Source: Rhodanobacter sp. 67-28 (GTDB lineage Bacteria; Pseudomonadota; Gammaproteobacteria; Xanthomonadales; Rhodanobacteraceae). From it: DNA of 64,000 nt. Made by a program: the position numbers and the translations under genes. Position 1 is the first letter of the stretch. Every line of letters starts with the position of its first letter. Of the stretch, positions 1-64,000 are shown piece by piece. The notes under the pieces were generated by a model. It was not told where the DNA came from. It searched no databases and saw nothing but the letters and a program-made list of their open reading frames with translations. Where the stretch lies: positions 62,001 to 126,000 of the forward strand of contig MKTU01000017.1 of NCBI GenBank assembly GCA_001898415.1. The letters run 5' to 3'.

Positions 1-223
1 GGTTGGGGTTCTGGATGGCTGCATCCAGTTTGGCCGGGTCTGTTGCGCCACCTTTCAGGCGGTTGGAGATGGTGCCGCGCACGGATTTTGCGCGCAGCGT
101 GATGGGCGTCCAGTTTTGCGACTCGGTGCGTGCGCTCCAGTTGCCACTGGACATCAGTGCATCGGAAGGGTCGAGTTTGCGCTCGAAGGCGAGGACGGAA
201 GCGGTCTTGAGTTCATTGGCCAT
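1..223 (-). CDS. csy3: CRISPR type I-F Cascade backbone protein Csy3 (Cas7f), 5' part only
   Basis: This is the N-terminal part (about 74 residues) of the Cas7-family protein that polymerises along the crRNA in the type I-F surveillance complex. Translation from the ATG at 223 gives [20 protein letters not shown] and then a stretch containing [12 protein letters not shown], both hallmarks of Csy3. The gene runs off the left edge, so the rest, and any csy4 and CRISPR array beyond it, cannot be seen. It follows csy2 after 19 bases on the same strand and is surely co-transcribed with it. Confidence 0.93.
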
Positions 224-242
224 GATGGAATTCCTTGTCGTG

Positions 243-1250
243 TCAGAGAGTGGTGTCGGCGGAGCGGTAGTTGTTGCGGCAGCGGTACAGTCCTTCGTCG
301 GGACGGCTGTCGGCGTACCAGAGCAGGTCTTGCGGTGCATGCAGGCGGTGCGGGCCTATCCATTCGCCCATGGAATACAGGCTTTCGACGAAGCGGAAGG
401 GCGTGGTGGCGTCGCGCGCGTGGGCCACGGTGCCCGCATCGTGCAGTTCTCCGAGAGCGCCGTAGCCCACGGGAATGGGCACGACCCAGCCCGAGCCTTT
501 CTTGCGATCGTTTTGCCAGCCACCATTGCCTTCATTGGCCTTGGCGTCGTAATGCCAATTGATGCGCGAGAGCGATAGCCACGCATCGAGACGCGTGGCT
601 TGTGGCGACTGCTTGCGCAACTCGTCCAGCCGGCTGTCGATCAGGTCGTCGCGGGCCACCAATGCCGAGCCTGGCAACAGGCGAGCGCGCAGCTTGCGGA
701 ACTCCCTGGCTTGGTCGTCGCTGTCGCCGGTGAAGTTGGCCAGCCATGGGCGATGACGCGAAGCCGCCGCTTGCGTAGCCGGCAACAGCGTGCCACCGGC
801 GATGCGCATGCCTTGCAACAGGTCGAGGATGGTTTCCAGATCGTGCTGCTGCGCGTCCCTGTCCCATGCCCCGGCGTTCACCGCCAGCACCATACTGAGG
901 TCCAGGTGGATGCGACCTTCCTCGACGATGGCAGGCATAGCGGCTCTTCCATCCTTGTCTATGAGTTTCCGCTCGATATCACGCTGAATCGGGTTGCGGG
1001 TGAGCCGGAAGCTTTTGACGAAGCCACCCTCGGTGGTCTGCTCCTGGCGGTCGTGGCAGACCACGCCCACGGCACCGAACTCCAGATCCAGCCCGGCGGC
1101 GCGGGTTTTGCGTTCCAGTGCCCACATCAGCCCGAGAAAGGCAGTGATGGACGGGAAACCGTGAGTCAACGGGCTGGAGACAGCGTTGGCGTTGTGCACC
1201 TTGAGATGCGGCAACACCAGTAGATGGGTGAAGTGCGGAAGCGTATTCAT
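243..1250 (-). CDS. csy2: CRISPR type I-F Cascade subunit Csy2 (Cas5f)
   Basis: Csy2 is the Cas5-like subunit that, with Csy1, caps the 5' handle of the crRNA in the I-F complex. The 335-residue product has the usual Csy2 size. Its N-terminal region shows the [20 protein letters not shown] and [11 protein letters not shown] motifs of the family, and a HDRQEQ stretch follows. The start codon overlaps the csy1 stop by four bases (ATGA), which points to translational coupling. Recognition is from family motifs; the function is established for the family. Confidence 0.95.
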
Positions 1251-2620
1251 GCGGCACCTGCCTTGGCGCGGGGTTGCAACGGGATGGGCCAGGCCACGTC
1301 GAGGATGGCCTGCCGGGCGAAGTGACGCATTTCCGCCTCGCCGAGCATGGTCAGTTTGTCGCTACGCTTGCGGAGTTGACCGTTGAGCCAGAGGCCGAAG
1401 CGGCCCGCTACCTCATCGGCCCAGTTGCCATACTCATAAGCCTGGTTGAAGGCGAGATCGTCCGCTTGCCAGTGCGGATGCCCTGGATCGTTGCGTTCCG
1501 GCAGCTCGAAGCGGTCGGGGTCGAGCCAGAGCTGCTCGCACAGCGGCAGCTGGCAGGCCTCATCCCGCGTCCAGCCGGCTGGGTAGCTTCCACGAATTGC
1601 CACGCCGAACATGGCCAACTCCTGACCGATGGCTTGTTCGATGGTTTCGCGATGCTTGCGGGTTTCCATGGTCGGATCAGGATTGGCTTTGAGGAAGGCA
1701 GTCAGTGAGTGCAGCAACTCGCGCATCCCGCCGAACCGGTTCAGCTCGCCATGCCGTTCGTTGAACACCGAATCGAGCCTGAGCAGGTTCATCGCAGCAC
1801 TTGGCTTCCACGCCGGTGGTGGCAGCGAAGCCAGCAGGTAGTTCACGCCGCCGCGCTCGGTGTTCAGTTGCGAGATGTTCTGCGGCTTGGTGCCACCCAG
1901 CTTGCGGGCGACGAGATCGCGGTAGTCGCGGTAAATGGCGTCGGCCGGCTTGTTGTCGCGTCTGGCTTGTCGCATTTCCTTGTTGGCTTCACCAAAGCGC
2001 GCATCCTGGATGTCGGCGTGGACGGCATGGGCCAGCGAGCTGGAAAACATCGGCTGCAGCAGGTGGTAGTGGGCGTCGTCCTGCGGATCCTCGCCGACCA
2101 GCCAATAGAGCTGCTTGGCCATGGGATGGCTGGACGGCTGCGTTTCTTCGCGCACCAACGAGGCGAAGGCTTTCATCCAGCCTTGAGCCTGTTCGACGTC
2201 GTTGGACAGCGCGGCCTGCAGGTCGGTATCGCCGGCCTGCATCCAGTCGAGCAGGCGGCGGCCATCCACCTCTAGCTTGAGCAGCTTGAACACGTCCAGT
2301 GCAGCAGCATTGCCCACCACGTCCTCTGCGTAGCCCTCACCCAGCAGGTGGCTGCCGATTTCGGTATGCCGCGGCAGGCCGGACGGGGCGACATGCAGGC
2401 TGCTGCCGCGCGCGTCCGGGTGGGTGGCCTTGAGCACATGGGTCACGGCCTGGATCTGGCCCACCCGTCGTGCCGCATCGGCCAACCAAGTGGTGTACTC
2501 GTATTTCGATGCCGTGTCGGCATCGTCTTCCTTGCCTTTCAGCTTGGCCTCGCGCCGGGCTTCGATGAAGCCGGTGATGGTGGCGCGGAAGGCCTTTCCT
2601 CGGTCAGTCAGTTCGCTCAT
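1247..2620 (-). CDS. csy1: CRISPR type I-F Cascade large subunit Csy1 (Cas8f)
   Basis: Csy1 is the Cas8-type subunit that helps recognise the PAM and holds the crRNA 5' end. The 457-residue length is normal for Csy1, and the sequence has the typical central part around KPQNISQLNTERGG and LLASLPPPAW. A purine-rich ribosome-binding site (AGAGGGG) lies just upstream of the ATG at 2620. In canonical I-F loci csy1 follows directly after cas3; here 816 bases containing an antisense fitAB pair separate them. csy1-csy2-csy3 may therefore need their own promoter, which would have to lie within or beside fitAB. Confidence 0.95.
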   Translation of the reverse strand: MSELTDRGKAFRATITGFIEARREAKLKGKEDDADTASKYEYTTWLADAARRVGQIQAVTHVLKATHPDARGSSLHVAPSGLPRHTEIGSHLLGEGYAEDVVGNAAALDVFKLLKLEVDGRRLLDWMQAGDTDLQAALSNDVEQAQGWMKAFASLVREETQPSSHPMAKQLYWLVGEDPQDDAHYHLLQPMFSSSLAHAVHADIQDARFGEANKEMRQARRDNKPADAIYRDYRDLVARKLGGTKPQNISQLNTERGGVNYLLASLPPPAWKPSAAMNLLRLDSVFNERHGELNRFGGMRELLHSLTAFLKANPDPTMETRKHRETIEQAIGQELAMFGVAIRGSYPAGWTRDEACQLPLCEQLWLDPDRFELPERNDPGHPHWQADDLAFNQAYEYGNWADEVAGRFGLWLNGQLRKRSDKLTMLGEAEMRHFARQAILDVAWPIPLQPRAKAGAA

Positions 2621-2718
2621 TCCCCTCTCCCTTTGCGGTTTTCCATCGTTAAGAAGTTCTAGCCCCGGGTGATCTCAGTACTTGCGACGGTTTTCGAGCG
2701 TGGCATCGCCCGAAGTGA

Positions 2719-2746
2719 GTGATTACAATGCAGTCATTGCAATCAC
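2719..2746 (+). promoter_or_regulatory. Inverted repeat, probable FitAB autoregulatory operator
   Basis: A 12-base left arm GTGATTACAATG (2719-2730) and right arm CATTGCAATCAC (2735-2746) pair at 11 of 12 positions around the 4-base centre CAGT. The TACAAT inside the left arm could serve as a -10 element, so binding would block transcription. Ribbon-helix-helix antitoxins of the FitA type are known to bind inverted repeats in front of their own genes. The site lies 16 bases before the fitA ATG and between fitA and the divergent csy1, so it might also affect csy1. Its role is inferred. Confidence 0.6.
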
Positions 2747-2762
2747 TTATGGAGGCCCAGCC

Positions 2763-3017
2763 ATGGCCACCATGACCATTCGAAACCTGGACGACGACCT
2801 GAAGGCGCGCCTGCGCGTGCGGGCGGCACGGCATGGGCGCTCGATGGAGGAGGAGGCGCGCAGCATCCTGCGCGCCGCCTTGGCCAATCGTGTTGAGGAA
2901 GATTCGGGTGCGTCGCTGTATGTCGCCATCCGCACCCGCGTGGAACCGTTCGGGGGCGTCGACCTGGAGTTGCCGCCGCGTGAGCCGCAGGGCGATCCGC
3001 CGGACTTCGGCGAGTGA
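2763..3017 (+). CDS. fitA: FitA-like ribbon-helix-helix antitoxin
   Basis: This 84-residue protein begins MATMTIRNLDDDLKARLRVR, the ribbon-helix-helix DNA-binding signature of FitA/StbC/VapB-type antitoxins, followed by the helix RHGRSMEEEARSILR. The acidic, proline-rich C-terminus (PPREPQGDPPDFGE) is the part expected to wrap the toxin. The ATG at 2763 is chosen because GGAGG lies 7 bases upstream; longer in-frame starts would run into the operator. It overlaps fitB by GTGA. Transcription runs head-on against the cas genes on either side. Confidence 0.88.
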   Translation: MATMTIRNLDDDLKARLRVRAARHGRSMEEEARSILRAALANRVEEDSGASLYVAIRTRVEPFGGVDLELPPREPQGDPPDFGE

Positions 3018-3430
3018 TCGTGCTGGATACCAACGTGCTGTCGGAGTTCATGCGGCCGCAGCCGGACGAGCGCGTGGTGGCATGGCTGAACCGGCAGGCG
3101 CGCTCGAACCTGTTCACGACAGCGGTGACGCGCGGCGAGATGTTGTATGGGGTATTGATCCTGCCCGACGGTCAGCGCAAGACGCGCCTGCAGCAGGAGG
3201 TCGCGGCGATCTTTGCGGTCGACATGGCGGGGCGCGTGCTGCCTTACGATGAGGCGGCCGCCGATACGCACGCCGCCATCGCCGCGGAGCGGCGCGCCCA
3301 GGGACGTCCGGTCGACCAATCCGATGTGATGATTGCCGGCATTGCACGATCGCACGGCGCCACCCTGGCCACGCGCAACTTGCGCGATTTCGAAGGTTGC
3401 GGCATTCCCCTGGTTGATCCCTGGCATTGA
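3014..3430 (+). CDS. fitB: FitB/VapC-family PIN-domain ribonuclease toxin
   Basis: The 138-residue protein is a complete PIN-domain toxin. It starts MIVLDTNVLSE, and the acidic metal-binding residues D5, E42 and D104 are all present; the family ending ATRNLRDFEGCGIPLVDPW is also recognisable. PIN toxins cleave RNA when the antitoxin is lost. It starts with GTG overlapping the fitA stop, so antitoxin and toxin are translationally coupled. It ends six bases from the end of cas2-3, tail to tail. The active site looks intact, so the module is probably functional. Confidence 0.9.
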   Translation: MIVLDTNVLSEFMRPQPDERVVAWLNRQARSNLFTTAVTRGEMLYGVLILPDGQRKTRLQQEVAAIFAVDMAGRVLPYDEAAADTHAAIAAERRAQGRPVDQSDVMIAGIARSHGATLATRNLRDFEGCGIPLVDPWH

Positions 3431-3436
3431 TCTTCC

Positions 3437-6400
3437 TCAGCGTTGTCTGGTGAAGCCGAGCCATGGGTGCCAGCGCCAGCCTTGATGGTTCTCTTTGAGA
3501 GAAGGCACTTCCACGGTGGTGAACCTGCGAGCGGCGAGATCGAGCGGCAGGTCCTGCGCTTCGGCCTGTTCGCCCACCAGCGACGGCAGGTCGAACTCGC
3601 CCCAGCAGCTGATACCTGGCGCAACGCTCAACGTGACCTCGTGAAGCAGCTCCCTGGCGGGGACGTAGAGTTTTTCACCGCGGCGACTGCCCGGCGCGTC
3701 TTCCACGCGATGCGGCAGCAGATCGTCTTCATCCTCATCGGGCAGCCATGCCAGCGTGGTGCCGGGTTGCTCGTCATGGCGGAACGGTTGCTGTTGCGGC
3801 AGCACGCCGGCGAGCGCGGCGTGTGGGTGTTCCCAAGCCGCGGGCGCGTAGTCGCGTTCCAGTCGCGGGGCTGGAACGGCGCTGCGGCGTGTGGAATGAG
3901 TGGTGGGCGTAGGCGGCACCGGCAGCATGGCGGCGCGGATGCGCGCCTGCTCCAGATCCACCCAGCGATCGCGCGGCTGCAGTTCGGTTGCGCGCGGCTG
4001 GATGCGTGGCTGGGCGTCGAGATGGCGGTATTCGTTCTCGGCCAACAGCATGCGCAGGCTGTGGCTAGCCAGCAGGAAGCGGCCGTTGTCGCGCTCCGTC
4101 TCGAAGCCGGGGCGGGCGAATACCGGCTGGCGGCCGTCGCGCTGTTCGATGCCTTTGAGATTGGTGTCGAACACCAGCACGTTGGGCGTTTGCGGCAGCT
4201 TGCGGCGATGACGCTGCACACGGCCGGCCAGCTGGATCAGCGAGCGCATCGAGGACGGCTCGGCCACCGCCCAGTCGACGTCCCAGTCGCGACCCACTTC
4301 ACACACCGGCGAAGCCAGCACCACGAACAGATGGTCGTGTTCGGCATGCGTGTCGAGCGCGCGCCTGACCTGCGGCAGTTGCCATGCCGCGGCTTCGTTG
4401 CGCCGGTTGAACGCGGCGTCCAGCATGGCTTCGATGGCCGAGCGCTGTGCCAGCGGAAAGCGGGCGTGATACACGCACAGGTGGATGCGCGTACCTTCCG
4501 GAGCGGCCTGCGTGTAGAGTGCACTGGCCACGTCGAAGATCGGGTCGATGTTGGCCATGCGCACCAGGCCGAAGCTGACGCGCTTGCCGGTGGCGGGATC
4601 GGGGTGGGCGTGATCGTGGTGCAGGCGCAGGCAGGCGTCGCGCACTCGACCGGCAAACTCGACGTGGATGCGCTCGGGCTGTCTGGCCACGATGTCGATC
4701 GGCAGTAGCTCGGCCAGGCGCAAGGGTTCGGCGGCTTGCAGCCTGGCCACGCGGCGTTCGACGAAACGCGCATGGGACGCGGCGAAGCCATCGCCGTTGG
4801 CCAAGGTGTCGGCTTGCACCCCGAATTCGTCCGTCCACAGGCAAGGCACTTCGACAGGCCGCTCGGCACCACCATCGCGGCCGCGGTTGCGCTGGTAGCG
4901 GTGGCGACCGGCGCGATAGGACATGAACATGCCCTCCACCAAGGCCGGCGGCAGGGTGGCCGAGGACAGCACCACGCGGCTGCCGAGCAGGCCGGCCCAG
5001 TGCATCAGCCGGGTCAGCGCTGGCAGGTCGTCAAGGTCGTAGTCGTCCAGTTCGTCGAGCACCAGGTCGCTGCTCATCAACCGCAGCATGGGCGCGATCT
5101 GGCGGCCGGCACGCAGCGATTCAGTGGCGGGCGCGAGGTGATCGACGGTGCACACCAGCATCGGAGCGGAAATCAGCTTGCGGATTTCGGGGTTGGCCAG
5201 CGCCCGTGACAGCAGCGGGTGATCGGCCACGTTGCCCTCGTAGAGCACGTGGCTGTCTTCCTCGATCAGCGCCTGCACAGACGCCGAGCCGCTGGCCTCG
5301 GCTTTCGCTTCGTAATGCTCGAACAGGGCGCGGCTGGCGGAGCCGCCGACCAGCACCGCCAGCTCGTCGTCGTTCAAGTGCAGATCGTGGCGATAGCTGC
5401 GCCCGGTCTGCAGGGTAAGCGTGCGCAAACCCAGCGCGTAACTCACCCGCAACCCCAGTTGCGGGTCGGCCAGGGCATACAGGATGCGGGCGTTGGCCAG
5501 CGTCTTGCCGCAGCCGGTGGAAGCCATGTTGACGATGAAGGCACCATGTTCGCGTGCTGCCTCGCGCATGCCGGTGGCCGCATCGAAGGCTTTGTCCTGC
5601 CAGGCGAAGCGTGCGTCGCTGCTGCGTTTGCGCAAGCCACGATGGTTGGCCAGTCGCGGCAGGTAGCGCTCGAAATTGGGCAGCGCGTGGGCGATCAGGC
5701 TGGCGGTATGGCCCACGCCGAGGAGGTGTTCCAGCAGTGACTGGTTCATCACGCCGGGACGCAGGGTATTGGCGAACACGGCTTGGTCACGCTGCAGGAA
5801 ACGCACGCGCTCGGTCGCTGGTTTGCGCTCCTTGTCTACGCCGAGGCTGGAGTAATGGTGGTCGGCCAGCATCAGGCACAGCCGCGAAAGGTGCATCGCG
5901 TAGGGATTGCTCAACCAGTCCTCGTTGCGCCGCGACTTGAGTTCCAGCAGTGCCTTGGCGGCACGACGGGCCTGTGTTCGCCACGCGGATGCGACTACCG
6001 GAAGCGCTCCGGCCAGCTGCCAGTAGGGCAGGGCCTCCATCGGCGAGCAGCGCTGGTCGATTTCATTCCAGTCGTGGGCCACGCTGGCCAAGGGTGCCTC
6101 CAGCCACGTGGATTCGAAGCGGTTCGCGCGTTTCCCCAGCCAGTCCTGCCCGTTGCCGTCTCTCCGTGGCTCGGGGATGAGCGGCAGGCGATGGTGGGTG
6201 ACGATAAGCCATCCGATGGCGGCGGCAAGAGGCGCTTGGGCAGTGAGGCGGCGAAAAGGATGACGCTCGATATTCTCGTCCACACCGTCGCGCAGATAAC
6301 GGCCCGCAGCCGTCCAGTCTGTTTCGCTGGCTTCATCCTCGCTTGCCAGCCTTGCCAGCCAGGCATCGTCGTTGTCGGTGCCGACGAAGGCCAGGAACAG

Positions 6401-6862
6401 GCGCAGCGAAACCCATTCGTGCCGGTAGCGGTTGCGTTCGTCGAGCTTGTCTTGCAGCCGTTGCTGGAAGGCGAGGCTGGCCTTGCCGAGGTCGTGCAGC
6501 AGCGCGGCCAGTTGTGCCAGCAGGCGGATGTCCTGCGCAGTGTTCCAGTCGTTCTCATCGCCTTTGCGGAGCACATCGCTGGTCGTGCTGTTGGTGGGTA
6601 CGGCGCCTTCGGTGTTGAAACGTCGACCGTCACCGACGATCCACAGAAGTTCGCTGTGGTCCTGCCCGCGTATCCAGTGACAAGCGACGGCGGTGTTCTT
6701 GCGTGCAGTCTTGCGCAAGAGCTTGCGCAGGGTGTCCAGCCCGGCTTTGGTGATCGGCGTCTGCCAGGTGCGGTCGCCACGGCGTTCGGCAAACTGGTCA
6801 AGAATGCGGCGCGTCTCGGTCAACGCGCGTTTATCGCATTGGCTGACCAACAGCACGTTCAT
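3437..6862 (-). CDS. cas3: CRISPR type I-F Cas2-Cas3 fusion nuclease-helicase
   Basis: This 1141-residue protein is the I-F effector that joins the adaptation factor Cas2 to the target-degrading Cas3. Residues 1 to about 95 are the Cas2-like part (MNVLLVSQCDKRALTETRRI). The HD nuclease follows with H123-D124 (LLHDLGKAS), HE at 148-149 and HH at 223-224 and 335-336. The helicase has Walker A ASTGCGKT at 447-454, a DELD motif at 603-606 and SSAT at 633-636. All key residues are present. The start overlaps the cas1 stop by four bases. Downstream the operon is interrupted by the antisense fitAB pair. Confidence 0.96.
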   Translation of the reverse strand: MNVLLVSQCDKRALTETRRILDQFAERRGDRTWQTPITKAGLDTLRKLLRKTARKNTAVACHWIRGQDHSELLWIVGDGRRFNTEGAVPTNSTTSDVLRKGDENDWNTAQDIRLLAQLAALLHDLGKASLAFQQRLQDKLDERNRYRHEWVSLRLFLAFVGTDNDDAWLARLASEDEASETDWTAAGRYLRDGVDENIERHPFRRLTAQAPLAAAIGWLIVTHHRLPLIPEPRRDGNGQDWLGKRANRFESTWLEAPLASVAHDWNEIDQRCSPMEALPYWQLAGALPVVASAWRTQARRAAKALLELKSRRNEDWLSNPYAMHLSRLCLMLADHHYSSLGVDKERKPATERVRFLQRDQAVFANTLRPGVMNQSLLEHLLGVGHTASLIAHALPNFERYLPRLANHRGLRKRSSDARFAWQDKAFDAATGMREAAREHGAFIVNMASTGCGKTLANARILYALADPQLGLRVSYALGLRTLTLQTGRSYRHDLHLNDDELAVLVGGSASRALFEHYEAKAEASGSASVQALIEEDSHVLYEGNVADHPLLSRALANPEIRKLISAPMLVCTVDHLAPATESLRAGRQIAPMLRLMSSDLVLDELDDYDLDDLPALTRLMHWAGLLGSRVVLSSATLPPALVEGMFMSYRAGRHRYQRNRGRDGGAERPVEVPCLWTDEFGVQADTLANGDGFAASHARFVERRVARLQAAEPLRLAELLPIDIVARQPERIHVEFAGRVRDACLRLHHDHAHPDPATGKRVSFGLVRMANIDPIFDVASALYTQAAPEGTRIHLCVYHARFPLAQRSAIEAMLDAAFNRRNEAAAWQLPQVRRALDTHAEHDHLFVVLASPVCEVGRDWDVDWAVAEPSSMRSLIQLAGRVQRHRRKLPQTPNVLVFDTNLKGIEQRDGRQPVFARPGFETERDNGRFLLASHSLRMLLAENEYRHLDAQPRIQPRATELQPRDRWVDLEQARIRAAMLPVPPTPTTHSTRRSAVPAPRLERDYAPAAWEHPHAALAGVLPQQQPFRHDEQPGTTLAWLPDEDEDDLLPHRVEDAPGSRRGEKLYVPARELLHEVTLSVAPGISCWGEFDLPSLVGEQAEAQDLPLDLAARRFTTVEVPSLKENHQGWRWHPWLGFTRQR

Positions 6863-7854
6863 TCCTGCTCCCTTTTTGCCGTGCCAGCCAATGCAGCGGT
6901 TTCCAGCGCCACGGCCTTCAAGGTGTCGATCATGAAGTCCAGCGATTCACTACGGGTTAGTGCCTCGATGCAGTTCTGGCGGAAGGCCTGCTCCTCGTCG
7001 CCTCGCATTGCCGAGAGAAATGCCTGCGGCAGGATGGTGGCGTCCTTGACAAGGTCGGCAACATCAAACACCAGTCCACCGCGGCGCGTCTTGCCATGCA
7101 ACACCGCCAAGCCATGCGGCAGGCCCAGCACCCAGGTGGCAGTTGCGCCAAGGCCATAGGCCAGGTAGTTGCCGTGATCCAGAAAGCGATTGGCCGGGTC
7201 GCTGCCGCTACCGCGTTTGGCGCGGGTGAACTCGCCGTAGCCCACGGCATCCACTGCCAGTTTGAACAGCGCCTTGGTCAGCCTAGCCTCTTCAGTCAAC
7301 AGGCTGGCGTTGTCAGGCGCAAGGTCGATGAGGCGATGGGTGCGGGCCAGCAGCTCGGTGAGCCGGCCCGGATTCACGGCGAAGCCCGCGTCGCGCAGCG
7401 CGCGATGTTGCCACGCATCTGCAATGCGTCTCGCGCGGGCGTGCTGAAAGGCCTTGGCAGCTGCGAGCCGGAAGTCGTCGTCGAACCAGAAGCGTACCCA
7501 GGCCTGCAGGTATTCCGTGGGCCGATACTCGCTTTGTGGCGACAACCATGCGACTTCGACGTCGATTTCATTGGCTGAAAAAAGCGGCGTGCCGCCGCCA
7601 CCGCAGAAGCCGACCAGGACACCAGCTTTGGCCAGCTCGCGCATCGCTGACTGAGTGATCGAAGTGCCGGTACCCAGCAGCACCGTGGTGGTATTGGCGA
7701 TGGGTATGTTCCAGTACAGCGACTGCCTGCCGGCGTCGGTGACGTATTCGACCCGACCGCCGTTGACCAGCACGCGGCAGTGCTGGAGGTAGTAGATATT
7801 GGCGCGCTTGGAATGCAGGATCGACTTGAGGTCGGTAGGGCCGAAATCGTCCAT
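6859..7854 (-). CDS. cas1: CRISPR-associated integrase Cas1 (type I-F)
   Basis: Cas1 inserts new spacers into the array together with the Cas2 part of Cas2-Cas3. The 331 residues match the usual I-F length. The metal-binding residues are visible: E188/E189 in LLTEEARLTK, H253 in VLHGKTRRGG, and D264/D267 in LVFDVADLVKD. It is the first gene of the cas operon and is translationally coupled to cas2-3 (ATGA). The 220 bases upstream contain no array repeats; a TACTAT at 7885-7880 on the minus strand is a weak candidate -10 element. Confidence 0.96.
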   Translation of the reverse strand: MDDFGPTDLKSILHSKRANIYYLQHCRVLVNGGRVEYVTDAGRQSLYWNIPIANTTTVLLGTGTSITQSAMRELAKAGVLVGFCGGGGTPLFSANEIDVEVAWLSPQSEYRPTEYLQAWVRFWFDDDFRLAAAKAFQHARARRIADAWQHRALRDAGFAVNPGRLTELLARTHRLIDLAPDNASLLTEEARLTKALFKLAVDAVGYGEFTRAKRGSGSDPANRFLDHGNYLAYGLGATATWVLGLPHGLAVLHGKTRRGGLVFDVADLVKDATILPQAFLSAMRGDEEQAFRQNCIEALTRSESLDFMIDTLKAVALETAALAGTAKREQE

Positions 7855-8076
7855 ATCCCTCCCCTTTCCATGTGGCTCGATAGTACACGTTGCGCACCGT
7901 GGCCTCCCCGTGTCTCACGTGCTGCGATGGAAGGGACGTCTCGATGGAACGGGCAGCCGGGTGTTCCGCTTCCATGATCGCCATCGCGCAAGCATGAACG
8001 TCGCGGCACACGCGCTCACGGGCTGTTGATGTCGCGCTGGTTACCCATGGTGCTTCCCATCGAGTCGGAGAGAACC

Positions 8077-8361
8077 ATGGGCCACGACACTGACCAGCGC
8101 GAAGAAGTGCGCCGCCAGGCGGCGGGGATGTCGCCGGCGAGCAAGGCGGATTTCACCGATACCGCGTCGCACGCCAGCGGTGCGGTGGACGGGACCCGCA
8201 TCTACGAGGTCGCCGCCGGCGACGACCTGCAGGGCATCGCCCGTCGCTTCTACGGCAATGCCGACGGCTGGCGGCGGATCCTGGACGAGAACCGCGACCT
8301 CATTGCCGACCCCGGTCGGCTCGTGGCGGGGCAGATGCTGAAGATTCCGGCGAAACCGTGA
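8077..8361 (+). CDS. Small LysM-domain protein
   Basis: This 94-residue protein has a single LysM module at about residues 44 to 93, running from IYEVAAGDDLQGIARRFYGN to AGQMLKIP. LysM modules bind peptidoglycan N-acetylglucosamine. There is no signal peptide, so it resembles the cytosolic YgaU/Kbp group, in which a short N-terminal segment precedes the LysM. The ATG at 8077 is preferred because GGAGA lies 5 bases upstream; the longer frame starting at 8026 lacks such a site. It stands alone next to the cas locus. Its cellular role is unknown from the sequence. Confidence 0.8.
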   Translation: MGHDTDQREEVRRQAAGMSPASKADFTDTASHASGAVDGTRIYEVAAGDDLQGIARRFYGNADGWRRILDENRDLIADPGRLVAGQMLKIPAKP

Positions 8362-8618
8362 GCCTCGCGCGGCCAAGGCGACGCGCCGACATCGCGCGTT
8401 CAGCTGGCCGCCTCAAGCTGAACGGCGCACCGCGGTGCTGATGGCCTGCTCACGAGCCGTTTACCGCGCCACCGTTACCTGTGGTCGCCAGCTTCCCGCA
8501 GTGCCTTGGTGAAGTCTCGTGTTCGACGCGCTTGGCGACGAACTCCCAACCCGGATCGGACCCAAGCCAGACGGGTCCGTGCAACCCCGGGCTTTCCGCG
8601 ATGAAAAGAGGTGCCCCC

Positions 8619-9149
8619 ATGAAAACTACCCGACAACCCCTGATGCTTGCCGCGTCGCTGGCCGCAGCACTGGCGCTGGGTGCGTGCGGCAAGAGTGAGC
8701 CGGCCTCGCCGGTGCCCTCCAGTCCGCCGCCGAGCGGAACGGCAGCGTCCACCTCGCCGGAGCCACCGGCATTTCCGCCCCCGGCCACCAGCACGGGCTT
8801 GGCCAATGAGGGCGCCGTCGCGGCCGTGAGCTTCACCTCGCTTGAAGTGGGTTCGAGCGTCGACGCCAACCACAAGGTCGTGGCCACGGCCACCAGCTTC
8901 GCGCCGAAGGACACCATCTACGCGTCGGTCGAGACCACGGGTTCGGGCCACGCCACGCTGACGGCCCGGTGGCTCGGCCCGCGGGACCAGGCCTTGCACG
9001 AGGACAGCAAGGAGCTCGATGCATCCGGCCCGGAAACGACGGCCTTCATGATCAGCCAGCCGGAGGGCTTCCCGCAGGGCGACTACAAGATCGAGATCTC
9101 GCTGGACGGGCAGCCGGTGGCGAGCAAGGACTTTTCCGTGAAGCCATGA
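8619..9149 (+). CDS. Hypothetical lipoprotein
   Basis: The 176-residue product begins with a lipoprotein signal (MKTTRQPLMLAASLAAALA) and the lipobox LGAC. A low-complexity linker rich in Pro, Ser and Thr follows, then a compact domain of about 100 residues with no motif I can name. The ATG at 8619 gives a proper signal peptide; the upstream in-frame extension does not, and AGAGGTG precedes this ATG. The protein should be membrane-anchored and face the periplasm. A good terminator follows directly, so it is probably monocistronic. The function is unknown. Confidence 0.75.
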   Translation: MKTTRQPLMLAASLAAALALGACGKSEPASPVPSSPPPSGTAASTSPEPPAFPPPATSTGLANEGAVAAVSFTSLEVGSSVDANHKVVATATSFAPKDTIYASVETTGSGHATLTARWLGPRDQALHEDSKELDASGPETTAFMISQPEGFPQGDYKIEISLDGQPVASKDFSVKP

Positions 9150-9170
9150 CGCTCCCTGCGCCTGGCCGCC

Positions 9171-9204
9171 GAAAGGGACGCGCTCGCCGCGTCCCTTTCG
9201 TTTT
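9171..9204 (+). terminator. Rho-independent terminator after the lipoprotein gene
   Basis: Perfect 12-base arms GAAAGGGACGCG (9171-9182) and CGCGTCCCTTTC (9188-9199) flank a 5-base loop, and GTTTTG follows. It lies 21 bases after the lipoprotein stop. Confidence 0.85.
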
Positions 9205-9237
9205 GCGGTGGAAGGGTCGGCGGGCATGACGACATGA

Positions 9238-11610
<2,373 letters not shown>

Positions 11611-11628
11611 TGGCGTGATCGCGGCAGA

Positions 11629-12573
11629 TCAGGCGCTGGCCTGATCCAGCGCCGCGATCTCGTCGGCGCGCAGCGAGAGCTGCAAGGCGCCGAGCAGTTC
11701 GTTCAATTGCGTCACGCTGGTGGCGCTGGCGATCGGCGCACTGATGCCCGGGCGCGCCATCAGCCAGGCCAACGCCACCTGGGCCGGCGTGGCGTGATGG
11801 GCGGCGGCCACCGCGTCCAGCGCAGCCAGCACGCCGAGTCCGCGCGGATTGAGGTGGGCGCGCACGCCACCGCTGCGTGCCGGATGGCCGGCGAGGTCGG
11901 CCGCCTGGCGGTACTTGCCGCTGAGGAAGCCGCTGGCCAACGCGTAGTAGCAGATCACGCCGATGTTTTCGCGGCGGATCAGCGGCTCCAGTTCGGCCTC
12001 GTAGCCGCGGCGGCTGACCAGGTTGTATTCCGGCTGCAGCACGTCGTAGCGCGGCAGGTTGTGCTGCCTGGATACGGCCAGTGCGTCGGCGAAGCGTTCG
12101 GCGCTGTAGTTGGAGGCGCCGATCGCGCGCACCTTGCCCTGCTCGATGAGTCGCGCGAAGCCGCCCAGGGTGTCGGCCAGCAGCACGCTGGCGTCGTCCT
12201 CGTGCGCGAAATACAGGTCGATGTGATCGGTCTGCAGCCGCTGCAGCGAACCCTCCACCGCCTGCTGCAGGTTCACTGGCGCCAGCCCGCGGTGCCGCGT
12301 CCATTTGCCGACCTTGCTGGCGATCACCACCTGGTCGCGCTTGCCGCTGCGCCGCAGCCACTTGCCGATGATGGTCTCCGACTCGCCGCCGTGGTTGCCC
12401 GGCACCCATGCCGGGTAGACGTCGGCGGTGTCGATCAGGTTGCCGCCGCCATCGACGAAGGCGTCCAGCAGCTCGAACGCGCGCGGCTCGTCCACCGTCC
12501 AGCCGAAGACGTTGCTGCCGAAGGCGAGCGGCGCGATCGAAAGGGAGGTGCCGCCGAGTGACCGCTGTTGCAT
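11629..12573 (-). CDS. Aldo/keto reductase family oxidoreductase
   Basis: This 314-residue TIM-barrel enzyme is expected to reduce aldehydes or ketones with NADPH. Family signatures are seen: GSNVFGWTVD, the Asp and Tyr of LIDTADVY, the lysine of ASKVGKW, the His of YFAHEDD, and the cofactor-binding GASNYS and VLQPEYNL. AGGAGAGG precedes the ATG. The gene is convergent with icd, and a 20-base palindrome (11627-11646) overlaps its stop region. The true substrate cannot be told from the sequence. Confidence 0.92.
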   Translation of the reverse strand: MQQRSLGGTSLSIAPLAFGSNVFGWTVDEPRAFELLDAFVDGGGNLIDTADVYPAWVPGNHGGESETIIGKWLRRSGKRDQVVIASKVGKWTRHRGLAPVNLQQAVEGSLQRLQTDHIDLYFAHEDDASVLLADTLGGFARLIEQGKVRAIGASNYSAERFADALAVSRQHNLPRYDVLQPEYNLVSRRGYEAELEPLIRRENIGVICYYALASGFLSGKYRQAADLAGHPARSGGVRAHLNPRGLGVLAALDAVAAAHHATPAQVALAWLMARPGISAPIASATSVTQLNELLGALQLSLRADEIAALDQASA

Positions 12574-12675
12574 GGAACGCCTCTCCTGTTAACGAGCATG
12601 GAAAAAGGCGCGCGACGGTTGTCGCGCACCTTCATTCACATGGTGCATTCCAGACCGCATTCAAGCCGCGGATGG

Positions 12676-12873
12676 CTAGTGCGGCGCCACGATGCGCGGC
12701 CACACGGCGGCGCAGCAGGCCAGTGCCGCGGCCTTGGCGTCGCGGCTGACGGGTGCTTCGACGGCCTCGGTGTCGGCGGTGTCGGCGGCCGGGGTTTCCG
12801 CGCGCCATTCGAGGTCGTCCTTGTGCAGCAGGTGGCCGTGCAGGAACAGCAGATCTTTCCAGATCGAGCTCAT
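12676..12873 (-). CDS. Small hypothetical protein, 65 residues
   Basis: The frame starts MSSIWKDLLFLHGHLLHKDD and has GAGGAGG at a good distance upstream of the ATG (12873), which supports a real gene. The second half is alanine-rich with two adjacent cysteines (ACCAAVW). I recall similar short proteins with this N-terminus in Xanthomonadales but cannot give a function. It is divergent from the LysR gene, which may control it. Confidence 0.55.
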   Translation of the reverse strand: MSSIWKDLLFLHGHLLHKDDLEWRAETPAADTADTEAVEAPVSRDAKAAALACCAAVWPRIVAPH

Positions 12874-12964
12874 GGGGTGCCTCCTCGGGAGGGTGTCAGG
12901 CTTGGGGTGTGCTCAAGATACGCGCGCGGACAAGCGCCAAAAAGCGATATATTCGCAAGACAGA

Positions 12965-12981
12965 CTTGAGAGATATTCAAG
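12965..12981 (+). promoter_or_regulatory. Candidate LysR-type operator (T-N11-A)
   Basis: CTTGA (12965-12969) and TCAAG (12977-12981) form a perfect inverted repeat around 7 bases and fit the T-N11-A pattern of LysR-type regulators. It abuts the ATG of the LysR gene and lies in the divergent intergenic region. A second partial match (CTCAAGATA) begins about 50 bases upstream. This would suit autoregulation plus control of the small divergent gene. Confidence 0.4.
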
Positions 12982-13902
12982 ATGGGCAAGCTGCCGCTGG
13001 GACTGCTGCAACAGTTCGTGCTGATCGCCCGCCAGGGCAATCTGTCGCGCGCGGCGCGCGAGGCGAACCTCACCGTCAGCGCGCTCAGCCATCAGATGAA
13101 ACAGCTGGAGGAGCGGCTGGATCGGCGCCTGTTCGAGCGCGGGCCGCGCGGGGTGACGCTGACCGTCGACGGCAACTGTTTGCTGGAAGCGGTGGGCGAG
13201 CACGTCGACGGCATCGAGCACGCGCTCGGTGCCTATCGCACGCGCCACCACGATGCGCTCACGCTCAGCGCCAGCCCCGGCATCATGTCGAGCTGGCTGG
13301 TGCCGCGGTTGCCGAAACTGGTCGCTGCGTATCCGGAGCTGGAGCTCAGCCTGCAATCCGGTTCGACCCTGGTGAACTTCGCGCGCGAACCGGTGGACGT
13401 GGCGCTGCGTTACGGCCGCGGCCAGTGGCCGGAGCTCCTCTGCGAAAGGCTGTTCGGCGAATGGATCGCACCGGTGGCCGCGCCCGCACTGGTCGCGCGG
13501 ATGGCCGGCGTCGATCCGCACGATTTGTCGCGCTGGCCGCTGCTCGGCGAGCCCGGCGAATCGACCCGCTGGAGCGACTGGTTCGGCCGCACCGGTGGCG
13601 CGCCGCCGAAACGCTACGTGGCGCAGTTCGACAGCCTCGACGCGCTGCGCCATGCGGCGCTGGAGGGTCTCGGCGTGGCGCTGGGGCGGATGGTGACGTC
13701 GAAGTCGCTGATCGACGCCGGCCGCCTGCAGGTGCTGGGCAACAGCTACCTGGCGGTGAAGGAGGCCTATTGGCTGGTGTATCCGCCGCGCTCGCAGGAG
13801 CACCGCGGCCTGCAGCGCTTCCGAGACTGGCTGCTGGCGGAGGCGGCCGAATACCGGGGGCAGATGTCGAGCTTCCGGCCCGACGACCTGGCGGTCGATT
13901 GA
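12982..13902 (+). CDS. LysR-family transcriptional regulator (GcvA-like)
   Basis: The 306-residue protein has an N-terminal winged helix (LLQQFVLIARQGNLSRAARE, then SALSHQMKQLEERLDRRLFE) and a C-terminal periplasmic-binding-like effector domain from about residue 90. The overall pattern, with FSRGPRG-like RGPRGVTLT and the ending DWLLAEA, is that of GcvA/DsdC-type members. The target is unknown. It is transcribed divergently from the small gene at 12676-12873 and lies 73 bases before frmA in the same direction. Confidence 0.92.
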   Translation: MGKLPLGLLQQFVLIARQGNLSRAAREANLTVSALSHQMKQLEERLDRRLFERGPRGVTLTVDGNCLLEAVGEHVDGIEHALGAYRTRHHDALTLSASPGIMSSWLVPRLPKLVAAYPELELSLQSGSTLVNFAREPVDVALRYGRGQWPELLCERLFGEWIAPVAAPALVARMAGVDPHDLSRWPLLGEPGESTRWSDWFGRTGGAPPKRYVAQFDSLDALRHAALEGLGVALGRMVTSKSLIDAGRLQVLGNSYLAVKEAYWLVYPPRSQEHRGLQRFRDWLLAEAAEYRGQMSSFRPDDLAVD

Positions 13903-13924
13903 CGCAGTTGCGCAAAGTGGCTGA

Positions 13925-15088
<1,164 letters not shown>

Positions 15089-15322
15089 GCCGTTCTTGCG
15101 GGCTGCGGGATGCCGTAGAATGGGTGCGCGAGAGGGGCGGGCGCACGGCTCGCTTCCACCTGTCCACCTGGTCTGCACGGTCTTTCCGCCATATTGGCCG
15201 CCATCAACCGCTTTGTGCTCCACCTGCCCCGCGACGGCCTCGGCCGGAGGCGGGCAGTCGCGTGGCGCATTCGAACCACCACTGCATCGCGTCCGGACGG
15301 CCTGCGGGCCAGGGAGTCAACG

Positions 15323-16282
15323 ATGAACCAAGCGAATCCTGCCAACTCTTCGTCCCGCGCACGATCGCGGCCGCGTTTCGCCTGGCTGCTGATCGCCGCG
15401 CTGGCGCTGCCGGCATGTGCGCAACAGGTGGCGCCGGGCGCCTCCACCGAAGCGGACCAGCCGGCCGATGCGCTGGTGCCGCCGACCAGCGCCAGCGATT
15501 TCACTGCCTCGCAACTGGACCAGGTGCTGGCGGGCAGCTGGCGTTCGCCGGCCAACCGTGCGCGTGACGTCTATCGCCATCCCAAGGCGACCTTGCAGTT
15601 CTTCGGCGTGCAGCCGGACCAGACGGTGATCGAGATCACCCCCGGCGGTGGCTGGTACAGCGAGATCCTGGCGCCGCTGCTCAACGACAACGGCCACTAC
15701 ATCGCCGCAGTGACGGCGCCGCGCCGCGACGCCGAGGCGCGCCGCGACGACAGTGCGCTGCATCGCCTGTTCGCCGCCGATCCGGCGCACTACGGCAACG
15801 CGAAAATCATCGAGTTCGATCCGCACGCGCCGGTGTTCGGCCCGCCCGCCTCGGCGGACACGGTGCTGACCTTCCGCAATGTTCACAACTGGGTCCAGGC
15901 AGGTACCGCGCCGGCCATGTTCAAGGCGTTCTTCGCGGTGCTGCGGCCCGGCGGCGTGCTGGGCGTGGCCGACCATCGCGCCGCGCCGGGTGCCAGCCTC
16001 GAATCGGTGAAGGGCAGCGGCTACCTGCCCACCGACTACGTGGTGAAGCTGGCCGTCGAGGCTGGTTTCGTGCTCGACGGCAGCAGCGAGGTCAACGCCA
16101 ACCCGCAGGACACGCACGACCATCCCAAGGGCGTGTGGACGCTGCCGCCCACGCTGACCCTGGGCGAGCAGGATCGGGCGAAGTACCAGGCCATCGGCGA
16201 GTCGGATCGCATGACGCTGCGCTTCGTCAAGCCGACCGCGCCGACGAGTGCCGCCACTGCCGCCGCCACGTCCGCCCGGTAA
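15323..16282 (+). CDS. Methyltransferase-like lipoprotein (exported class I SAM-methyltransferase fold)
   Basis: The 319-residue protein has a signal peptide with lipobox LPAC at about residue 32, so it should be membrane-bound outside the cytoplasm. The mature part looks like a class I SAM-dependent methyltransferase: motif I is [19 protein letters not shown], a later acidic strand is IIEFD, and FRNVHNW plus GVLGVADHR resemble the post-motif regions. AGGGAG lies 6 bases before the ATG at 15323. SAM is not known to be abundant in the periplasm, so the substrate and even the catalysis are open. rluE follows after 23 bases. Confidence 0.8.
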
Positions 16283-16305
16283 TCCGGGCGGTCGCTGCAC
16301 CCGTC

Positions 16306-16842
16306 ATGCTGCTGGCGCTCAACAAGCCGTACGGCGTGCTCTGCCAGTTCACCGACCGCGAAGGCCGCGCCACGCTGGCCGATTACGTCGCGCAAACGGA
16401 CGTCTATGCGGCTGGACGGCTGGATCGCGACAGTGAAGGTCTGCTGCTGCTCACCGACGACGGCGCACTCGCACACCGGCTCACCGACCCGCGCCACAAG
16501 CAGGCCAAGACCTATCTGGCCCAGGTCGAAGGTTGCATCGACGAAGCCGCGCTGGCCGCGCTGCGCCGTGGCGTGAGGTTGAACGACGGCCCGACCCTGC
16601 CGGCCGAGGCCGCCTTCGCCGCCGAACCGGACTGGCTGTGGCCGCGCGACCCGCCGGTGCGCTTCCGCCAGGCGATCCCCACCAGCTGGCTCAGCCTCAC
16701 CCTGCGCGAAGGCCGCAACCGTCAGGTGCGTCGCATGACCGCCGCGGTCGGCTTTCCGACCTTGCGGCTGATCCGCGTGCGCGTCGGCGACCACACGCTG
16801 GATGGCCTGGCCCCCGGCGAGTCGCGCGTGCTGACGGTGTAG
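16306..16842 (+). CDS. rluE: Ribosomal large subunit pseudouridine synthase, RluE-type
   Basis: This 178-residue enzyme of the RsuA/RluE group converts a uridine of 23S rRNA to pseudouridine. It begins [15 protein letters not shown] and has the catalytic-Asp motif [14 protein letters not shown] (D40), then KTYLAQVEG and the ending [19 protein letters not shown]. There is no S4 domain, as in RluE. The ATG at 16306 is chosen because the family starts there. Its TAG stop is also the first three bases of an inverted repeat shared with the convergent tatD. Confidence 0.92.
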
Positions 16843-16906
16843 GGCGGGCGCTGCCCGCCGCTCTTCACTCTTCGGGACGCGGAATCCGGCGGGCAGTGCC
16901 GCCCTA
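16840..16906. repeat. Long inverted repeat between rluE and tatD that supplies both stop codons
   Basis: The left arm (16840-16860) begins TAGGGCGGGCGCTGCCCGCC and the right arm (16887-16906) reads CGGCGGGCAGTGCCGCCCTA, almost its exact reverse complement. The outermost TAG on each strand is the stop codon of rluE and of tatD respectively. The 26-base spacer has no coding potential. GGGCGGGCA-type pairs like this are common intergenic repeats in Xanthomonadales. It can form a strong hairpin and may act as a two-way terminator, although no T-tract is present. Confidence 0.75.
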
Positions 16907-17701
16907 CGCCAGCGGCGGCAATCCGAAGAACGCCTCGGCGGTCGCCGTGCTGTTCGCAGCGGTGACTTCCGGACTCTCGCCGCGATCGCGGGCGATCTCC
17001 TCGCAGATGTGCCTCAGGTACATCGGCTCGTTGCGCCGATGCGCCGGCGACGGACGCACCGTGCGTGGCAGCAGGTAGGGCGCGTCGGTCTCGATCATCA
17101 GGCGGTGCGCGGGGATCTCGCGCACCAGCTCGCGCAGGTGGGTGCCGCGGCGTTCGTCGCAGATCCAGCCGGTGATCCCGATGTGGCAATCCAGTGCGAG
17201 GTAGTCGCGCAGCGCCTCGCCGGTGTCGGTGAAGCAGTGCACCACCGCGCCGGGCACCTTGTCGCGCCAGCGCCGCAGCAGCGCGACGAAATCGTCGTGC
17301 GCATCGCGCTGATGCAGGAACAGCGGCTTGTGCACATCCGCCGCGATCCGCAGTTGGCGCTCGAACACGGCCAGCTGGACCTCGCGCGGCGAGTAGTTGC
17401 GGTTGTAGTCCAGCCCGGTTTCGCCGACCGCGCGCACCGCCGGGTCGCGCGCCAGCTCGCGCAGCAGCGCCTCGGTGGCGTCGTCGAAGTCGATCGCGTG
17501 GTGCGGATGCACGCCGGCGGTGGCGAACAGGCGGCCGGCGTGGTCGTGTGCCAGGGCCAGCGCGTGGCGGCTGCCGTCGGCAGAGGCGCCGGTCACGATC
17601 ATCCGGCTCACGCCGTGCTCCTGCGCACGCGCCAGCATGGCGTCGAAGTCGTGCCGGAACGACTCGTGGCCGAGATTGGCGCCGATGTCGATGAGCTGCA
17701 T
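16904..17701 (-). CDS. tatD: TatD-family metal-dependent DNase
   Basis: The 265-residue enzyme is a TatD-type TIM-barrel nuclease acting in DNA repair or turnover. It has the N-terminal DIGANL that marks TatD itself, GVHPHHA, VGETGLDYNRN, LFLHQRDAHDD, VVHCFTDTGE and the C-terminal IETDAPYLLPR. These supply the metal-binding His, Glu and Asp residues. The ATG at 17701 (MQLIDIGANL) is preferred over the longer frame from 17797, whose extra residues have no family counterpart. Confidence 0.93.
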   Translation of the reverse strand: MQLIDIGANLGHESFRHDFDAMLARAQEHGVSRMIVTGASADGSRHALALAHDHAGRLFATAGVHPHHAIDFDDATEALLRELARDPAVRAVGETGLDYNRNYSPREVQLAVFERQLRIAADVHKPLFLHQRDAHDDFVALLRRWRDKVPGAVVHCFTDTGEALRDYLALDCHIGITGWICDERRGTHLRELVREIPAHRLMIETDAPYLLPRTVRPSPAHRRNEPMYLRHICEEIARDRGESPEVTAANSTATAEAFFGLPPLA

Positions 17702-17906
17702 GAAAGGCCTGCGGGAAGCGGGAAATGGGCGACGAAAGAACACGAGTTTGGACAGGTTCTCGGAATTTTTCCAATTGACGGGCCGCGCACTGCTCACCTA
17801 CGGTCGCCGATTCGCCGCTCCGGGGAGGGCGGCGGAATCCAGCTGACCGTGCTGCGGCGCCTGCGCACCGCCACGGCAGATCGTCTGACTGTTTTGGGGG
17901 ATGGAA

Positions 17907-19499
17907 ATGCTCAACAAGAAACTCGTCGCTGCCCTGGTCCTGGCTCTGGGTGGCGCCACCGCCGCGTCGTGCATGGCCGCAACGCCGCTGCACATCCACG
18001 CCGGTGCGATGGGTCGGATCGCGCCTGCAACGCTGGCGAACCGACTGGGCCTGGGGACGGACGCCTCGTTCCAGGCGGATCGCCAGCTGCGCACCGCGCA
18101 CGGCACGCTGAAATCGCGCGAGCGGCAGACCTGGCGCGGCGTGCCGGTTTACGGCCGCAGCGTGGTGGTGGAACGCGACACGCGCGGCGCGGTGCTGTCG
18201 GTAGCGGGCTCGGCCGAGCGCGACATCGGCGCGCAACTCGCTTCGGCGCAGCCGCGGCTGACGGCCGCCGCCGCTACCGCCGCGCTGCGCCGGCACATGG
18301 GCGATACCGGCCTGGCGGCACGCAATGTCGACAGCGAGCTGTTCGTCTACCCGCAGGCCGGTCGCGCGCCGCGGCTGACCTATCGCGTGTCCTACGTGCT
18401 GGACAACCACGGTCAGCCATCGCGGCCGACCGCGATCGTCGACGCCGACACCGGCGCCGTGCTCAAGCAGTGGGACGGGCTCGCCCACGGCCGGCGTCCG
18501 CCGGGCGGCGGCAGCACGCCGGTCGCGGTCACCGCCACCGGCCCGGGCGGCAACGCGCTGACCGGCTCGTACAACTACGACAACTCCGGCCCGGGTCGCG
18601 AGCGCCTCGATGCGGTGCGCATCGGCAGCGTGTGCTACCTGCAGGACGCCGACGTGGCCACCTACAACCTGGCCGGCGGCCAGCGCGTCACGCAGTGGTC
18701 GTTCGGCTGTGCCGGCAGCAATCCGGCGCTGTGGGTGAGCCAGGGCGACGCGATCAACGGCGCATATTCGCCGATCAACGATGCGCATCATTTCGGCGGC
18801 GTGGTGCACGACATGTACTCGACCTGGTTCGGCGAGCCACCGCTGAAGAACACCGACGGCTCGGCGATGCAGCTGTCGATGTGGGTGCACTACGGCACCA
18901 ACTACGAGAACGCGTTCTGGGACGGCCGCGAGATGGTGTTCGGCGACGGCGACCAGTACTTCTTCCCCTTCGTGGTGCTGGACGTGACCGGGCACGAGAT
19001 CAGCCACGGCTTCACCGAGCAGCATTCGGGGCTGGAATACACCGGCCAGTCCGGCGGCATGAACGAGGCGTTCTCCGACATGGCCGGCGAGGCGGTGAAG
19101 TACTTCGACCGCGGCAGCAACGACTTCATGGTCGGCGCGGACATGGTCAAGCCGGCCACGGTGCCGCTGCTGGGCATGGCGGCGCTGCGCGACATGTGCA
19201 CGCCGAGCAACGATGGTGCATCCATCGACAGCGCGCGCGATTACAACGACTCGCTCGACGTTCATTACAGCAGCGGCGTGTACAACCGCGCGTTCTGCCT
19301 GCTGGCCAAGACCAGCGGCTGGAACACGCGCAAGGCGTTCGAGGTGTTCCACGACGCCAATGCGCTGTACTGGAGTCCGCAGGAAACCTTCGACGGCGGC
19401 GCCTGCGGAGTGGAACAGGCCGCCACCGACCGTGGCTATGCCGAGGCCGACGTGGCCGCTGCCTTCAACGCAGTGGACGTGGCCTGCGCCGCACCCTGA
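17907..19499 (+). CDS. Secreted M4-family (thermolysin/pseudolysin-like) zinc metalloprotease
   Basis: This 530-residue preproenzyme has a Sec signal peptide at about 1-23, a FTP/PepSY-type propeptide to about residue 190 and an M4 catalytic domain. The zinc motif HEISH is at 363-367 and the third ligand, Glu387, is in GGMNEAFSD; DVHYSSGVYNRAF carries the later active-site region. All are intact. GGGGGA lies 6 bases upstream of the second ATG (17907), so that start is preferred over 17901. Such proteases are classic T2SS substrates, and a complete T2SS operon begins 2.7 kb downstream. Confidence 0.93.
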   Translation: MLNKKLVAALVLALGGATAASCMAATPLHIHAGAMGRIAPATLANRLGLGTDASFQADRQLRTAHGTLKSRERQTWRGVPVYGRSVVVERDTRGAVLSVAGSAERDIGAQLASAQPRLTAAAATAALRRHMGDTGLAARNVDSELFVYPQAGRAPRLTYRVSYVLDNHGQPSRPTAIVDADTGAVLKQWDGLAHGRRPPGGGSTPVAVTATGPGGNALTGSYNYDNSGPGRERLDAVRIGSVCYLQDADVATYNLAGGQRVTQWSFGCAGSNPALWVSQGDAINGAYSPINDAHHFGGVVHDMYSTWFGEPPLKNTDGSAMQLSMWVHYGTNYENAFWDGREMVFGDGDQYFFPFVVLDVTGHEISHGFTEQHSGLEYTGQSGGMNEAFSDMAGEAVKYFDRGSNDFMVGADMVKPATVPLLGMAALRDMCTPSNDGASIDSARDYNDSLDVHYSSGVYNRAFCLLAKTSGWNTRKAFEVFHDANALYWSPQETFDGGACGVEQAATDRGYAEADVAAAFNAVDVACAAP

Positions 19500-19633
19500 A
19501 CCGGCCCGTTCGGGCCGAATCCGCCACCGGGCGTGACCGGCGCAAGCCGCACGCCCCGGTGGCTGCACATCACACGCCAGGCACCGCCACGCGCATCGTC
19601 GCGCGGGCGGCGCCGCACAGGAATCTCAAAATC

Positions 19634-22084
19634 ATGAACACGATCTACAGCAAGATCTGGAATGCCGCGCTGGGCGCGGTGGTGGTGGTATCGGAGCTGG
19701 CCTCGCGGCGCGGCCGTCGCGGCGGTTCGCGCCTGCGCCTGGTCGCCGCCGGCGTGCTGGCACTGGCGCTGGCGCCGCTGACGATCCACGCGCAGACCGC
19801 AGCCGCGAGCTGCACCTACACCGTCGACGGCGTCACCACCACGGTGCCGGCCACGCCCACCGGCGACGGCGCCTTCGTCTGCGGCGTGGATGCGGTCGCC
19901 AGCGGCGACAACGCCAGCGCATTCGGCTCCCACGCCAGCGCCACCGATGGTTCCGCCACGGCGGTGGGCGGCGACTATGTCGATACCGACGGCACGGTCT
20001 ACAGCACCGAGGCGAGTGCCTATGGCGCGACCGCGTTGGGCGCCGGCGCCGGCGCGGACGGCGTCGACAGCACGGCGGTCGGCTCGCTGGCGTACGCCAC
20101 CGGGCAGGGCGCGTTCGCCGGCGGCGCCAACTCCGGCGCGGATGGCTACAACAGCGTGGCGCTCGGCGCCAACGCGCAGGCATCGGACCGCGGCGGCATC
20201 GCGATTGGCGGCGGCGATCCGGACCCGGCCAATGGCTTCCTCGCCACCGAAGCCCAGGGTGAGGGTTCCATCGCCGTCGGTTCGCTGGCGGCTGCCGAAG
20301 GGCGCGGCGCGATCGCGCTGGGCTACCAGACCGTCGGCGTCGGCGACAACGCCACCGCCACCGGCAACGGTGCCTGGGCGCAGGGCGCCGGCGCAACCTC
20401 GGTCGGCGGCGCGGCCTACACCGGCGCCGACGCGGCCACCGCGGTAGGCAACAACGCCACCGCGCTGGCGCAAGGCGCGTTGGCACTGGGCGCAGACAGC
20501 CATGCCGAAGGCGTGTTCTCGATCGGCATGGGTACGCAGGACAGCAACGGCTACGGCGGCGCCATTGGCGAACAATCGCTGGCGCTGGGCTACGACAGCG
20601 GCGCGCTGAATGCCGGCACGGTCGCGCTGGGCGGCTACAGCGTTGCGCCGGGCTTCCTGGGCACGGCGCTGGGCTACAACTCGATGGCCATCGGTGACTA
20701 CTCCCTGGCCAGCGGCACGGGTGCAGCGGCCAGTGGCGCCAGCAGCGTGGCGGTGGGCGAGAACTCGGCGGCCAGCGGCGACGAGAGCGTGGCCGTGGGT
20801 GGCAGCGCCGTCGGCGGGCAGTTCTTCACCGAGGCATCGGGCGCCGGCGCGACCGCGCTGGGCGCCGGCAGTTACGCCACCGGCGACTATGCCGCGGCGT
20901 TCGGCTGGCTGGCCGGTGCCGACGCGGTCAACGGCACCGCGCTGGGTTCGGGCGCGTGGGTGCAGTCCACCGCCGACAACGCGGTGGCGCTGGGCGCGCA
21001 GTCGCTGGCCGATCGCGCCGACACGGTGTCGGTGGGCAGCGCCGGCTTCGAGCGCCAGATCACCAACGTGGCCGCCGGTACCCAGGGCACCGATGCGGTG
21101 AATCTGGACCAGCTCAATGCGCTGCAGGCGCAACTCGACCTGACCGGCGCCGCGCTGGGCGACAATACCGCCGCGATCACCACCAACACCGCGGCGATCG
21201 GCGCGTTGGACGGCCGCGTCACCACCATCGAGGGGCAGATCGGCGATCTGCGGCAGAGCACGATGGAGCTGGGCGCGGTGGCGATCGATACGGTCGGCGA
21301 CGGCAGCGACGACGCCAACGTGCTGGCCGGCTCCAGGGGCCTGGCGATCGGTTCGGCAGCCTCCGCCGGTGGCGATCATGCCACCGCGATCGGCGGTGAC
21401 AGCCTGGCCGCCGGCGCGAACGACACCGCGATCGGCGGCAATGCCAGGGTGAACGCCGACGGCAGCACCGCCGTGGGCGCCAACAGCACGGTCGCGGCGA
21501 GCGCCACCAACGCGGTGGCGCTGGGCGAAGGCGCCTCGGTGACCGCTTCCGGCGCCGTCGCGCTGGGCCAGGGTTCGCTGGCCGATCGCGCCAACACGGT
21601 GTCGGTGGGCACGGCCGCGAACAACCGCCAGGTCACCAACGTGGCGGCCGGCAGCCAGGCCACCGACGCGGCCAACGTGGGCCAGGTCGAGCAGGCGCTG
21701 GTGACGGCCAAGAGCTACACCGACGCCAACGCGCAGCAGACCCTGCGCAGCGCCAACGCCTATGCCGACGCCAAGTTCGCCAACGTCGCCTCCACCGCCG
21801 ACGTGAACGGCTTGCGCGACCAGATGAACGACCGCTTCCACGGCGTCGACAAGCGCATGGACCAGGTCGGCGCGATGGGCACGGCGATGGCGCAGATGGC
21901 GTTCAGCACGCAGGGCATCAACACGCCCAACCGGCTGGGCGTGGGTGTGGGCGGCTACCGCGGTGAAGCGGCGTTGTCGGTCGGTTATTCGCGGCAGCTG
22001 TCGCCGCGCGCCAACCTGACCTTCGGCGCGGCGGTGAGCGGCAACGAGGCATCCGGCGGCGTGGGTGTCGGCTTCGGCTGGTGA
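19634..22084 (+). CDS. Trimeric autotransporter adhesin (YadA-like, type Vc)
   Basis: The 816-residue protein starts with an extended signal peptide region (MNTIYSKIWNAALGAVVVV) ending near AQTAAA. A long head follows, made of about 14-residue YadA repeats (SVALGANAQA, TAVGSLAYAT, SIAVGSLAAA and so on). Two neck motifs are seen (SVGSAGFERQITNVAAGTQG and SVGTAANNRQVTNVAAGSQA), each before a short coiled-coil stalk. The C-terminal anchor GVGVGGYRGEAALSVGYSRQ to VGFGW would form the trimeric 12-strand barrel. It should mediate attachment or autoaggregation. The M4 protease gene lies upstream, and a terminator follows. Confidence 0.95.
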   Translation: MNTIYSKIWNAALGAVVVVSELASRRGRRGGSRLRLVAAGVLALALAPLTIHAQTAAASCTYTVDGVTTTVPATPTGDGAFVCGVDAVASGDNASAFGSHASATDGSATAVGGDYVDTDGTVYSTEASAYGATALGAGAGADGVDSTAVGSLAYATGQGAFAGGANSGADGYNSVALGANAQASDRGGIAIGGGDPDPANGFLATEAQGEGSIAVGSLAAAEGRGAIALGYQTVGVGDNATATGNGAWAQGAGATSVGGAAYTGADAATAVGNNATALAQGALALGADSHAEGVFSIGMGTQDSNGYGGAIGEQSLALGYDSGALNAGTVALGGYSVAPGFLGTALGYNSMAIGDYSLASGTGAAASGASSVAVGENSAASGDESVAVGGSAVGGQFFTEASGAGATALGAGSYATGDYAAAFGWLAGADAVNGTALGSGAWVQSTADNAVALGAQSLADRADTVSVGSAGFERQITNVAAGTQGTDAVNLDQLNALQAQLDLTGAALGDNTAAITTNTAAIGALDGRVTTIEGQIGDLRQSTMELGAVAIDTVGDGSDDANVLAGSRGLAIGSAASAGGDHATAIGGDSLAAGANDTAIGGNARVNADGSTAVGANSTVAASATNAVALGEGASVTASGAVALGQGSLADRANTVSVGTAANNRQVTNVAAGSQATDAANVGQVEQALVTAKSYTDANAQQTLRSANAYADAKFANVASTADVNGLRDQMNDRFHGVDKRMDQVGAMGTAMAQMAFSTQGINTPNRLGVGVGGYRGEAALSVGYSRQLSPRANLTFGAAVSGNEASGGVGVGFGW

Positions 22085-22090
22085 CACGGT

Positions 22091-22128
22091 GGGGACGGCG
22101 GGCGGTCTGATGCCCGTCGTCCCCGTTT
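22091..22128 (+). terminator. Terminator after the autotransporter gene
   Basis: Perfect 13-base arms GGGGACGGCGGGC (22091-22103) and GCCCGTCGTCCCC (22112-22124) surround an 8-base loop and are followed by GTTT. It lies 6 bases after the stop codon and separates the adhesin from the T2SS operon. The T-tract is short. Confidence 0.7.
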
Positions 22129-22233
22129 CGCGGTGGGTAATGCCCCGCAGGCTCCGTTGTGATACCAATGGCGTTTTCCGCGCGGTGTCGGGGGGCGCCG
22201 CGTATCGGGCATGCATTGAACGTGAGGTGACGG

Positions 22234-23964
22234 ATGTCGGCAGCCATCGAGCCGGCGGGTGGCGGGGCAGGCGTGGGCGATGACCGCGAGGCCGCTGTCT
22301 GCGCCTGGCTGGTCGCGCGCGGCCGGCTGAAGGATTCCGACCTGGGCCGCGCACGGCGCCTGCACGAGGAATCCACCGAAGGTACGCTCACCACGCTGAT
22401 GGCGCGGTTGGGGCTGGTTTCCGAACGCGACCTGGCCGAGGCCTGGGCCGAACTGCTGCAGGTGCCGCTGCTGGCCGCGCGCGACGCGCCTGAATTGCCG
22501 CCGGCCGAGCTGGAACTCTCGTTGCGCTTTCTCAAGCAGCAGCATGTGGTGCCCGTGCAGGAAGGCAGCGACGGGCTGGCCCTGCTGGTGGCCGATCCGG
22601 CCGATCCGTATCCGCTGCACGCGGTCGAGCTGGCCGCCGGACGCCCTGTCGCACTGCGCGTGGGGCTGCGTTCGGAGATCGACGGCCTGATCGAGCGCTA
22701 TTACGGCTCCGGCCGCTCGGCGATGGGCACCATCGTGGAGAACCTCGACGGCAGCGCCGCCGAGGAGGACGACGTCGAGCACCTGCGCGACCTCGCCTCC
22801 GAGGCCCCGGTGATCCGGCTGGTCAACCTGATCCTGCAGCGCGCGGTGGAGCAGCGCGCCTCGGACGTGCACATCGAGCCGTTCGAGAACCGGCTGAAGG
22901 TGCGTTACCGCATCGACGGCGTATTGCATGAAGTGGAGGCGCCGCCGTCGTCGTCGACCGCGGCGGTGATCTCGCGCGTGAAGATCATGGCGCGCCTCAA
23001 CATCGCCGAGCGCCGCCTGCCGCAGGATGGCCGCATCCAGCTGCGCGTGCAGGGCAAGGAGCTGGACCTGCGCGTGTCCACCGTGCCGACCAGCTTCGGC
23101 GAATCGGTGGTGATGCGCATCCTGGACCGCGAATCGGTGGTGTTCGATTTCGAGTCGCTGGGTTTCACCGACAGCTTCAAGCAGCGCTTCGTCGAGGTGC
23201 TGAACAAGCCGCACGGCATCCTGCTGGTCACCGGCCCCACGGGCTCCGGCAAGACCACCACGCTGTACACCGCGCTGAGCCAGATCAACACCAACGACGT
23301 GAAGATCATCACCGTCGAGGACCCGGTCGAATACCAGCTCGAAGGCATCAACCAGATCCAGGTGAAGCCGCAGATCGGGCTGGATTTCTCCGGCGCCCTG
23401 CGCTCGATCATGCGCCAGGACCCGGACGTGATCATGATCGGCGAAATGCGCGACCTGGAAACCTGCCGCATCGCGATCCAGTCCGCGCTCACCGGCCACC
23501 TGGTGCTGTCCACCCTGCACACCAACTCGGCGGCCGGCGGCGTCACCCGCCTGCTCGACATGGGCGTGGAGGATTACCTGCTCGGCTCCACCATCAACGG
23601 CATCCTGGCGCAGCGCCTGGTGCGCCGGCTCGATCCGGAAACCGCGATTGCCTACGAGGCCTTGCCCGAGGTGATCGCGCAGTTCGAACTGGAGAAATAC
23701 ACCGACGAACGCCCGATCCGCCTGTGGAAACCCGGCACCAGCGCGACCAACCCCAGCGGCTACCGCGGCCGCCGCGCGATCATGGAGTTCCTCACCATGA
23801 GCGACCCGCTGCGTCGCCTGGTGATGCAGCGCGCCAGCGAGGGAGAGATCGAGAAACAGGCCCGCGCCGAAGGCATGCGCACCATGTACGAGGACGGCAT
23901 CGCCAAGGCCGTCGCCGGCATCACCACGCTGGAGGAGGTGATGCGTGTCACGCAGGAGGGCTGA
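22234..23964 (+). CDS. gspE: Type II secretion ATPase GspE (XpsE-like)
   Basis: GspE is the cytoplasmic ATPase that drives pseudopilus assembly. The 576-residue protein has an N-terminal MshEN-like domain that binds GspL, Walker A GPTGSGKT at 334-341, an Asp box around VEDPVEYQ, Walker B DPDVIMIGEMRD from residue 396 and a His box STLHTNSA. The tetracysteine zinc finger normally near residues 470-510 is missing: the region reads from RRLDPETAIAYEALPEV to NPSGYRGRRA with no cysteine. It is the first gene of an E-F-G-H-I-J-K-L-M-N-D operon, with GAGGTGACGG before the ATG. Confidence 0.96.
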   Translation: MSAAIEPAGGGAGVGDDREAAVCAWLVARGRLKDSDLGRARRLHEESTEGTLTTLMARLGLVSERDLAEAWAELLQVPLLAARDAPELPPAELELSLRFLKQQHVVPVQEGSDGLALLVADPADPYPLHAVELAAGRPVALRVGLRSEIDGLIERYYGSGRSAMGTIVENLDGSAAEEDDVEHLRDLASEAPVIRLVNLILQRAVEQRASDVHIEPFENRLKVRYRIDGVLHEVEAPPSSSTAAVISRVKIMARLNIAERRLPQDGRIQLRVQGKELDLRVSTVPTSFGESVVMRILDRESVVFDFESLGFTDSFKQRFVEVLNKPHGILLVTGPTGSGKTTTLYTALSQINTNDVKIITVEDPVEYQLEGINQIQVKPQIGLDFSGALRSIMRQDPDVIMIGEMRDLETCRIAIQSALTGHLVLSTLHTNSAAGGVTRLLDMGVEDYLLGSTINGILAQRLVRRLDPETAIAYEALPEVIAQFELEKYTDERPIRLWKPGTSATNPSGYRGRRAIMEFLTMSDPLRRLVMQRASEGEIEKQARAEGMRTMYEDGIAKAVAGITTLEEVMRVTQEG

Positions 23965-24002
23965 GAATCGGGAATCCCGCAAGGGGACTTCCTGGCGGTC
24001 GT

Positions 24003-24087
24003 CGGGAATAGGGAATAGGAAGAGCAGGGGCCGCAAACTCGCGGCGACCCGCTTTTCCCATTCCCTATTCCCTGTTCCCCATTCCCG
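24003..24087. repeat. GGGAATA-type inverted repeat between gspE and gspF
   Basis: A left arm with GGGAATAGGGAATAGG (from 24003) faces a right arm of CCTATTCCCTGTTCCCCATTCCC ending near 24087, with about 50 bases between them. The RNA would form a long hairpin in the gspE-gspF intergenic leader. The gspF start codon lies just after it. The same heptamer family occurs four more times in this operon. Confidence 0.75.
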
Positions 24088-24105
24088 GCTGGCGGAGCCA
24101 GCCAA

Positions 24106-25323
24106 GTGAGCCAGTTCCGCTACAAGGCCGTCAACGACGCCGGCGAAACGCTGCAGGGCCAGATGGAAGCGGGCAGCGTCGACGAGGTGATCGCACGGCT
24201 GCAGGACCAGGGGCACACGCCGCTGGAGGCGCGCTCGGCGGAGGGCGCGGCGACCGGCAGTGGCCTGGCGGGCATGTTCAAGCGCGGGCCGTTCACCGGC
24301 GACCAGCTGGCGCTGTTCACCCATCAGCTGGCGACCCTGCTCGGCGCGGGCCAGCCGCTGGACCGCGCGCTGACCATCCTGCTCGACCTGCCCGAGGGCG
24401 AATCGGCGAAGAAGCTGATCGAGCGGGTACGCGATCGCGTGCGCGGCGGCACCACGCTGTCCGCGGCGCTGGACGAGGAGCACGGCGTGTTCCCGCGCCT
24501 GTACATCAGCCTGGTGCGCGCCGGCGAGGCGGGCGGTTCGCTGGAGGAAACCCTGCGCCGGCTGGCCGACTACCTGGAGCGCGCGCAGGCCTTGCGCGGC
24601 AGCATCACCAACGCGCTGATCTATCCGGCGTTCCTGATGGTCGGCGTGCTCGGTTCGCTGGTGCTGCTGCTGGCCTACGTGGTGCCGCAGTTCGTGCCGA
24701 TCTTCCAGGACATGCAGGTGCCGATCCCGTGGATCACCTCGGCCGTGCTGGCGCTGGGCAACCTGCTGGCGGACTGGTGGTGGCTGATCGCGGTACTGCT
24801 GATCGGCGGCGGGCTGGTGTGGCGCGCGCGGCTGCGCGATCCGGCGGCGCGGCTGGCCTGGCACACGCGCCTGCTGGGGCTGCGCGTGATCGGCCCGCTG
24901 CTGCTGAAGATCGAGACCGCGCGCATCGCCCGCACGCTGGGCACCTTGCTGCGCAACGGCGTGCCGCTGCTCGGCGCGCTGACCATCGCGCGCCAAGTCA
25001 CCGGCAACGTTGCGCTGGACGCGGCGCTCGGTGCGGCGCACGAACAGGTCAAGGGCGGTGCCGGCCTGAGCCTCGCGCTGGGCCAGTCGAAACTGTTCCC
25101 GCGCCTCGCGCTGCAGATGGTGCAGGTGGGCGAGGAAGCCGGCCAGCTCGACGGCATGCTGCTGAAAGTGGCCGACACCTTCGAACTGGAATCGCGCCGC
25201 TCGATCGACCGCCTGCTCGCCGCGCTGGTACCCGCGCTGACCATCGTGATGACCGTGCTGGTGGGCATCATCATGGCCGCCATCCTGCTGCCGCTGCTGA
25301 GCATGACCAGCAGTATTCAGTGA
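24106..25323 (+). CDS. gspF: Type II secretion inner-membrane platform protein GspF
   Basis: GspF is the polytopic core of the T2SS assembly platform. The 405-residue protein begins SQFRYKAVNDAGETLQGQME and holds two T2SSF domains (about 70-195 and 275-395). Transmembrane segments include IYPAFLMVGVLGSLVLLLAYVVP and the C-terminal TIVMTVLVGIIMAAILLPLL. Motifs such as GEAGGSLEETLRRLADYLE and GEEAGQLDGMLLKVAD are typical. Translation starts at GTG (24106), with GGAG 9 bases upstream, directly after a hairpin repeat. Confidence 0.96.
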   Translation: MSQFRYKAVNDAGETLQGQMEAGSVDEVIARLQDQGHTPLEARSAEGAATGSGLAGMFKRGPFTGDQLALFTHQLATLLGAGQPLDRALTILLDLPEGESAKKLIERVRDRVRGGTTLSAALDEEHGVFPRLYISLVRAGEAGGSLEETLRRLADYLERAQALRGSITNALIYPAFLMVGVLGSLVLLLAYVVPQFVPIFQDMQVPIPWITSAVLALGNLLADWWWLIAVLLIGGGLVWRARLRDPAARLAWHTRLLGLRVIGPLLLKIETARIARTLGTLLRNGVPLLGALTIARQVTGNVALDAALGAAHEQVKGGAGLSLALGQSKLFPRLALQMVQVGEEAGQLDGMLLKVADTFELESRRSIDRLLAALVPALTIVMTVLVGIIMAAILLPLLSMTSSIQ

Positions 25324-25332
25324 TTGAGAGCA

Positions 25333-25402
25333 GGGAATAGGGAATGGGGAATAGGGAATAGGGAATAGGGAATAGGGAATAGGGAATAGGGAATAGGGAA
25401 TA
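25333..25402. repeat. Tandem heptamer array, ten GGGAATA units
   Basis: Ten consecutive 7-base units GGGAATA fill 25333-25402; the second unit is GGGAATG. The array begins 9 bases after the gspF stop and ends 50 bases before the gspG start. No opposite-strand arm lies close by; the nearest complementary run is at 25537-25566, inside gspG. Arrays of short units change copy number by slippage, so this spacer length may vary between strains. Confidence 0.9.
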
Positions 25403-25452
25403 GGGGAGTACGAAGCAGTTGGGTTTTTCGATTCAGTGATGGAGAGAACGTG

Positions 25453-25986
25453 ATGGTGATGTCTTTGGTGTCGATGGAACGGAGAGTTGGAGATCGGGAG
25501 CGGGGAGGCGGGAATGCGGCAGGCTCCCGAGCGCGCCCTATTCCCTATTCCCCATTCCCTATTCCCGGGCGAAGCCGCGGGCGCACGCAGCGCGCCGGCG
25601 GCTTCACCCTCCTCGAAATGCTCGCCGTGATCGCGCTGATCGGCATCGTGGCGGTGGCGGTGATCACCAAGGTCATCCCCAGTTTCGACAAGGGCAAGTA
25701 CAAGACCGGCAAGATCCAGTTGAGCACGCTGTCGCAGGACATCGACAACTACATGCTCGACAACGGCACGCCGCCGCAGCAGCTGGTCGACCTGGTGAAA
25801 AAGCCCGGCAACGCGCCCAACTGGCAGGGCCCGTACGCCAAGGAGTCGCAGCTGAAGGACCCCTACGGCCACGACTACGGCTACCAGTACCCCGGCCAGC
25901 ACGGCAAATACGACCTCGTCTTCTACGGCGAGGATGGCAAGCCCGGCGGCGACGGGCTGAATGCGGATGCCGGGAACTGGCAATGA
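25453..25986 (+). CDS. gspG: Type II secretion major pseudopilin GspG
   Basis: GspG forms the T2SS pseudopilus. The prepilin peptidase site is G|FTLLEM, followed by the hydrophobic helix LAVIALIGIVAVAVITKVIP and a GspG C-terminal domain with the calcium-loop region (KDPYGHDYGYQYPG). The start at 25453 has GGAGAG 6 bases upstream, which gives a 50-residue leader, far longer than the usual 6-20. The leader includes translated repeat sequence (PIPYSPFPIPG), and no ATG, GTG or TTG lies in frame between the repeat and the cleavage site. The stop overlaps the gspH start. Confidence 0.93.
   Translation: MVMSLVSMERRVGDRERGGGNAAGSRARPIPYSPFPIPGRSRGRTQRAGGFTLLEMLAVIALIGIVAVAVITKVIPSFDKGKYKTGKIQLSTLSQDIDNYMLDNGTPPQQLVDLVKKPGNAPNWQGPYAKESQLKDPYGHDYGYQYPGQHGKYDLVFYGEDGKPGGDGLNADAGNWQ
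25537..25566. repeat. TATTCCC heptamer run inside the gspG leader
   Basis: Four heptamers on the CCTATTCCCTATTCCCCATT pattern lie in frame within the gspG leader codons. They are complementary to the tandem array at 25333-25402, so the transcript could pair the two across the gspG ribosome-binding site. Confidence 0.8.
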
Positions 25987-26531
25987 AGCCGGGAATAGGG
26001 AATAGGGAATGGGGAATGGGAAGAGCGACGTGCTCGAGCGCTCTTCCCATTCCCCATTCCCCATTCCCTATTCCCTGCCGTGGGCGCGCGCAGCGCGCCA
26101 CCGGCTTCACCCTCCTCGAAATGCTCGTGGTCATCGTGCTGATCGGGTTGGCGGCGGTGGCGGTGTCGGTGTCGGTGACGCGGGGGCTGGCCGGGGCGCG
26201 GGTGCGCGCGGCCAGCAGCGAACTGGCCGGGGCGTTGCGCGCGACGCGGGCGCAGGCGATCGTGCATGCCGACGAGCAGGTCTTCGACGTCGATACCCGC
26301 GCCAACAGCTACCAGGGTGCCAGCCATCGCGACGTCGCCCTGCCCAAGGGCCTCAAGGTCAGCATCACCAGCGCAAAGGAAGACCGCCCCGACGACCATA
26401 CCGGCCGCATCCGCTTCTTTCCCGACGGCAGCTCCACCGGCGGCCGCATCACCTTGAAAGCCGGCCAGCGCGAATGGCACGTCAACGTGTCGTGGCTGAC
26501 TGGCGAGGTGCGGGTGGTGGATCAGCCATGA
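25983..26531 (+). CDS. gspH: Type II secretion minor pseudopilin GspH
   Basis: GspH is a minor pseudopilin at the pseudopilus tip. It has the cleavage motif G|FTLLEM, then LVVIVLIGLAAVAVSVSV, then a GspH-type beta domain ending in WHVNVSWLTGEVRVVDQP. Translation starts at the ATG overlapping the gspG stop (ATGA), giving a 41-residue leader that contains both arms of a hairpin repeat (GIGNREWGMGR and LPIPHSPFPIP). No usable start codon occurs between the repeat and the cleavage site. The 182-residue precursor would mature to about 141 residues. Confidence 0.92.
   Translation: MKPGIGNREWGMGRATCSSALPIPHSPFPIPCRGRAQRATGFTLLEMLVVIVLIGLAAVAVSVSVTRGLAGARVRAASSELAGALRATRAQAIVHADEQVFDVDTRANSYQGASHRDVALPKGLKVSITSAKEDRPDDHTGRIRFFPDGSSTGGRITLKAGQREWHVNVSWLTGEVRVVDQP
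25991..26075. repeat. Near-perfect 36-base inverted repeat inside the gspH leader
   Basis: The left arm 25991-26026 (four heptamers plus GGAAGAGC) and the right arm 26040-26075 (GCTCTTCC plus four heptamers) pair with one mismatch in 36 around a 13-base loop. The whole element is coding and in frame. The resulting RNA hairpin begins 8 bases after the gspH start codon. Confidence 0.9.
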
Positions 26532-27040
26532 GGGCGGGGAACAGGGAATCGGGAATAGGGAATAGGCAAAGCAAGTTGCCGCGGGGCCGTGGCTGTTGCT
26601 CTTCCCATTCCCTATTCCCTATTCCCCATTCCCGGCGCGCTCCGCGCGCCAACGGCTTCACCCTCCTCGAAGTGATCGCCGCGATCGCCCTGCTGGCGAT
26701 CGCGTTCACCGTGTTGATGCGGGTGGCGGGCGGCTCGATCCGCCTGAGCGAGAATGCCGCCGACCACAGCGAGGCGGCGTTGTGGGCGCGCAGCCTGCTC
26801 GACACGGCGTTCACCAACGAGCCGGTGCGGCCGGGCAGCACGTCCGGGCGGTTCGACCAGCGCTTTCGCTGGCAGTTGAACGTGGCGCCGTGGCGTCCGG
26901 GCTCGACGCCGGCGCAGGCACCGCTGCAGCTCTATCAGCTCGATCTGGAAGTCAGCTGGGGTCCGGCGGTCCATCCGCAGGTGGCCCATTTCCGCACCCT
27001 GCGGCTGGCCGCGGCGGAGCCGGCGCAGGCGCAGCCATGA
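26528..27040 (+). CDS. gspI: Type II secretion minor pseudopilin GspI
   Basis: GspI joins GspJ and GspK at the pseudopilus tip. The motif G|FTLLEV is followed by IAAIALLAIAFTVLMRVAGG and a GspI domain with WARSLLDTAF and the later SWGPAVHPQVAHFRTL. The start ATG overlaps the gspH stop (ATGA). The leader is 43 residues and again contains translated hairpin repeat (NRESGIGNRQ and SLFPIPHSRR). After cleavage a mature protein of about 127 residues results, normal for GspI. Confidence 0.92.
   Translation: MRAGNRESGIGNRQSKLPRGRGCCSSHSLFPIPHSRRAPRANGFTLLEVIAAIALLAIAFTVLMRVAGGSIRLSENAADHSEAALWARSLLDTAFTNEPVRPGSTSGRFDQRFRWQLNVAPWRPGSTPAQAPLQLYQLDLEVSWGPAVHPQVAHFRTLRLAAAEPAQAQP
26536..26633. repeat. 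Imperfect inverted repeat inside the gspI leader
   Basis: The left arm (about 26536-26574, GGGAACAGGGAATCGGGAAT and on) and right arm (about 26595-26633, ending CCCTATTCCCCATTCCC) are related to the gspH element but have diverged more. They lie in frame between the gspI start and its prepilin cleavage site. Confidence 0.8.
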
Positions 27041-27699
27041 AGAAGCGCGCCGCCGGCTTCACCCTGCTGGAAATTCTCGCCGCGCTGGTGCTGCTGGCGC
27101 TGCTGCTGCTGGGCGTGTACTCGGGCATCGCCAGCGCCAGTCGCAGCGTGCGCTCGGGCACCGCCGCGATCGAGCGGATGGACCAGCTGCGCGCGGCGCA
27201 ACAGTTCCTGCGTCGTGAACTGGCGCAAAGCCTGGCTGCGCCGATCAGCCGCACCGATCGTGGCGAGCCGGTCTATTTCCAGGGCGACGCGCACGAGATG
27301 CGTTATGTCGCGCCGCTGCCGGGCTACCTCGGCAAGCTCGGGCCGCAATTGCAGCAGTTGCAACTGGTCGACGACGGCGCCGGCGGCCTGCGCCTGGAGC
27401 TGCGCCTGGCCCTGCTGCCGCCCGATGGCGGCCCGCCGCAGGCGCTGGGTGAGCCGCAGGTGCTGTTCGACCACATTCGCGCAGGCGGCTTCCACTACCT
27501 GGGCACCGATGCCGACGGCAGCGCCTTGCCGTGGGCAGGCGAGTGGACGGCCGACCGCTCGCTGCCGCAAGTGGTGCGCATCGAGCTGCAGCCGCAGGGC
27601 CGCGCCAGCTGGCCGCGGCTGGACATCCCGCTGCGCATCGAACCGCTCGACGCCGGCGGGCCGTTGCGCATCCACGTACTGCGACGTACCCCGCCATGA
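27037..27699 (+). CDS. gspJ: Type II secretion minor pseudopilin GspJ
   Basis: This 220-residue precursor has a short, classic leader, MKKRAAG|FTLLEIL, then a transmembrane helix LAALVLLALLLLGVYSG and a GspJ domain. GspJ forms the pseudopilus tip complex with GspI and GspK. It is coupled to gspI by ATGA and has no repeat element, in clear contrast to the three pseudopilin genes before it. Confidence 0.93.
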   Translation: MKKRAAGFTLLEILAALVLLALLLLGVYSGIASASRSVRSGTAAIERMDQLRAAQQFLRRELAQSLAAPISRTDRGEPVYFQGDAHEMRYVAPLPGYLGKLGPQLQQLQLVDDGAGGLRLELRLALLPPDGGPPQALGEPQVLFDHIRAGGFHYLGTDADGSALPWAGEWTADRSLPQVVRIELQPQGRASWPRLDIPLRIEPLDAGGPLRIHVLRRTPP

Positions 27700-28568
27700 G
27701 CGGCCGTCTCGCGAATGCGTCCAGCCAGCGCGGGGTCGCCCTGCTGCTGGTGCTGTGGGCGTGCACCTTGCTGGCGATCCTGCTCGGCGGTTACGCCGCG
27801 CTGGCACGCACCGAGGGCTTGCAGGCGCGCTACCAGTTCGCCGGCACGCAGGCGCACTACGCCGCGGAGGCCGGCCTGATGCGCGCGATCTACGGTCTGC
27901 AGGACCCGCGCATCAAGCAGCGCTGGATCGGCGACGGGCGGCCTTACCCGTTCACCTACGACCACGCCAGCGTGGTGGTGCGTGCGATCGACGAGGACGG
28001 CAAGGTCGATCTCAACAGCGCCACGCCGGAGGTGCTGCAAGGCCTGCTGCACGCCGCCGGCTTGCAGCCGCGCGAGGCCGGCGAACTGGTCCGGCACATC
28101 GTCGACTGGCGCAGCCCGCCCAGCCTCGCCGGTGAAGTGGACAGCCAGCGCGCCGCCTATGCCGCCGCCGGTCGCGACTACGGCCCGCGCCACGGCCCGT
28201 TCGTCACCGTGGAGGAGCTGCAACTGGTGCTGGGCATGACGCCGGCGCTGTACCGCCAGCTGGCGCCGGTGCTGACGATCTGGTCCGGCAGCCCCAGCCC
28301 CAACCCGAACACCGCGCCGCCGCTGGCGCTGGAGGCGATTCCCGGGATGACTCCGCAGCAACTGGCCGCGATCCGCGCCACCCGGGCGAAAAACGCCAGC
28401 GATCCGAGTCTGGCTCTCAACAACGGAACCACGCATAGTATCGAGTCCGTCGCCACCCTGGCCGACGGGACGAGCGCGGTGTTGCGCGCGACGATCCGCA
28501 TGCAGCCGGGGCAGGCTGGCGAGAAGCCTTACGCCGTATTGCGCTGGCAGGAGGGAAAGTCCGAATGA
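27696..28568 (+). CDS. gspK: Type II secretion minor pseudopilin GspK
   Basis: GspK is the large pseudopilin that caps the tip. The 290-residue protein starts MSGRLANASSQRG|VALLLVLW with the tolerant G|V cleavage site, then a hydrophobic helix. The helix-hairpin-helix-like region DLNSATPEVLQGLLHAAGL and the motif FVTVEELQLVLGMTPALYRQL are typical of GspK. ATGA overlaps link it to gspJ and gspL. Confidence 0.94.
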   Translation: MSGRLANASSQRGVALLLVLWACTLLAILLGGYAALARTEGLQARYQFAGTQAHYAAEAGLMRAIYGLQDPRIKQRWIGDGRPYPFTYDHASVVVRAIDEDGKVDLNSATPEVLQGLLHAAGLQPREAGELVRHIVDWRSPPSLAGEVDSQRAAYAAAGRDYGPRHGPFVTVEELQLVLGMTPALYRQLAPVLTIWSGSPSPNPNTAPPLALEAIPGMTPQQLAAIRATRAKNASDPSLALNNGTTHSIESVATLADGTSAVLRATIRMQPGQAGEKPYAVLRWQEGKSE

Positions 28569-29719
28569 GTACGGCGATGCCGTCGCTGCAGCCGGGTTGG
28601 GAGCGCGTTCGCCGCCAGTGGCGCGCCTCGCCGCTGCCGGGTTTTCTTGCCTGGTGGGGCGGCGAACTGCGCGCGCTGCTGCCGCCGCGCTGGCGCAGCT
28701 GGTTCGGCAGCGGCGCGGACTGGTACCTGCTGCAGGTCGAGGGCGAGACCTGGTCGCTGCGCCGGCGTGGCCATGCCGAGGTGCTGGCGCAGTGGAACGA
28801 GGCGGTCGAGGATCTGCCCGGGCGCAGCTTCGGCGCGGCGCTGGCACAGGTCGATCGCGAGGATCTGCGCGTCGCCCTGCTGCTGCCGTCCGCCCAGGTG
28901 CTGCGCCGCAGCCTGTCGTTGCCGCTGGCCGCGCGCGACAACCTGCACCAGGTGGTCGGTTTCGAGATGGATCGGCAGACCCCGTTCGGCGTGGCGCAGG
29001 TGTATTACGCCGTGCGCGAACTGAACGCGACGGCCGCCGGGCGCTGCCAGGTGGAACTGGTCGCGGCGGCCCGCGCCGGCGTCGATCCGCTGCTCGCGCG
29101 CCTGCGCACGCAGGGCATCGCGGTCGATGCGGTGGACGTGGCCGCGGCCGACGGTCGCCTCGGCGTGAACCTGTTGCCGCCGGAGCAGCGCCCGCGCCGC
29201 GCGCATCCGCGGCGACGGCTCAACCTGATCCTGGCTGCGGGCGTGGTGTTGCTGTTGCTGCTGGCCGGCCTCGAATGGCGGCACAACCGCGAGGTCGCGC
29301 TGGCCACCATGCAGGACCAGGTCGCCGCGATGCGCGGCGAGGCGGCGCAGGTCGCCTCGCTGCGCCAGCAACTGCAGGACAACGCCGGCGCCGCCGGTTT
29401 CCTCGCCCAACGCAAGAAGAACACCGTCGGCATGCTGGAGCTGCTGCGCGATGCCACCGCGCGCCTGCCCGATGGCACCTGGCTGGAGCGCCTGAGTGTC
29501 GATGCCACCGGCCAGATCGGCATGCAGGGGCAGAGTCAGCAGGCGGCCAAGCTGCTCGACGCCTTGAAGGATTCCAGCGTGATCACCGATGCCGGCTTCC
29601 AGGGCAGCATCCAGCCCGACGCCGCCACCGGCAAGGAGCGCTTCTACCTCACCGCGCGCATCAGGCAGGCCGCGGCGGCCAGGCCCGCGCCGACCGCCGA
29701 CGGCGGGGACACGCCATGA
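28565..29719 (+). CDS. gspL: Type II secretion inner-membrane protein GspL
   Basis: GspL links the GspE ATPase to GspM. The 384-residue protein has a cytoplasmic actin-like domain with DREDLRVALLLPSAQVLRR and GFEMDRQTPF, one transmembrane helix at about residues 218-235 (LNLILAAGVVLLLLLAGLEW), then a periplasmic PilN-like ferredoxin fold. As in other xps-type systems, the N-terminal part is shorter than in enterobacterial GspL. It is coupled to gspK and gspM by ATGA. Confidence 0.93.
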   Translation: MSTAMPSLQPGWERVRRQWRASPLPGFLAWWGGELRALLPPRWRSWFGSGADWYLLQVEGETWSLRRRGHAEVLAQWNEAVEDLPGRSFGAALAQVDREDLRVALLLPSAQVLRRSLSLPLAARDNLHQVVGFEMDRQTPFGVAQVYYAVRELNATAAGRCQVELVAAARAGVDPLLARLRTQGIAVDAVDVAAADGRLGVNLLPPEQRPRRAHPRRRLNLILAAGVVLLLLLAGLEWRHNREVALATMQDQVAAMRGEAAQVASLRQQLQDNAGAAGFLAQRKKNTVGMLELLRDATARLPDGTWLERLSVDATGQIGMQGQSQQAAKLLDALKDSSVITDAGFQGSIQPDAATGKERFYLTARIRQAAAARPAPTADGGDTP

Positions 29720-30354
29720 CGCGCCCGGCCCTCGCGCCGCGCGAACGCCGCATCGTTGCGGTGGCGCTGCTGCTGCTGGCGGTCGCGCTGGCTTACCTGG
29801 TGCTGCTGCACTGGTGGTTCGTCGCGCCGCTGCGGCAGATCCACGAGGAGATGGCGCACTTGCGCGACACGCACAGCCGCTACGCCGCCGCGATCGCGGA
29901 GAAGCCGGCGCTGCAGCGCCGGCTGGACGAGATGGGCGCGGGCCAGGCCGCCAGCGACGCGTTCCTTGCCGCCAGCGATCCGAACAATGCCGCCGCCGAC
30001 CTGATGCAGCAGGTGGTTGACGTGGTCGGCCGCAACACCGGGCGCGGGCGCTGCGTGGTGAGCCAGAAGATGCCGTTGCCGACGCCGCCGACGTCGGCCG
30101 GCGAGCCGTATCGCAAGGCCGCCGTCAGCATCAGCCTGAGTTGCGACATCGAACCGCTGGCGGCGGTGCTGCAGGCGCTGGAGCAGGGCCGGCCGTACCT
30201 GTTCGTCGACGACCTCAGCATCTATCGCAACCCGGTCGCCGCACAGCGCGAGCAGGGCGCGCCGCTGGAAGTGCAGTTCACGCTCTCCGGTTACGTGCGC
30301 CCCTCGGCCGGCGCGCCGATGCCCGCCGATGCCGATGCCGGAGCCGCGCCATGA
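29716..30354 (+). CDS. gspM: Type II secretion protein GspM
   Basis: GspM is a bitopic inner-membrane partner of GspL. The 212-residue product has one membrane helix near the N-terminus (VAVALLLLAVALAYLVLLHWW), a coiled-coil stretch (IHEEMAHLRDTHSRYAAAI) and a periplasmic PilO-like ferredoxin fold. The sequence is most like the XpsM type. It overlaps gspL and gspN by four bases each. Confidence 0.9.
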   Translation: MTRPALAPRERRIVAVALLLLAVALAYLVLLHWWFVAPLRQIHEEMAHLRDTHSRYAAAIAEKPALQRRLDEMGAGQAASDAFLAASDPNNAAADLMQQVVDVVGRNTGRGRCVVSQKMPLPTPPTSAGEPYRKAAVSISLSCDIEPLAAVLQALEQGRPYLFVDDLSIYRNPVAAQREQGAPLEVQFTLSGYVRPSAGAPMPADADAGAAP

Positions 30355-31073
30355 ACGCCGCCCAGCAACGTCGACTCACTCCCGTGCTGGCCGGCGTGGC
30401 CGTGCTGTTGGGCGTGCTGCTGCTGATGCTGCTCGGCGGGGTCGGCCGCGCCATTCGCTGGACGGCGCCGCGCACGCTGTCGCCGCTGCCGCCGGCCGGC
30501 AGCGCCGACCTGCCGCAAGCCGTGCCGCTGCAGCAGTTCAGCGTGGTGTGGAGCAAGCCGCTGTTCAATCCCGACCGCAAGCCGGTGGCGCACGCCAGCG
30601 AGGGCGGCAGCAACCTGGGCGACCTGGAGCTGACCGGCATCATCATCACCCCCAGCCTGCGCATGGCGTTGCTGCACGACAAGAACGGCAACCACGAGAT
30701 CCGCCTGCGCCAGGGCGAGAGCCTGCCCGACGGCAGCGTGACCCTGGTCGAGGTGCAACAGCGTTCGGCGGTGTTCGATTCGGCCGCCGGCCGCACCGAA
30801 CTGAAACTGCCGGCCGGCGCGCCGATCGACCAGGTTCGCGGCGACGCCGCACCGGATCGCGACCGACCGCCGGCGGCGGGCGCCTCGATGCTGCACCCGC
30901 AGCCCGATGCCTCGGCGCGACCGCACTTCGAATCCGGTCCCGGGCCCGCCCGCTCGTCCATGGCGCCGGCCGCCTCGAACAGCCCATCCCGGTCGACGCT
31001 GGAACAACTGCGTCGCACCATCGAAAAACGTCGTGCGGAACGCGCTGCCGCGTCCCACGAAGGAGAGCACTGA
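30351..31073 (+). CDS. gspN: Type II secretion protein GspN (XpsN-like, GspC-type homology region)
   Basis: The 240-residue protein has an N-terminal membrane helix (VLAGVAVLLGVLLLMLLGGV). A periplasmic domain follows in which FSVVWSKPLFNPDRKP and GDLELTGIIITPSLRMALL resemble the homology region of GspC/PilP-type proteins. In xps systems the gene at this place is xpsN, which contacts XpsD. The C-terminal third is low-complexity and probably disordered. No separate gspC exists in the operon, so this protein may take that role. Confidence 0.85.
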   Translation: MNAAQQRRLTPVLAGVAVLLGVLLLMLLGGVGRAIRWTAPRTLSPLPPAGSADLPQAVPLQQFSVVWSKPLFNPDRKPVAHASEGGSNLGDLELTGIIITPSLRMALLHDKNGNHEIRLRQGESLPDGSVTLVEVQQRSAVFDSAAGRTELKLPAGAPIDQVRGDAAPDRDRPPAAGASMLHPQPDASARPHFESGPGPARSSMAPAASNSPSRSTLEQLRRTIEKRRAERAAASHEGEH

Positions 31074-31077
31074 ACCC

Positions 31078-33654
31078 ATGCCTCGCCGATTCCTCATGCG
31101 CACCGCGCGCACCGCCATCCTGGCCGCCGTGGTCGCACTCGCCGGCTGCGCCAGCCTCCCGCAGCCGCGCGACGACGGTGCGCTGCAACGCGAAGCGATG
31201 GCCGGCACGCACGCCCCGGTGCCTGCGCCGCTGCCGCTCAACCGCGACCTGGCCGCGCCCACCGCCGCGCCGCCGGCGGCCACCATCAGCGCCGGCAGCG
31301 GGCAGTTCGTGCGGCCCTCCGCACTGGTCACGCCGCGCAAGAGCGCCACCGGCAAGGATGCGGTCACCTTCAACTTCGAGAACCAGCCGGTGCAGGCGGT
31401 GGTCAAGGCGATCCTCGGCGACCTGCTCAAGCAGAACTACACCATCGTGCCGGGCGTGGAGGGCAACATCTCCTTCTCCACCGCCGAGCCGGTCGAGCAG
31501 GAGCAGGCGCTGCCGATCCTGGAAACCCTGCTGGGCTGGACCCACAACGCGCTGGTCAAGCGCGCGGGCGGTTACGTGGTGTTGCCGGAGAAGGATGCCG
31601 TCGCCGGCAACCTGGTGCCCAGCCTCGGCGCGGCCGCGCCCGGCGGCGGCCTGCAGGCGCGGCTGTTCCCGCTGCGCTACATCTCCGCCACCGAGATGCA
31701 GAAGCTGGTCAAGCCGTTCGTGCGCAAGGATGCGGTGCTGCTGGTCGATCCCTCGCGCAACCTGATCGTGCTGGCCGGCACGCCGCAGGAGCTGGCCGAC
31801 GACGAGCGCATGATCCGCACCTTCGACGTGGACTGGTTGCGCGGCACCTCGGTGGGCGTGTTCAACCTGCAGTACGCCCGCGTCGCCGAGCTGATGCCCA
31901 AGCTGGATGCGTTGTTCGGTGAACACGGCAGCACGCCGCTGGCCGGCATGCTGCGCTTCATCCCGATCGAGCGCACCAATGCACTGGTGGTCATCAGCAC
32001 CCAGCCCGACTACCTGCGCGAAGTGGGCGAGTGGGTCGCCAAGATCGACGCCGGCGGCGGCAACCAGCCGCAGCTGTTCGTCTACGACGTGCGCAACCTC
32101 AAGGCCTCCGACCTGGCCCGTTACCTGGCGCAGATCTACACCAACGGCGCCGGCAGCGGTGGCGACAACGGCGGCCAGGTCGGGCCGGGCCTGAGCAGCG
32201 GCACGCTGGGCAGCGCCGACAACGTCAACGCCAACCCGCTGGGTAGCACCGCCGGCAGCTTCGGCAACACCGGCACCGGCGCGGTCGGCGGCGGCGCGAT
32301 GAACGGCGCCGGCAGCGGCGGCTTCAACAGCGGCGGCGAGAGTCGCGACGGCAGCGGCAACGGCCAGCCCGGCGCGATGTCCGGCGGCATGGCGACCAGC
32401 TTCGGCAACAGCGGCGGCAACGCGGAAACCAGCCAGCAATACGCCTCCAGCGACGGCAGCGTGCGGATCAGCTCGGTGGACAGCAACAACCAGTTGCTGA
32501 TCCGCGCCCGGCCCTCGCAGTGGGAGGAGATCAAGCGCGCGATCGACAAGCTCGACAACGTGCCGCTGCAGGTGCAGATCGAGACGCGCATCCTGGAGGT
32601 CAGGCTCACCGGCGCGTTCCAGTTCGGGGTGCAGTGGTACCTGAAGGGTTTCGTCGGCAGCACCGTCGACAACAACGGCAACTTCATCCCCGGCTCCACC
32701 ACCGCCAGCCAGTACGGGGCGCTGGGCAAGGGCGGCCCGGCGTACGGCGGCCAGCCGTTCTTCTACTCCTTCCTCAACTCCAACATGCAGGTCGCCGTGC
32801 GCGCGATGGAGACCAGCGGCAACACCAAGACGCTGTCGGCGCCCTCGATGGTGGTGATGAACAACCAGGTCGGCGCGATCCAGGTGGGCGACAGCATTCC
32901 GATCAACCAGACCACGGTCAACACCGGTATCGGCACGGGCACCAGCTACAACTCGGTGGACTATCTCAACACCGGCGTCATCCTCAAGGTTCGCCCGCGG
33001 ATCAATCCCGGCGGCCTGGTCTACATGGACGTCAGCCAGCAGGTCAGCCAGCGCGATTCCTCGCAGCAATTGGTCAACGGCAACCCGTCGATCTCGCAGC
33101 GCGCGCTGTCCACCCAGGTCGCGGTGCAGAGCGGCCAGACCGTGCTGCTCGGCGGCCTGATCCAGCAGGACGAGGGCGTCACCAACACCGGCATCCCCGG
33201 CCTCAACCGCATCCCCGTCATCGGCCGGTTGTTCGGCAACACCAACCGCAACCGCGACCGCACCGAACTGATCGTGCTGATCACCCCGCGCATCATCCGC
33301 AACAGCGACGAGGCCAAGCAGGTCACCGACGAGTACCAGGAGAAGTTCGAGTCGCTGGCGCCGCTGCGCCAGGGCGGCGAGGCGAGCGCCGCGAGCGTGA
33401 CGCCGGTGGCTGCCGCACCCGCGCCGAGCTGGCCCGAGCAGTTGCAGCAACATGCCGAGCTTGCGCTGGGCAAGGCCGACTACGCGAACGCGGAGCGCCT
33501 CGCGATGCAGTCGTGGCAGCAGGGCACGCGCCAGGGCAGCCTGTGCGAGCGCAACTGGCAGGTGATCGCCCAGGTGCGCCAGCACAACCAGGATGCCGCC
33601 GGTGCGCAGACTGCACGCCAGAGCCAGCAAGCCTGCCGCCAGCCGTCGCCCTGA
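31078..33654 (+). CDS. gspD: Type II secretion outer-membrane secretin GspD
   Basis: GspD forms the outer-membrane channel. The 858-residue protein has a lipoprotein signal with lipobox LAGC near residue 24, an N0 domain (VTFNFENQPVQAVVKAILGD), N1-N3 repeats broken by a Gly/Ser/Asn-rich insert at about residues 360-455, and a secretin barrel with VILKVRPRINPGG and VLLGGLIQQDEGVTNTGIPG. A C-terminal extension of about 75 residues (from SWPEQLQQHAELALGKADYA) looks like a helical repeat. The lipobox means self-piloting or pilotin-independent assembly is possible, as in XpsD. Confidence 0.95.
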   Translation: MPRRFLMRTARTAILAAVVALAGCASLPQPRDDGALQREAMAGTHAPVPAPLPLNRDLAAPTAAPPAATISAGSGQFVRPSALVTPRKSATGKDAVTFNFENQPVQAVVKAILGDLLKQNYTIVPGVEGNISFSTAEPVEQEQALPILETLLGWTHNALVKRAGGYVVLPEKDAVAGNLVPSLGAAAPGGGLQARLFPLRYISATEMQKLVKPFVRKDAVLLVDPSRNLIVLAGTPQELADDERMIRTFDVDWLRGTSVGVFNLQYARVAELMPKLDALFGEHGSTPLAGMLRFIPIERTNALVVISTQPDYLREVGEWVAKIDAGGGNQPQLFVYDVRNLKASDLARYLAQIYTNGAGSGGDNGGQVGPGLSSGTLGSADNVNANPLGSTAGSFGNTGTGAVGGGAMNGAGSGGFNSGGESRDGSGNGQPGAMSGGMATSFGNSGGNAETSQQYASSDGSVRISSVDSNNQLLIRARPSQWEEIKRAIDKLDNVPLQVQIETRILEVRLTGAFQFGVQWYLKGFVGSTVDNNGNFIPGSTTASQYGALGKGGPAYGGQPFFYSFLNSNMQVAVRAMETSGNTKTLSAPSMVVMNNQVGAIQVGDSIPINQTTVNTGIGTGTSYNSVDYLNTGVILKVRPRINPGGLVYMDVSQQVSQRDSSQQLVNGNPSISQRALSTQVAVQSGQTVLLGGLIQQDEGVTNTGIPGLNRIPVIGRLFGNTNRNRDRTELIVLITPRIIRNSDEAKQVTDEYQEKFESLAPLRQGGEASAASVTPVAAAPAPSWPEQLQQHAELALGKADYANAERLAMQSWQQGTRQGSLCERNWQVIAQVRQHNQDAAGAQTARQSQQACRQPSP

Positions 33655-33725
33655 GAGCGTGTGAAAAAATCCCCCGCCTGCTGCGGACATCGCCGAACGC
33701 CCCTGGCGGGGGCCGCGCCGTTGAA

Positions 33726-36700
33726 TCAGCCTGGGGCGGCCACGTCATCGAGCGACAGGACGGACAGGTAGCCTTTGGCGACCAGCACGTCCAGATCCAC
33801 CGTGATTTCCCCTGGGTCGGTGGCCAAGGCCGCATCCGTCGGGACAACCCCGACCCAGCGGTTGCGGCCATCGCGTTTGGCCCGATACAGGCACTGATCG
33901 GCCAGGTTGACCACGTCCTCCCAGCCAAAGTTGTGCTTCGATGCGGCAAACACCGGGTACGAGGCAAAACCGACCGAACATGTGCGGTGTATCGTCAAGC
34001 CGTTGCCGAGGTCGAAGGGATGATCGGCAACCATGGTGCGGATCCGGTCGGCAACGACGGGGCCGAAGGCATTGTTGGCGAAGCGCGCGACGATGAGGAA
34101 CTCCTCGCCGCCCCAGCGTACCGGGGTGTCCGTCTCGCGCGTCGCCGCGACAAGAATGTCCCGCAGCTGCGCCAGGACGCGGTCGCCGGCAGCGTGCCCG
34201 TAGCGATCGTTGACCTCCTTGAAGTGGTCAAGATCCATCATCAGGAACAGCAGATTGATGTTGGCGTCGGCGTGATCGGCATAGCCCAGGGCGAGGTTCC
34301 GGTAGTTGCGCTGAACCGTGGCGATGTCCTTGTCGACATGGTCGATGACGTAACGCCGGTTTCTGAGTCCGGTCAGTGCATCGGTAATCGTCTGATCGAC
34401 CAGCGCGGAGTTGGCGCACTCCAGCGCCTCGGTACGTTCCTCCACCAGCTTTGTGAGCGCCTGGTTTCGTCGACGCAGCGTGCGCAGACGCCAGCGCATG
34501 GCCCCCTTGGCGACAAGCAATAGCAGGGCGCACCACGTCAGGTAAGCCCACCAGCTGCGATACCAGGGCGGCAACACGCGAAAGCTGAAGTTTGCCTCGC
34601 TGCCGAGACCGCCATAGGCGTCGCGCGCGCGAACGCGAAAACGATAGGTACCCTCGGGCAGGTTGGTGTAGTCACGATAAGTTTCGTTGGTCCACGCCGA
34701 CCAAGTGTTATCCATGCCCTCGAGCATGACCTGGTAGCGCTCGGCAGCACCCATTTCGAAGTCGGGTTGCGCGTAGTCGAAGCGCAAGCTGTTCTCGCGC
34801 CAATCCAGCTCAGCGGGGGCAACCCTGCCGGCCCCGCCCCAGAGCAGTTTCCCGCCGTGCGTGGCGACGTTCCGCAGCAGCGTCGCGGCAGGTGTCGCGT
34901 AGTCTTTTTGCCTGTGGGGATCGTGGCGATAGAGACCGTCGTTCGTGCCCACCCAGATCACGCCATCCGGTTCCGACGTCAGGGCGAACACCGTCTTTCC
35001 CGACAACGCCTGCAAGGGGCGCTCCTGCCAGTGATAGCGGCCTTGGGCGTCGGCCACGGCGACACCCAGCGCCTTGAGGTGGCGAGCAGGGTCGACCGTG
35101 TACATCCACACGCTGCCGAACGCATCCTGCTCAAACTTCCAGACTTGCCGGGTGCCGGACCCGAACAACCCGGAGAAGCGTTCGTCCGGCACCAGCGCGC
35201 GCCCGCTCGCGTCGAGTTTTTGAATGCCTGAGGCCGTACCGAATCGGATGTCGCCGTTGACAAGGCCAAGAGTGACGAAGCGAGGTTCCTCCGGATGGGT
35301 CACACTCGGCTGGAGCCTTTCCATCCGGGGTGATGTTGCTGGCCGCGCCTGTCCGGAGAGATCAAGCCTTGCCGCACCTTCATCCATGAAGCCGATCCAC
35401 AAGGTGCCGGCGGCGTCCGCGAGCAGCGAATGGATTTCGCCCGCCACGACCTTGCCCTCGTCGACCAGCCTGCCCGATGCAAACCGCATCGACAGCAAAC
35501 CGTCACGCTGGCCTGCCAGCAAACGGTCATCGTGCGGGGCAACGCGCGCCAGGGTGAAGGAAAACTCTCGCGAGAGTTGCCGCGCCGCACGGTTCCCATC
35601 GACCTCGAAAAGACCTTGCGCGCTGGCAACCAGCAAGGACCCATCCATGTCCAGCATGTCCCAGACCTGGCCATGGATGCCCGCAACCCGAGTGAACCGG
35701 GCCTTCGTCTCGTCGAGTCGGAACAGACCCTTGGCCGTGCCTGCGTACAAGGTGCGTCCATGGCGGTGGATCGCCATGACCGAACCGTCCAGGCCGCTCA
35801 TGCGGGTGAAACGGGTCAGCGGCGAACCCACTTCGACCCGCGCCAGGCCATTGTCCAGCGCGAGCCAGAGCCCGGCGTCGCGATCCTGCGTCATGCCGTA
35901 GACGGTGTCGCCAATGAGACCTTCCGCCATGCCGACACGGCCCACTTCGTCGCCCTGGCGGTCGAGCAGCATCACGCCACCCTGCAGCGTGGCAACGGCG
36001 AGCCGGCCGTCGGCAAGCCACTGCGCGCCGTAGATCTGATCGGCTTTGAGCGCTTCGGCGCTCCGCGGGGACCAGGGACGGTAGGCATGCCCGTCGAAGA
36101 TCAACCATCCGGCCTGCCGGCTTCCGATCAGGATGGACGCGGGTTTTCCCGCCTCGGCCCAGGGAACCATGGCGTAGATCCTGTCGGTCGCGAATCGCGC
36201 GCCGCCCTCGACCCGTTCCAGCCGACCGGCCACCAGCTTCTCCAGCCCCTGGTCCATTTGCTGGATGTACAACTGGTGATCCAGGTAATAGGCGAGGTGG
36301 AACTCGGTTTGTGCCTTCCACACCCGTACCTTGCCGGAGGCCAGATGGAACAGCCGGCTGCTGGTCGCAAAGTAGATTCCATCGTCGCCAGGCAGGACGT
36401 TCCACACGTCGGCGAAATCGCGGTCCTCCGGCGGTATCCGATCGAGCAGCGACACGTAGCGCATTCGACCCGCGGCGTCCGGCGCGAGATATCCGAAATC
36501 GCCAACGCAGCCGACGTAGACGCGTCCCCGCGCATCGGTGGCCAGTGAGCGCACCGTGCTCTGGCGGGGAACCGCGATGTGCCGCCACTGGGTGCCATCG
36601 AACTCCAGCACGCCATCGTCGCCATTCCCGACGTAGATGATCCCCCGTGCGTCCTGCACCACGGCCCAGTTCTGCGGGTAGCCGCCGTAGTCCTCGGGAT

Positions 36701-36857
36701 TGAAGTTCTTCAGCAGCGGCATGCCGATCGGGCGTGCGGACAGAGGCGCGACATCAGGCGCCGGGGGCGCGGCCCAGGCGGCGGCTGCGAAAACCCAAAG
36801 GCCCCCAAACAGGCAACGCAGGAAGCGAAGGCGCCGCCCCTTGCTGGATGGTGGCAT
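33726..36857 (-). CDS. Periplasmic beta-propeller sensor diguanylate cyclase
   Basis: The 1043-residue protein has a signal peptide (to about residue 29), two-component-regulator propeller repeats to about 690 (for example GIIYVGNGDDGVLEFDG and DRIYAMVPWAE), a Y_Y_Y domain, a transmembrane helix near 795 (WWAYLTWCALLLLVAKGAM) and a GGDEF domain. The active site GGEEF (916-920) is intact, so it should make cyclic-di-GMP in response to an external cue. The ATG at 36857 is chosen because it gives a good signal peptide; 36887 is possible. No response-regulator partner is adjacent. Confidence 0.9.
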   Translation of the reverse strand: MPPSSKGRRLRFLRCLFGGLWVFAAAAWAAPPAPDVAPLSARPIGMPLLKNFNPEDYGGYPQNWAVVQDARGIIYVGNGDDGVLEFDGTQWRHIAVPRQSTVRSLATDARGRVYVGCVGDFGYLAPDAAGRMRYVSLLDRIPPEDRDFADVWNVLPGDDGIYFATSSRLFHLASGKVRVWKAQTEFHLAYYLDHQLYIQQMDQGLEKLVAGRLERVEGGARFATDRIYAMVPWAEAGKPASILIGSRQAGWLIFDGHAYRPWSPRSAEALKADQIYGAQWLADGRLAVATLQGGVMLLDRQGDEVGRVGMAEGLIGDTVYGMTQDRDAGLWLALDNGLARVEVGSPLTRFTRMSGLDGSVMAIHRHGRTLYAGTAKGLFRLDETKARFTRVAGIHGQVWDMLDMDGSLLVASAQGLFEVDGNRAARQLSREFSFTLARVAPHDDRLLAGQRDGLLSMRFASGRLVDEGKVVAGEIHSLLADAAGTLWIGFMDEGAARLDLSGQARPATSPRMERLQPSVTHPEEPRFVTLGLVNGDIRFGTASGIQKLDASGRALVPDERFSGLFGSGTRQVWKFEQDAFGSVWMYTVDPARHLKALGVAVADAQGRYHWQERPLQALSGKTVFALTSEPDGVIWVGTNDGLYRHDPHRQKDYATPAATLLRNVATHGGKLLWGGAGRVAPAELDWRENSLRFDYAQPDFEMGAAERYQVMLEGMDNTWSAWTNETYRDYTNLPEGTYRFRVRARDAYGGLGSEANFSFRVLPPWYRSWWAYLTWCALLLLVAKGAMRWRLRTLRRRNQALTKLVEERTEALECANSALVDQTITDALTGLRNRRYVIDHVDKDIATVQRNYRNLALGYADHADANINLLFLMMDLDHFKEVNDRYGHAAGDRVLAQLRDILVAATRETDTPVRWGGEEFLIVARFANNAFGPVVADRIRTMVADHPFDLGNGLTIHRTCSVGFASYPVFAASKHNFGWEDVVNLADQCLYRAKRDGRNRWVGVVPTDAALATDPGEITVDLDVLVAKGYLSVLSLDDVAAPG

Positions 36858-37059
36858 GGTGAACAATCGGGATACTCCTGGTTCCATGAAAACGTGTGGC
36901 GACCCATGAGCGGTTAGCCCAATCAGTACATCGGCCACCTGAAGCCACGCTTGAGGCCAGCTCGCGGGCAGTACCCCTGCTCTCGCGAATCCCGAATCCC
37001 GACGCGGGAGCATCGCTCGCGAGCGGCTCCTGGCTGTCCTGGTGGGGCGGGCCTTTATC

Positions 37060-39693
37060 ATGCAGCGGATGACTGCGCCCGATTTCCCGATCCTCCCGTT
37101 GCTGCCCGAGATCCGCGCCGCGCTCGCGGCAAATCCGCGGCTGGTGCTGGAGGCGCCGCCCGGCGCCGGCAAGACCACTCAGGTGCCGCTGGCCCTGCTC
37201 GATGCGCCGTGGCTGGCCGGCCGCAGGATCGTGATGCTGGAACCGCGCCGTCTCGCCGCGCGCGCCGCCGCGCAGTTCATGGCGACGCAGCTCGGCGAGC
37301 CGGTCGGGCAGACGGTGGGCTACCGCATTCGCTTCGAGTCGAAGGTGAGCGCTGCCACCCGCGTCGAGGTGGTCACCGAAGGCATCCTCACCCGGCTGAT
37401 CCAGGCCGATCCCGAACTGGCCGGAATCGGCGCGATCATCTTCGACGAGTTCCACGAGCGCCACCTGGCCGGCGACCTCGGCGCCGTGCTCGCGCTCGAC
37501 GTGCAGGCCACCTTGCGGCCGGACCTGCGCCTGCTGCTGATGTCGGCCACGCTGGATGGCGAGCGCATCGCCGGCTGGCTCGACGCGCCGCGCCTTTCCA
37601 GCCCCGGGCGCAGCTTCCCGATACGCATCGAACATCCGCCGGCGCGCGCGCAGGAAAGCGCCGAGCAGCATCTCGCCCGCACCGTGCGCCAGGCGCTCGA
37701 TGAAACCGACGGCGACGTGCTGGTCTTCCTGCCCGGTCGGCGCGAGATCGCGCGAACGCAGGCGCTGCTGGAGAGAATGCTCCCCTCCCCCTTCGGGGGA
37801 GGGGTTGGGGGAGAGGGTGCGGTCGGAGCCGAGCGCCCCGCTCCGCCCGTACCCTCTCCCGCCCCTAAAGGGGCACCCTCTCCCGGAGGGAGAGGGGAAC
37901 AAATCGACATCCTGCCCCTGCACGGCGAGCTGTCCCTCACCGAGCAGCAATACGCCCTGGCCCCGGCCGAACCCGGCACGCGCCGCATCGTGCTGGCCAC
38001 CAACGTGGCCGAATCGAGCATCACCTTGCCCGGCATCCGCGCGGTGGTCGACAGCGGCCTGGCGCGCGAGCCGCGCTTCGATCCGCACTCCGGCTTCACC
38101 CGGCTGGAGACGGTCACCATCTCGCAGGCCTCGGCCGATCAGCGCGCCGGCCGCGCCGGTCGCGTCGCGGCGGGCGTGGCGTATCGGCTGTGGCCGCAGA
38201 GCCGCTGGCTGGAGCGCAGCCGTGGCGCGGAGATCGCACAGGCGGAGCTGTCCGGCCTGGCGCTGGAGCTGGCGGCCTGGGGTGTCACGGCGGCGGATGG
38301 CGGCGACCTGGCCTGGCTCGACCCGCCGCCGCCCGGCGCGCTGGCCCAGGCGCGCGAACTGCTGCAGGCACTCGATGCGCTCGACCGCGACGCATGCATC
38401 ACCGCGCTGGGTCGGCGCATGCTGGAGCTGGGCGCCAGCCCGCGGCTGGCCGCCGCGGCGCTGCGCGCGCCGCACGAACAACGCGCCGTGGTCGCCGACC
38501 TGCTGGCCCTGCTGGAGGCGCGCTCGCCGTTGCGCGGGGCGCAGGCGCGCAACGACGATCTGCGCGTGCGCGTGGCCGCCTTGCACGCCTGGCGCGACCG
38601 CCGCGGCGGCGCGCCGCGCGGCGAGGTCGACGCCGGCGCGCTGGCCGCGATCGAGCAGGCCAGCAAGGGCTGGCGCAGACGTCTGGACGTCCGAACCGCG
38701 GCCACCGGCGTACCCGACAGCCACGCCGTGGGCGACCTGCTGGCGCACGCCTTCCCCGACCGCGTCGCCCATCGCGATGGCGACGATCCGCGCCGCTACG
38801 TGCTGGCCAACGGCCGCGGCGCCCGCCTGCACGAACACACGGCGCTGCTCGGCGAACCCTGGCTGGTGGTGACCGACCTGCGGCTGGAGTCGCGCGACAG
38901 CCTGGTGTTCAGCGCCGCGCCGCTGGACCCGCGCACGCTGGAGCGCGACTTCCCCGCGCATTTCACCCGCGAACGCACGCTGCGCTGGAACGAGCAGCGC
39001 GGCGCGGCCGAGGCGTTCGAGGAAAGCCGCTTCGGCGCCATCGTGCTGAGCCGCCACAGCGTGCCGGTGCGCCCGGCCGATGCCTTGCCGGCGATGCTGG
39101 CGGCGATCCGCGCGCGCGGCCTGGACGCGCTGCCGTGGAGCGACCACGCCCGCCGCCTGCGCGCGCGCATGCAGGCCTTGCGCGCATGGCTGCCCGAGCG
39201 TGGGCTGCCCGACGTGTCCGACGCAAACCTGCTGGTCACGCTGGAACAGTGGCTGGCGCCGTACCTGCATGGCAAGCACCGACTCGACGCCCTGGGCGCG
39301 GAGGAGTTGTCGCAGGCGCTGGCGTCGCTGTTCGACCATTCGCAGCGCCAGCTGCTGGACGCCCAGGCACCGGAACAAGTCGTGGTGCCCAGCGGCCAGT
39401 CACGCCGCCTGGAATACGCCGGCGCCGACTCGCCGGTGCTGGCCGTGAAACTGCAGGAACTGTTCGGCCTGGCCGACACTCCGCGCGTCGGCGGCGGCCG
39501 CATCCCGGTCACCCTGCACCTGCTCTCCCCCGCCGGCCGCCCGATCCAGGTCACCCAGGACCTGCGCGGCTTCTGGGAACGCACCTACCCCGAGGTGAAA
39601 AAGGAGCTCAAGGGCCGCTACCCCCGCCACCCCTGGCCCGACGATCCATGGACGGCGCAGGCCACGCATCGGGCCAAGCCGCGGGGAAGGTGA
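37060..39693 (+). CDS. hrpB: ATP-dependent helicase HrpB (DEAH/DExH family)
   Basis: HrpB is a large RNA helicase-like ATPase. Visible motifs are Walker A APPGAGKTTQ, motif Ia LEPRRLAAR, motif II DEFHERH, motif III SATLD, and motifs V-VI NVAESSITLPG and QRAGRAGR. The C-terminal HrpB domain ends with WPDDPWTAQATHRAKPRGR. Residues about 240 to 281 are an in-frame insertion encoded by a CCCTC/GAGGG repeat element, placed in the loop before LHGELSLTEQQ. The start could be 37060 or 37069. The frame is open across the insertion, so the protein is probably still made. Confidence 0.93.
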   Translation: MQRMTAPDFPILPLLPEIRAALAANPRLVLEAPPGAGKTTQVPLALLDAPWLAGRRIVMLEPRRLAARAAAQFMATQLGEPVGQTVGYRIRFESKVSAATRVEVVTEGILTRLIQADPELAGIGAIIFDEFHERHLAGDLGAVLALDVQATLRPDLRLLLMSATLDGERIAGWLDAPRLSSPGRSFPIRIEHPPARAQESAEQHLARTVRQALDETDGDVLVFLPGRREIARTQALLERMLPSPFGGGVGGEGAVGAERPAPPVPSPAPKGAPSPGGRGEQIDILPLHGELSLTEQQYALAPAEPGTRRIVLATNVAESSITLPGIRAVVDSGLAREPRFDPHSGFTRLETVTISQASADQRAGRAGRVAAGVAYRLWPQSRWLERSRGAEIAQAELSGLALELAAWGVTAADGGDLAWLDPPPPGALAQARELLQALDALDRDACITALGRRMLELGASPRLAAAALRAPHEQRAVVADLLALLEARSPLRGAQARNDDLRVRVAALHAWRDRRGGAPRGEVDAGALAAIEQASKGWRRRLDVRTAATGVPDSHAVGDLLAHAFPDRVAHRDGDDPRRYVLANGRGARLHEHTALLGEPWLVVTDLRLESRDSLVFSAAPLDPRTLERDFPAHFTRERTLRWNEQRGAAEAFEESRFGAIVLSRHSVPVRPADALPAMLAAIRARGLDALPWSDHARRLRARMQALRAWLPERGLPDVSDANLLVTLEQWLAPYLHGKHRLDALGAEELSQALASLFDHSQRQLLDAQAPEQVVVPSGQSRRLEYAGADSPVLAVKLQELFGLADTPRVGGGRIPVTLHLLSPAGRPIQVTQDLRGFWERTYPEVKKELKGRYPRHPWPDDPWTAQATHRAKPRGR
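37779..37899. repeat. CTCCCC/GGGGAG hairpin repeat element inserted in hrpB
   Basis: The element runs from a CTCCCCTCCCCCTTCGGGGG hairpin (from 37780) through GGGGTTGGGGGAGAGGG to a second half with CCCTCTCCCGCCCCTAAAGG and CTCTCCCGGAGGGAGAGGGG. Such elements are normally intergenic in proteobacterial genomes. Here the length (about 121-123 bases) keeps the hrpB reading frame and adds about 41 Gly/Pro-rich residues. Confidence 0.85.
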
Positions 39694-39846
39694 GGCCGGC
39701 CAGCAACAGCTCAATCATCCGCCCCTGCGGCCGATAGCCGGGAAGGGGGAGATTCCGCCGGTCGACATGGGCGGGGACCCTGCGGCCGTGCGCTTTTCAT
39801 CTGGCGCGCGCATTCTGCTCCTGTAGCATCGAACACACTGGACCCC

Positions 39847-42546
39847 ATGGCAGCGGAATTGCCACAGCTTATGGATCTCCACGAGCTCCATCCAACGCGA
39901 ACGGATCGCCGGACCGGCGGTGCGTTCGAGCCCGTGGCTGTGGCAGCTTCGGGCTGGCGCCGCAGCGCCCTGTGGTGGAGCTTGCTCGCCTTGCTGGCGG
40001 GCCTGGCGCTGGCCTTCGCGGCCCACCTGCAACAGCAGCGGCGGCATCTCACCGAGCAGTCGCTGGTGCGTGGCGAGATGGCGGGCAAGACCTATGCAGC
40101 CCTGCTGAACCGCCTGCACGAGTCCGAATCGCTGCTGCGCGCGGTGCAGACGCTGTTCCTCTCCTCGGACGAAGTCAGCGAGACCGAGTTCACCAACTTC
40201 TACGACAACATGCGCCCGCACGTGCAGTTCCCCGGCCTGCTGGCGCTGGCCTACGCGCAGCGCGAGAGCGGCCCGCAGGGCGAGCATTTCATCACTAGCT
40301 GGGTGCAGCCGCGCAAGGGCAACGAGGCCGTGGTCGGCCTCGACGTCGCGGCGCAACCGAGCAACCTGGCTGGGCTGCTGGCGTCGCGCGACAGCGGCGA
40401 GGTGGCGTTGTCCGCGCCGTTCCGCCCGGTACAGCAGACCGGCGCCAGCGCACCGGACGGGTTCACCATGCGCCTGCCGGTGTTCAGCCCGGGCGATCCG
40501 CCGCGCACCATGGCGCAGCGCCGCGAGCGCATGCGCGGCTCGATCGCGGTGTCGTTCCGCATCAGCAAGCTGCTTGGCAACGTGCTGCAGCCGGACGTGG
40601 GGCGGCAGCTGCGGCTGACCTTGCACGACGTCACCGACCCGGCGCGCGCAGTGCCGATGTTCGATTCCGCGCCCGCGGCGGCGACCGGCGACGACTTCCG
40701 CTTCGAGCGCCGGCTCGCCTATGGCGGGCGCGTGCTGGACGTGGTGATGCGCTCGCGCCCGGTGCGCCCGACGGCGTTCGACTGGAGCCAGTCGGCGCTG
40801 CCGGTGGGCGTGCTGGCCAGCGTGCTGCTGGCCATGCTGGTGTACTCCATGGTCAACACGCGGCAGCGCGCGCTGGAACTGGGCTGGCAGATGAGCCGGC
40901 GCTACCGCGAGAGCGAGGAGCGTTTTCGCGCGCTCAACGAGTTGTTGCCGGCGCTGGTGATGCTGGCCGATGCCGACGGCGGGCGCATCACCTACGCCAA
41001 TCAGGCGTCGCGCAATCGCCTCGGCGACCGCATCATCGATCAGCGCCTGCCCGAACTGTTCGACGACGACGACCTGCACCGGCAACTGCAGGCGCGCGAC
41101 ACCAGCGGCTGCGGCCGGATGGAGGCGCAGTTGCGGGACGCCGGCGGCGAGCGCTTCTGGGCCAGCGTGGCGGTTTCGCGGGTGGAGCTGGGCGGCCACG
41201 CCAAGCTGCTGCTGGTGGCCAGTGACATCAGCGAGGAGCGCCAGCTCAACCAGTTGCTGAGCTACCAGGCCAGCCACGACGTGCTGACCGACCTGTACAA
41301 CCGCCGCGAGTTCGAGCACCAGCTGCAGGCGCTGCTGGCGGCCGGGTCGTTCGCCTCGCCGGTCGCCGCCCTGCTGTACGTGGACCTGGATCAGTTCAAG
41401 CTGGTCAACGACACCTCCGGCCACCCCGCCGGCGACCAGCTGCTCACCCAGCTGGCGATCGTGATGCGCCGGCAGCTGGGCACGGGCGACGTGCTGGCGC
41501 GGCTCGGCGGCGACGAGTTCGGCGTGCTGCTGACCGGCGTGGCCGATCGCGAGGAGGCCGAGCGCAGCGCCGAGCGCATCCGTCGCTGCATCGACGGTTA
41601 CGTGTTCATCTGGGAGCAGACCAGCTACATGGTCAGCGCCAGCATCGGCGGGGTGGTGATCGACCACTCCGGCGTGTCGGCCCGCGACCTGCTCGCCCAG
41701 GCCGACACCGCCTGCTACATGGCCAAGGAGATGGGCCGCAACCGCGCGCATTTCTACTCCGGGCGCGACGACCAGACCGTGCGCCGGCGCAGCGAGATGG
41801 ACTGGGCCAACCGCCTGCGCTGGGCGATCGACGAGCGCCGCCTGCAGCTGGCCTACCAGGAGGTGTGGCCGCTGCCGCCCGGCAGTGGCCGGCCGGGCAT
41901 CGAGATGCTGCTGCGCTTCCGCGAGGAATCAGGCGAACTGATACTGCCCGGCGTGTTCGTGCCGGCGGCCGAGCGCTACGGACTGATGCCGCTGGTCGAT
42001 CGCTGGGTGATCGAGACCACGCTGGCGAATTTCGACCGGCTGCATCCGGACGGCAGCGCGATGGAGATGGTGGCGATCAATCTCTCCGGCGCCAGCATCG
42101 AGGACACCGCCCTGGTCGAGGACATCATCGACTGGTTGCGCCGCTACCGCGTGGAGCCTGCGCAAGTGTGCTTCGAGATCACCGAGACGGTGGCCGCGCG
42201 CAGCCTCTCGGCGGTGGCGCGCTGCATGGCGCAGCTGCGCGCCGCCGGCTGCCGCATCGCGCTGGACGACTTCGGCGCCGGCATGTCCTCGTTCACCTAT
42301 TTGAAGCACCTGCCGCTGGACATCATCAAGATCGACGGCAGTTTCGTGCGCGACATGCTGACCGATCCGGTCAGCCACCTGATGGTCAAGGCGGTCACCG
42401 ACATCGGCCACCGGCTGGGGCTGGAAGTGGTCGCCGAGTGGGTCACCGACACGCCCACCGAGCAGGCGCTGACCGCGCTGGGCGTGAATCGCGTGCAGGG
42501 CTTCGGCCTGCACCGGCCGGAGTTGGCGCTGTTCCAGCGCGAGTGA
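39847..42546 (+). CDS. CHASE-PAS-GGDEF-EAL cyclic-di-GMP protein
   Basis: The 899-residue protein has a membrane helix at about 39-60 (SALWWSLLALLAGLALAFAA), a periplasmic CHASE-type sensor domain, a second helix near 320 (LPVGVLASVLLAMLVYSMV), a PAS domain, a GGDEF domain with intact LGGDEFGVLL, and an EAL domain. The EAL signature reads EML instead of EAL, but other residues are kept: NLSG, EITET, LDDFGAG, KIDGSFV and VVAEW. Synthesis of cyclic-di-GMP is likely; whether the phosphodiesterase half works is uncertain. It is the second c-di-GMP gene beside hrpB. Confidence 0.92.
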   Translation: MAAELPQLMDLHELHPTRTDRRTGGAFEPVAVAASGWRRSALWWSLLALLAGLALAFAAHLQQQRRHLTEQSLVRGEMAGKTYAALLNRLHESESLLRAVQTLFLSSDEVSETEFTNFYDNMRPHVQFPGLLALAYAQRESGPQGEHFITSWVQPRKGNEAVVGLDVAAQPSNLAGLLASRDSGEVALSAPFRPVQQTGASAPDGFTMRLPVFSPGDPPRTMAQRRERMRGSIAVSFRISKLLGNVLQPDVGRQLRLTLHDVTDPARAVPMFDSAPAAATGDDFRFERRLAYGGRVLDVVMRSRPVRPTAFDWSQSALPVGVLASVLLAMLVYSMVNTRQRALELGWQMSRRYRESEERFRALNELLPALVMLADADGGRITYANQASRNRLGDRIIDQRLPELFDDDDLHRQLQARDTSGCGRMEAQLRDAGGERFWASVAVSRVELGGHAKLLLVASDISEERQLNQLLSYQASHDVLTDLYNRREFEHQLQALLAAGSFASPVAALLYVDLDQFKLVNDTSGHPAGDQLLTQLAIVMRRQLGTGDVLARLGGDEFGVLLTGVADREEAERSAERIRRCIDGYVFIWEQTSYMVSASIGGVVIDHSGVSARDLLAQADTACYMAKEMGRNRAHFYSGRDDQTVRRRSEMDWANRLRWAIDERRLQLAYQEVWPLPPGSGRPGIEMLLRFREESGELILPGVFVPAAERYGLMPLVDRWVIETTLANFDRLHPDGSAMEMVAINLSGASIEDTALVEDIIDWLRRYRVEPAQVCFEITETVAARSLSAVARCMAQLRAAGCRIALDDFGAGMSSFTYLKHLPLDIIKIDGSFVRDMLTDPVSHLMVKAVTDIGHRLGLEVVAEWVTDTPTEQALTALGVNRVQGFGLHRPELALFQRE

Positions 42547-42562
42547 GGGCGTCGGGCCGGGG

Positions 42563-42576
42563 CTGATGCAGGTCAT
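42563..42576 (+). promoter_or_regulatory. Weak FNR/DNR-type box upstream of nnrS
   Basis: CTGAT-GCAG-GTCAT keeps the TGA-N6-TCA core of the FNR/DNR family but departs at both outer bases. Its centre is 67 bases before the nnrS ATG, almost the same distance as for nirK. Confidence 0.4.
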
Positions 42577-42636
42577 GGGGCCGGCATGCATGGCTGTGGC
42601 ACGATGGGAAGTCATTCGCATTCGCGGGATCACGCC

Positions 42637-43878
42637 ATGTCCGACCAGCCCTCCACCTCGTCGCCGCTTGCCGACATTCCCCGGCTGCTGGCGGCGGCGC
42701 CGCACCGGCCGCTGTTCCTCGCCGGCACCGTCGCGGTGATGTTGAGCATGGCGTGGTGGGCGCTGGAGCTGACCTCGCTGCGGTTCGGCCTGGCTGGCTG
42801 GCCGCAGCCGTCGATCCCGCCGCTGTATGCGCACGGCGTGCTGATCCAGTACGGCCTGTTCCCGCTGTTCATGTTCGGCTTCCTGATGACCACCTTCCCG
42901 CGCTGGCTGGGTCGCCCGGACCTGCCGCGCACGCGGTTCCTGCCGGTGGCCGGCTGCCTGTTCGGCGGCTACGTGCTGGCGCACGTGGGTCTGCTGGCGC
43001 TGCCGCGCGTGCTGGAGCTGGGCGTGCTGCTGATGCTGCTCGGCTACGCGATCGGCGTGTGGACGCTGGCCGGCGTGCTGCGTGCCTCGGTGGCCGAGCG
43101 CAAGGGGCATGCGCGCTCGTGCCTGGCGGCGCTGTCGCTCGGCACGCTGGGGCTGGCGATCTTCCTCGCCTACCTGTTCGGCGCGCCGGCGGAGTGCGCG
43201 CTGCTGGCGGTCAGGATCGGCACCTTCGGCCTGCTGCTGCCGATCTATTTCACGGTGATGCATCGCATGCTGCCGTTCTTCACCGGCAACATGGTCAAGG
43301 GCTATGCGGTGGTGCGCCCGGACTGGAGCATGCCGGTGGTGTGGATGCTGCTGCTGGCGCACCTCGTGCTGTCGTGGCGCGGCGTGCTGGGCTGGCTGTA
43401 CATGGTCGACGTGCCGCTGGCGCTGGTGTTCGCCTGGCACTCGCTTACCTGGCGGCCGTGGCGGGCGATGCACCCGGGCCTGCTGGCGGTGCTGCACCTG
43501 GCATTCGCGTGGCTGCCGGTGGCGTTCGTGCTGTTCGCGGTGCAGGACGTGGTCTACGCCACCAGTGGCCAGTTCATCCTCGGCCGCGCGCCGCTGCATG
43601 CGCTGGGCATCGGCTTCTTCGGCTCGATGCTGGTGGCGATGGTGACCCGCGTGACCATGGGCCACTCCGGCCGGCCGCTGCAGATGGGCGCGGTGCCGTG
43701 GCTGTGCTTCGTGCTGCTGCAGGTGGTGGCCTTGCTGCGCATTCGCGCCGAACTGGGTGGCGACATGTACCTGTGGCTGGTGATCGCCGCCTACGGCTGG
43801 CTGCTCGCCTTCCTGCCGTGGGTGCTGCGCTCGGCGTGGATCTACCTGACCCCGCGGGTGGACGGCAAGGCGGGGTGA
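42637..43878 (+). CDS. nnrS: NnrS-family heme-copper membrane protein
   Basis: NnrS proteins are polytopic heme- and copper-containing proteins that protect cells from nitric oxide stress during denitrification. The 413-residue product has about 12 hydrophobic segments and the conserved stretches HPRPLFLAG-like PHRPLFLAGTVAVML, WHGHEMIFG-like HGVLIQYGLFPLFMFGFLMTTFPRW, GNMVKGYAVV and HALGIGFFGSMLVAMVTRVTMGHSGRPL. The ATG at 42637 is preferred over 42586. A perfect hairpin follows. nirK lies downstream on the same strand. Confidence 0.9.
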   Translation: MSDQPSTSSPLADIPRLLAAAPHRPLFLAGTVAVMLSMAWWALELTSLRFGLAGWPQPSIPPLYAHGVLIQYGLFPLFMFGFLMTTFPRWLGRPDLPRTRFLPVAGCLFGGYVLAHVGLLALPRVLELGVLLMLLGYAIGVWTLAGVLRASVAERKGHARSCLAALSLGTLGLAIFLAYLFGAPAECALLAVRIGTFGLLLPIYFTVMHRMLPFFTGNMVKGYAVVRPDWSMPVVWMLLLAHLVLSWRGVLGWLYMVDVPLALVFAWHSLTWRPWRAMHPGLLAVLHLAFAWLPVAFVLFAVQDVVYATSGQFILGRAPLHALGIGFFGSMLVAMVTRVTMGHSGRPLQMGAVPWLCFVLLQVVALLRIRAELGGDMYLWLVIAAYGWLLAFLPWVLRSAWIYLTPRVDGKAG

Positions 43879-43990
43879 TGGCGGAGCGCGGGCTGCGGCC
43901 TTCGCTTCGCGAGGTCGGCGAGCCTTCCCGGTTTCTGCAGGTTCTCCATGCCGTACCGCTCGCCCGCCGGTTGCCGCAATTCTCCCCGCC

Positions 43991-44018
43991 GTCATTCCCG
44001 CTTTTGCGGGAATGACGC
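43991..44018. repeat. Perfect 12-base inverted repeat after nnrS
   Basis: CGTCATTCCCGC and GCGGGAATGACG flank a TTTT loop. This GTCATTCCCGC family is a common intergenic repeat of proteobacteria and could act as a terminator hairpin for nnrS, though no T-tract follows. The rest of the 303-base gap between nnrS and nirK (43879-44181) holds only the FNR-type box listed separately. Confidence 0.75.
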
Positions 44019-44108
44019 CGTCGGGGATACGGCGATTCTTGCGGGTCAGGCGCGTCGGCTGAAACCGATGTGGCGCGGTGACGCAGTGGGCGGGTTTCGG
44101 GGAGTCTT

Positions 44109-44122
44109 TTGACGCCGGTCAA
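44109..44122 (+). promoter_or_regulatory. FNR/DNR-type box of the nirK promoter
   Basis: TTGAC-GCCG-GTCAA is a perfect dyad matching the FNR/DNR/NNR family. The centre is 66 bases upstream of the nirK ATG. If it acts at -41.5, transcription would start near 44157, leaving a short leader. Control of nirK by such regulators is well known in denitrifiers. Confidence 0.75.
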
Positions 44123-44181
44123 ATGGCGGCGGGTTTTGCCGGGCATGCTTCGCGCAGGCACAACCAACGGGAAGATCCCCC

Positions 44182-45696
44182 ATGTCGCGTCCGCTGTCCA
44201 CCGTTCTTGCCGCTCTCGCCGTGTTCGCGCTGGCGGCCTGCTCCGACAAGCCCCCGGCGTCGCCCGCCGCGGCCACCCCACCGGCCAGCACCTCGGTGGC
44301 TTCCCAGCGCGGCGATTTCGGTCCGCCGCAGGGTGAGCCAATCAAGGCGGTGCTGACCAGCCCGCCGCACGTGCCGCCACCGATCCATCGCAACTACCCG
44401 GCGAAGGTCATCGTCGAGCTGGAGGTGATCGAGAAGGAGATGCCGATTTCCGAAGGCGTCAGCTACACGTTCTGGACCTTCGGCGGCACCGTGCCGGGCA
44501 GCTTCATCCGCGTGCGCCAGGGCGACACGGTGGAGTTCCACCTGAAGAACGCGCCGGACAGCAAGATGCCGCACAACATCGACCTGCATGGCGTGACCGG
44601 GCCGGGCGGTGGCGCGGCGTCCAGCTTCACCGCGCCGGGGCATGCCTCGCAGTTCACCTTCAAGGCGCTGAACCAGGGCATCTACGTCTACCACTGCGCC
44701 ACCGCACCGGTGGGCATGCACATCGCCAACGGCATGTACGGCCTGATCCTGGTCGAGCCACCGGAAGGCCTGAGCCCGGTCGACCACGAGTACTACGTGA
44801 TGCAGGGCGATTTCTACACCACCGGCAAATATCGCGAGAAGGGCCATCAGCCGTTCGACATGGAAAAGGCGATCGACGAGCACCCGACCTACGTGCTGTT
44901 CAACGGCAAGGAAGGCGCACTCACCGGCGACAACGCCCTGACCGCCAAGACCAACGAGACGGTGCGCCTGTTCATCGGCAACGGCGGCCCCAACCTGGTC
45001 TCCAGCTTCCACGTGATCGGCGAGATCTTCGACAAGGTGCAGCCCGAAGGCGGCACGGTGGCCCAGCACAACGTGCAGACCACGCTGATCCCCGCCGGCG
45101 GCGCGGCGATGGTGGAGTTCCACACCGACGTGCCGGGCAGCTACGTGCTGGTCGACCACTCGATCTTCCGTGCGTTCAACAAGGGCGCGCTGGGCATCCT
45201 CAAGGTCGACGGGCCGGAGAACAAGCTGGTCTACTCGGGCAAGGAGGTCGACTACGTCTACCTGGGCGACCGCTCGGAGCCGAACCTCAAGGCGGTGACC
45301 GCCGCGGCCAAGGCGCACGCGGCCGGCACGCTGACCAAGGAGGAGCAGATCGCCGCGGGCAAGCAGCTGTTCACCGGCACCTGCTCGGTCTGCCACCAGG
45401 CGAACGGCGAGGGCCTGGCCAACGTGTTCCCGCCGCTGGCCAAGTCGGATTTCCTGGCCGCCGACCCGAAACGCGCCATGACGATCGTGACGCACGGCCT
45501 GACCGGCAAGATCACCGTCAACGGCCACGAGTACGATTCGGTGATGCCGCCGATGAGCCAGCTCAATGACGACGAGGTGGCCAACATCCTCACCTACGTC
45601 ATCAACAGCTGGGACAACCCGGGCGGCCAGTACAGCAAGGAAGACGTGGCCAAGGCGCGTGCCGAAGCCGGCCCGCACGCGGACCCGGGGCACTGA
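44182..45696 (+). CDS. nirK: Copper nitrite reductase with C-terminal cytochrome c domain
   Basis: NirK reduces nitrite to NO. The 504-residue protein is a lipoprotein (lipobox LAAC, C20). Type 1 copper ligands are H131, C172, H180 and M185; type 2 ligands are H136, H171 and H326; the catalytic Asp134 (in HNIDLHG) and His277 are present. A fused cytochrome c domain has CSVCH at 401-405 and a MPPM axial-Met region, so electrons can enter through the tethered heme, as in the Ralstonia-type enzyme. nirV follows 2 bases after the stop. Confidence 0.97.
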
Positions 45697-45698
45697 GC

Positions 45699-46463
45699 AT
45701 GCGCATGCGGCTGGCCCTGGCATGGTTCGGCCTGGTGCTGGCACTCCCGGCAGCGGCGGCGGAATACGCCGCGCTGCCGGGAGGCACCTTCGCCAGCGTG
45801 CTGCCTGCCGACGGCAAGGCGGCCGCGGCGCAGGTCGCGCCGTTCCGCCTGCGCACCGAGCTGGTCACCAATGGCGAGTACCTGGCGTTCGTGCGCGAGC
45901 ACCCGCAATGGCGGCGCGACAAGGTCGCCGGCATCCTCGCCGACGCGCGCTACCTCACCCAATGGGCCGGTGCCGATGAACTCGGCGAGCAGGCACTCCC
46001 GCGCCAGCCGGTGACGCGGGTGAGCTGGTTCGCCGCGCAGGCGTATTGCGAAAGCGAAGGCGCGCGGCTGCCGAGCTGGTACGAGTGGGAGTTTGCCGCG
46101 GCGGCGGACGCCAGCCGTCGCGACGCGCGGGCCGACCCGGCCTGGCGCGAGAACATCCTGGGCTGGTATTCGCGGCCATCGAACGCCGCGCTGCCCGCCG
46201 TCGGCGGTACGGCCAACGTCTACGGCGTGCGCGACATGAACGGCCTGGTGTGGGAGTGGGTCGACGATTTCAACGCGCTGATGGTGGCCAGCGACAGCCG
46301 CCAGCAGGGCGATCCCGACCTGCTGAAGTTCTGCGGCGCCGGCGCGATCAGCCTGCAGGAGAAGGAGAACTACGCGGTGCTGATGCGCATCGCGATGCTC
46401 TCCGCGCTGAAGGCCGCCGATACCACCAACAACCTTGGCTTCCGCTGCGCGAAGTCGAACTGA
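45699..46463 (+). CDS. nirV: NirV-like formylglycine-generating-enzyme-family protein
   Basis: The 254-residue product has a signal peptide (MRMRLALAWFGLVLALPAAA) and a SUMF1/FGE-sulfatase-type domain: LVTNGEYLAFVREHPQW, PVTRVSWFAAQAYCESEGARLPS, YEWEFAAAAD, and the ending NNLGFRCAKS. NirV commonly sits behind nirK and is exported with it; its exact role is not settled. It is certainly co-transcribed with nirK. Confidence 0.92.
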   Translation: MRMRLALAWFGLVLALPAAAAEYAALPGGTFASVLPADGKAAAAQVAPFRLRTELVTNGEYLAFVREHPQWRRDKVAGILADARYLTQWAGADELGEQALPRQPVTRVSWFAAQAYCESEGARLPSWYEWEFAAAADASRRDARADPAWRENILGWYSRPSNAALPAVGGTANVYGVRDMNGLVWEWVDDFNALMVASDSRQQGDPDLLKFCGAGAISLQEKENYAVLMRIAMLSALKAADTTNNLGFRCAKSN

Positions 46464-46473
46464 AGGAGCGGCG

Positions 46474-47046
46474 ATGAAACACTTTCTGCGTGCACTGGTG
46501 CTGCTCGCCGTGCTCTTCGGCGGCAGCGCCGCGGCCGCCACGCCGCTGCCCGGCGATTCGGTCTACAACCTGCCGGTGCAACTGACCACGCAGGATGGCC
46601 GGCAGCAGATGCTGGCCGCGCGTCGCGGGCGGCCGCAGCTGGTCACGATGTTCTACACCTCGTGCCAGATGGTCTGCCCGATGATCATCGACAGCCTGCG
46701 CCTGACCCGCAACGCGCTCAATCCGGCCGCGCGCGCGAAGATCGACCTGCTCGCGGTGAGCTTCGACCCGGCGAAGGACGACGTGGCCACGCTGAAGAGC
46801 TATGCGGAGAAGCGCAAGCTGGACGGGCGCATCTGGACGCTGGCCCGCGCCGAGCCGGCGCAGGTGCGGCAATTGTCCGGCGTGCTCGGCCTGCAATACC
46901 GGCAGCTGCCCGATGGCGAGTTCAACCACTCCAGCGAGCTGATCCTGCTCGACGCCGAGGGCCGCATCGCCGCGCGCACCACGCTGATCGGCCGGCTCGA
47001 TCCGGCGTTCGTGAAGGCCATCGAGGAGACGCTGGCGAAGCCGTGA
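46474..47046 (+). CDS. SCO1/SenC-family copper chaperone-like protein
   Basis: The 190-residue protein has a signal peptide and a thioredoxin-like fold with the Cys pair C64 and C68 in FYTSCQMVCPMI. SCO proteins deliver copper to oxidase Cu-A or act as thiol-disulfide reductants; here the place behind nirK and nirV suggests copper loading of nitrite reductase. The family His (in FNHSSELILL) is present. AAGGAG precedes the ATG by 5 bases. A strong terminator after the stop closes the nirK-nirV-sco operon. Confidence 0.9.
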   Translation: MKHFLRALVLLAVLFGGSAAAATPLPGDSVYNLPVQLTTQDGRQQMLAARRGRPQLVTMFYTSCQMVCPMIIDSLRLTRNALNPAARAKIDLLAVSFDPAKDDVATLKSYAEKRKLDGRIWTLARAEPAQVRQLSGVLGLQYRQLPDGEFNHSSELILLDAEGRIAARTTLIGRLDPAFVKAIEETLAKP

Positions 47047-47084
47047 GCCGGTGCGCCAAGTGGACGTCCATGCGTCCGTTGCCG

Positions 47085-47108
47085 AAGCCGCCGTCATGGC
47101 GGCTTTTT
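47085..47108 (+). terminator. Rho-independent terminator of the nirK operon
   Basis: AAGCCGCC (47085-47092) pairs with GGCGGCTT (47098-47105) around GTCAT, and the run continues TTTTT. It lies 39 bases after the SCO gene stop. Confidence 0.9.
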
Positions 47109-47158
47109 CGTGCACCCGCGCGGCGTGTTGTCACAGTCGCCGCCTCGATGGCGCCGAG

Positions 47159-47172
47159 CTGACGGCGGTCAA
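47159..47172 (+). promoter_or_regulatory. FNR/DNR-type box upstream of the porin gene
   Basis: CTGAC-GGCG-GTCAA differs from the nirK box core at one outer base. The centre is 61 bases before the porin ATG. It gives this gene its own anaerobic promoter after the nirK terminator. Confidence 0.65.
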
Positions 47173-47226
47173 CTGGCCGGAGGCGGGCAGTCCGCAGACT
47201 GCGCGCATCCAACAAGGGGACATCCG

Positions 47227-48480
47227 ATGAAGCCGATCCGCCACATGCTTTCCGCCAGCTGCGTGCTGGCCGCCACGCTGGGTGCACCAGCGGCCCGGGC
47301 CGCCGTCGACGCGATCGCGCCGCCAGCGGCGAACGCGCCGCTGCAGCTGGAATGGGATGCACGACTGCGCCACGAACAGGTCGACGACGACGCCTTCAGC
47401 CGCGACGCGGCGGCCACGACCTTGCGCCTGCGGCTGGGCCTGCGCGCCAGCTTCGGGGAGGGCTGGAGTGCGCTGCTGGAAGGTGCCGGCGTGGCCGCGG
47501 CCAACGAGCACTACAACAGCGGCGCGAACGGCCGCACGCAGTATCCGGCGATCACCGACCCGCGTGGCAGCGAACTCGACCAGGCCTGGCTGGCATGGCA
47601 AGGCGACGTGTTCGGCGCCACGCTGGGGCGCCAGCGACTGCTGCTGGACAACCAGCGCTGGGTCGGCAACAGCGGCTGGCGCCAGCACGAGCAGACCTTC
47701 GATGCGCTGGCGCTGCAATGGCAACCGCTGGACAGCGTGACCGTGCGCTACGACTGGCTCGGCCGCGTGCACCGCGTGGCCGGCCGCGACGCGCTCAATC
47801 CGCTGGCGCGCGAGCGCGCTCTGGACACGCACCTGCTCAACGCCGCGTGGGTCCGCGGCGCGCAGCAGTGGGTCGGCTATGCCTACCTGCACGAGGACCG
47901 CGACGTGGCCAGCGCATCGAGCGCCACTTGGGGCGCGCGCTGGAGCGGCAAGGCGCGGCACGACGGCAACGGCGCGGGCTGGACGCTGGAAGCGGCGCGG
48001 CAGCGCGACTACGCCAACAATCCGCTGCACTTCGCGCACAACTACTGGTTGCTGGAGCCGACCTGGACGCAGGGCGGCATCACCGCGAAGCTGGGCTGGG
48101 AACATCTGGGCGGCAACGGCCAGCATGCGTTGCAGACGCCGCTGGCGACGCTGCACGCGTTCAACGGCTGGGACGATCAGTTCAACGTGACGCCCGCCGG
48201 CGGCCTGGAGGATCGCTACGTCGGCGCCGCCGGCAAGTTCGGTCGCAGCGGGCTGGCCGGCAAGCTGGCCTGGGTGGTGGCCTACCACGACTACCGCGCG
48301 GATCGCGGCGGCCGCTACGGCAGCGAGTGGAACGCATCGCTGAGCCTTCCGCTGATCGCCGGCCTCGACGCCATGCTCAAGCTGGCCGACTATCGCGCCG
48401 ATGGTCTCGGTCGCGACAATGCGCGGGTGTGGCTGCAGCTGGAATGGCGCGGTCGGCAGGCGCTGGCGGGCGCGCGTTGA
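47227..48480 (+). CDS. Outer-membrane porin-like protein (alginate-export family fold)
   Basis: The 417-residue protein has a Sec signal peptide to about residue 25 (GAPAARA) and a mature part of alternating beta-strand sequence. Typical stretches are LRLRLGLRASFGEGWSALLE, LDQAWLAWQGDVFGATLGRQ and the C-terminal RVWLQLEWRGRQALAGAR. Related alginate-export-type barrels often sit with nitrogen-oxide respiration genes. A role in nitrite or small-anion passage is only an inference. It lies between two FNR-type boxes. Confidence 0.8.
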   Translation: MKPIRHMLSASCVLAATLGAPAARAAVDAIAPPAANAPLQLEWDARLRHEQVDDDAFSRDAAATTLRLRLGLRASFGEGWSALLEGAGVAAANEHYNSGANGRTQYPAITDPRGSELDQAWLAWQGDVFGATLGRQRLLLDNQRWVGNSGWRQHEQTFDALALQWQPLDSVTVRYDWLGRVHRVAGRDALNPLARERALDTHLLNAAWVRGAQQWVGYAYLHEDRDVASASSATWGARWSGKARHDGNGAGWTLEAARQRDYANNPLHFAHNYWLLEPTWTQGGITAKLGWEHLGGNGQHALQTPLATLHAFNGWDDQFNVTPAGGLEDRYVGAAGKFGRSGLAGKLAWVVAYHDYRADRGGRYGSEWNASLSLPLIAGLDAMLKLADYRADGLGRDNARVWLQLEWRGRQALAGAR

Positions 48481-48500
48481 GCGTCGCTGGCGCGGCTGCG

Positions 48501-48514
48501 TTGACCCAGGTCAG
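48501..48514 (+). promoter_or_regulatory. FNR/DNR-type box upstream of the DUF2249 gene
   Basis: TTGAC-CCAG-GTCAG has one mismatch to the nirK dyad. The centre is 41 bases before the ATG, so a class II position would leave almost no leader; the transcript may be nearly leaderless. Confidence 0.6.
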
Positions 48515-48548
48515 CGCGCCCGCGCCCCTGCTGCGTTGAGATGGCCGC

Positions 48549-48839
48549 ATGCCTGTCTCTCCACCGCCGGCCCACCACGACCACGCCACCGACGATGGCA
48601 CCACCATCGCGCTCGACCTGCGCGCGCTGCCGGCGCCGGAGCCGATGATGCGTGCGCTGGAGGCAGCCGATGCGTTGGCGCCGGGGCAGACGCTCGAGCT
48701 GCTCACCCCGCTGCTGCCGACGCCGCTGCTCGACCTGCTGTCCGGTCGCCGTCTGCATGTCCGTGCGGAGATGCTGCCCGCCGGCGGCGCGCGCGTGCGG
48801 ATCCATCGCCCGGACGACGATGGCCCGACTGGCGCTTGA
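48549..48839 (+). CDS. DUF2249-domain protein
   Basis: The 96-residue protein has one DUF2249 domain (IALDLRALPAPEPMMRALEA to HVRAEMLPAGGARVRI), a small alpha/beta fold related to TusA/SirA. DUF2249 genes are frequent neighbours of nitric-oxide and denitrification genes, but no reaction is established. An N-terminal HHDHATDD stretch may bind metal. It overlaps the next gene by 20 bases, so the two are translated together. Confidence 0.82.
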   Translation: MPVSPPPAHHDHATDDGTTIALDLRALPAPEPMMRALEAADALAPGQTLELLTPLLPTPLLDLLSGRRLHVRAEMLPAGGARVRIHRPDDDGPTGA

Positions 48840-50073
48840 CCAGGCGCCGCCGGCATCGTTGCCGCGGCAGTTCCTGCTGAGTGCGCCGCTGTGGGGCGTG
48901 CTCGCCGGCGTGCTGCTGCTCGTCGACGGCGACGTTGCGCTGCGCACGCGCTGGCAGCCGGCCACGCTGGCGCTGGTGCACGTGTTCACCCTGGGCGTGT
49001 TCGGCAACGTGATGTTCGGCAGCGTGCTGCAATTCCTGCCTGCCGCCGCCGGCGTGCGGGTGCGTGGCGGCGTGCGGCTGGGGCGATTGCTGCACGCCGT
49101 GTTCAACCTCGGCGTGCTGTTGCTGGTGGCCGGCCTGCACGAAGGCTGGCGCGGCGCGCTGCGCGGCGGTGCCGTGCTGTTGCCGCTGGCGTTCGCGACG
49201 TTGGCCGGGATGACCATGCCCGGCCTGTGTGTCGCCGCGGGTCAGCGGCTGCTGCGCGCGGGCATCGGCGCGGCGATCGGCTTCGGCGTGCTGACCGCGC
49301 TGCTCGGCGCGCTGTTGGCGCTCGCGCTGGTCGACGGCACGACGCTGTCGATGGCGGCGCTGGTGGACGTGCATGCGAGCTGGGGCGTGCTGGGCTGGAT
49401 CGTGCTGCTGCTGGCCAGCGTGGCGCGGATCGTGATGCCGATGTTCCAGGGGACGGCGGCCATGCCGGAGCGGGCGCAGACCCTGTGGCTGGCCAGCGTG
49501 CTGCTGATGCTGCCGGCCGCGGCATGGTGGCGCTGGGCCCGCGACGACGGCCGCTGGCTGCTCGCCACCGTGGCGGTGCACGTCGCGCTGTTCGCCGGCG
49601 CTGCGTTGTGGCTGCAGTGGCGCTCGCCGCGCGTGCGTCGCGCACCCTTGCTGTGGAGTTGGCGCGGCGGCCTGATCGCGCTGGCGCTGGCCGCCGTGCT
49701 GCTGACCGGCGGCGCGCGCGGCGCCGTGCTGGCGGCGACGCTGGGGCTGGGCATCGCGCTGCCGCTGCTGCTTGCCGGCATGGCGCTGGAGATCGTTCCC
49801 TTCATCGGCTGGATCGACCTGCACCGACGCTGCGGCCGCGGCCTGCAGTTGCCCGGCGTGCAGCGGTTGCTGCCCGACAGCGACAAGCTCGGCGTGCTGC
49901 TGGCGCAATGGCCGCTGCTGCTGTTGCCAGCCGCGGCGCTGTGGCCGTCGCCGTGGCTGGCGCGTGCGGCCGGCGTGGCGCTGGCGTGCGCGTGGCTGGG
50001 CACGTGGTCGGCGTTGCGCGGCGTGCACCGGCGCGCCGAGGCATTCGTGGCGGCGTTGCCGCAGCACCCGTGA
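48820..50073 (+). CDS. NnrS-like / heme-copper-oxidase-subunit-I-like membrane protein
   Basis: The 417-residue protein has about 12 hydrophobic segments. LVHVFTLGVFGNVMFGSVLQF and LVDVHASWGVLGWIVLLLAS place histidines inside helices, as in NnrS and the related heme-copper membrane proteins found with denitrification genes. It differs clearly from the nnrS at 42637. The start at 48820 overlaps the DUF2249 gene by 20 bases. A role in NO handling or electron transfer is inferred from family and context. Confidence 0.75.
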   Translation: MARLALDQAPPASLPRQFLLSAPLWGVLAGVLLLVDGDVALRTRWQPATLALVHVFTLGVFGNVMFGSVLQFLPAAAGVRVRGGVRLGRLLHAVFNLGVLLLVAGLHEGWRGALRGGAVLLPLAFATLAGMTMPGLCVAAGQRLLRAGIGAAIGFGVLTALLGALLALALVDGTTLSMAALVDVHASWGVLGWIVLLLASVARIVMPMFQGTAAMPERAQTLWLASVLLMLPAAAWWRWARDDGRWLLATVAVHVALFAGAALWLQWRSPRVRRAPLLWSWRGGLIALALAAVLLTGGARGAVLAATLGLGIALPLLLAGMALEIVPFIGWIDLHRRCGRGLQLPGVQRLLPDSDKLGVLLAQWPLLLLPAAALWPSPWLARAAGVALACAWLGTWSALRGVHRRAEAFVAALPQHP

Positions 50074-50116
50074 GCGGAAAGCGTCCGACGTCATCGCGGT
50101 GGTGCGTCGGTTGCGG

Positions 50117-50130
50117 TTGACCTCGATCAA
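50117..50130 (+). promoter_or_regulatory. FNR/DNR-type box between the NnrS-like gene and nadA
   Basis: TTGAC-CTCG-ATCAA is close to the classic FNR consensus TTGAT-N4-ATCAA. The next gene is nadA, whose ATG is 224 bases from the box centre, so an unusually long 5' leader of about 180 bases would result. No recognised riboswitch or convincing gene is seen in that leader. Confidence 0.6.
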
Positions 50131-50347
50131 GGCGCGCCCGCGCGGTTGCCGGCGATGATGCGCGCCATCATGCCAAGCCTCTCGTTGCGTCGCTCCGTTC
50201 TCCCGCGCCTGCGGCCGTCGCCATCGCGGTTCGCCTCGCGCCCGCACATCGGGTTGCACTGCCTTGCGCGCATCGCGGCTCGTCGGGCGGACTGAACCGG
50301 CCAGCTGCGCCCTCGGATACTTCGCCCACCCTCCACCGCGGATCGCC

Positions 50348-51373
50348 ATGCACGACCTCGCCGCCGTCCCCGTGCCTGTCTGGCGCGATGAACTCGAACA
50401 CGAATACGCCGCGCTTGCCGAGCGGCTCGAACCGCTGGTGCCGTGCCTGGAGATCCCGCTGCACCTGCCGTGGATCGACGCGATCAACAAGCTGAAAAAG
50501 CAGCGCGGCGCGGTGATCATGGCGCACAGCTACCAGTCGCCGGAGATCTTCCACGGCGTGGCCGACATCACCGGCGACTCGCTCGGCCTGGCCCAGGCCG
50601 CGGCCGAGTGCGAAGCCGAGCTGATCGTGCTGTGCGGCGTGCACTTCATGGCCGAGACCGCGAAGATCCTGGCGCCGCACAAGACCGTGCTGCTGCCCGA
50701 TCTCGAAGCGGGCTGCTCGCTGGCCTCCTCGATCACCGCCGCCGACGTGCGCGCATTGCGCGCGCAGCACCCCGGCGTGCCGGTGGTGAGCTACGCCAAT
50801 ACCTCCGCCGCGGTGAAGGCGGAGTCCGATGCGATCTGCACCTCGGCGAACGCGGTGCAGGTGGTGGAGGCGATGGGCGCGCCGAAGGTGATCTTCCTGC
50901 CTGACGAATTCCTCGGCCGCCACGTGGCCAAACAGACGGCGGTGGAAATCATCCTGTGGCACGGCCGCTGCGAAGTGCACGAGCGCTTCACCGCGCAGGA
51001 AGTGCGGCACGTGCGCGAGCAGTTCGGCACCCGGGTGGTGGCGCATCCGGAATGTTCGCCCGAGGTGCTGGCCGAGGCCGACTTCGTCGGCTCCACCACC
51101 GCCATGGGCAAGTGGCTGGCGCGCGAGAAGCCGGCCCGGGTGGCGATGGTCACCGAGTGTTCGATGGCCGACAACCTCAAGTCGCAGTTCCCGCAGACCG
51201 AGTTCATCAAGCCGTGCAACCTGTGCCCGCACATGCAGCGGATCACCTTGCAGAACATCTACGCCTGCCTGCGCGACCTGCGCCACGCGATCGAGATTCC
51301 CGCGGACGTGAGCGTGCGCGCCCGCGCGGCGCTGGAACGCATGCTCGCCGTCGGCCGGCGCGAACGCGTGTGA
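50348..51373 (+). CDS. nadA: Quinolinate synthase
   Basis: NadA condenses iminoaspartate with dihydroxyacetone phosphate to quinolinate in NAD biosynthesis, using an oxygen-sensitive [4Fe-4S] cluster. The 341-residue length is normal. VIMAHSYQSPEIFHGVADITGDS, LCGVHFMAETAKIL, DLEAGCSLA, SYANTSAAVKAESD and PCNLCPHMQ carry the substrate and cluster residues. nadB begins on the last bases of this gene (GTGA). An FNR-type box lies upstream. Confidence 0.96.
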   Translation: MHDLAAVPVPVWRDELEHEYAALAERLEPLVPCLEIPLHLPWIDAINKLKKQRGAVIMAHSYQSPEIFHGVADITGDSLGLAQAAAECEAELIVLCGVHFMAETAKILAPHKTVLLPDLEAGCSLASSITAADVRALRAQHPGVPVVSYANTSAAVKAESDAICTSANAVQVVEAMGAPKVIFLPDEFLGRHVAKQTAVEIILWHGRCEVHERFTAQEVRHVREQFGTRVVAHPECSPEVLAEADFVGSTTAMGKWLAREKPARVAMVTECSMADNLKSQFPQTEFIKPCNLCPHMQRITLQNIYACLRDLRHAIEIPADVSVRARAALERMLAVGRRERV

Positions 51374-52818
51374 GGCGAGCGCACCTGCCGATCGTGGTGG
51401 TGGGCGGCGGCGTGGCCGGGCTGGCGACCGCGCTGGCCGCGGCGCCCGCGCCGGTGCGCCTGCTGTGCCGCGCCCACGACGGTTGCGGCAGCGCCACGGC
51501 GCTGGCCCAGGGCGGCATCGCCGCGGCGCTCGATCCGCATGCGCGCGCCGCCGCCCACGCTGCCGACACGCTCGCCGCCGGCGCGCAGCACAACGACGCG
51601 GCGATGGTCGCGTGGCTGACTGCCGCGGCACCGGCGGCGATCGACTGGCTGCAGGCGCAGGGCGTGGTCTTCGATCGGACGGCGGATGGCGCGCTGCAAC
51701 TGGGTCGCGAAGGCGGCCATGCAACCGCCCGCATCGTGCACGCCGGCGGCGATGCCAGTGGCGCGGCGGTGTTCTGCGCCTTGCGCGAGCAGGCGCAGGC
51801 GGCCAGCCACGTGCAGTGGCGCGGCGGCGTCGATGTCGATGGCTTGTTGCTGCGCGGCGGTCGCGTGGTCGGCGTGCGCACGTGCGACGAGCGCGGCCGC
51901 CACGAACAGGTCGAGGCGGCGGCGGTGGTGCTGGCCACCGGCGGCATCGGCGCCCTGTACGCGCGCACCAGCAATCCGCCGGGTGCCGATGGCGCGGGCC
52001 TCGCGCTCGGCCTGGCCGCCGGCGCGGCGGCGCGCGACCTCGAGTTCGTGCAATTCCATCCCACCGCGCTCGACGTGCCCGGCCACTGCCTGCCGCTGCT
52101 CACCGAGGCGCTGCGCGGCGCCGGTGCGCGATTGCACGACGATACGGGCACTGCGCTGATGGCCGGCGTGCATCCGCTCGGCGACCTGGCGCCGCGCGAC
52201 GTGGTGTCGCGGCGCGTGGCTGCGGCGCAGGCCGCCGGTGGCCGCGCCTGGCTTGACGCGACGGCGGTGGAGGGCGCCTGGGAGCAGCGTTTTCCCACCG
52301 TGCTGGCCGCGTGCCTGGCGCATGGCATCGATCCGCGCCGGCAGGCGTTGCCGGTGACGCCGGCGGCGCACTTCCACATGGGCGGGCTGGCCACCGATGC
52401 GGACGGACGCACCAGCGTGCCGGGTCTGTACGCCGTGGGCGAGGTGGCCTGCAATGGCGTGCACGGCGCCAACCGGCTGGCCAGCAATTCGCTGCTCGAA
52501 GGCGTGCTCTGCGGACAGCGGCTGGGTCACGGCTTGCGTGCGGCTGCCGCCGCGGACGTCGGCGTCGGCCCGCTGCGCGTGATCGAACGCGGCGCCAGCC
52601 TGCCGCCGGCAGAGCTTGCCGGCTTGCGTGCGCTGCTGTGGCACGCGGCCGGTCCGCGGCGCGAGGCGGGTGCATTGCGCGACGCCTGGCGGATCGGCGC
52701 GGCGCTGGCCGACTCCGGCTGGCAGGCACGCCTGGCCAAGGCGCTGCTGCGCGCGATGCGCCTGCGTCGACGCTCGCTCGGCGCACACTGGCGTGAAGAT
52801 CGCGGCTGCCCGTCCTGA
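51370..52818 (+). CDS. nadB: L-aspartate oxidase
   Basis: NadB oxidises L-aspartate to iminoaspartate, passing electrons to oxygen or fumarate. The 482-residue flavoprotein shows the FAD motif [67 protein letters not shown] and [22 protein letters not shown]. It starts with GTG overlapping the nadA stop and is shorter than the E. coli enzyme. nadA-nadB form a two-gene unit; nadC is not here. Confidence 0.95.
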
Positions 52819-52942
52819 TGCCTGCGGACGTCGTCGCGAAGGCTTCACGATGCGCTGGCGTACGGCCGTCGCACGCGTCGCACGTCAAGACAGGACGGCG
52901 TCCAACTGGCACACTTGGCATTCCCCCACCCCCGAGCATTTC

Positions 52943-53458
52943 ATGACACGTCCTTCCTCTTTCGACTACGAGCAGCTGCGCGCCTGCGGGCGCGGCGAAC
53001 TGTTCGGCGACGACAACGCGCGGCTGCCTTCGCCGCCGATGCTGATGTTCGATCGCATCACGCACATTTCCGAAGAGGGCGGCAGCCACGGCAAGGGCTG
53101 CATCCGCGCCGAAATGGACATCCATCCGGACCTTTGGTTTTTCGGTTGCCACTTCATCGGCGACCCGGTGATGCCCGGCTGCCTGGGCCTGGATGCCATG
53201 TGGCAGCTCAGCGGTTTCTACCTGCCGTGGCTGGGCGAACCCGGCCGCGGCCGCGCGCTCGGCGTGGGCAACGTGAAGTTCTCCGGCCAGGTGATGCCCA
53301 CCGCCAAGCTGGTGCGCTACGAGATCGACATCCGTCGCGTGATGCGCGGCAAGTTGCGGCTGGTGATCGCCGACGGCAAGACCTTCGTCGACGACCGCCT
53401 GATCTACGAGGCCAGCGACATGCGCGTAGGCCTGTTCCAATCCACCGAGGGTTTTTGA
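52943..53458 (+). CDS. fabA: 3-hydroxydecanoyl-ACP dehydratase/isomerase
   Basis: FabA dehydrates 3-hydroxydecanoyl-ACP and isomerises the product, the branch point to unsaturated fatty acids. The 171-residue size is exact for the family. The active-site His70 is in [14 protein letters not shown] and Asp84 in LGLDAMWQ. The ATG at 52943 ([12 protein letters not shown]) matches the family start. The gene is separated from fabB by one base, a standard fabA-fabB pair. Confidence 0.97.
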
Positions 53459-53459
53459 C

Positions 53460-54668
53460 ATGCGTCGCGTGGTGGTGACGGGCATGGGCATCGTCTCGTG
53501 CCTTGGCAACGATCTGGAAACGGTGGCTGGCGCCTTGCGCGACAGCCGCAGCGGTATCCGCGCGATGCCCGAATATGCCGAGCTGGGCATGCGCAGCCAT
53601 GTGGCGGGCGTGCCGAACATCGACCTGGAGGCGGTGATCGATCGCAAGCTGAAGCGCTTCATGGGCGACGCGGCGGCGTATGCGTACGTGTCGATGCGTT
53701 CGGCGATGGCCGATGCCGGGCTGGATGCCGATCAGGTGCGCAACCCGCGCATCGGCGCGATCGCCGGCTCCGGCGGCGGTTCGCCGCGCTGGCAGATCGA
53801 GACCGGCGACCTGCTGCGCAACAAGGGCGTGCGCAAGATCGGCCCGTACATGGTGCCGCGCACGATGTGCTCCACGGTGTCGGCCACGCTGGCCACCACC
53901 TTCGGCATCCTGGGCCTGAGCTATTCCATCTCCGCCGCCTGCGCCACCTCGGCGCACTGCATCGGCGCGGCCGCCGACCTGATCCGCCACGGCGCGCAGG
54001 ACGTGGTGTTCGCCGGCGGCGGCGAAGAGGAACACTGGGGCATGACCTCGCAGTTCGACGCGATGGGCGCGCTGTCCAGCCACCACAACGACACCCCGGT
54101 CAGCGCCTCGCGTCCCTACGACACCACCCGCGACGGCTTCGTCATCGCTGGTGGCGGCGGCATGCTGGTGCTGGAGGAGTACGAGCACGCCAAGGCACGC
54201 GGTGCGCGCATCCACGCCGAGCTGGTTGGCTACGGCGTCACCTCCGATGGCGCCGAGATGGTCGCGCCGTCCGGCGAGGGCGCGGTGCGCTGCATGCAGA
54301 TGGCGCTGGCCGACGTCAAGGCGCCGGTCGACTACCTCAACACCCATGGCACCGCCACGCCGCTGGGCGACATCGTGGAACTCGACGCCGTGCGCGCCGT
54401 GTTCGGCGACGCGGTGCCGCCGCTGTCCTCGACCAAGGCGCTGACCGGCCACTCGCTCGGCGCGGCCAGCGTACACGAGGCGATCTACAGCCTGCTGATG
54501 CTCAAGGAAGGCTTCGTCGCCGGTTCGGCCCACATCACCGACCTCGACCCCCGCGCCGAAGGCTTCCCGATCCTGCGCGAAAGCCGCCCGGCCACCCTGA
54601 ACACGGTGATGTCCAACAGCTTCGGCTTCGGCGGCACCAACGGCACGCTGGTGTTCGCGCGGGTTTAG
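53460..54668 (+). CDS. fabB: 3-oxoacyl-ACP synthase I
   Basis: FabB elongates fatty acyl chains and is needed for unsaturated fatty acids. The 402-residue protein has the active-site Cys161 in [12 protein letters not shown] and the two histidines in [11 protein letters not shown] and [10 protein letters not shown]; the C-terminal [14 protein letters not shown] is typical. It is coupled to fabA and convergent with the ArsR-family gene. Confidence 0.97.
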
Positions 54669-54732
54669 GGAACGTTCCCTGCGAGCAGGGAGAGGGCAGG
54701 AGCCGACTCTCCCTCCGCGCGAAGGCGTGCGC

Positions 54733-55095
54733 TCAGCGACGCCGCGCCGTGCCGCTTCGTTTCGCCGCCTTGCGCGTCGCGGGGGCGCAGTAGATTCCAT
54801 ACAGCGTGCCGATGACCGTCTGCGCAGGGCCAGGCGGCAGCGAATACCACACGGTCTGCGCTTCGCGCCGGGTATCGACCAGGCCTTCCTCGCGCAGGCG
54901 GGCCAGGTGCTGCGACAGCGCCGACTGGCTCAGTTCCGGCAGTTGTTCGTTGATCTGGCCGACCGACAGTTCGCCGTCGGCGAGCAGGCACAGCATGCGC
55001 AGGCGTTGCGCGTTGCCCAGCGTCTTGAGCAGGCGCGACGCCTCCTCGGCATTGGCCTGCATCAGTGTCATGTCGGTGCGGGAAGACGTGTCCAT
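54733..55095 (-). CDS. bigR: ArsR-family repressor, BigR/SqrR-like sulfide/persulfide sensor
   Basis: The 120-residue winged-helix protein has a helix-turn-helix around ELSQSALSQHLARLREEGLV and the ending VIGTLYGIYC. Two cysteines, C36 (LCLLADGE) and C103 (IYCAP), are 67 residues apart, matching the pair that forms a tetrasulfide link in BigR and SqrR. It is divergent from DUF2892 and DUF302 genes and close to sqr, the usual BigR/SqrR targets. It should release DNA when reactive sulfur is present. The start could also be the ATG at 55071. Confidence 0.85.
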   Translation of the reverse strand: MDTSSRTDMTLMQANAEEASRLLKTLGNAQRLRMLCLLADGELSVGQINEQLPELSQSALSQHLARLREEGLVDTRREAQTVWYSLPPGPAQTVIGTLYGIYCAPATRKAAKRSGTARRR

Positions 55096-55151
55096 GGGAG
55101 TTCGGATCCGCTGCAGTTTGGCGGCTTGACTTTACCACGCCATACTAATTA

Positions 55152-55176
55152 AGCTATTTCTAATTTAGAAATAGCT
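55152..55176. promoter_or_regulatory. Perfect 25-bp palindrome, probable BigR/SqrR-type operator
   Basis: The arms AGCTATTTCTAA (55152-55163) and TTAGAAATAGCT (55165-55176) match perfectly around one T. The AT-rich site stands out in GC-rich surroundings and contains TTC-N7-GAA, like the ATTC-N8-GAAT pattern of SqrR. A TTGACT at 55126-55131 with a -10-like TAAGCT at 55150-55155 would be covered by the repressor. It lies between the repressor gene and the DUF2892 gene and may serve both. Confidence 0.8.
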
Positions 55177-55222
55177 GTTGATTCGCGACGTTCGCGGACA
55201 ACCGCCAACCGAGGAGTTCAAC

Positions 55223-55429
55223 ATGAATGTCGATCGCATCGTGATGGGGTTCGCCGGCAGCGTGGTGCTGGCCGGTATCGCGCTGGCGCATTTCGTGGCG
55301 CCGGGCTGGATCTGGCTGTCGGTGTTCGTCGGCGCCAACCTGCTGCAGTCCTCGTTCACCGGCTTCTGCCCGCTGGCGATGATCCTGCGCAGGCTGGGGC
55401 TGAAGCCCGGCTGCGCGTTTCCTTCCTGA
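55223..55429 (+). CDS. DUF2892 (YgaP-type) small membrane protein
   Basis: The 68-residue protein has two hydrophobic helices (MGFAGSVVLAGIALAHFVAP and WIWLSVFVGANLLQSSFTGF) and the family ending FCPLAMILRRLGLKPGC. These domains are often joined or adjacent to rhodaneses and sulfide-oxidation genes; the two cysteines could carry persulfide. GAGGAG precedes the ATG. First gene after the palindromic operator. Confidence 0.88.
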   Translation: MNVDRIVMGFAGSVVLAGIALAHFVAPGWIWLSVFVGANLLQSSFTGFCPLAMILRRLGLKPGCAFPS

Positions 55430-55447
55430 CCCGAGCGAGGCCACGCC

Positions 55448-55831
55448 ATGTACCACATCGTCGAGACATCCAAGGGCTTCGAGCAGGCCGCGGCGGATCT
55501 GGCCACCGCCGTCGCCGCGCACGGCTTCGGCGTGCTGCACGTGCACGACCTGGGCGGCACCTTGCGCGGCAAGGGCGTGGAGTTCGGCCACGAGTGCAAG
55601 GTGTTCGAGGTGTGCAACCCGCGCCAGGCCGGCCGCGTGCTGGCCAACGACCTGCGGCTGAACATGGCGCTGCCGTGCCGGGTGTCGGTCTACACGGAGG
55701 AGGGCAAGACCTGGATCGGCATGATCCGGCCGACGCCGATGCTCGGCATGCTCTCCGCCGATCCCGCGCTGGCGGCGATCGCGCGCGAAGTGGAGCAGAC
55801 CCTGGTGGACGTCATCGCCGAGGCGGCGTAG
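55448..55831 (+). CDS. DUF302-domain protein
   Basis: The 127-residue protein is a complete DUF302 domain: MYHIVETSKGFEQAAADLAT, GFGVLHVHDLGGTLRGKG, CKVFEVCNPRQAGRVLANDL and LNMALPCRVSVYTEEGKTWI. The biochemical function of DUF302 is unclear; it recurs beside sulfur-oxidation genes, as here. It lies 18 bases after the DUF2892 gene and should share its transcript. An FNR-type box separates it from sqr. Confidence 0.88.
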   Translation: MYHIVETSKGFEQAAADLATAVAAHGFGVLHVHDLGGTLRGKGVEFGHECKVFEVCNPRQAGRVLANDLRLNMALPCRVSVYTEEGKTWIGMIRPTPMLGMLSADPALAAIAREVEQTLVDVIAEAA

Positions 55832-55852
55832 CGCCGGCGAGGCGGCCTCGAA

Positions 55853-55866
55853 TTGACCAGGCTCAA
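55853..55866 (+). promoter_or_regulatory. FNR/DNR-type box upstream of sqr
   Basis: TTGAC-CAGG-CTCAA has one mismatch to the perfect nirK dyad. Its centre is 66 bases before the sqr ATG, exactly as for nirK. This suggests sqr has its own anaerobic promoter besides the sulfide-controlled one upstream. Confidence 0.6.
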
Positions 55867-55925
55867 ATCCGTTGCGGTGCCGCCGGCGCACGCTGTCGGC
55901 ACCTTCAATGCAGGAGTTAGTCACC

Positions 55926-57215
55926 ATGAGCGACGTCGTCATCCTGGGGTCGGGCCTGGGCGGCACCAGTGCCGCCTATGAGATCAAGGCTGCACTGGGC
56001 GACGCCCACCGCGTCACCGTGGTCGGCGAAGGGCGCCTGTTCTCCTTCACGCCATCCAACCCGTGGGTCGGCATCGGCTGGCGGCAACCGGCCGACGTGC
56101 AGCTCGACGCGGCCGCGGCGATGGCACGGCACGACATCGCCTTCATCGATTCGCCGGCCAGCGCGGTGCGCCCGGCCGACAACCTCGTGGTGCTGGCTGA
56201 CGGCCGCGAACTGAAGTACGACTACCTCGTCGTCACCACCGGCCCGCGGCTGGCGTTCGACGAGATCCCCGGGCTGGGCCCGGTCGACGGCTACACGCAG
56301 TCGGTCTGCACCACGCCGCACGCGACCGCCGCGTGGCAGGCGTACCGGCAGTTCCTGGAGAACCCCGGACCGGTGGTGGTCGGCGCGGCGCAGGGCGCCA
56401 GCTGTTTCGGCCCGGCCTACGAGTTCGCGCTGATCCTCGACACCGACCTGCGCCGGCGCAAGTTGCGCGACCGCGTGCCGATGACCTTCGTCACCAGCGA
56501 GCCGTACATCGGCCACATGGGCCTGGGCGGGATCGGCGATTCCCGCGGGCTGCTGGAGCGCCAGTTGCGCCAGCGCCACATCAAGTGGATCTGCAATGCG
56601 CGGATCGACAAGGTCGAGGACGGCAGCATGCACGTCACCGAAGCCGACGCGCATGGCCAGGCGCAGGAGCAGCACGCGCTCGCGTTCCGCTACGCGATGG
56701 TGATCCCCGCCTTCACCGGCGTCGCCGCCGTGCGTGGCATCGAGGGCCTGGTCAATCCGCGTGGCTTCGTGCTGATCGACAAGCACCAGCGCAACCCGAC
56801 CTTCCGCAACGTGTTCTCCGCCGGCGTGTGCGTGGCGATCCCGCCGGTGGAGGCCACGCCGGTGCCCACCGGCGCGCCCAAGACCGGTTTCATGATCGAG
56901 TCGATGGTCAGCACGCTGACCGCGAACATCAAGGCGGACATCGAGAACCGTCCGGCCACGGCCGAAGCGACATGGAACGCGGTGTGCCTGGCCGACATGG
57001 GCGACAGCGGCGCGGCGTTCGTGGCACTGCCGCAGATCCCGCCGCGCAACCTGACCTGGGCGAAGGAGGGCAAGTGGGTGCATCTGGCCAAGGTGGCATT
57101 CGAGAAATACTTCATGCACAAGATCCGCACCGGCAATACCACGCCGGTCTACGAGAAGTACGTGATGAAGGCGCTGGGCATCGCGCGCATCCGGCCCGGC
57201 ACGGGCGGCGAATGA
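55926..57215 (+). CDS. sqr: Sulfide:quinone oxidoreductase
   Basis: SQR oxidises sulfide to polysulfide or sulfur and reduces the quinone pool. The 429-residue flavoprotein starts MSDVVILGSGLGGTSAAYEI (FAD-binding). C128, C160 and C354 fit the three redox cysteines of characterised SQRs, and VVVGAAQGASCFGP plus NVFSAGVCVAIPP are typical. A membrane-associating C-terminal tail has KYFMHKIRTGNTTPVYEKYV. AGGAG lies 9 bases before the ATG at 55926. RND efflux genes follow. Confidence 0.94.
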   Translation: MSDVVILGSGLGGTSAAYEIKAALGDAHRVTVVGEGRLFSFTPSNPWVGIGWRQPADVQLDAAAAMARHDIAFIDSPASAVRPADNLVVLADGRELKYDYLVVTTGPRLAFDEIPGLGPVDGYTQSVCTTPHATAAWQAYRQFLENPGPVVVGAAQGASCFGPAYEFALILDTDLRRRKLRDRVPMTFVTSEPYIGHMGLGGIGDSRGLLERQLRQRHIKWICNARIDKVEDGSMHVTEADAHGQAQEQHALAFRYAMVIPAFTGVAAVRGIEGLVNPRGFVLIDKHQRNPTFRNVFSAGVCVAIPPVEATPVPTGAPKTGFMIESMVSTLTANIKADIENRPATAEATWNAVCLADMGDSGAAFVALPQIPPRNLTWAKEGKWVHLAKVAFEKYFMHKIRTGNTTPVYEKYVMKALGIARIRPGTGGE

Positions 57216-57319
57216 GTACTCCCCGCGAACCGCTGACGGAAGCACGCGATGCAAACCCGCCATCCCGCCTGGCGTGTCGCGCGCGCCCACGCCGACCCGC
57301 GTTGCGAGGTCGCGTCGTG

Positions 57320-58396
57320 ATGCGCGCGCTGCGCCCGGCCATGCTTGCGCTCGCGCTGGCCGCGCTGGCCGCGTGCGGGCGCACGCCGGCGCCGCCGGCT
57401 GCCACGGCACCGCCGCCGCTGGCCGCGCTGACCGTGCACCTCGAAACGGCGCACGACGAGCAGGCCTGGGATGGCGTGGTCGAGGCGGTGCACGAGGCGG
57501 TGATCTCGGCGCAGACCAATGCGCGGGTGGTCGAGTTGCCGCATGACGTCGGCGATGCCGTGCGCAAGGGCGACGTGCTGGTGCGTTTCAGCGACGTCGA
57601 GCAGAAGTCCGCAGGGCGCGCCGCGCAGGCGCAGATCGCCGCGGCGCAGGCGGCGTATACCGAGGCGGATACGTCCTACCGGCGCTTCGCCGGGATATTC
57701 GAGAAAGGCTTCGTTTCCAAGGCGCAGCTCGACGCCGAGCGTGCCCGTCGCGACGCCGCGCTGGCGGCGCTGCAGTCGGCCCGCGCGCAGTCCAGCCAGG
57801 TCGGCCAGCAGCTCGATTACACGGTGCTGCGCGCGCCGTACGACGGCATCGTCACCCGCCGCTACGTGCAGGTGGGTGAGGCGGTGCAGTCGGGGCCGCC
57901 GGCGCCGCAGCCGCTGATCGCGCTGGCCTCGCTGCAGGATCTGCGGGTCGGCGTGCAGGTGCCGCAGAGCGCGATCGCCGCGATCCGCCGCTACCACGCC
58001 GCCGAGGTGGTGCTCGACGACGGCCGTCGCGTGGCGGCCGGCAAGCTCACCGTGTTTCCCTATGCCGACCCGCAGACGCACAGCTTCCGCGTGCGGCTGG
58101 AACTGCCCGGCGATGGTGCCGGCCTGGTGCCGGGCATGACGGTGAAGGTCGCCTTCGCCAGCGGCGAGGCGAAGCGATTGCTGCTGCCGATGAGCGCGCT
58201 GGTGCAACGTGGCGAGCTGGTCGGCGCGTACGTGCTGGGCGCGCATGACGTGACGCTGCGCCAGTTGCGCCTTGGCCATCGCCACGGCGATCGCGTGGAG
58301 GTGCTGGCCGGGCTGGACGACGGCGAGCGCGTCGCCACCGATCCGGCCGCGGCGGCGCGCTGGCTGGTCGCGCAGCGACGCGGGGACGCGCCGTGA
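57320..58396 (+). CDS. RND efflux periplasmic adaptor (membrane fusion) lipoprotein
   Basis: The 358-residue adaptor links an RND pump to an outer-membrane channel. It has a lipoprotein signal with lipobox LAAC (C19), a biotinyl-lipoyl-like region (VVELPHDVGDAVRKGDVLVRF), a coiled-coil hairpin (about residues 110-160) and YTVLRAPYDGIVTRRYVQVGE. The ATG at 57320 gives the signal peptide; the ATG at 57212 overlapping the sqr stop would bury it. The stop overlaps the RND gene start by GTGA. No outer-membrane channel gene is nearby. Confidence 0.9.
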   Translation: MRALRPAMLALALAALAACGRTPAPPAATAPPPLAALTVHLETAHDEQAWDGVVEAVHEAVISAQTNARVVELPHDVGDAVRKGDVLVRFSDVEQKSAGRAAQAQIAAAQAAYTEADTSYRRFAGIFEKGFVSKAQLDAERARRDAALAALQSARAQSSQVGQQLDYTVLRAPYDGIVTRRYVQVGEAVQSGPPAPQPLIALASLQDLRVGVQVPQSAIAAIRRYHAAEVVLDDGRRVAAGKLTVFPYADPQTHSFRVRLELPGDGAGLVPGMTVKVAFASGEAKRLLLPMSALVQRGELVGAYVLGAHDVTLRQLRLGHRHGDRVEVLAGLDDGERVATDPAAAARWLVAQRRGDAP

Positions 58397-61300
58397 GCGG
58401 GCCTCGGCTCGGCTTCTCCGGCCGCATCGCGCGGGCCTTCCAGGATTCGCCGCTGACCCCGATCCTGGCGATCGCGGCGCTGCTGCTGGGCCTGGTCGCG
58501 GTGATGATCACGCCGCGCGAGGAGGAGCCGCAGATCGACGTGACCATGGCCAACGTGATGGTGCCGTTTCCCGGCGCCGACGTGCGCGACGTGGAGAACC
58601 TGGTGGCGTTCCCGCTGGAGCAGAAGCTCGCCGAGATCGAGGGCGTCAAGCACGTCTATTCGGTGAGCCGGCCCGGCATGGCGGTGATGACGGTGGAGTT
58701 CCAGGTCGGCGTGCCGCGGCAGGCCGCGATCGTGCGGCTGTACAACCAGGTGTTCCAGAACCAGGGCTTCGTGCCGCCCGGCCTCGGCATCGGTCCGCCG
58801 CTGGTGCGGCCGATGGGCATCGACGACGTGCCGGTGATGGCGCTCACGCTGTGGAGCGACGACCCCGCGCAAGGCCCGGTGCAGCTGGCCGAGGTGGCGC
58901 ATGCTCTGGAGACCGAATTGAAGCGCGTGCCCGGCACGCGCGACGTCTACACCATCGGCGCGCCGACCCGCGCGGTGGTGGTGCAGCTGGACGCGGCGAA
59001 ACTGGCTGCCTACGGCATGACCGCGGGCGACCTGTCGAACGCCTTGAAGGCGGCCAACGCGGTGACCCAGGCCGGCGACCGGGTGAGCGGCGACCGCGAT
59101 GTGCCGGTGACCGCCGGGCGTTTCCTCGCCGACGCGGCGGAGGTATCGCAGCTGGTGATCGGCCTGAAGAACGGCCAGCCGGTGTTCCTCTCCGACGTGG
59201 CCACGGTTCGTCCGGGCGCGGACCTGCCCGACAGCTACGCCTGGTTCGGCGCGCCGGCGGGCCGGGCCGGGCCGGCCACCGGCCACGCGCCGGCCGTGAC
59301 CATCGCGGTGGCGAAGAAGCCCGGCACCAACGCCGCCGACATCACCGGCGCGATCCGCCAGCGGCTGGCCGCGCTGCGCAACGTGGCGATTCCCGCCGAT
59401 GTGCACGTGGTGGTCACCCGCGACTACGGCCAGACCGCCACCGACAAGGCGGACAAGCTGATCCACAAGCTGATCTTCGCCACCTTGTCGGTGGTGCTGC
59501 TGGTGCTGCTGGCGTTGAGCTGGCGCGCGGCGGTGGTGGTCGGCAGCGCGGTGATCGTCACCCTGGCGCTGACCTTGTTCGCCTCGTGGGCGATGGGCTT
59601 CACCATCAACCGCGTCTCGCTGTTCGCGCTGATCTTCTCGATCGGCATCCTGGTCGACGACGCCATCGTGGTGGTGGAGAACATCCACCGGCACATGGCC
59701 GGATCGGAGACGACTCGGGGCGGACGCACCTTGCGCGAGGCGATCCCCGAGGCGGTCGGCGAGGTCGGCGGGCCGACCATCCTGGCCACCTTCACGGTGA
59801 TCGCCGCGCTGCTGCCGATGGCCTTCGTGTCCGGCCTGATGGGGCCGTACATGCGGCCGATCCCGATCAACGCCTCGGCCGGCATGCTGCTGTCGCTGGC
59901 CGTCGCGCTGGTGGTCACGCCGTGGCTGGCGCTGAAACTGCTCGGCCACCAGCCGCATGCCGAGGCCGCGCCGGCGGGCGCCGACGGCGCGCACGATACG
60001 CGCCTGCACCGCACGTTCCGACGGCTGATGCTGCCCTTCCTCGATGGCCCCCGCGCGCCGCGCCGACGGCACCTGCTGTTCGCCGCGATGGGCGCACTGG
60101 TGCTGGGGGCGGTGGGCCTGGTGGTGGTCAAGGCGGTGGTGCTGAAGATGCTGCCGTTCGACAACAAGTCCGAGTTCCAGGTGGTGGTGGACATGCCCGA
60201 GGGCAGCACGCTGGAGCGCACCAACCGTTTGCTCGGCGAGCTGGCGCAGGCGGTGGCCAAGCTGCCCGAGGTGAAGGACTGGCAGGGCTATGCCGGCACC
60301 GCCGCGCCGATCACCTTCAACGGGCTGGTGCGCCAGTACTACCTGCGCAGCGGCCCGATCGTGGGCGACCTGCAGGTGAACCTGGTCGACAAGCACGAGC
60401 GCTCGCGGCAGAGCCACGCCATCGCGCTGGCCGTGCGCCCGGCGCTGGCGCAGATCGGCGCGCGCTACGGTGCCTCGGTGAAGGTGGTCGAGGTGCCGCC
60501 GGGGCCGCCGGTGTTGGCGCCGATCGTTGCCGAGGTCTACGGCCCGGACTACGCCACCGTGCGCAAGGTGGCGCTGGGGCTGGAACAGGATTTCAGGGCC
60601 AACCCGGACATCGTCGACGTCGACACCAGCGTGGAAGCGCAGGCGCCGCGCGACGTGCTGGTGGTCGATCGCGCCCGCGCGGCGCGGCTGGGGCTGGATC
60701 AGGCAAGCATCGCGCAGGCGCTGCGCACCGCCTTGTCCGGCGACGACGCCAGCTGGCTGATGGACGGCCACGCGAAGTACGCGGTGCCGATCCGCCTGCG
60801 CCTGGGCGCGGGCGACCAGGCGTCGATGGAGCAGCTGCTGGCGCTGCGCGTGCGTGCGGCCGGCGGCGCGCTGGTGCCGTTGTCCGAGGTGGTCCGCGTG
60901 CAGCCGGCGCAGCGCGAGCAGGCGATCTGGCACAAGGACCTGCTGCCCTATGCCACCGTCACCGGCGACGACGCCGGCAGTACCGACAGTCCGCTGTACG
61001 GCATGTTCTCGCTGGTCGGCAAGCTCGGCCACGACAAGGTGGCGGGGCAGCTGCTGCAGCAGCACTTCATCGCGCAGCCGACCGATACCACCGACGCCGC
61101 GGTGAAGTGGGACGGCGAATGGCAGATCACCTACGAGACGTTCCGCGACATGGGCCTGGCCTATTCGGCGGGCCTGCTGCTGATCTACCTGCTGGTGGTC
61201 GGCCAGTTCAAGAGCTACCTGGTGCCGCTGATCATCATGGCGCCGATCCCGCTGACCGTGATCGGCGTGATGCCCGGGCATGCGCTGGTGGGTGCGCAGT

Positions 61301-61656
61301 ACACCGCCACCTCGATGATCGGCATGATCGCGCTGGCCGGCATCATCGTGCGCAACTCGATCCTGCTGATCGACTTCATCAACCACGCGCTGGCTGCCGG
61401 CAGTCCGTTGCGCGAGGCGGTGGTCGAAGCCGCGGCGGTGCGCGCCAAGCCCATCATGCTGACCGGGCTGGCGGCGATGATCGGCGGCTTCTTCATCATC
61501 GACGATCCGATCTTCCAGGGCCTGGCGGTGTCGCTGATCTTCGGCATCCTGGTCTCCACCGCGCTGACCCTGCTGGTGATCCCGCTGCTGTACTACGCCT
61601 GGCTGCAGCGGCGCGCCGGGCCGGATGGCCGATTGTCGCAGGCGCCGCCGGCTTGA
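58393..61656 (+). CDS. RND-family efflux permease
   Basis: The 1087-residue inner-membrane pump has 12 predicted transmembrane segments and two large periplasmic loops. The TM4 proton-relay Asp pair is in FSIGILVDDAIVVVENIHRHM. The N-terminus has the amphipathic stretch SGRIARAFQDSPLTPILAIAA followed by TPREEEPQIDVTMANV, typical of a HAE/NFE-like RND clade. It starts at GTG overlapping the adaptor gene. Its place after sqr suggests export of sulfur species, quinone-linked products or toxic by-products; the substrate is unknown. Confidence 0.92.
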   Translation: MSGPRLGFSGRIARAFQDSPLTPILAIAALLLGLVAVMITPREEEPQIDVTMANVMVPFPGADVRDVENLVAFPLEQKLAEIEGVKHVYSVSRPGMAVMTVEFQVGVPRQAAIVRLYNQVFQNQGFVPPGLGIGPPLVRPMGIDDVPVMALTLWSDDPAQGPVQLAEVAHALETELKRVPGTRDVYTIGAPTRAVVVQLDAAKLAAYGMTAGDLSNALKAANAVTQAGDRVSGDRDVPVTAGRFLADAAEVSQLVIGLKNGQPVFLSDVATVRPGADLPDSYAWFGAPAGRAGPATGHAPAVTIAVAKKPGTNAADITGAIRQRLAALRNVAIPADVHVVVTRDYGQTATDKADKLIHKLIFATLSVVLLVLLALSWRAAVVVGSAVIVTLALTLFASWAMGFTINRVSLFALIFSIGILVDDAIVVVENIHRHMAGSETTRGGRTLREAIPEAVGEVGGPTILATFTVIAALLPMAFVSGLMGPYMRPIPINASAGMLLSLAVALVVTPWLALKLLGHQPHAEAAPAGADGAHDTRLHRTFRRLMLPFLDGPRAPRRRHLLFAAMGALVLGAVGLVVVKAVVLKMLPFDNKSEFQVVVDMPEGSTLERTNRLLGELAQAVAKLPEVKDWQGYAGTAAPITFNGLVRQYYLRSGPIVGDLQVNLVDKHERSRQSHAIALAVRPALAQIGARYGASVKVVEVPPGPPVLAPIVAEVYGPDYATVRKVALGLEQDFRANPDIVDVDTSVEAQAPRDVLVVDRARAARLGLDQASIAQALRTALSGDDASWLMDGHAKYAVPIRLRLGAGDQASMEQLLALRVRAAGGALVPLSEVVRVQPAQREQAIWHKDLLPYATVTGDDAGSTDSPLYGMFSLVGKLGHDKVAGQLLQQHFIAQPTDTTDAAVKWDGEWQITYETFRDMGLAYSAGLLLIYLLVVGQFKSYLVPLIIMAPIPLTVIGVMPGHALVGAQYTATSMIGMIALAGIIVRNSILLIDFINHALAAGSPLREAVVEAAAVRAKPIMLTGLAAMIGGFFIIDDPIFQGLAVSLIFGILVSTALTLLVIPLLYYAWLQRRAGPDGRLSQAPPA

Positions 61657-61666
61657 CCCCGGTCAG
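61653..61666 (+). promoter_or_regulatory. FNR/DNR-type box overlapping the RND stop codon
   Basis: TTGAC-CCCG-GTCAG has one mismatch to the nirK dyad. Its first bases include the TGA stop of the RND gene. The centre is about 80 bases before the next ATG (61740). Confidence 0.6.
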
Positions 61667-61739
61667 GCCGGAGTGCGGGCGCCGGGCGCTAGCATGCATG
61701 TGTCCGCGGCGTCCGCGCCGCCAAGCCGGAGATATCCGC

Positions 61740-62237
61740 ATGAAAGCTGCACGCATTCTTCTCGCCAGCGCCTGTGCGCTCGGCCTTGCCACTGCGGCCC
61801 AGGCCGGTCCGCAACACGCCCACGCCGAGCACGACAGCCACGCGGCACACGCCGCCACGCAGGTGCCGGCGCAGCGCTGGACGCCGGATGCCCCGCTGCG
61901 CGCGGGCATGCGCCGCGCGCACACCGCGGTGGCCGAGCTGGCCCACTACGAGATGGGCCACATGAGCGCGCCGATGGCGGTCGATCGCGCCACCGAGGTG
62001 GAGAGCGCGGTGACCTACATGTTTGCCAACTGCAAGCTGTCGGCTGAGCCCGATGCCGCGCTGCACGGCATCCTGGTGCCATTGCTCACGGCCGCGCAGG
62101 CGCTGAAGGCCGACCCGGCGAAGGTGTCCGCGGTGGCCGACATGCGCGCGGCGATCGCGCATTACCCGCAGTACTTCGACGATCCCGGCTGGGACAAGCC
62201 GGTGCCGGCCGAACACGTGATGCACGACGAGCCCTGA
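61740..62237 (+). CDS. DnrO-like small exported protein
   Basis: The 165-residue protein has a signal peptide (MKAARILLASACALGLATAA), a His-rich linker (QHAHAEHDSHAAHAA) and a helical domain starting QRWTPDAPLRAGMRRAHTAV. That pattern, with YMFANCKLSAEPDAALHGIL and YPQYFDDPGWD near the end, resembles proteins annotated as DnrO beside denitrification regulators. The His-rich segment suggests metal binding. Function is not established. It is preceded by an FNR-type box, and a GGAG lies before the ATG. Confidence 0.75.
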   Translation: MKAARILLASACALGLATAAQAGPQHAHAEHDSHAAHAATQVPAQRWTPDAPLRAGMRRAHTAVAELAHYEMGHMSAPMAVDRATEVESAVTYMFANCKLSAEPDAALHGILVPLLTAAQALKADPAKVSAVADMRAAIAHYPQYFDDPGWDKPVPAEHVMHDEP

Positions 62238-62257
62238 ACATCGCGCCGCGCCCGTGA

Positions 62258-63457
62258 TCAGTCGATGCCGCCCAGCACCGCGGCGGCATCGCGCGCGGCG
62301 ATCCATTCCTCGTTGGTCGGCTCGACGCCGACGATCACGCGACTGCCATCGGCGGAGATGATCGGCGCGTGTGCCGCGTTGCGGCCCTCGTCCAGCGTGA
62401 CGCCGAGGAAGGCGAGATCGCGGCACACACGCTCGCGCACGAAGGCGTTGTGCTCGCCCACGCCGGCGGTGAACACCAGCAGCTCGAGCCCGCCCAGTAC
62501 CGCCGCCAACGCGCCGATCTCGCGGACGATGCGGCGCACGTAGAGTGCGAGCGCCAGGCGTGCGCGTTCGCCGGGCTCGCCCGCGTCGCCTTCGTGCTGC
62601 ACGATCACGCGCGGTTCGGACGACACGCCGGAGACGCCGAGCAGGCCGCTGCGGTGGTAGAGCAGGTGGCCCACCTCTTCGAGCGAGAGCTTCTCGATCT
62701 CCATCAGGTACAGCAGCGCGCCGGGGTCGAGTGCGCCGGTGCGCGTGCCCATCATCAAGCCGTCGAGCGCGGAAAATCCCATCGTGGTGGCGACGCTCCG
62801 GAGGTTGCGCATCGCGCACAGGCTGGCGCCGCTGCCCAGGTGCGCGACGATGGTGCGCCCGCGTGCGGCCTCGCCGTGGCGTTCGGCCAGCGCGGTCGCC
62901 ATGAACGCATACGACAGGCCGTGGAAACCGTAGCGGCGCAGGCCGCGCTGCCAGGCATCCCACGGCAGCGGCAGGATCTGCTCGACCGTCGGCATGGTGT
63001 GATGGAAGCCGGTGTCGAAACAGGCCACCTGCGGCAGCTCGGGCGACTCGCGCAGCAGGATCTCGATCGCCTCCAGCGCGAACGGCTGGTGCAGCGGCGC
63101 CAGCGGCACGTAGCCCGCCAGGTCGGCCAGCACGCCGGCATCGATCCGCGTGGGCTCGAAGTAGCGGCTGCCGCCGTGCACCACGCGATGCGCGACCGCG
63201 GCGAGGCGTCGGCCGTCCAGCCGCGCGCGCACGCGCTGCAGGATCAGCGTCAGCGCCGCGCGGCAGGGCTGTGCCGGGTCGAGCGCAATCGCGAACGGCG
63301 CGACCCCGGTTTCGCCGAAGTCGGGCGCCGGGCCACCGATGCCCTGCACCTTGCCGTTCCACACCGGCTTGCGCGGCAGCGGCACGGCGGCCGCGTCGAA
63401 CAGCGCGAACTTGATGCTCGACGAGCCGCAGTTGAGGACCAGGATCAGGGGCGTCAT
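62258..63457 (-). CDS. ackA: Acetate kinase
   Basis: AckA interconverts acetyl phosphate and acetate with ADP/ATP. The 399-residue protein begins ILVLNCGSSSIKFALFD (phosphate-binding), with HRVVHGGSRYFEPT, ACFDTGFHHTMP, RRYGFHGLSYAFM, HLGSGASLCA and FTAGVGEHNAFVRE, all family signatures. The ATG at 63457 lies 13 bases after the stop of the upstream acyltransferase gene, so the two make an acetate-forming operon. Confidence 0.96.
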   Translation of the reverse strand: MTPLILVLNCGSSSIKFALFDAAAVPLPRKPVWNGKVQGIGGPAPDFGETGVAPFAIALDPAQPCRAALTLILQRVRARLDGRRLAAVAHRVVHGGSRYFEPTRIDAGVLADLAGYVPLAPLHQPFALEAIEILLRESPELPQVACFDTGFHHTMPTVEQILPLPWDAWQRGLRRYGFHGLSYAFMATALAERHGEAARGRTIVAHLGSGASLCAMRNLRSVATTMGFSALDGLMMGTRTGALDPGALLYLMEIEKLSLEEVGHLLYHRSGLLGVSGVSSEPRVIVQHEGDAGEPGERARLALALYVRRIVREIGALAAVLGGLELLVFTAGVGEHNAFVRERVCRDLAFLGVTLDEGRNAAHAPIISADGSRVIVGVEPTNEEWIAARDAAAVLGGID

Positions 63458-63470
63458 GGTCGCGGTCGGA

Positions 63471-64000
63471 TCAAGGCGGGCTGGTGCGGTAGTGGTGCGC
63501 CAGCAGCAGCGCGATGGCGCACGAGGCGAGCCGCGAGCGGCGCGAATCGGAGCGGCTGGTGAGCACGATCGGCACGCGCGCGCCCAGCACGATGCCGGCG
63601 CTGTCGGCATGGCCCATGTATTCCAGCTGCTTGGCCAGCATGTTGCCGCTTTCCAGATCGGGCACCACCAGAATGTCGGCCTGCCCGGCCACGGCCGAGA
63701 CGATGCCCTTGACGCGCGCGGATTCGGGCGAGACCGCGTTGTCGAACGCCAGCGGCCCGTCCAGCAGGCCACCGGTGATCTGGCCGCGGTCGGCCATCTT
63801 GCACAGCGCCGCCGCATCCAGCGTGGAGGGCATGCGCGGGTTGACGGTTTCCACGGCGGCCAGGATCGCCACCTTCGGCTCGGCCACGCCGAGGACGTGG
63901 GCGAGGTCGATCGCGTTGCGCACGATGTCGGCCTTGTCCTCCAGCGTCGGCGCGATGTTGATGGCCGCGTCGGTGATGATGAACGGGCGCGGATAGGCGG
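63471..64000 (-). CDS. Phosphate acetyl/butyryltransferase, C-terminal part only
   Basis: This is the C-terminal stretch of about 175 residues of a PTA/PTB-type enzyme that makes acyl phosphate from acyl-CoA. Visible motifs are FIITDAAINIAPTLEDK, NPRMPSTLDAAALCKMADRG, GPLAFDNAVS, GQADILVVPDLESGNMLAKQ and SAGIVLGARVPIVLTSRSD. The form resembles the short PTA/PTB domain found alone or fused to an enoyl-CoA-hydratase-like domain. The gene enters from the right edge, so its start and any N-terminal domain are not visible. Confidence 0.93.
   Translation of the reverse strand, partial: AYPRPFIITDAAINIAPTLEDKADIVRNAIDLAHVLGVAEPKVAILAAVETVNPRMPSTLDAAALCKMADRGQITGGLLDGPLAFDNAVSPESARVKGIVSAVAGQADILVVPDLESGNMLAKQLEYMGHADSAGIVLGARVPIVLTSRSDSRRSRLASCAIALLLAHHYRTSPP

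Follow-up and report, generated by a model that had tools for sequence, protein, structure and literature searches.

Heptamer-armed palindromes in frame within the leaders of neighbouring pseudopilin genes of Rhodanobacter

Hairpin repeats in the gspG, gspH and gspI leaders

The window analysed here, a stretch of 64,000 nt, comes from a genome of Rhodanobacter, a genus of soil bacteria, assembled as 82 contigs totalling 4.08 Mb. It contains a gsp operon of type II secretion (T2SS) in the order gspE, F, G, H, I, J, K, L and onwards, and it raises the question of whether the hairpin repeats found between the start codon and the prepilin cleavage site of three consecutive pseudopilin genes are translated, and how they came to be there. 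A preliminary description of the sequence had given leaders of 50, 41 and 43 residues for gspG, gspH and gspI, against 7 for gspJ, and these lengths were borne out by the reading of the open reading frames together with domain matches. All four genes lie on the plus strand. The gspG leader (25453..25602) comprises 50 codons from the ATG at 25453, or 51 from the GTG at 25450, and ends with the cleavage glycine codon at 25600-25602; mature gspG, stop included, occupies 25603..25986 and matched PF08334 (E 1.3e-28). The gspH leader (25983..26105, 41 codons) begins at ATG 25983, which overlaps the gspG stop codon (ATGA), and ends with the glycine codon at 26103-26105, followed by mature gspH with its stop at 26106..26531 (PF12019, E 6.2e-9). 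The gspI leader (26528..26656, 43 codons, glycine codon at 26654-26656) begins at ATG 26528, in the same kind of overlap with the gspH stop, and mature gspI with its stop lies at 26657..27040. The prepilin N-methylation motif that follows the glycine (PF07963) matched all three proteins; the domain search found nothing beyond this motif in the third one, which was called gspI from the operon order. The gspJ leader (27037..27057, from ATG 27037) has 7 codons and no insert, and served as an internal contrast, with a folding z score of +0.6 for the first 123 nt.

The leader arms in the three genes are built of GGGAATN and NATTCCC heptamers in frame, the units being mostly GGGAATA or GGGAATG, with a single GGGAATC unit, in gspI. 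The in-frame repeats reported for all three leaders were found with both arms in gspH and gspI, each of which contains a complete hairpin; in gspG the G-rich partner array precedes the start codon, and the C-rich arm alone is clean repeat within the leader. In gspH the inverted arms (25988-26027 and 26039-26078, 95% complementary) are predicted to pair into a hairpin, about 37 bp long, that begins 9 nt inside the gene (-95.1 kcal/mol, z -12.5); a tail hairpin adjoins the cleavage site. The gspI arms (26534-26574 and 26596-26636) are 83% complementary and are also followed by a tail hairpin (-73.9 kcal/mol, z -6.6). The gspG leader has its C-rich arm at 25536-25566, followed by a GC-rich tail up to the cleavage glycine codon, and when folded by itself it was not clearly ahead of its shuffles (z -1.2; 25 of 200 shuffles were equally good). 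A GGGAATA array directly behind the gspF stop and upstream of the gspG start (25333..25405) contains a perfect complement of this arm (31 nt, 100% complementary); folding the gspF-gspG spacer together with the leader gave a z of -6.8, and in the predicted structure the gspG start codon would sit in a loop closed by the 31-nt stem.

A further heptamer hairpin lies between gspE and gspF, within neither gene, at 24004..24087 (ends approximate), with heptamer pairs at C17:86004 and 86060; the fold of 23990-24110 gave -69.0 kcal/mol (z -6.05). The window genome holds a second pseudopilin cluster (G000 C19:12222-13642), where no heptamer pairs were found upstream of the mature ends.

Reading frame and distribution of the long leaders

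According to the preliminary description, no ATG, GTG or TTG lay in frame past the repeats. This stood for the region past the C-rich arm in gspG, gspH and gspI; within the elements, the G-rich arm of gspH ends in an in-frame ATG (26016), and the gspI loop contains a TTG (26576). A start inside the element is thus possible for these two genes, in which case the C-rich arm would still be translated.

In order to see whether the inserts behave as coding sequence, the gsp loci of 43 out of 45 genus genomes, the window's own included, were compared; G027 (no gspG match) and G019 (a weaker gspG match only, 40% identity) were left out. Spacers were taken as long above 90 nt (gspG), 40 nt (gspH), 62 nt (gspI) and 60 nt (gspJ), which admitted one long gspG spacer with a leader of 14 residues (G025). 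The length of the long spacers was 2 modulo 3, as the ATGA overlap requires, in 22 of the 25 gspH cases and in all 17 gspI cases, with 12 different lengths in each gene. Stop codons in the mature frame were present in 1/22 gspG, 1/25 gspH, 0/17 gspI and 0/3 gspJ long spacers, against 18 and 17 (gspG), 10 and 8 (gspH), 4 and 5 (gspI) and 3 and 2 (gspJ) long spacers with stops in the two other frames. Because the frame is kept, stops are rare in the reading frame alone and no standard start codon follows the C-rich arm in the three window genes, the long spacers look translated. We infer the start codons named above and the cleavage of leaders of 41-51 residues; a type IV leader peptidase gene (PF01478) is encoded in the window genome. 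At the gspH-gspI junction of one relative (G002, L158) the repeat is present and no start codon in the gspI frame occurs past the gspH stop, so that gspI may begin within gspH.

Leaders of at least 30 residues were present at 21/42 gspG, 24/40 gspH, 16/41 gspI and 3/42 gspJ loci, the longest having 72 residues. Three further gspH leaders (G014, G015 and G016), all short, stand outside the 40 loci of the frame and length counts and inside the 41 of the tree. The heptamer units vary among genomes (GGGATTC, GGGAACG, GGGAATC and others). In sister genome G005, whose mature GspG is identical to that of the window (L117), the leaders measure 32, 33 and 39 residues, and the scan for arrays detected none in them; these long array-free leaders may perhaps be what the same inserts become with age. 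The gspG and gspH leaders of G042 and G009 (L153, L154) contain, in frame and behind the heptamers, another palindrome, CTCCCCCGCGGAGCGGGGGAG, and extend to 65 and 72 residues. In G025 (L131) the gspJ leader has been lengthened by another, independent route: its 51 residues are made up of repeats of an ATG-rich unit, MKRAVMRRAVMKPAIMKPAVMKP. Outside the genus, several of the named loci of Dyella, Frateuria and Dokdonella had long gspH leaders, and the Luteibacter and Pseudomonas loci had short ones.

A comparison of the 5' ends of gspG, gspH and gspI among relatives, which had been proposed as a check, displayed inserts in some of them and none in others. On a quick tree of 41 species built from GspE, F and L, with 8 of 38 inner forks unsupported and without G041 (contig end) and one row with too little sequence, the long-spacer state changed at least 10 times in gspG, 11 in gspH and 10 in gspI. 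Near relatives differed: G007 had no long spacer, G028 had one in gspG only, and G010 had them in gspH and gspI. Judging from these sequences, the observation holds beyond a single genome.

Dispersed heptamer elements and probable copying between leaders

The window genome contains 342 adjacent GGGAWTN pairs, and a control with the reversed pattern gave none; the heptamer pairing is therefore not chance. GGGAATC accounted for 28 pairs and GGGAATA for 85, the latter type numbering 20 pairs in G043, while none of the remaining genomes among the 45 exceeded 6. The units in the leaders tended to match the heptamer types of the genome around them (14 genomes; p 2.5e-4 by shuffling, phylogeny uncontrolled), with the exception of G002, G003 and G008, whose leaders hold units other than the commonest of the genome. 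A link between the genome-wide heptamer load and long leaders is suggestive: with a cut-off of at least 20 pairs there were 16 high-load cases with long leaders and 3 with short ones, and 8 low-load cases with long leaders and 14 with short ones, the association giving a median p of 0.06 in independent pairs and being weaker at lower cut-offs.

In 26 of 38 two-armed hairpins sampled elsewhere in the genome (surrounding genes called by codon composition), no more than 120 nt lay between an arm and a coding stop, the median distance being 9 nt. The gspG/gspH and gspH/gspI junctions obey this placement, the position just past the stop being there already the next gene. In most relatives the gspF-gspG junction departs from the rule: only a short distance separates the gspF stop from the gspG start, and the element follows that start.

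In three of the 38 sampled cases the frame was open through the hairpin. A start codon followed within 12 or 27 nt in two of them, and the third is a 35-residue in-frame copy in the motor domain of a UvrD helicase (G000 C27:152660-155700, minus strand, L177; residues 300-334 of P0001). This insert falls between positions 238 and 239 of a solved DNA helicase II chain, 2is1_A, which we take to be the E. coli enzyme, and it is absent at the same site from 29 of 30 genus loci, sister G005 included. A second UvrD site, around positions 471-476 of 2is1_A, is a linker of variable length (L219-L248); 10 of the 30 loci have at least two units of heptamer type there, and in G028, G008 and G002 the linker is long and of other sequence.

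The GC-rich tail was considered as a part of the mobile element and rejected in that role: none of 54 elements elsewhere had it alongside, so that it is a property of the leaders. The same habit in other prepilins was also rejected: among the 18 PF07963 loci of the window genome, one of them below the family cut-off, none of the 14 other prepilin-like ones showed a heptamer pair in the 300 nt upstream. A search of Rfam yielded no known RNA family, the 23 matches up to E 1 being to microRNA-precursor models and one traJ-II, all under gathering scores.

The preliminary description had suggested spread by gene conversion, from flanks said to be nearly alike in the three genes. The flank common to gspG and gspH is CAGCGCGCC-NNN-GGC, and that of gspI is CGCGCGCC-AAC-GGC. 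Among the 21 genomes with long leaders in both gspG and gspH, the identity of the two genes in the 24 nt before the cleavage site was 0.679 within a genome versus 0.519 between genomes (p 5e-5), and 0.899 versus 0.871 in the first 24 nt of the mature codons (p 0.001), whereas the 14 genomes with short leaders in both had no within-genome excess (0.307 vs 0.308 before the site and 0.908 vs 0.909 after it). Between gspH and gspI (17 genomes) the excess was clear past the site alone (0.767 vs 0.740, p 7.5e-4; p 0.06 before it), and between gspG and gspI (14 genomes) it was not significant (p 0.23 and 0.055). Local copying or conversion is thus supported for the gspG and gspH leaders; a common base composition could account for some of the within-genome similarity. 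A 22-nt loop core taken from relatives occurred, with up to two mismatches, at 24 places in the 45 genomes (2 for the reversed control) and at none in the window genome. Twelve of the 24, including all three exact matches, were in gspG, gspH or gspI leaders, and in G010 the core had opposite orientations in gspH and gspI. A genome-wide dispersal of this core was rejected, half of its matches falling in the leaders themselves.

Probable sheltering of the repeats, possible roles and known systems

We consider it probable that these are in-frame palindromes passively sheltered by the cleaved prepilin leader. Heptamer-armed palindromic repeats, dispersed in the genome and often situated a few bases past stop codons, would have entered the 5' ends of adjacent pseudopilin genes, where, owing to the ATGA overlaps of gspG/gspH and gspH/gspI, the region directly past the upstream stop is the leader of the next gene. 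Copies in frame and free of stops would be translated as a lengthened leader, which the prepilin peptidase would cut off, leaving the mature pseudopilin unaltered and demanding no function of the insert. Copies may spread or be homogenised among neighbouring leaders through local copying or gene conversion, with arms that tend towards the heptamer types found in the rest of the genome, and the sequence of old copies would erode although the leader stayed open. The earlier proposal that the leader is a tolerant site gained support from the recurrence of inserts across the genus, their maintained frame and their avoidance of stops in the reading frame alone. Co-variation of the arms also speaks for the sheltering account: the duplex of a gspH leader with its own arms was predicted at -52.6 kcal/mol versus -39.4 with arms swapped between species (better in 20/24, p 5e-5), and that of gspI at -47.3 versus -41.5 (12/17, p 0.001). 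Tolerance by itself does not explain the distribution of the arrays, which in the 43 gsp loci scanned numbered 9 at the E/F junction, 13 at F/G, 14 at G/H, 13 at H/I, 2 at I/J, 1 at M/D and 1 before gspE, with none at J/K, K/L or L/M, even though gspJ, too, possesses a leader. The lack of heptamer pairs close upstream of the 14 other prepilin-like loci likewise counts against the sheltering account, as does the absence of the loop core from the window genome.

This confinement of most arrays to the E/F-H/I stretch would be expected if the hairpins were kept for regulation, each one lowering initiation or being cut, for example by RNase III, and so fixing the ratios of the major GspG and the minor GspH and GspI. 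The very stable structure just past the gspH start and the gspG stem able to enclose the start codon point in the same direction, and spacers over 90 nt had z values below -3 in 9/22 cases for gspG, 17/24 for gspH and 11/17 for gspI. Inserts in gspG and gspH also co-occur (20 with both, 17 with neither and 4 with a single one; independent pairs, median p 0.04), the corresponding values being p 0.016 for gspH/gspI and p 0.125 for gspG/gspI. A common function could produce the joint gspG and gspH inserts; however, local copying or conversion accounts for the co-occurrence as well, and gives a reason other than function for inserts coming in groups. An essential role of the hairpin is unlikely, because in both gspG and gspH the long leaders of G005, G039, G018 and G041 folded no better than their shuffled versions (30 each) and because long spacers are missing altogether from gspG, gspH and gspI in 17 of 41 species; moreover, the same element resides in UvrD and at unrelated sites. 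We regard regulation by the hairpins, including the tuning of translation raised in the preliminary description, as possible but improbable. A mixed reading, in which cleavable leaders shelter palindromes that copy between neighbours and the translated hairpins were recruited to set the pseudopilin ratio, or act as a switch by 7-nt slippage, seems slightly less probable again.

Initiation past the repeats at a non-standard codon would leave ordinary leaders preceded by an untranslated repeat spacer. Prepilin leaders are usually short, and the lengths proposed here are outside the usual range; ATT codons are also available in the C-rich arms. However, most short-leader relatives have an ATG at the position behind the repeats, where the three window genes have no standard start, and the constraint on frame and stops runs through the insert across species, making such initiation very unlikely. 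We give equally little credence to a reversible frame switch, in which the gain or loss of one 7-nt unit would shift the frame and turn secretion off. Tandem 7-nt units within the coding sequence of three genes of one machine would suit such phase variation, but the arms, at about 4 units, are short and interrupted, and nearly all genomes have the frame intact; with one genome compared per species, off-states could not appear. Phase variation was also deemed unlikely for the related xanthomonad repeats in the account of Rehm et al. (PMC4692102). An assembly or sequencing artefact, conceivable in error-prone repeats from an 82-contig assembly, is hardly credible, since the same arrangement with different sequences recurs in many genomes, some of them in 2 to 5 contigs (G008, G009, G010).

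Filled and empty sites among close relatives provide a natural experiment on the entry of repeats into genes. A cut-off peptide would let palindromes be translated harmlessly, so that repeats could persist within genes with little burden wherever the peptide that they apparently encode is removed. Sheltering by the leader predicts pseudopilin leaders of 40-72 residues, which would test how long a leader can be tolerated by prepilin peptidase and by the insertion route, and gene callers may misplace the starts of such genes. We found no description of repeats in prepilin leaders in the listed titles and abstract openings of open-access papers, and an earlier description elsewhere is possible.

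REP elements are dispersed intergenic palindromes mobilised by RAYT transposases and found beside a RAYT gene. The Rhodanobacter palindromes are likewise dispersed between genes, but, unlike REP elements, they have tandem heptamer arms. Spread by RAYT was rejected: two PF01797 genes are present, with single heptamer units in their vicinity (1 and 3 in the loci) and no arrays beside them.

The closest counterpart is the GGGNATC family of heptameric G-rich repeats of xanthomonads described by Rehm et al. in 2015, who left their function open (PMC4692102). According to that description these form tandem heptamer arrays, often with two convergent arms (70 and 75 cases), are mostly intergenic and near their 5' neighbour, and have variable arrays at sites of which 83% are common to two species; xpsF is among the associated genes. 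The family is marked by tandems of two or more GGGANTN units, at least one of them GGGAATC, and by G-quadruplex formation. The Rhodanobacter element shares the tandem heptamers, the convergent arms and the location mostly near the end of the upstream gene, as seen in the 26 of 38 sampled hairpins, and looks like a heptamer hairpin of the xanthomonad type. It differs in that its units vary by species (AATA, ATTC, AACG, AATC) and, relative to the repeats as described in PMC4692102, in having copies in frame in prepilin leaders and a helicase. In the latter respect it resembles the Rickettsia palindromic elements, described in a review of MITEs as palindromic repeats in frame in unrelated protein-coding genes (PMC10969869): gspG, gspH and gspI on the one hand and uvrD on the other are unrelated genes with in-frame insertions, so the element appears to enter proteins elsewhere too. 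This is a likeness by description and not a claim of sequence relation; unlike the Rickettsia elements as described there, those of Rhodanobacter are heptamer-armed, many lie just past stop codons, and those of the gsp genes fall within a stretch of the protein expected to be removed.
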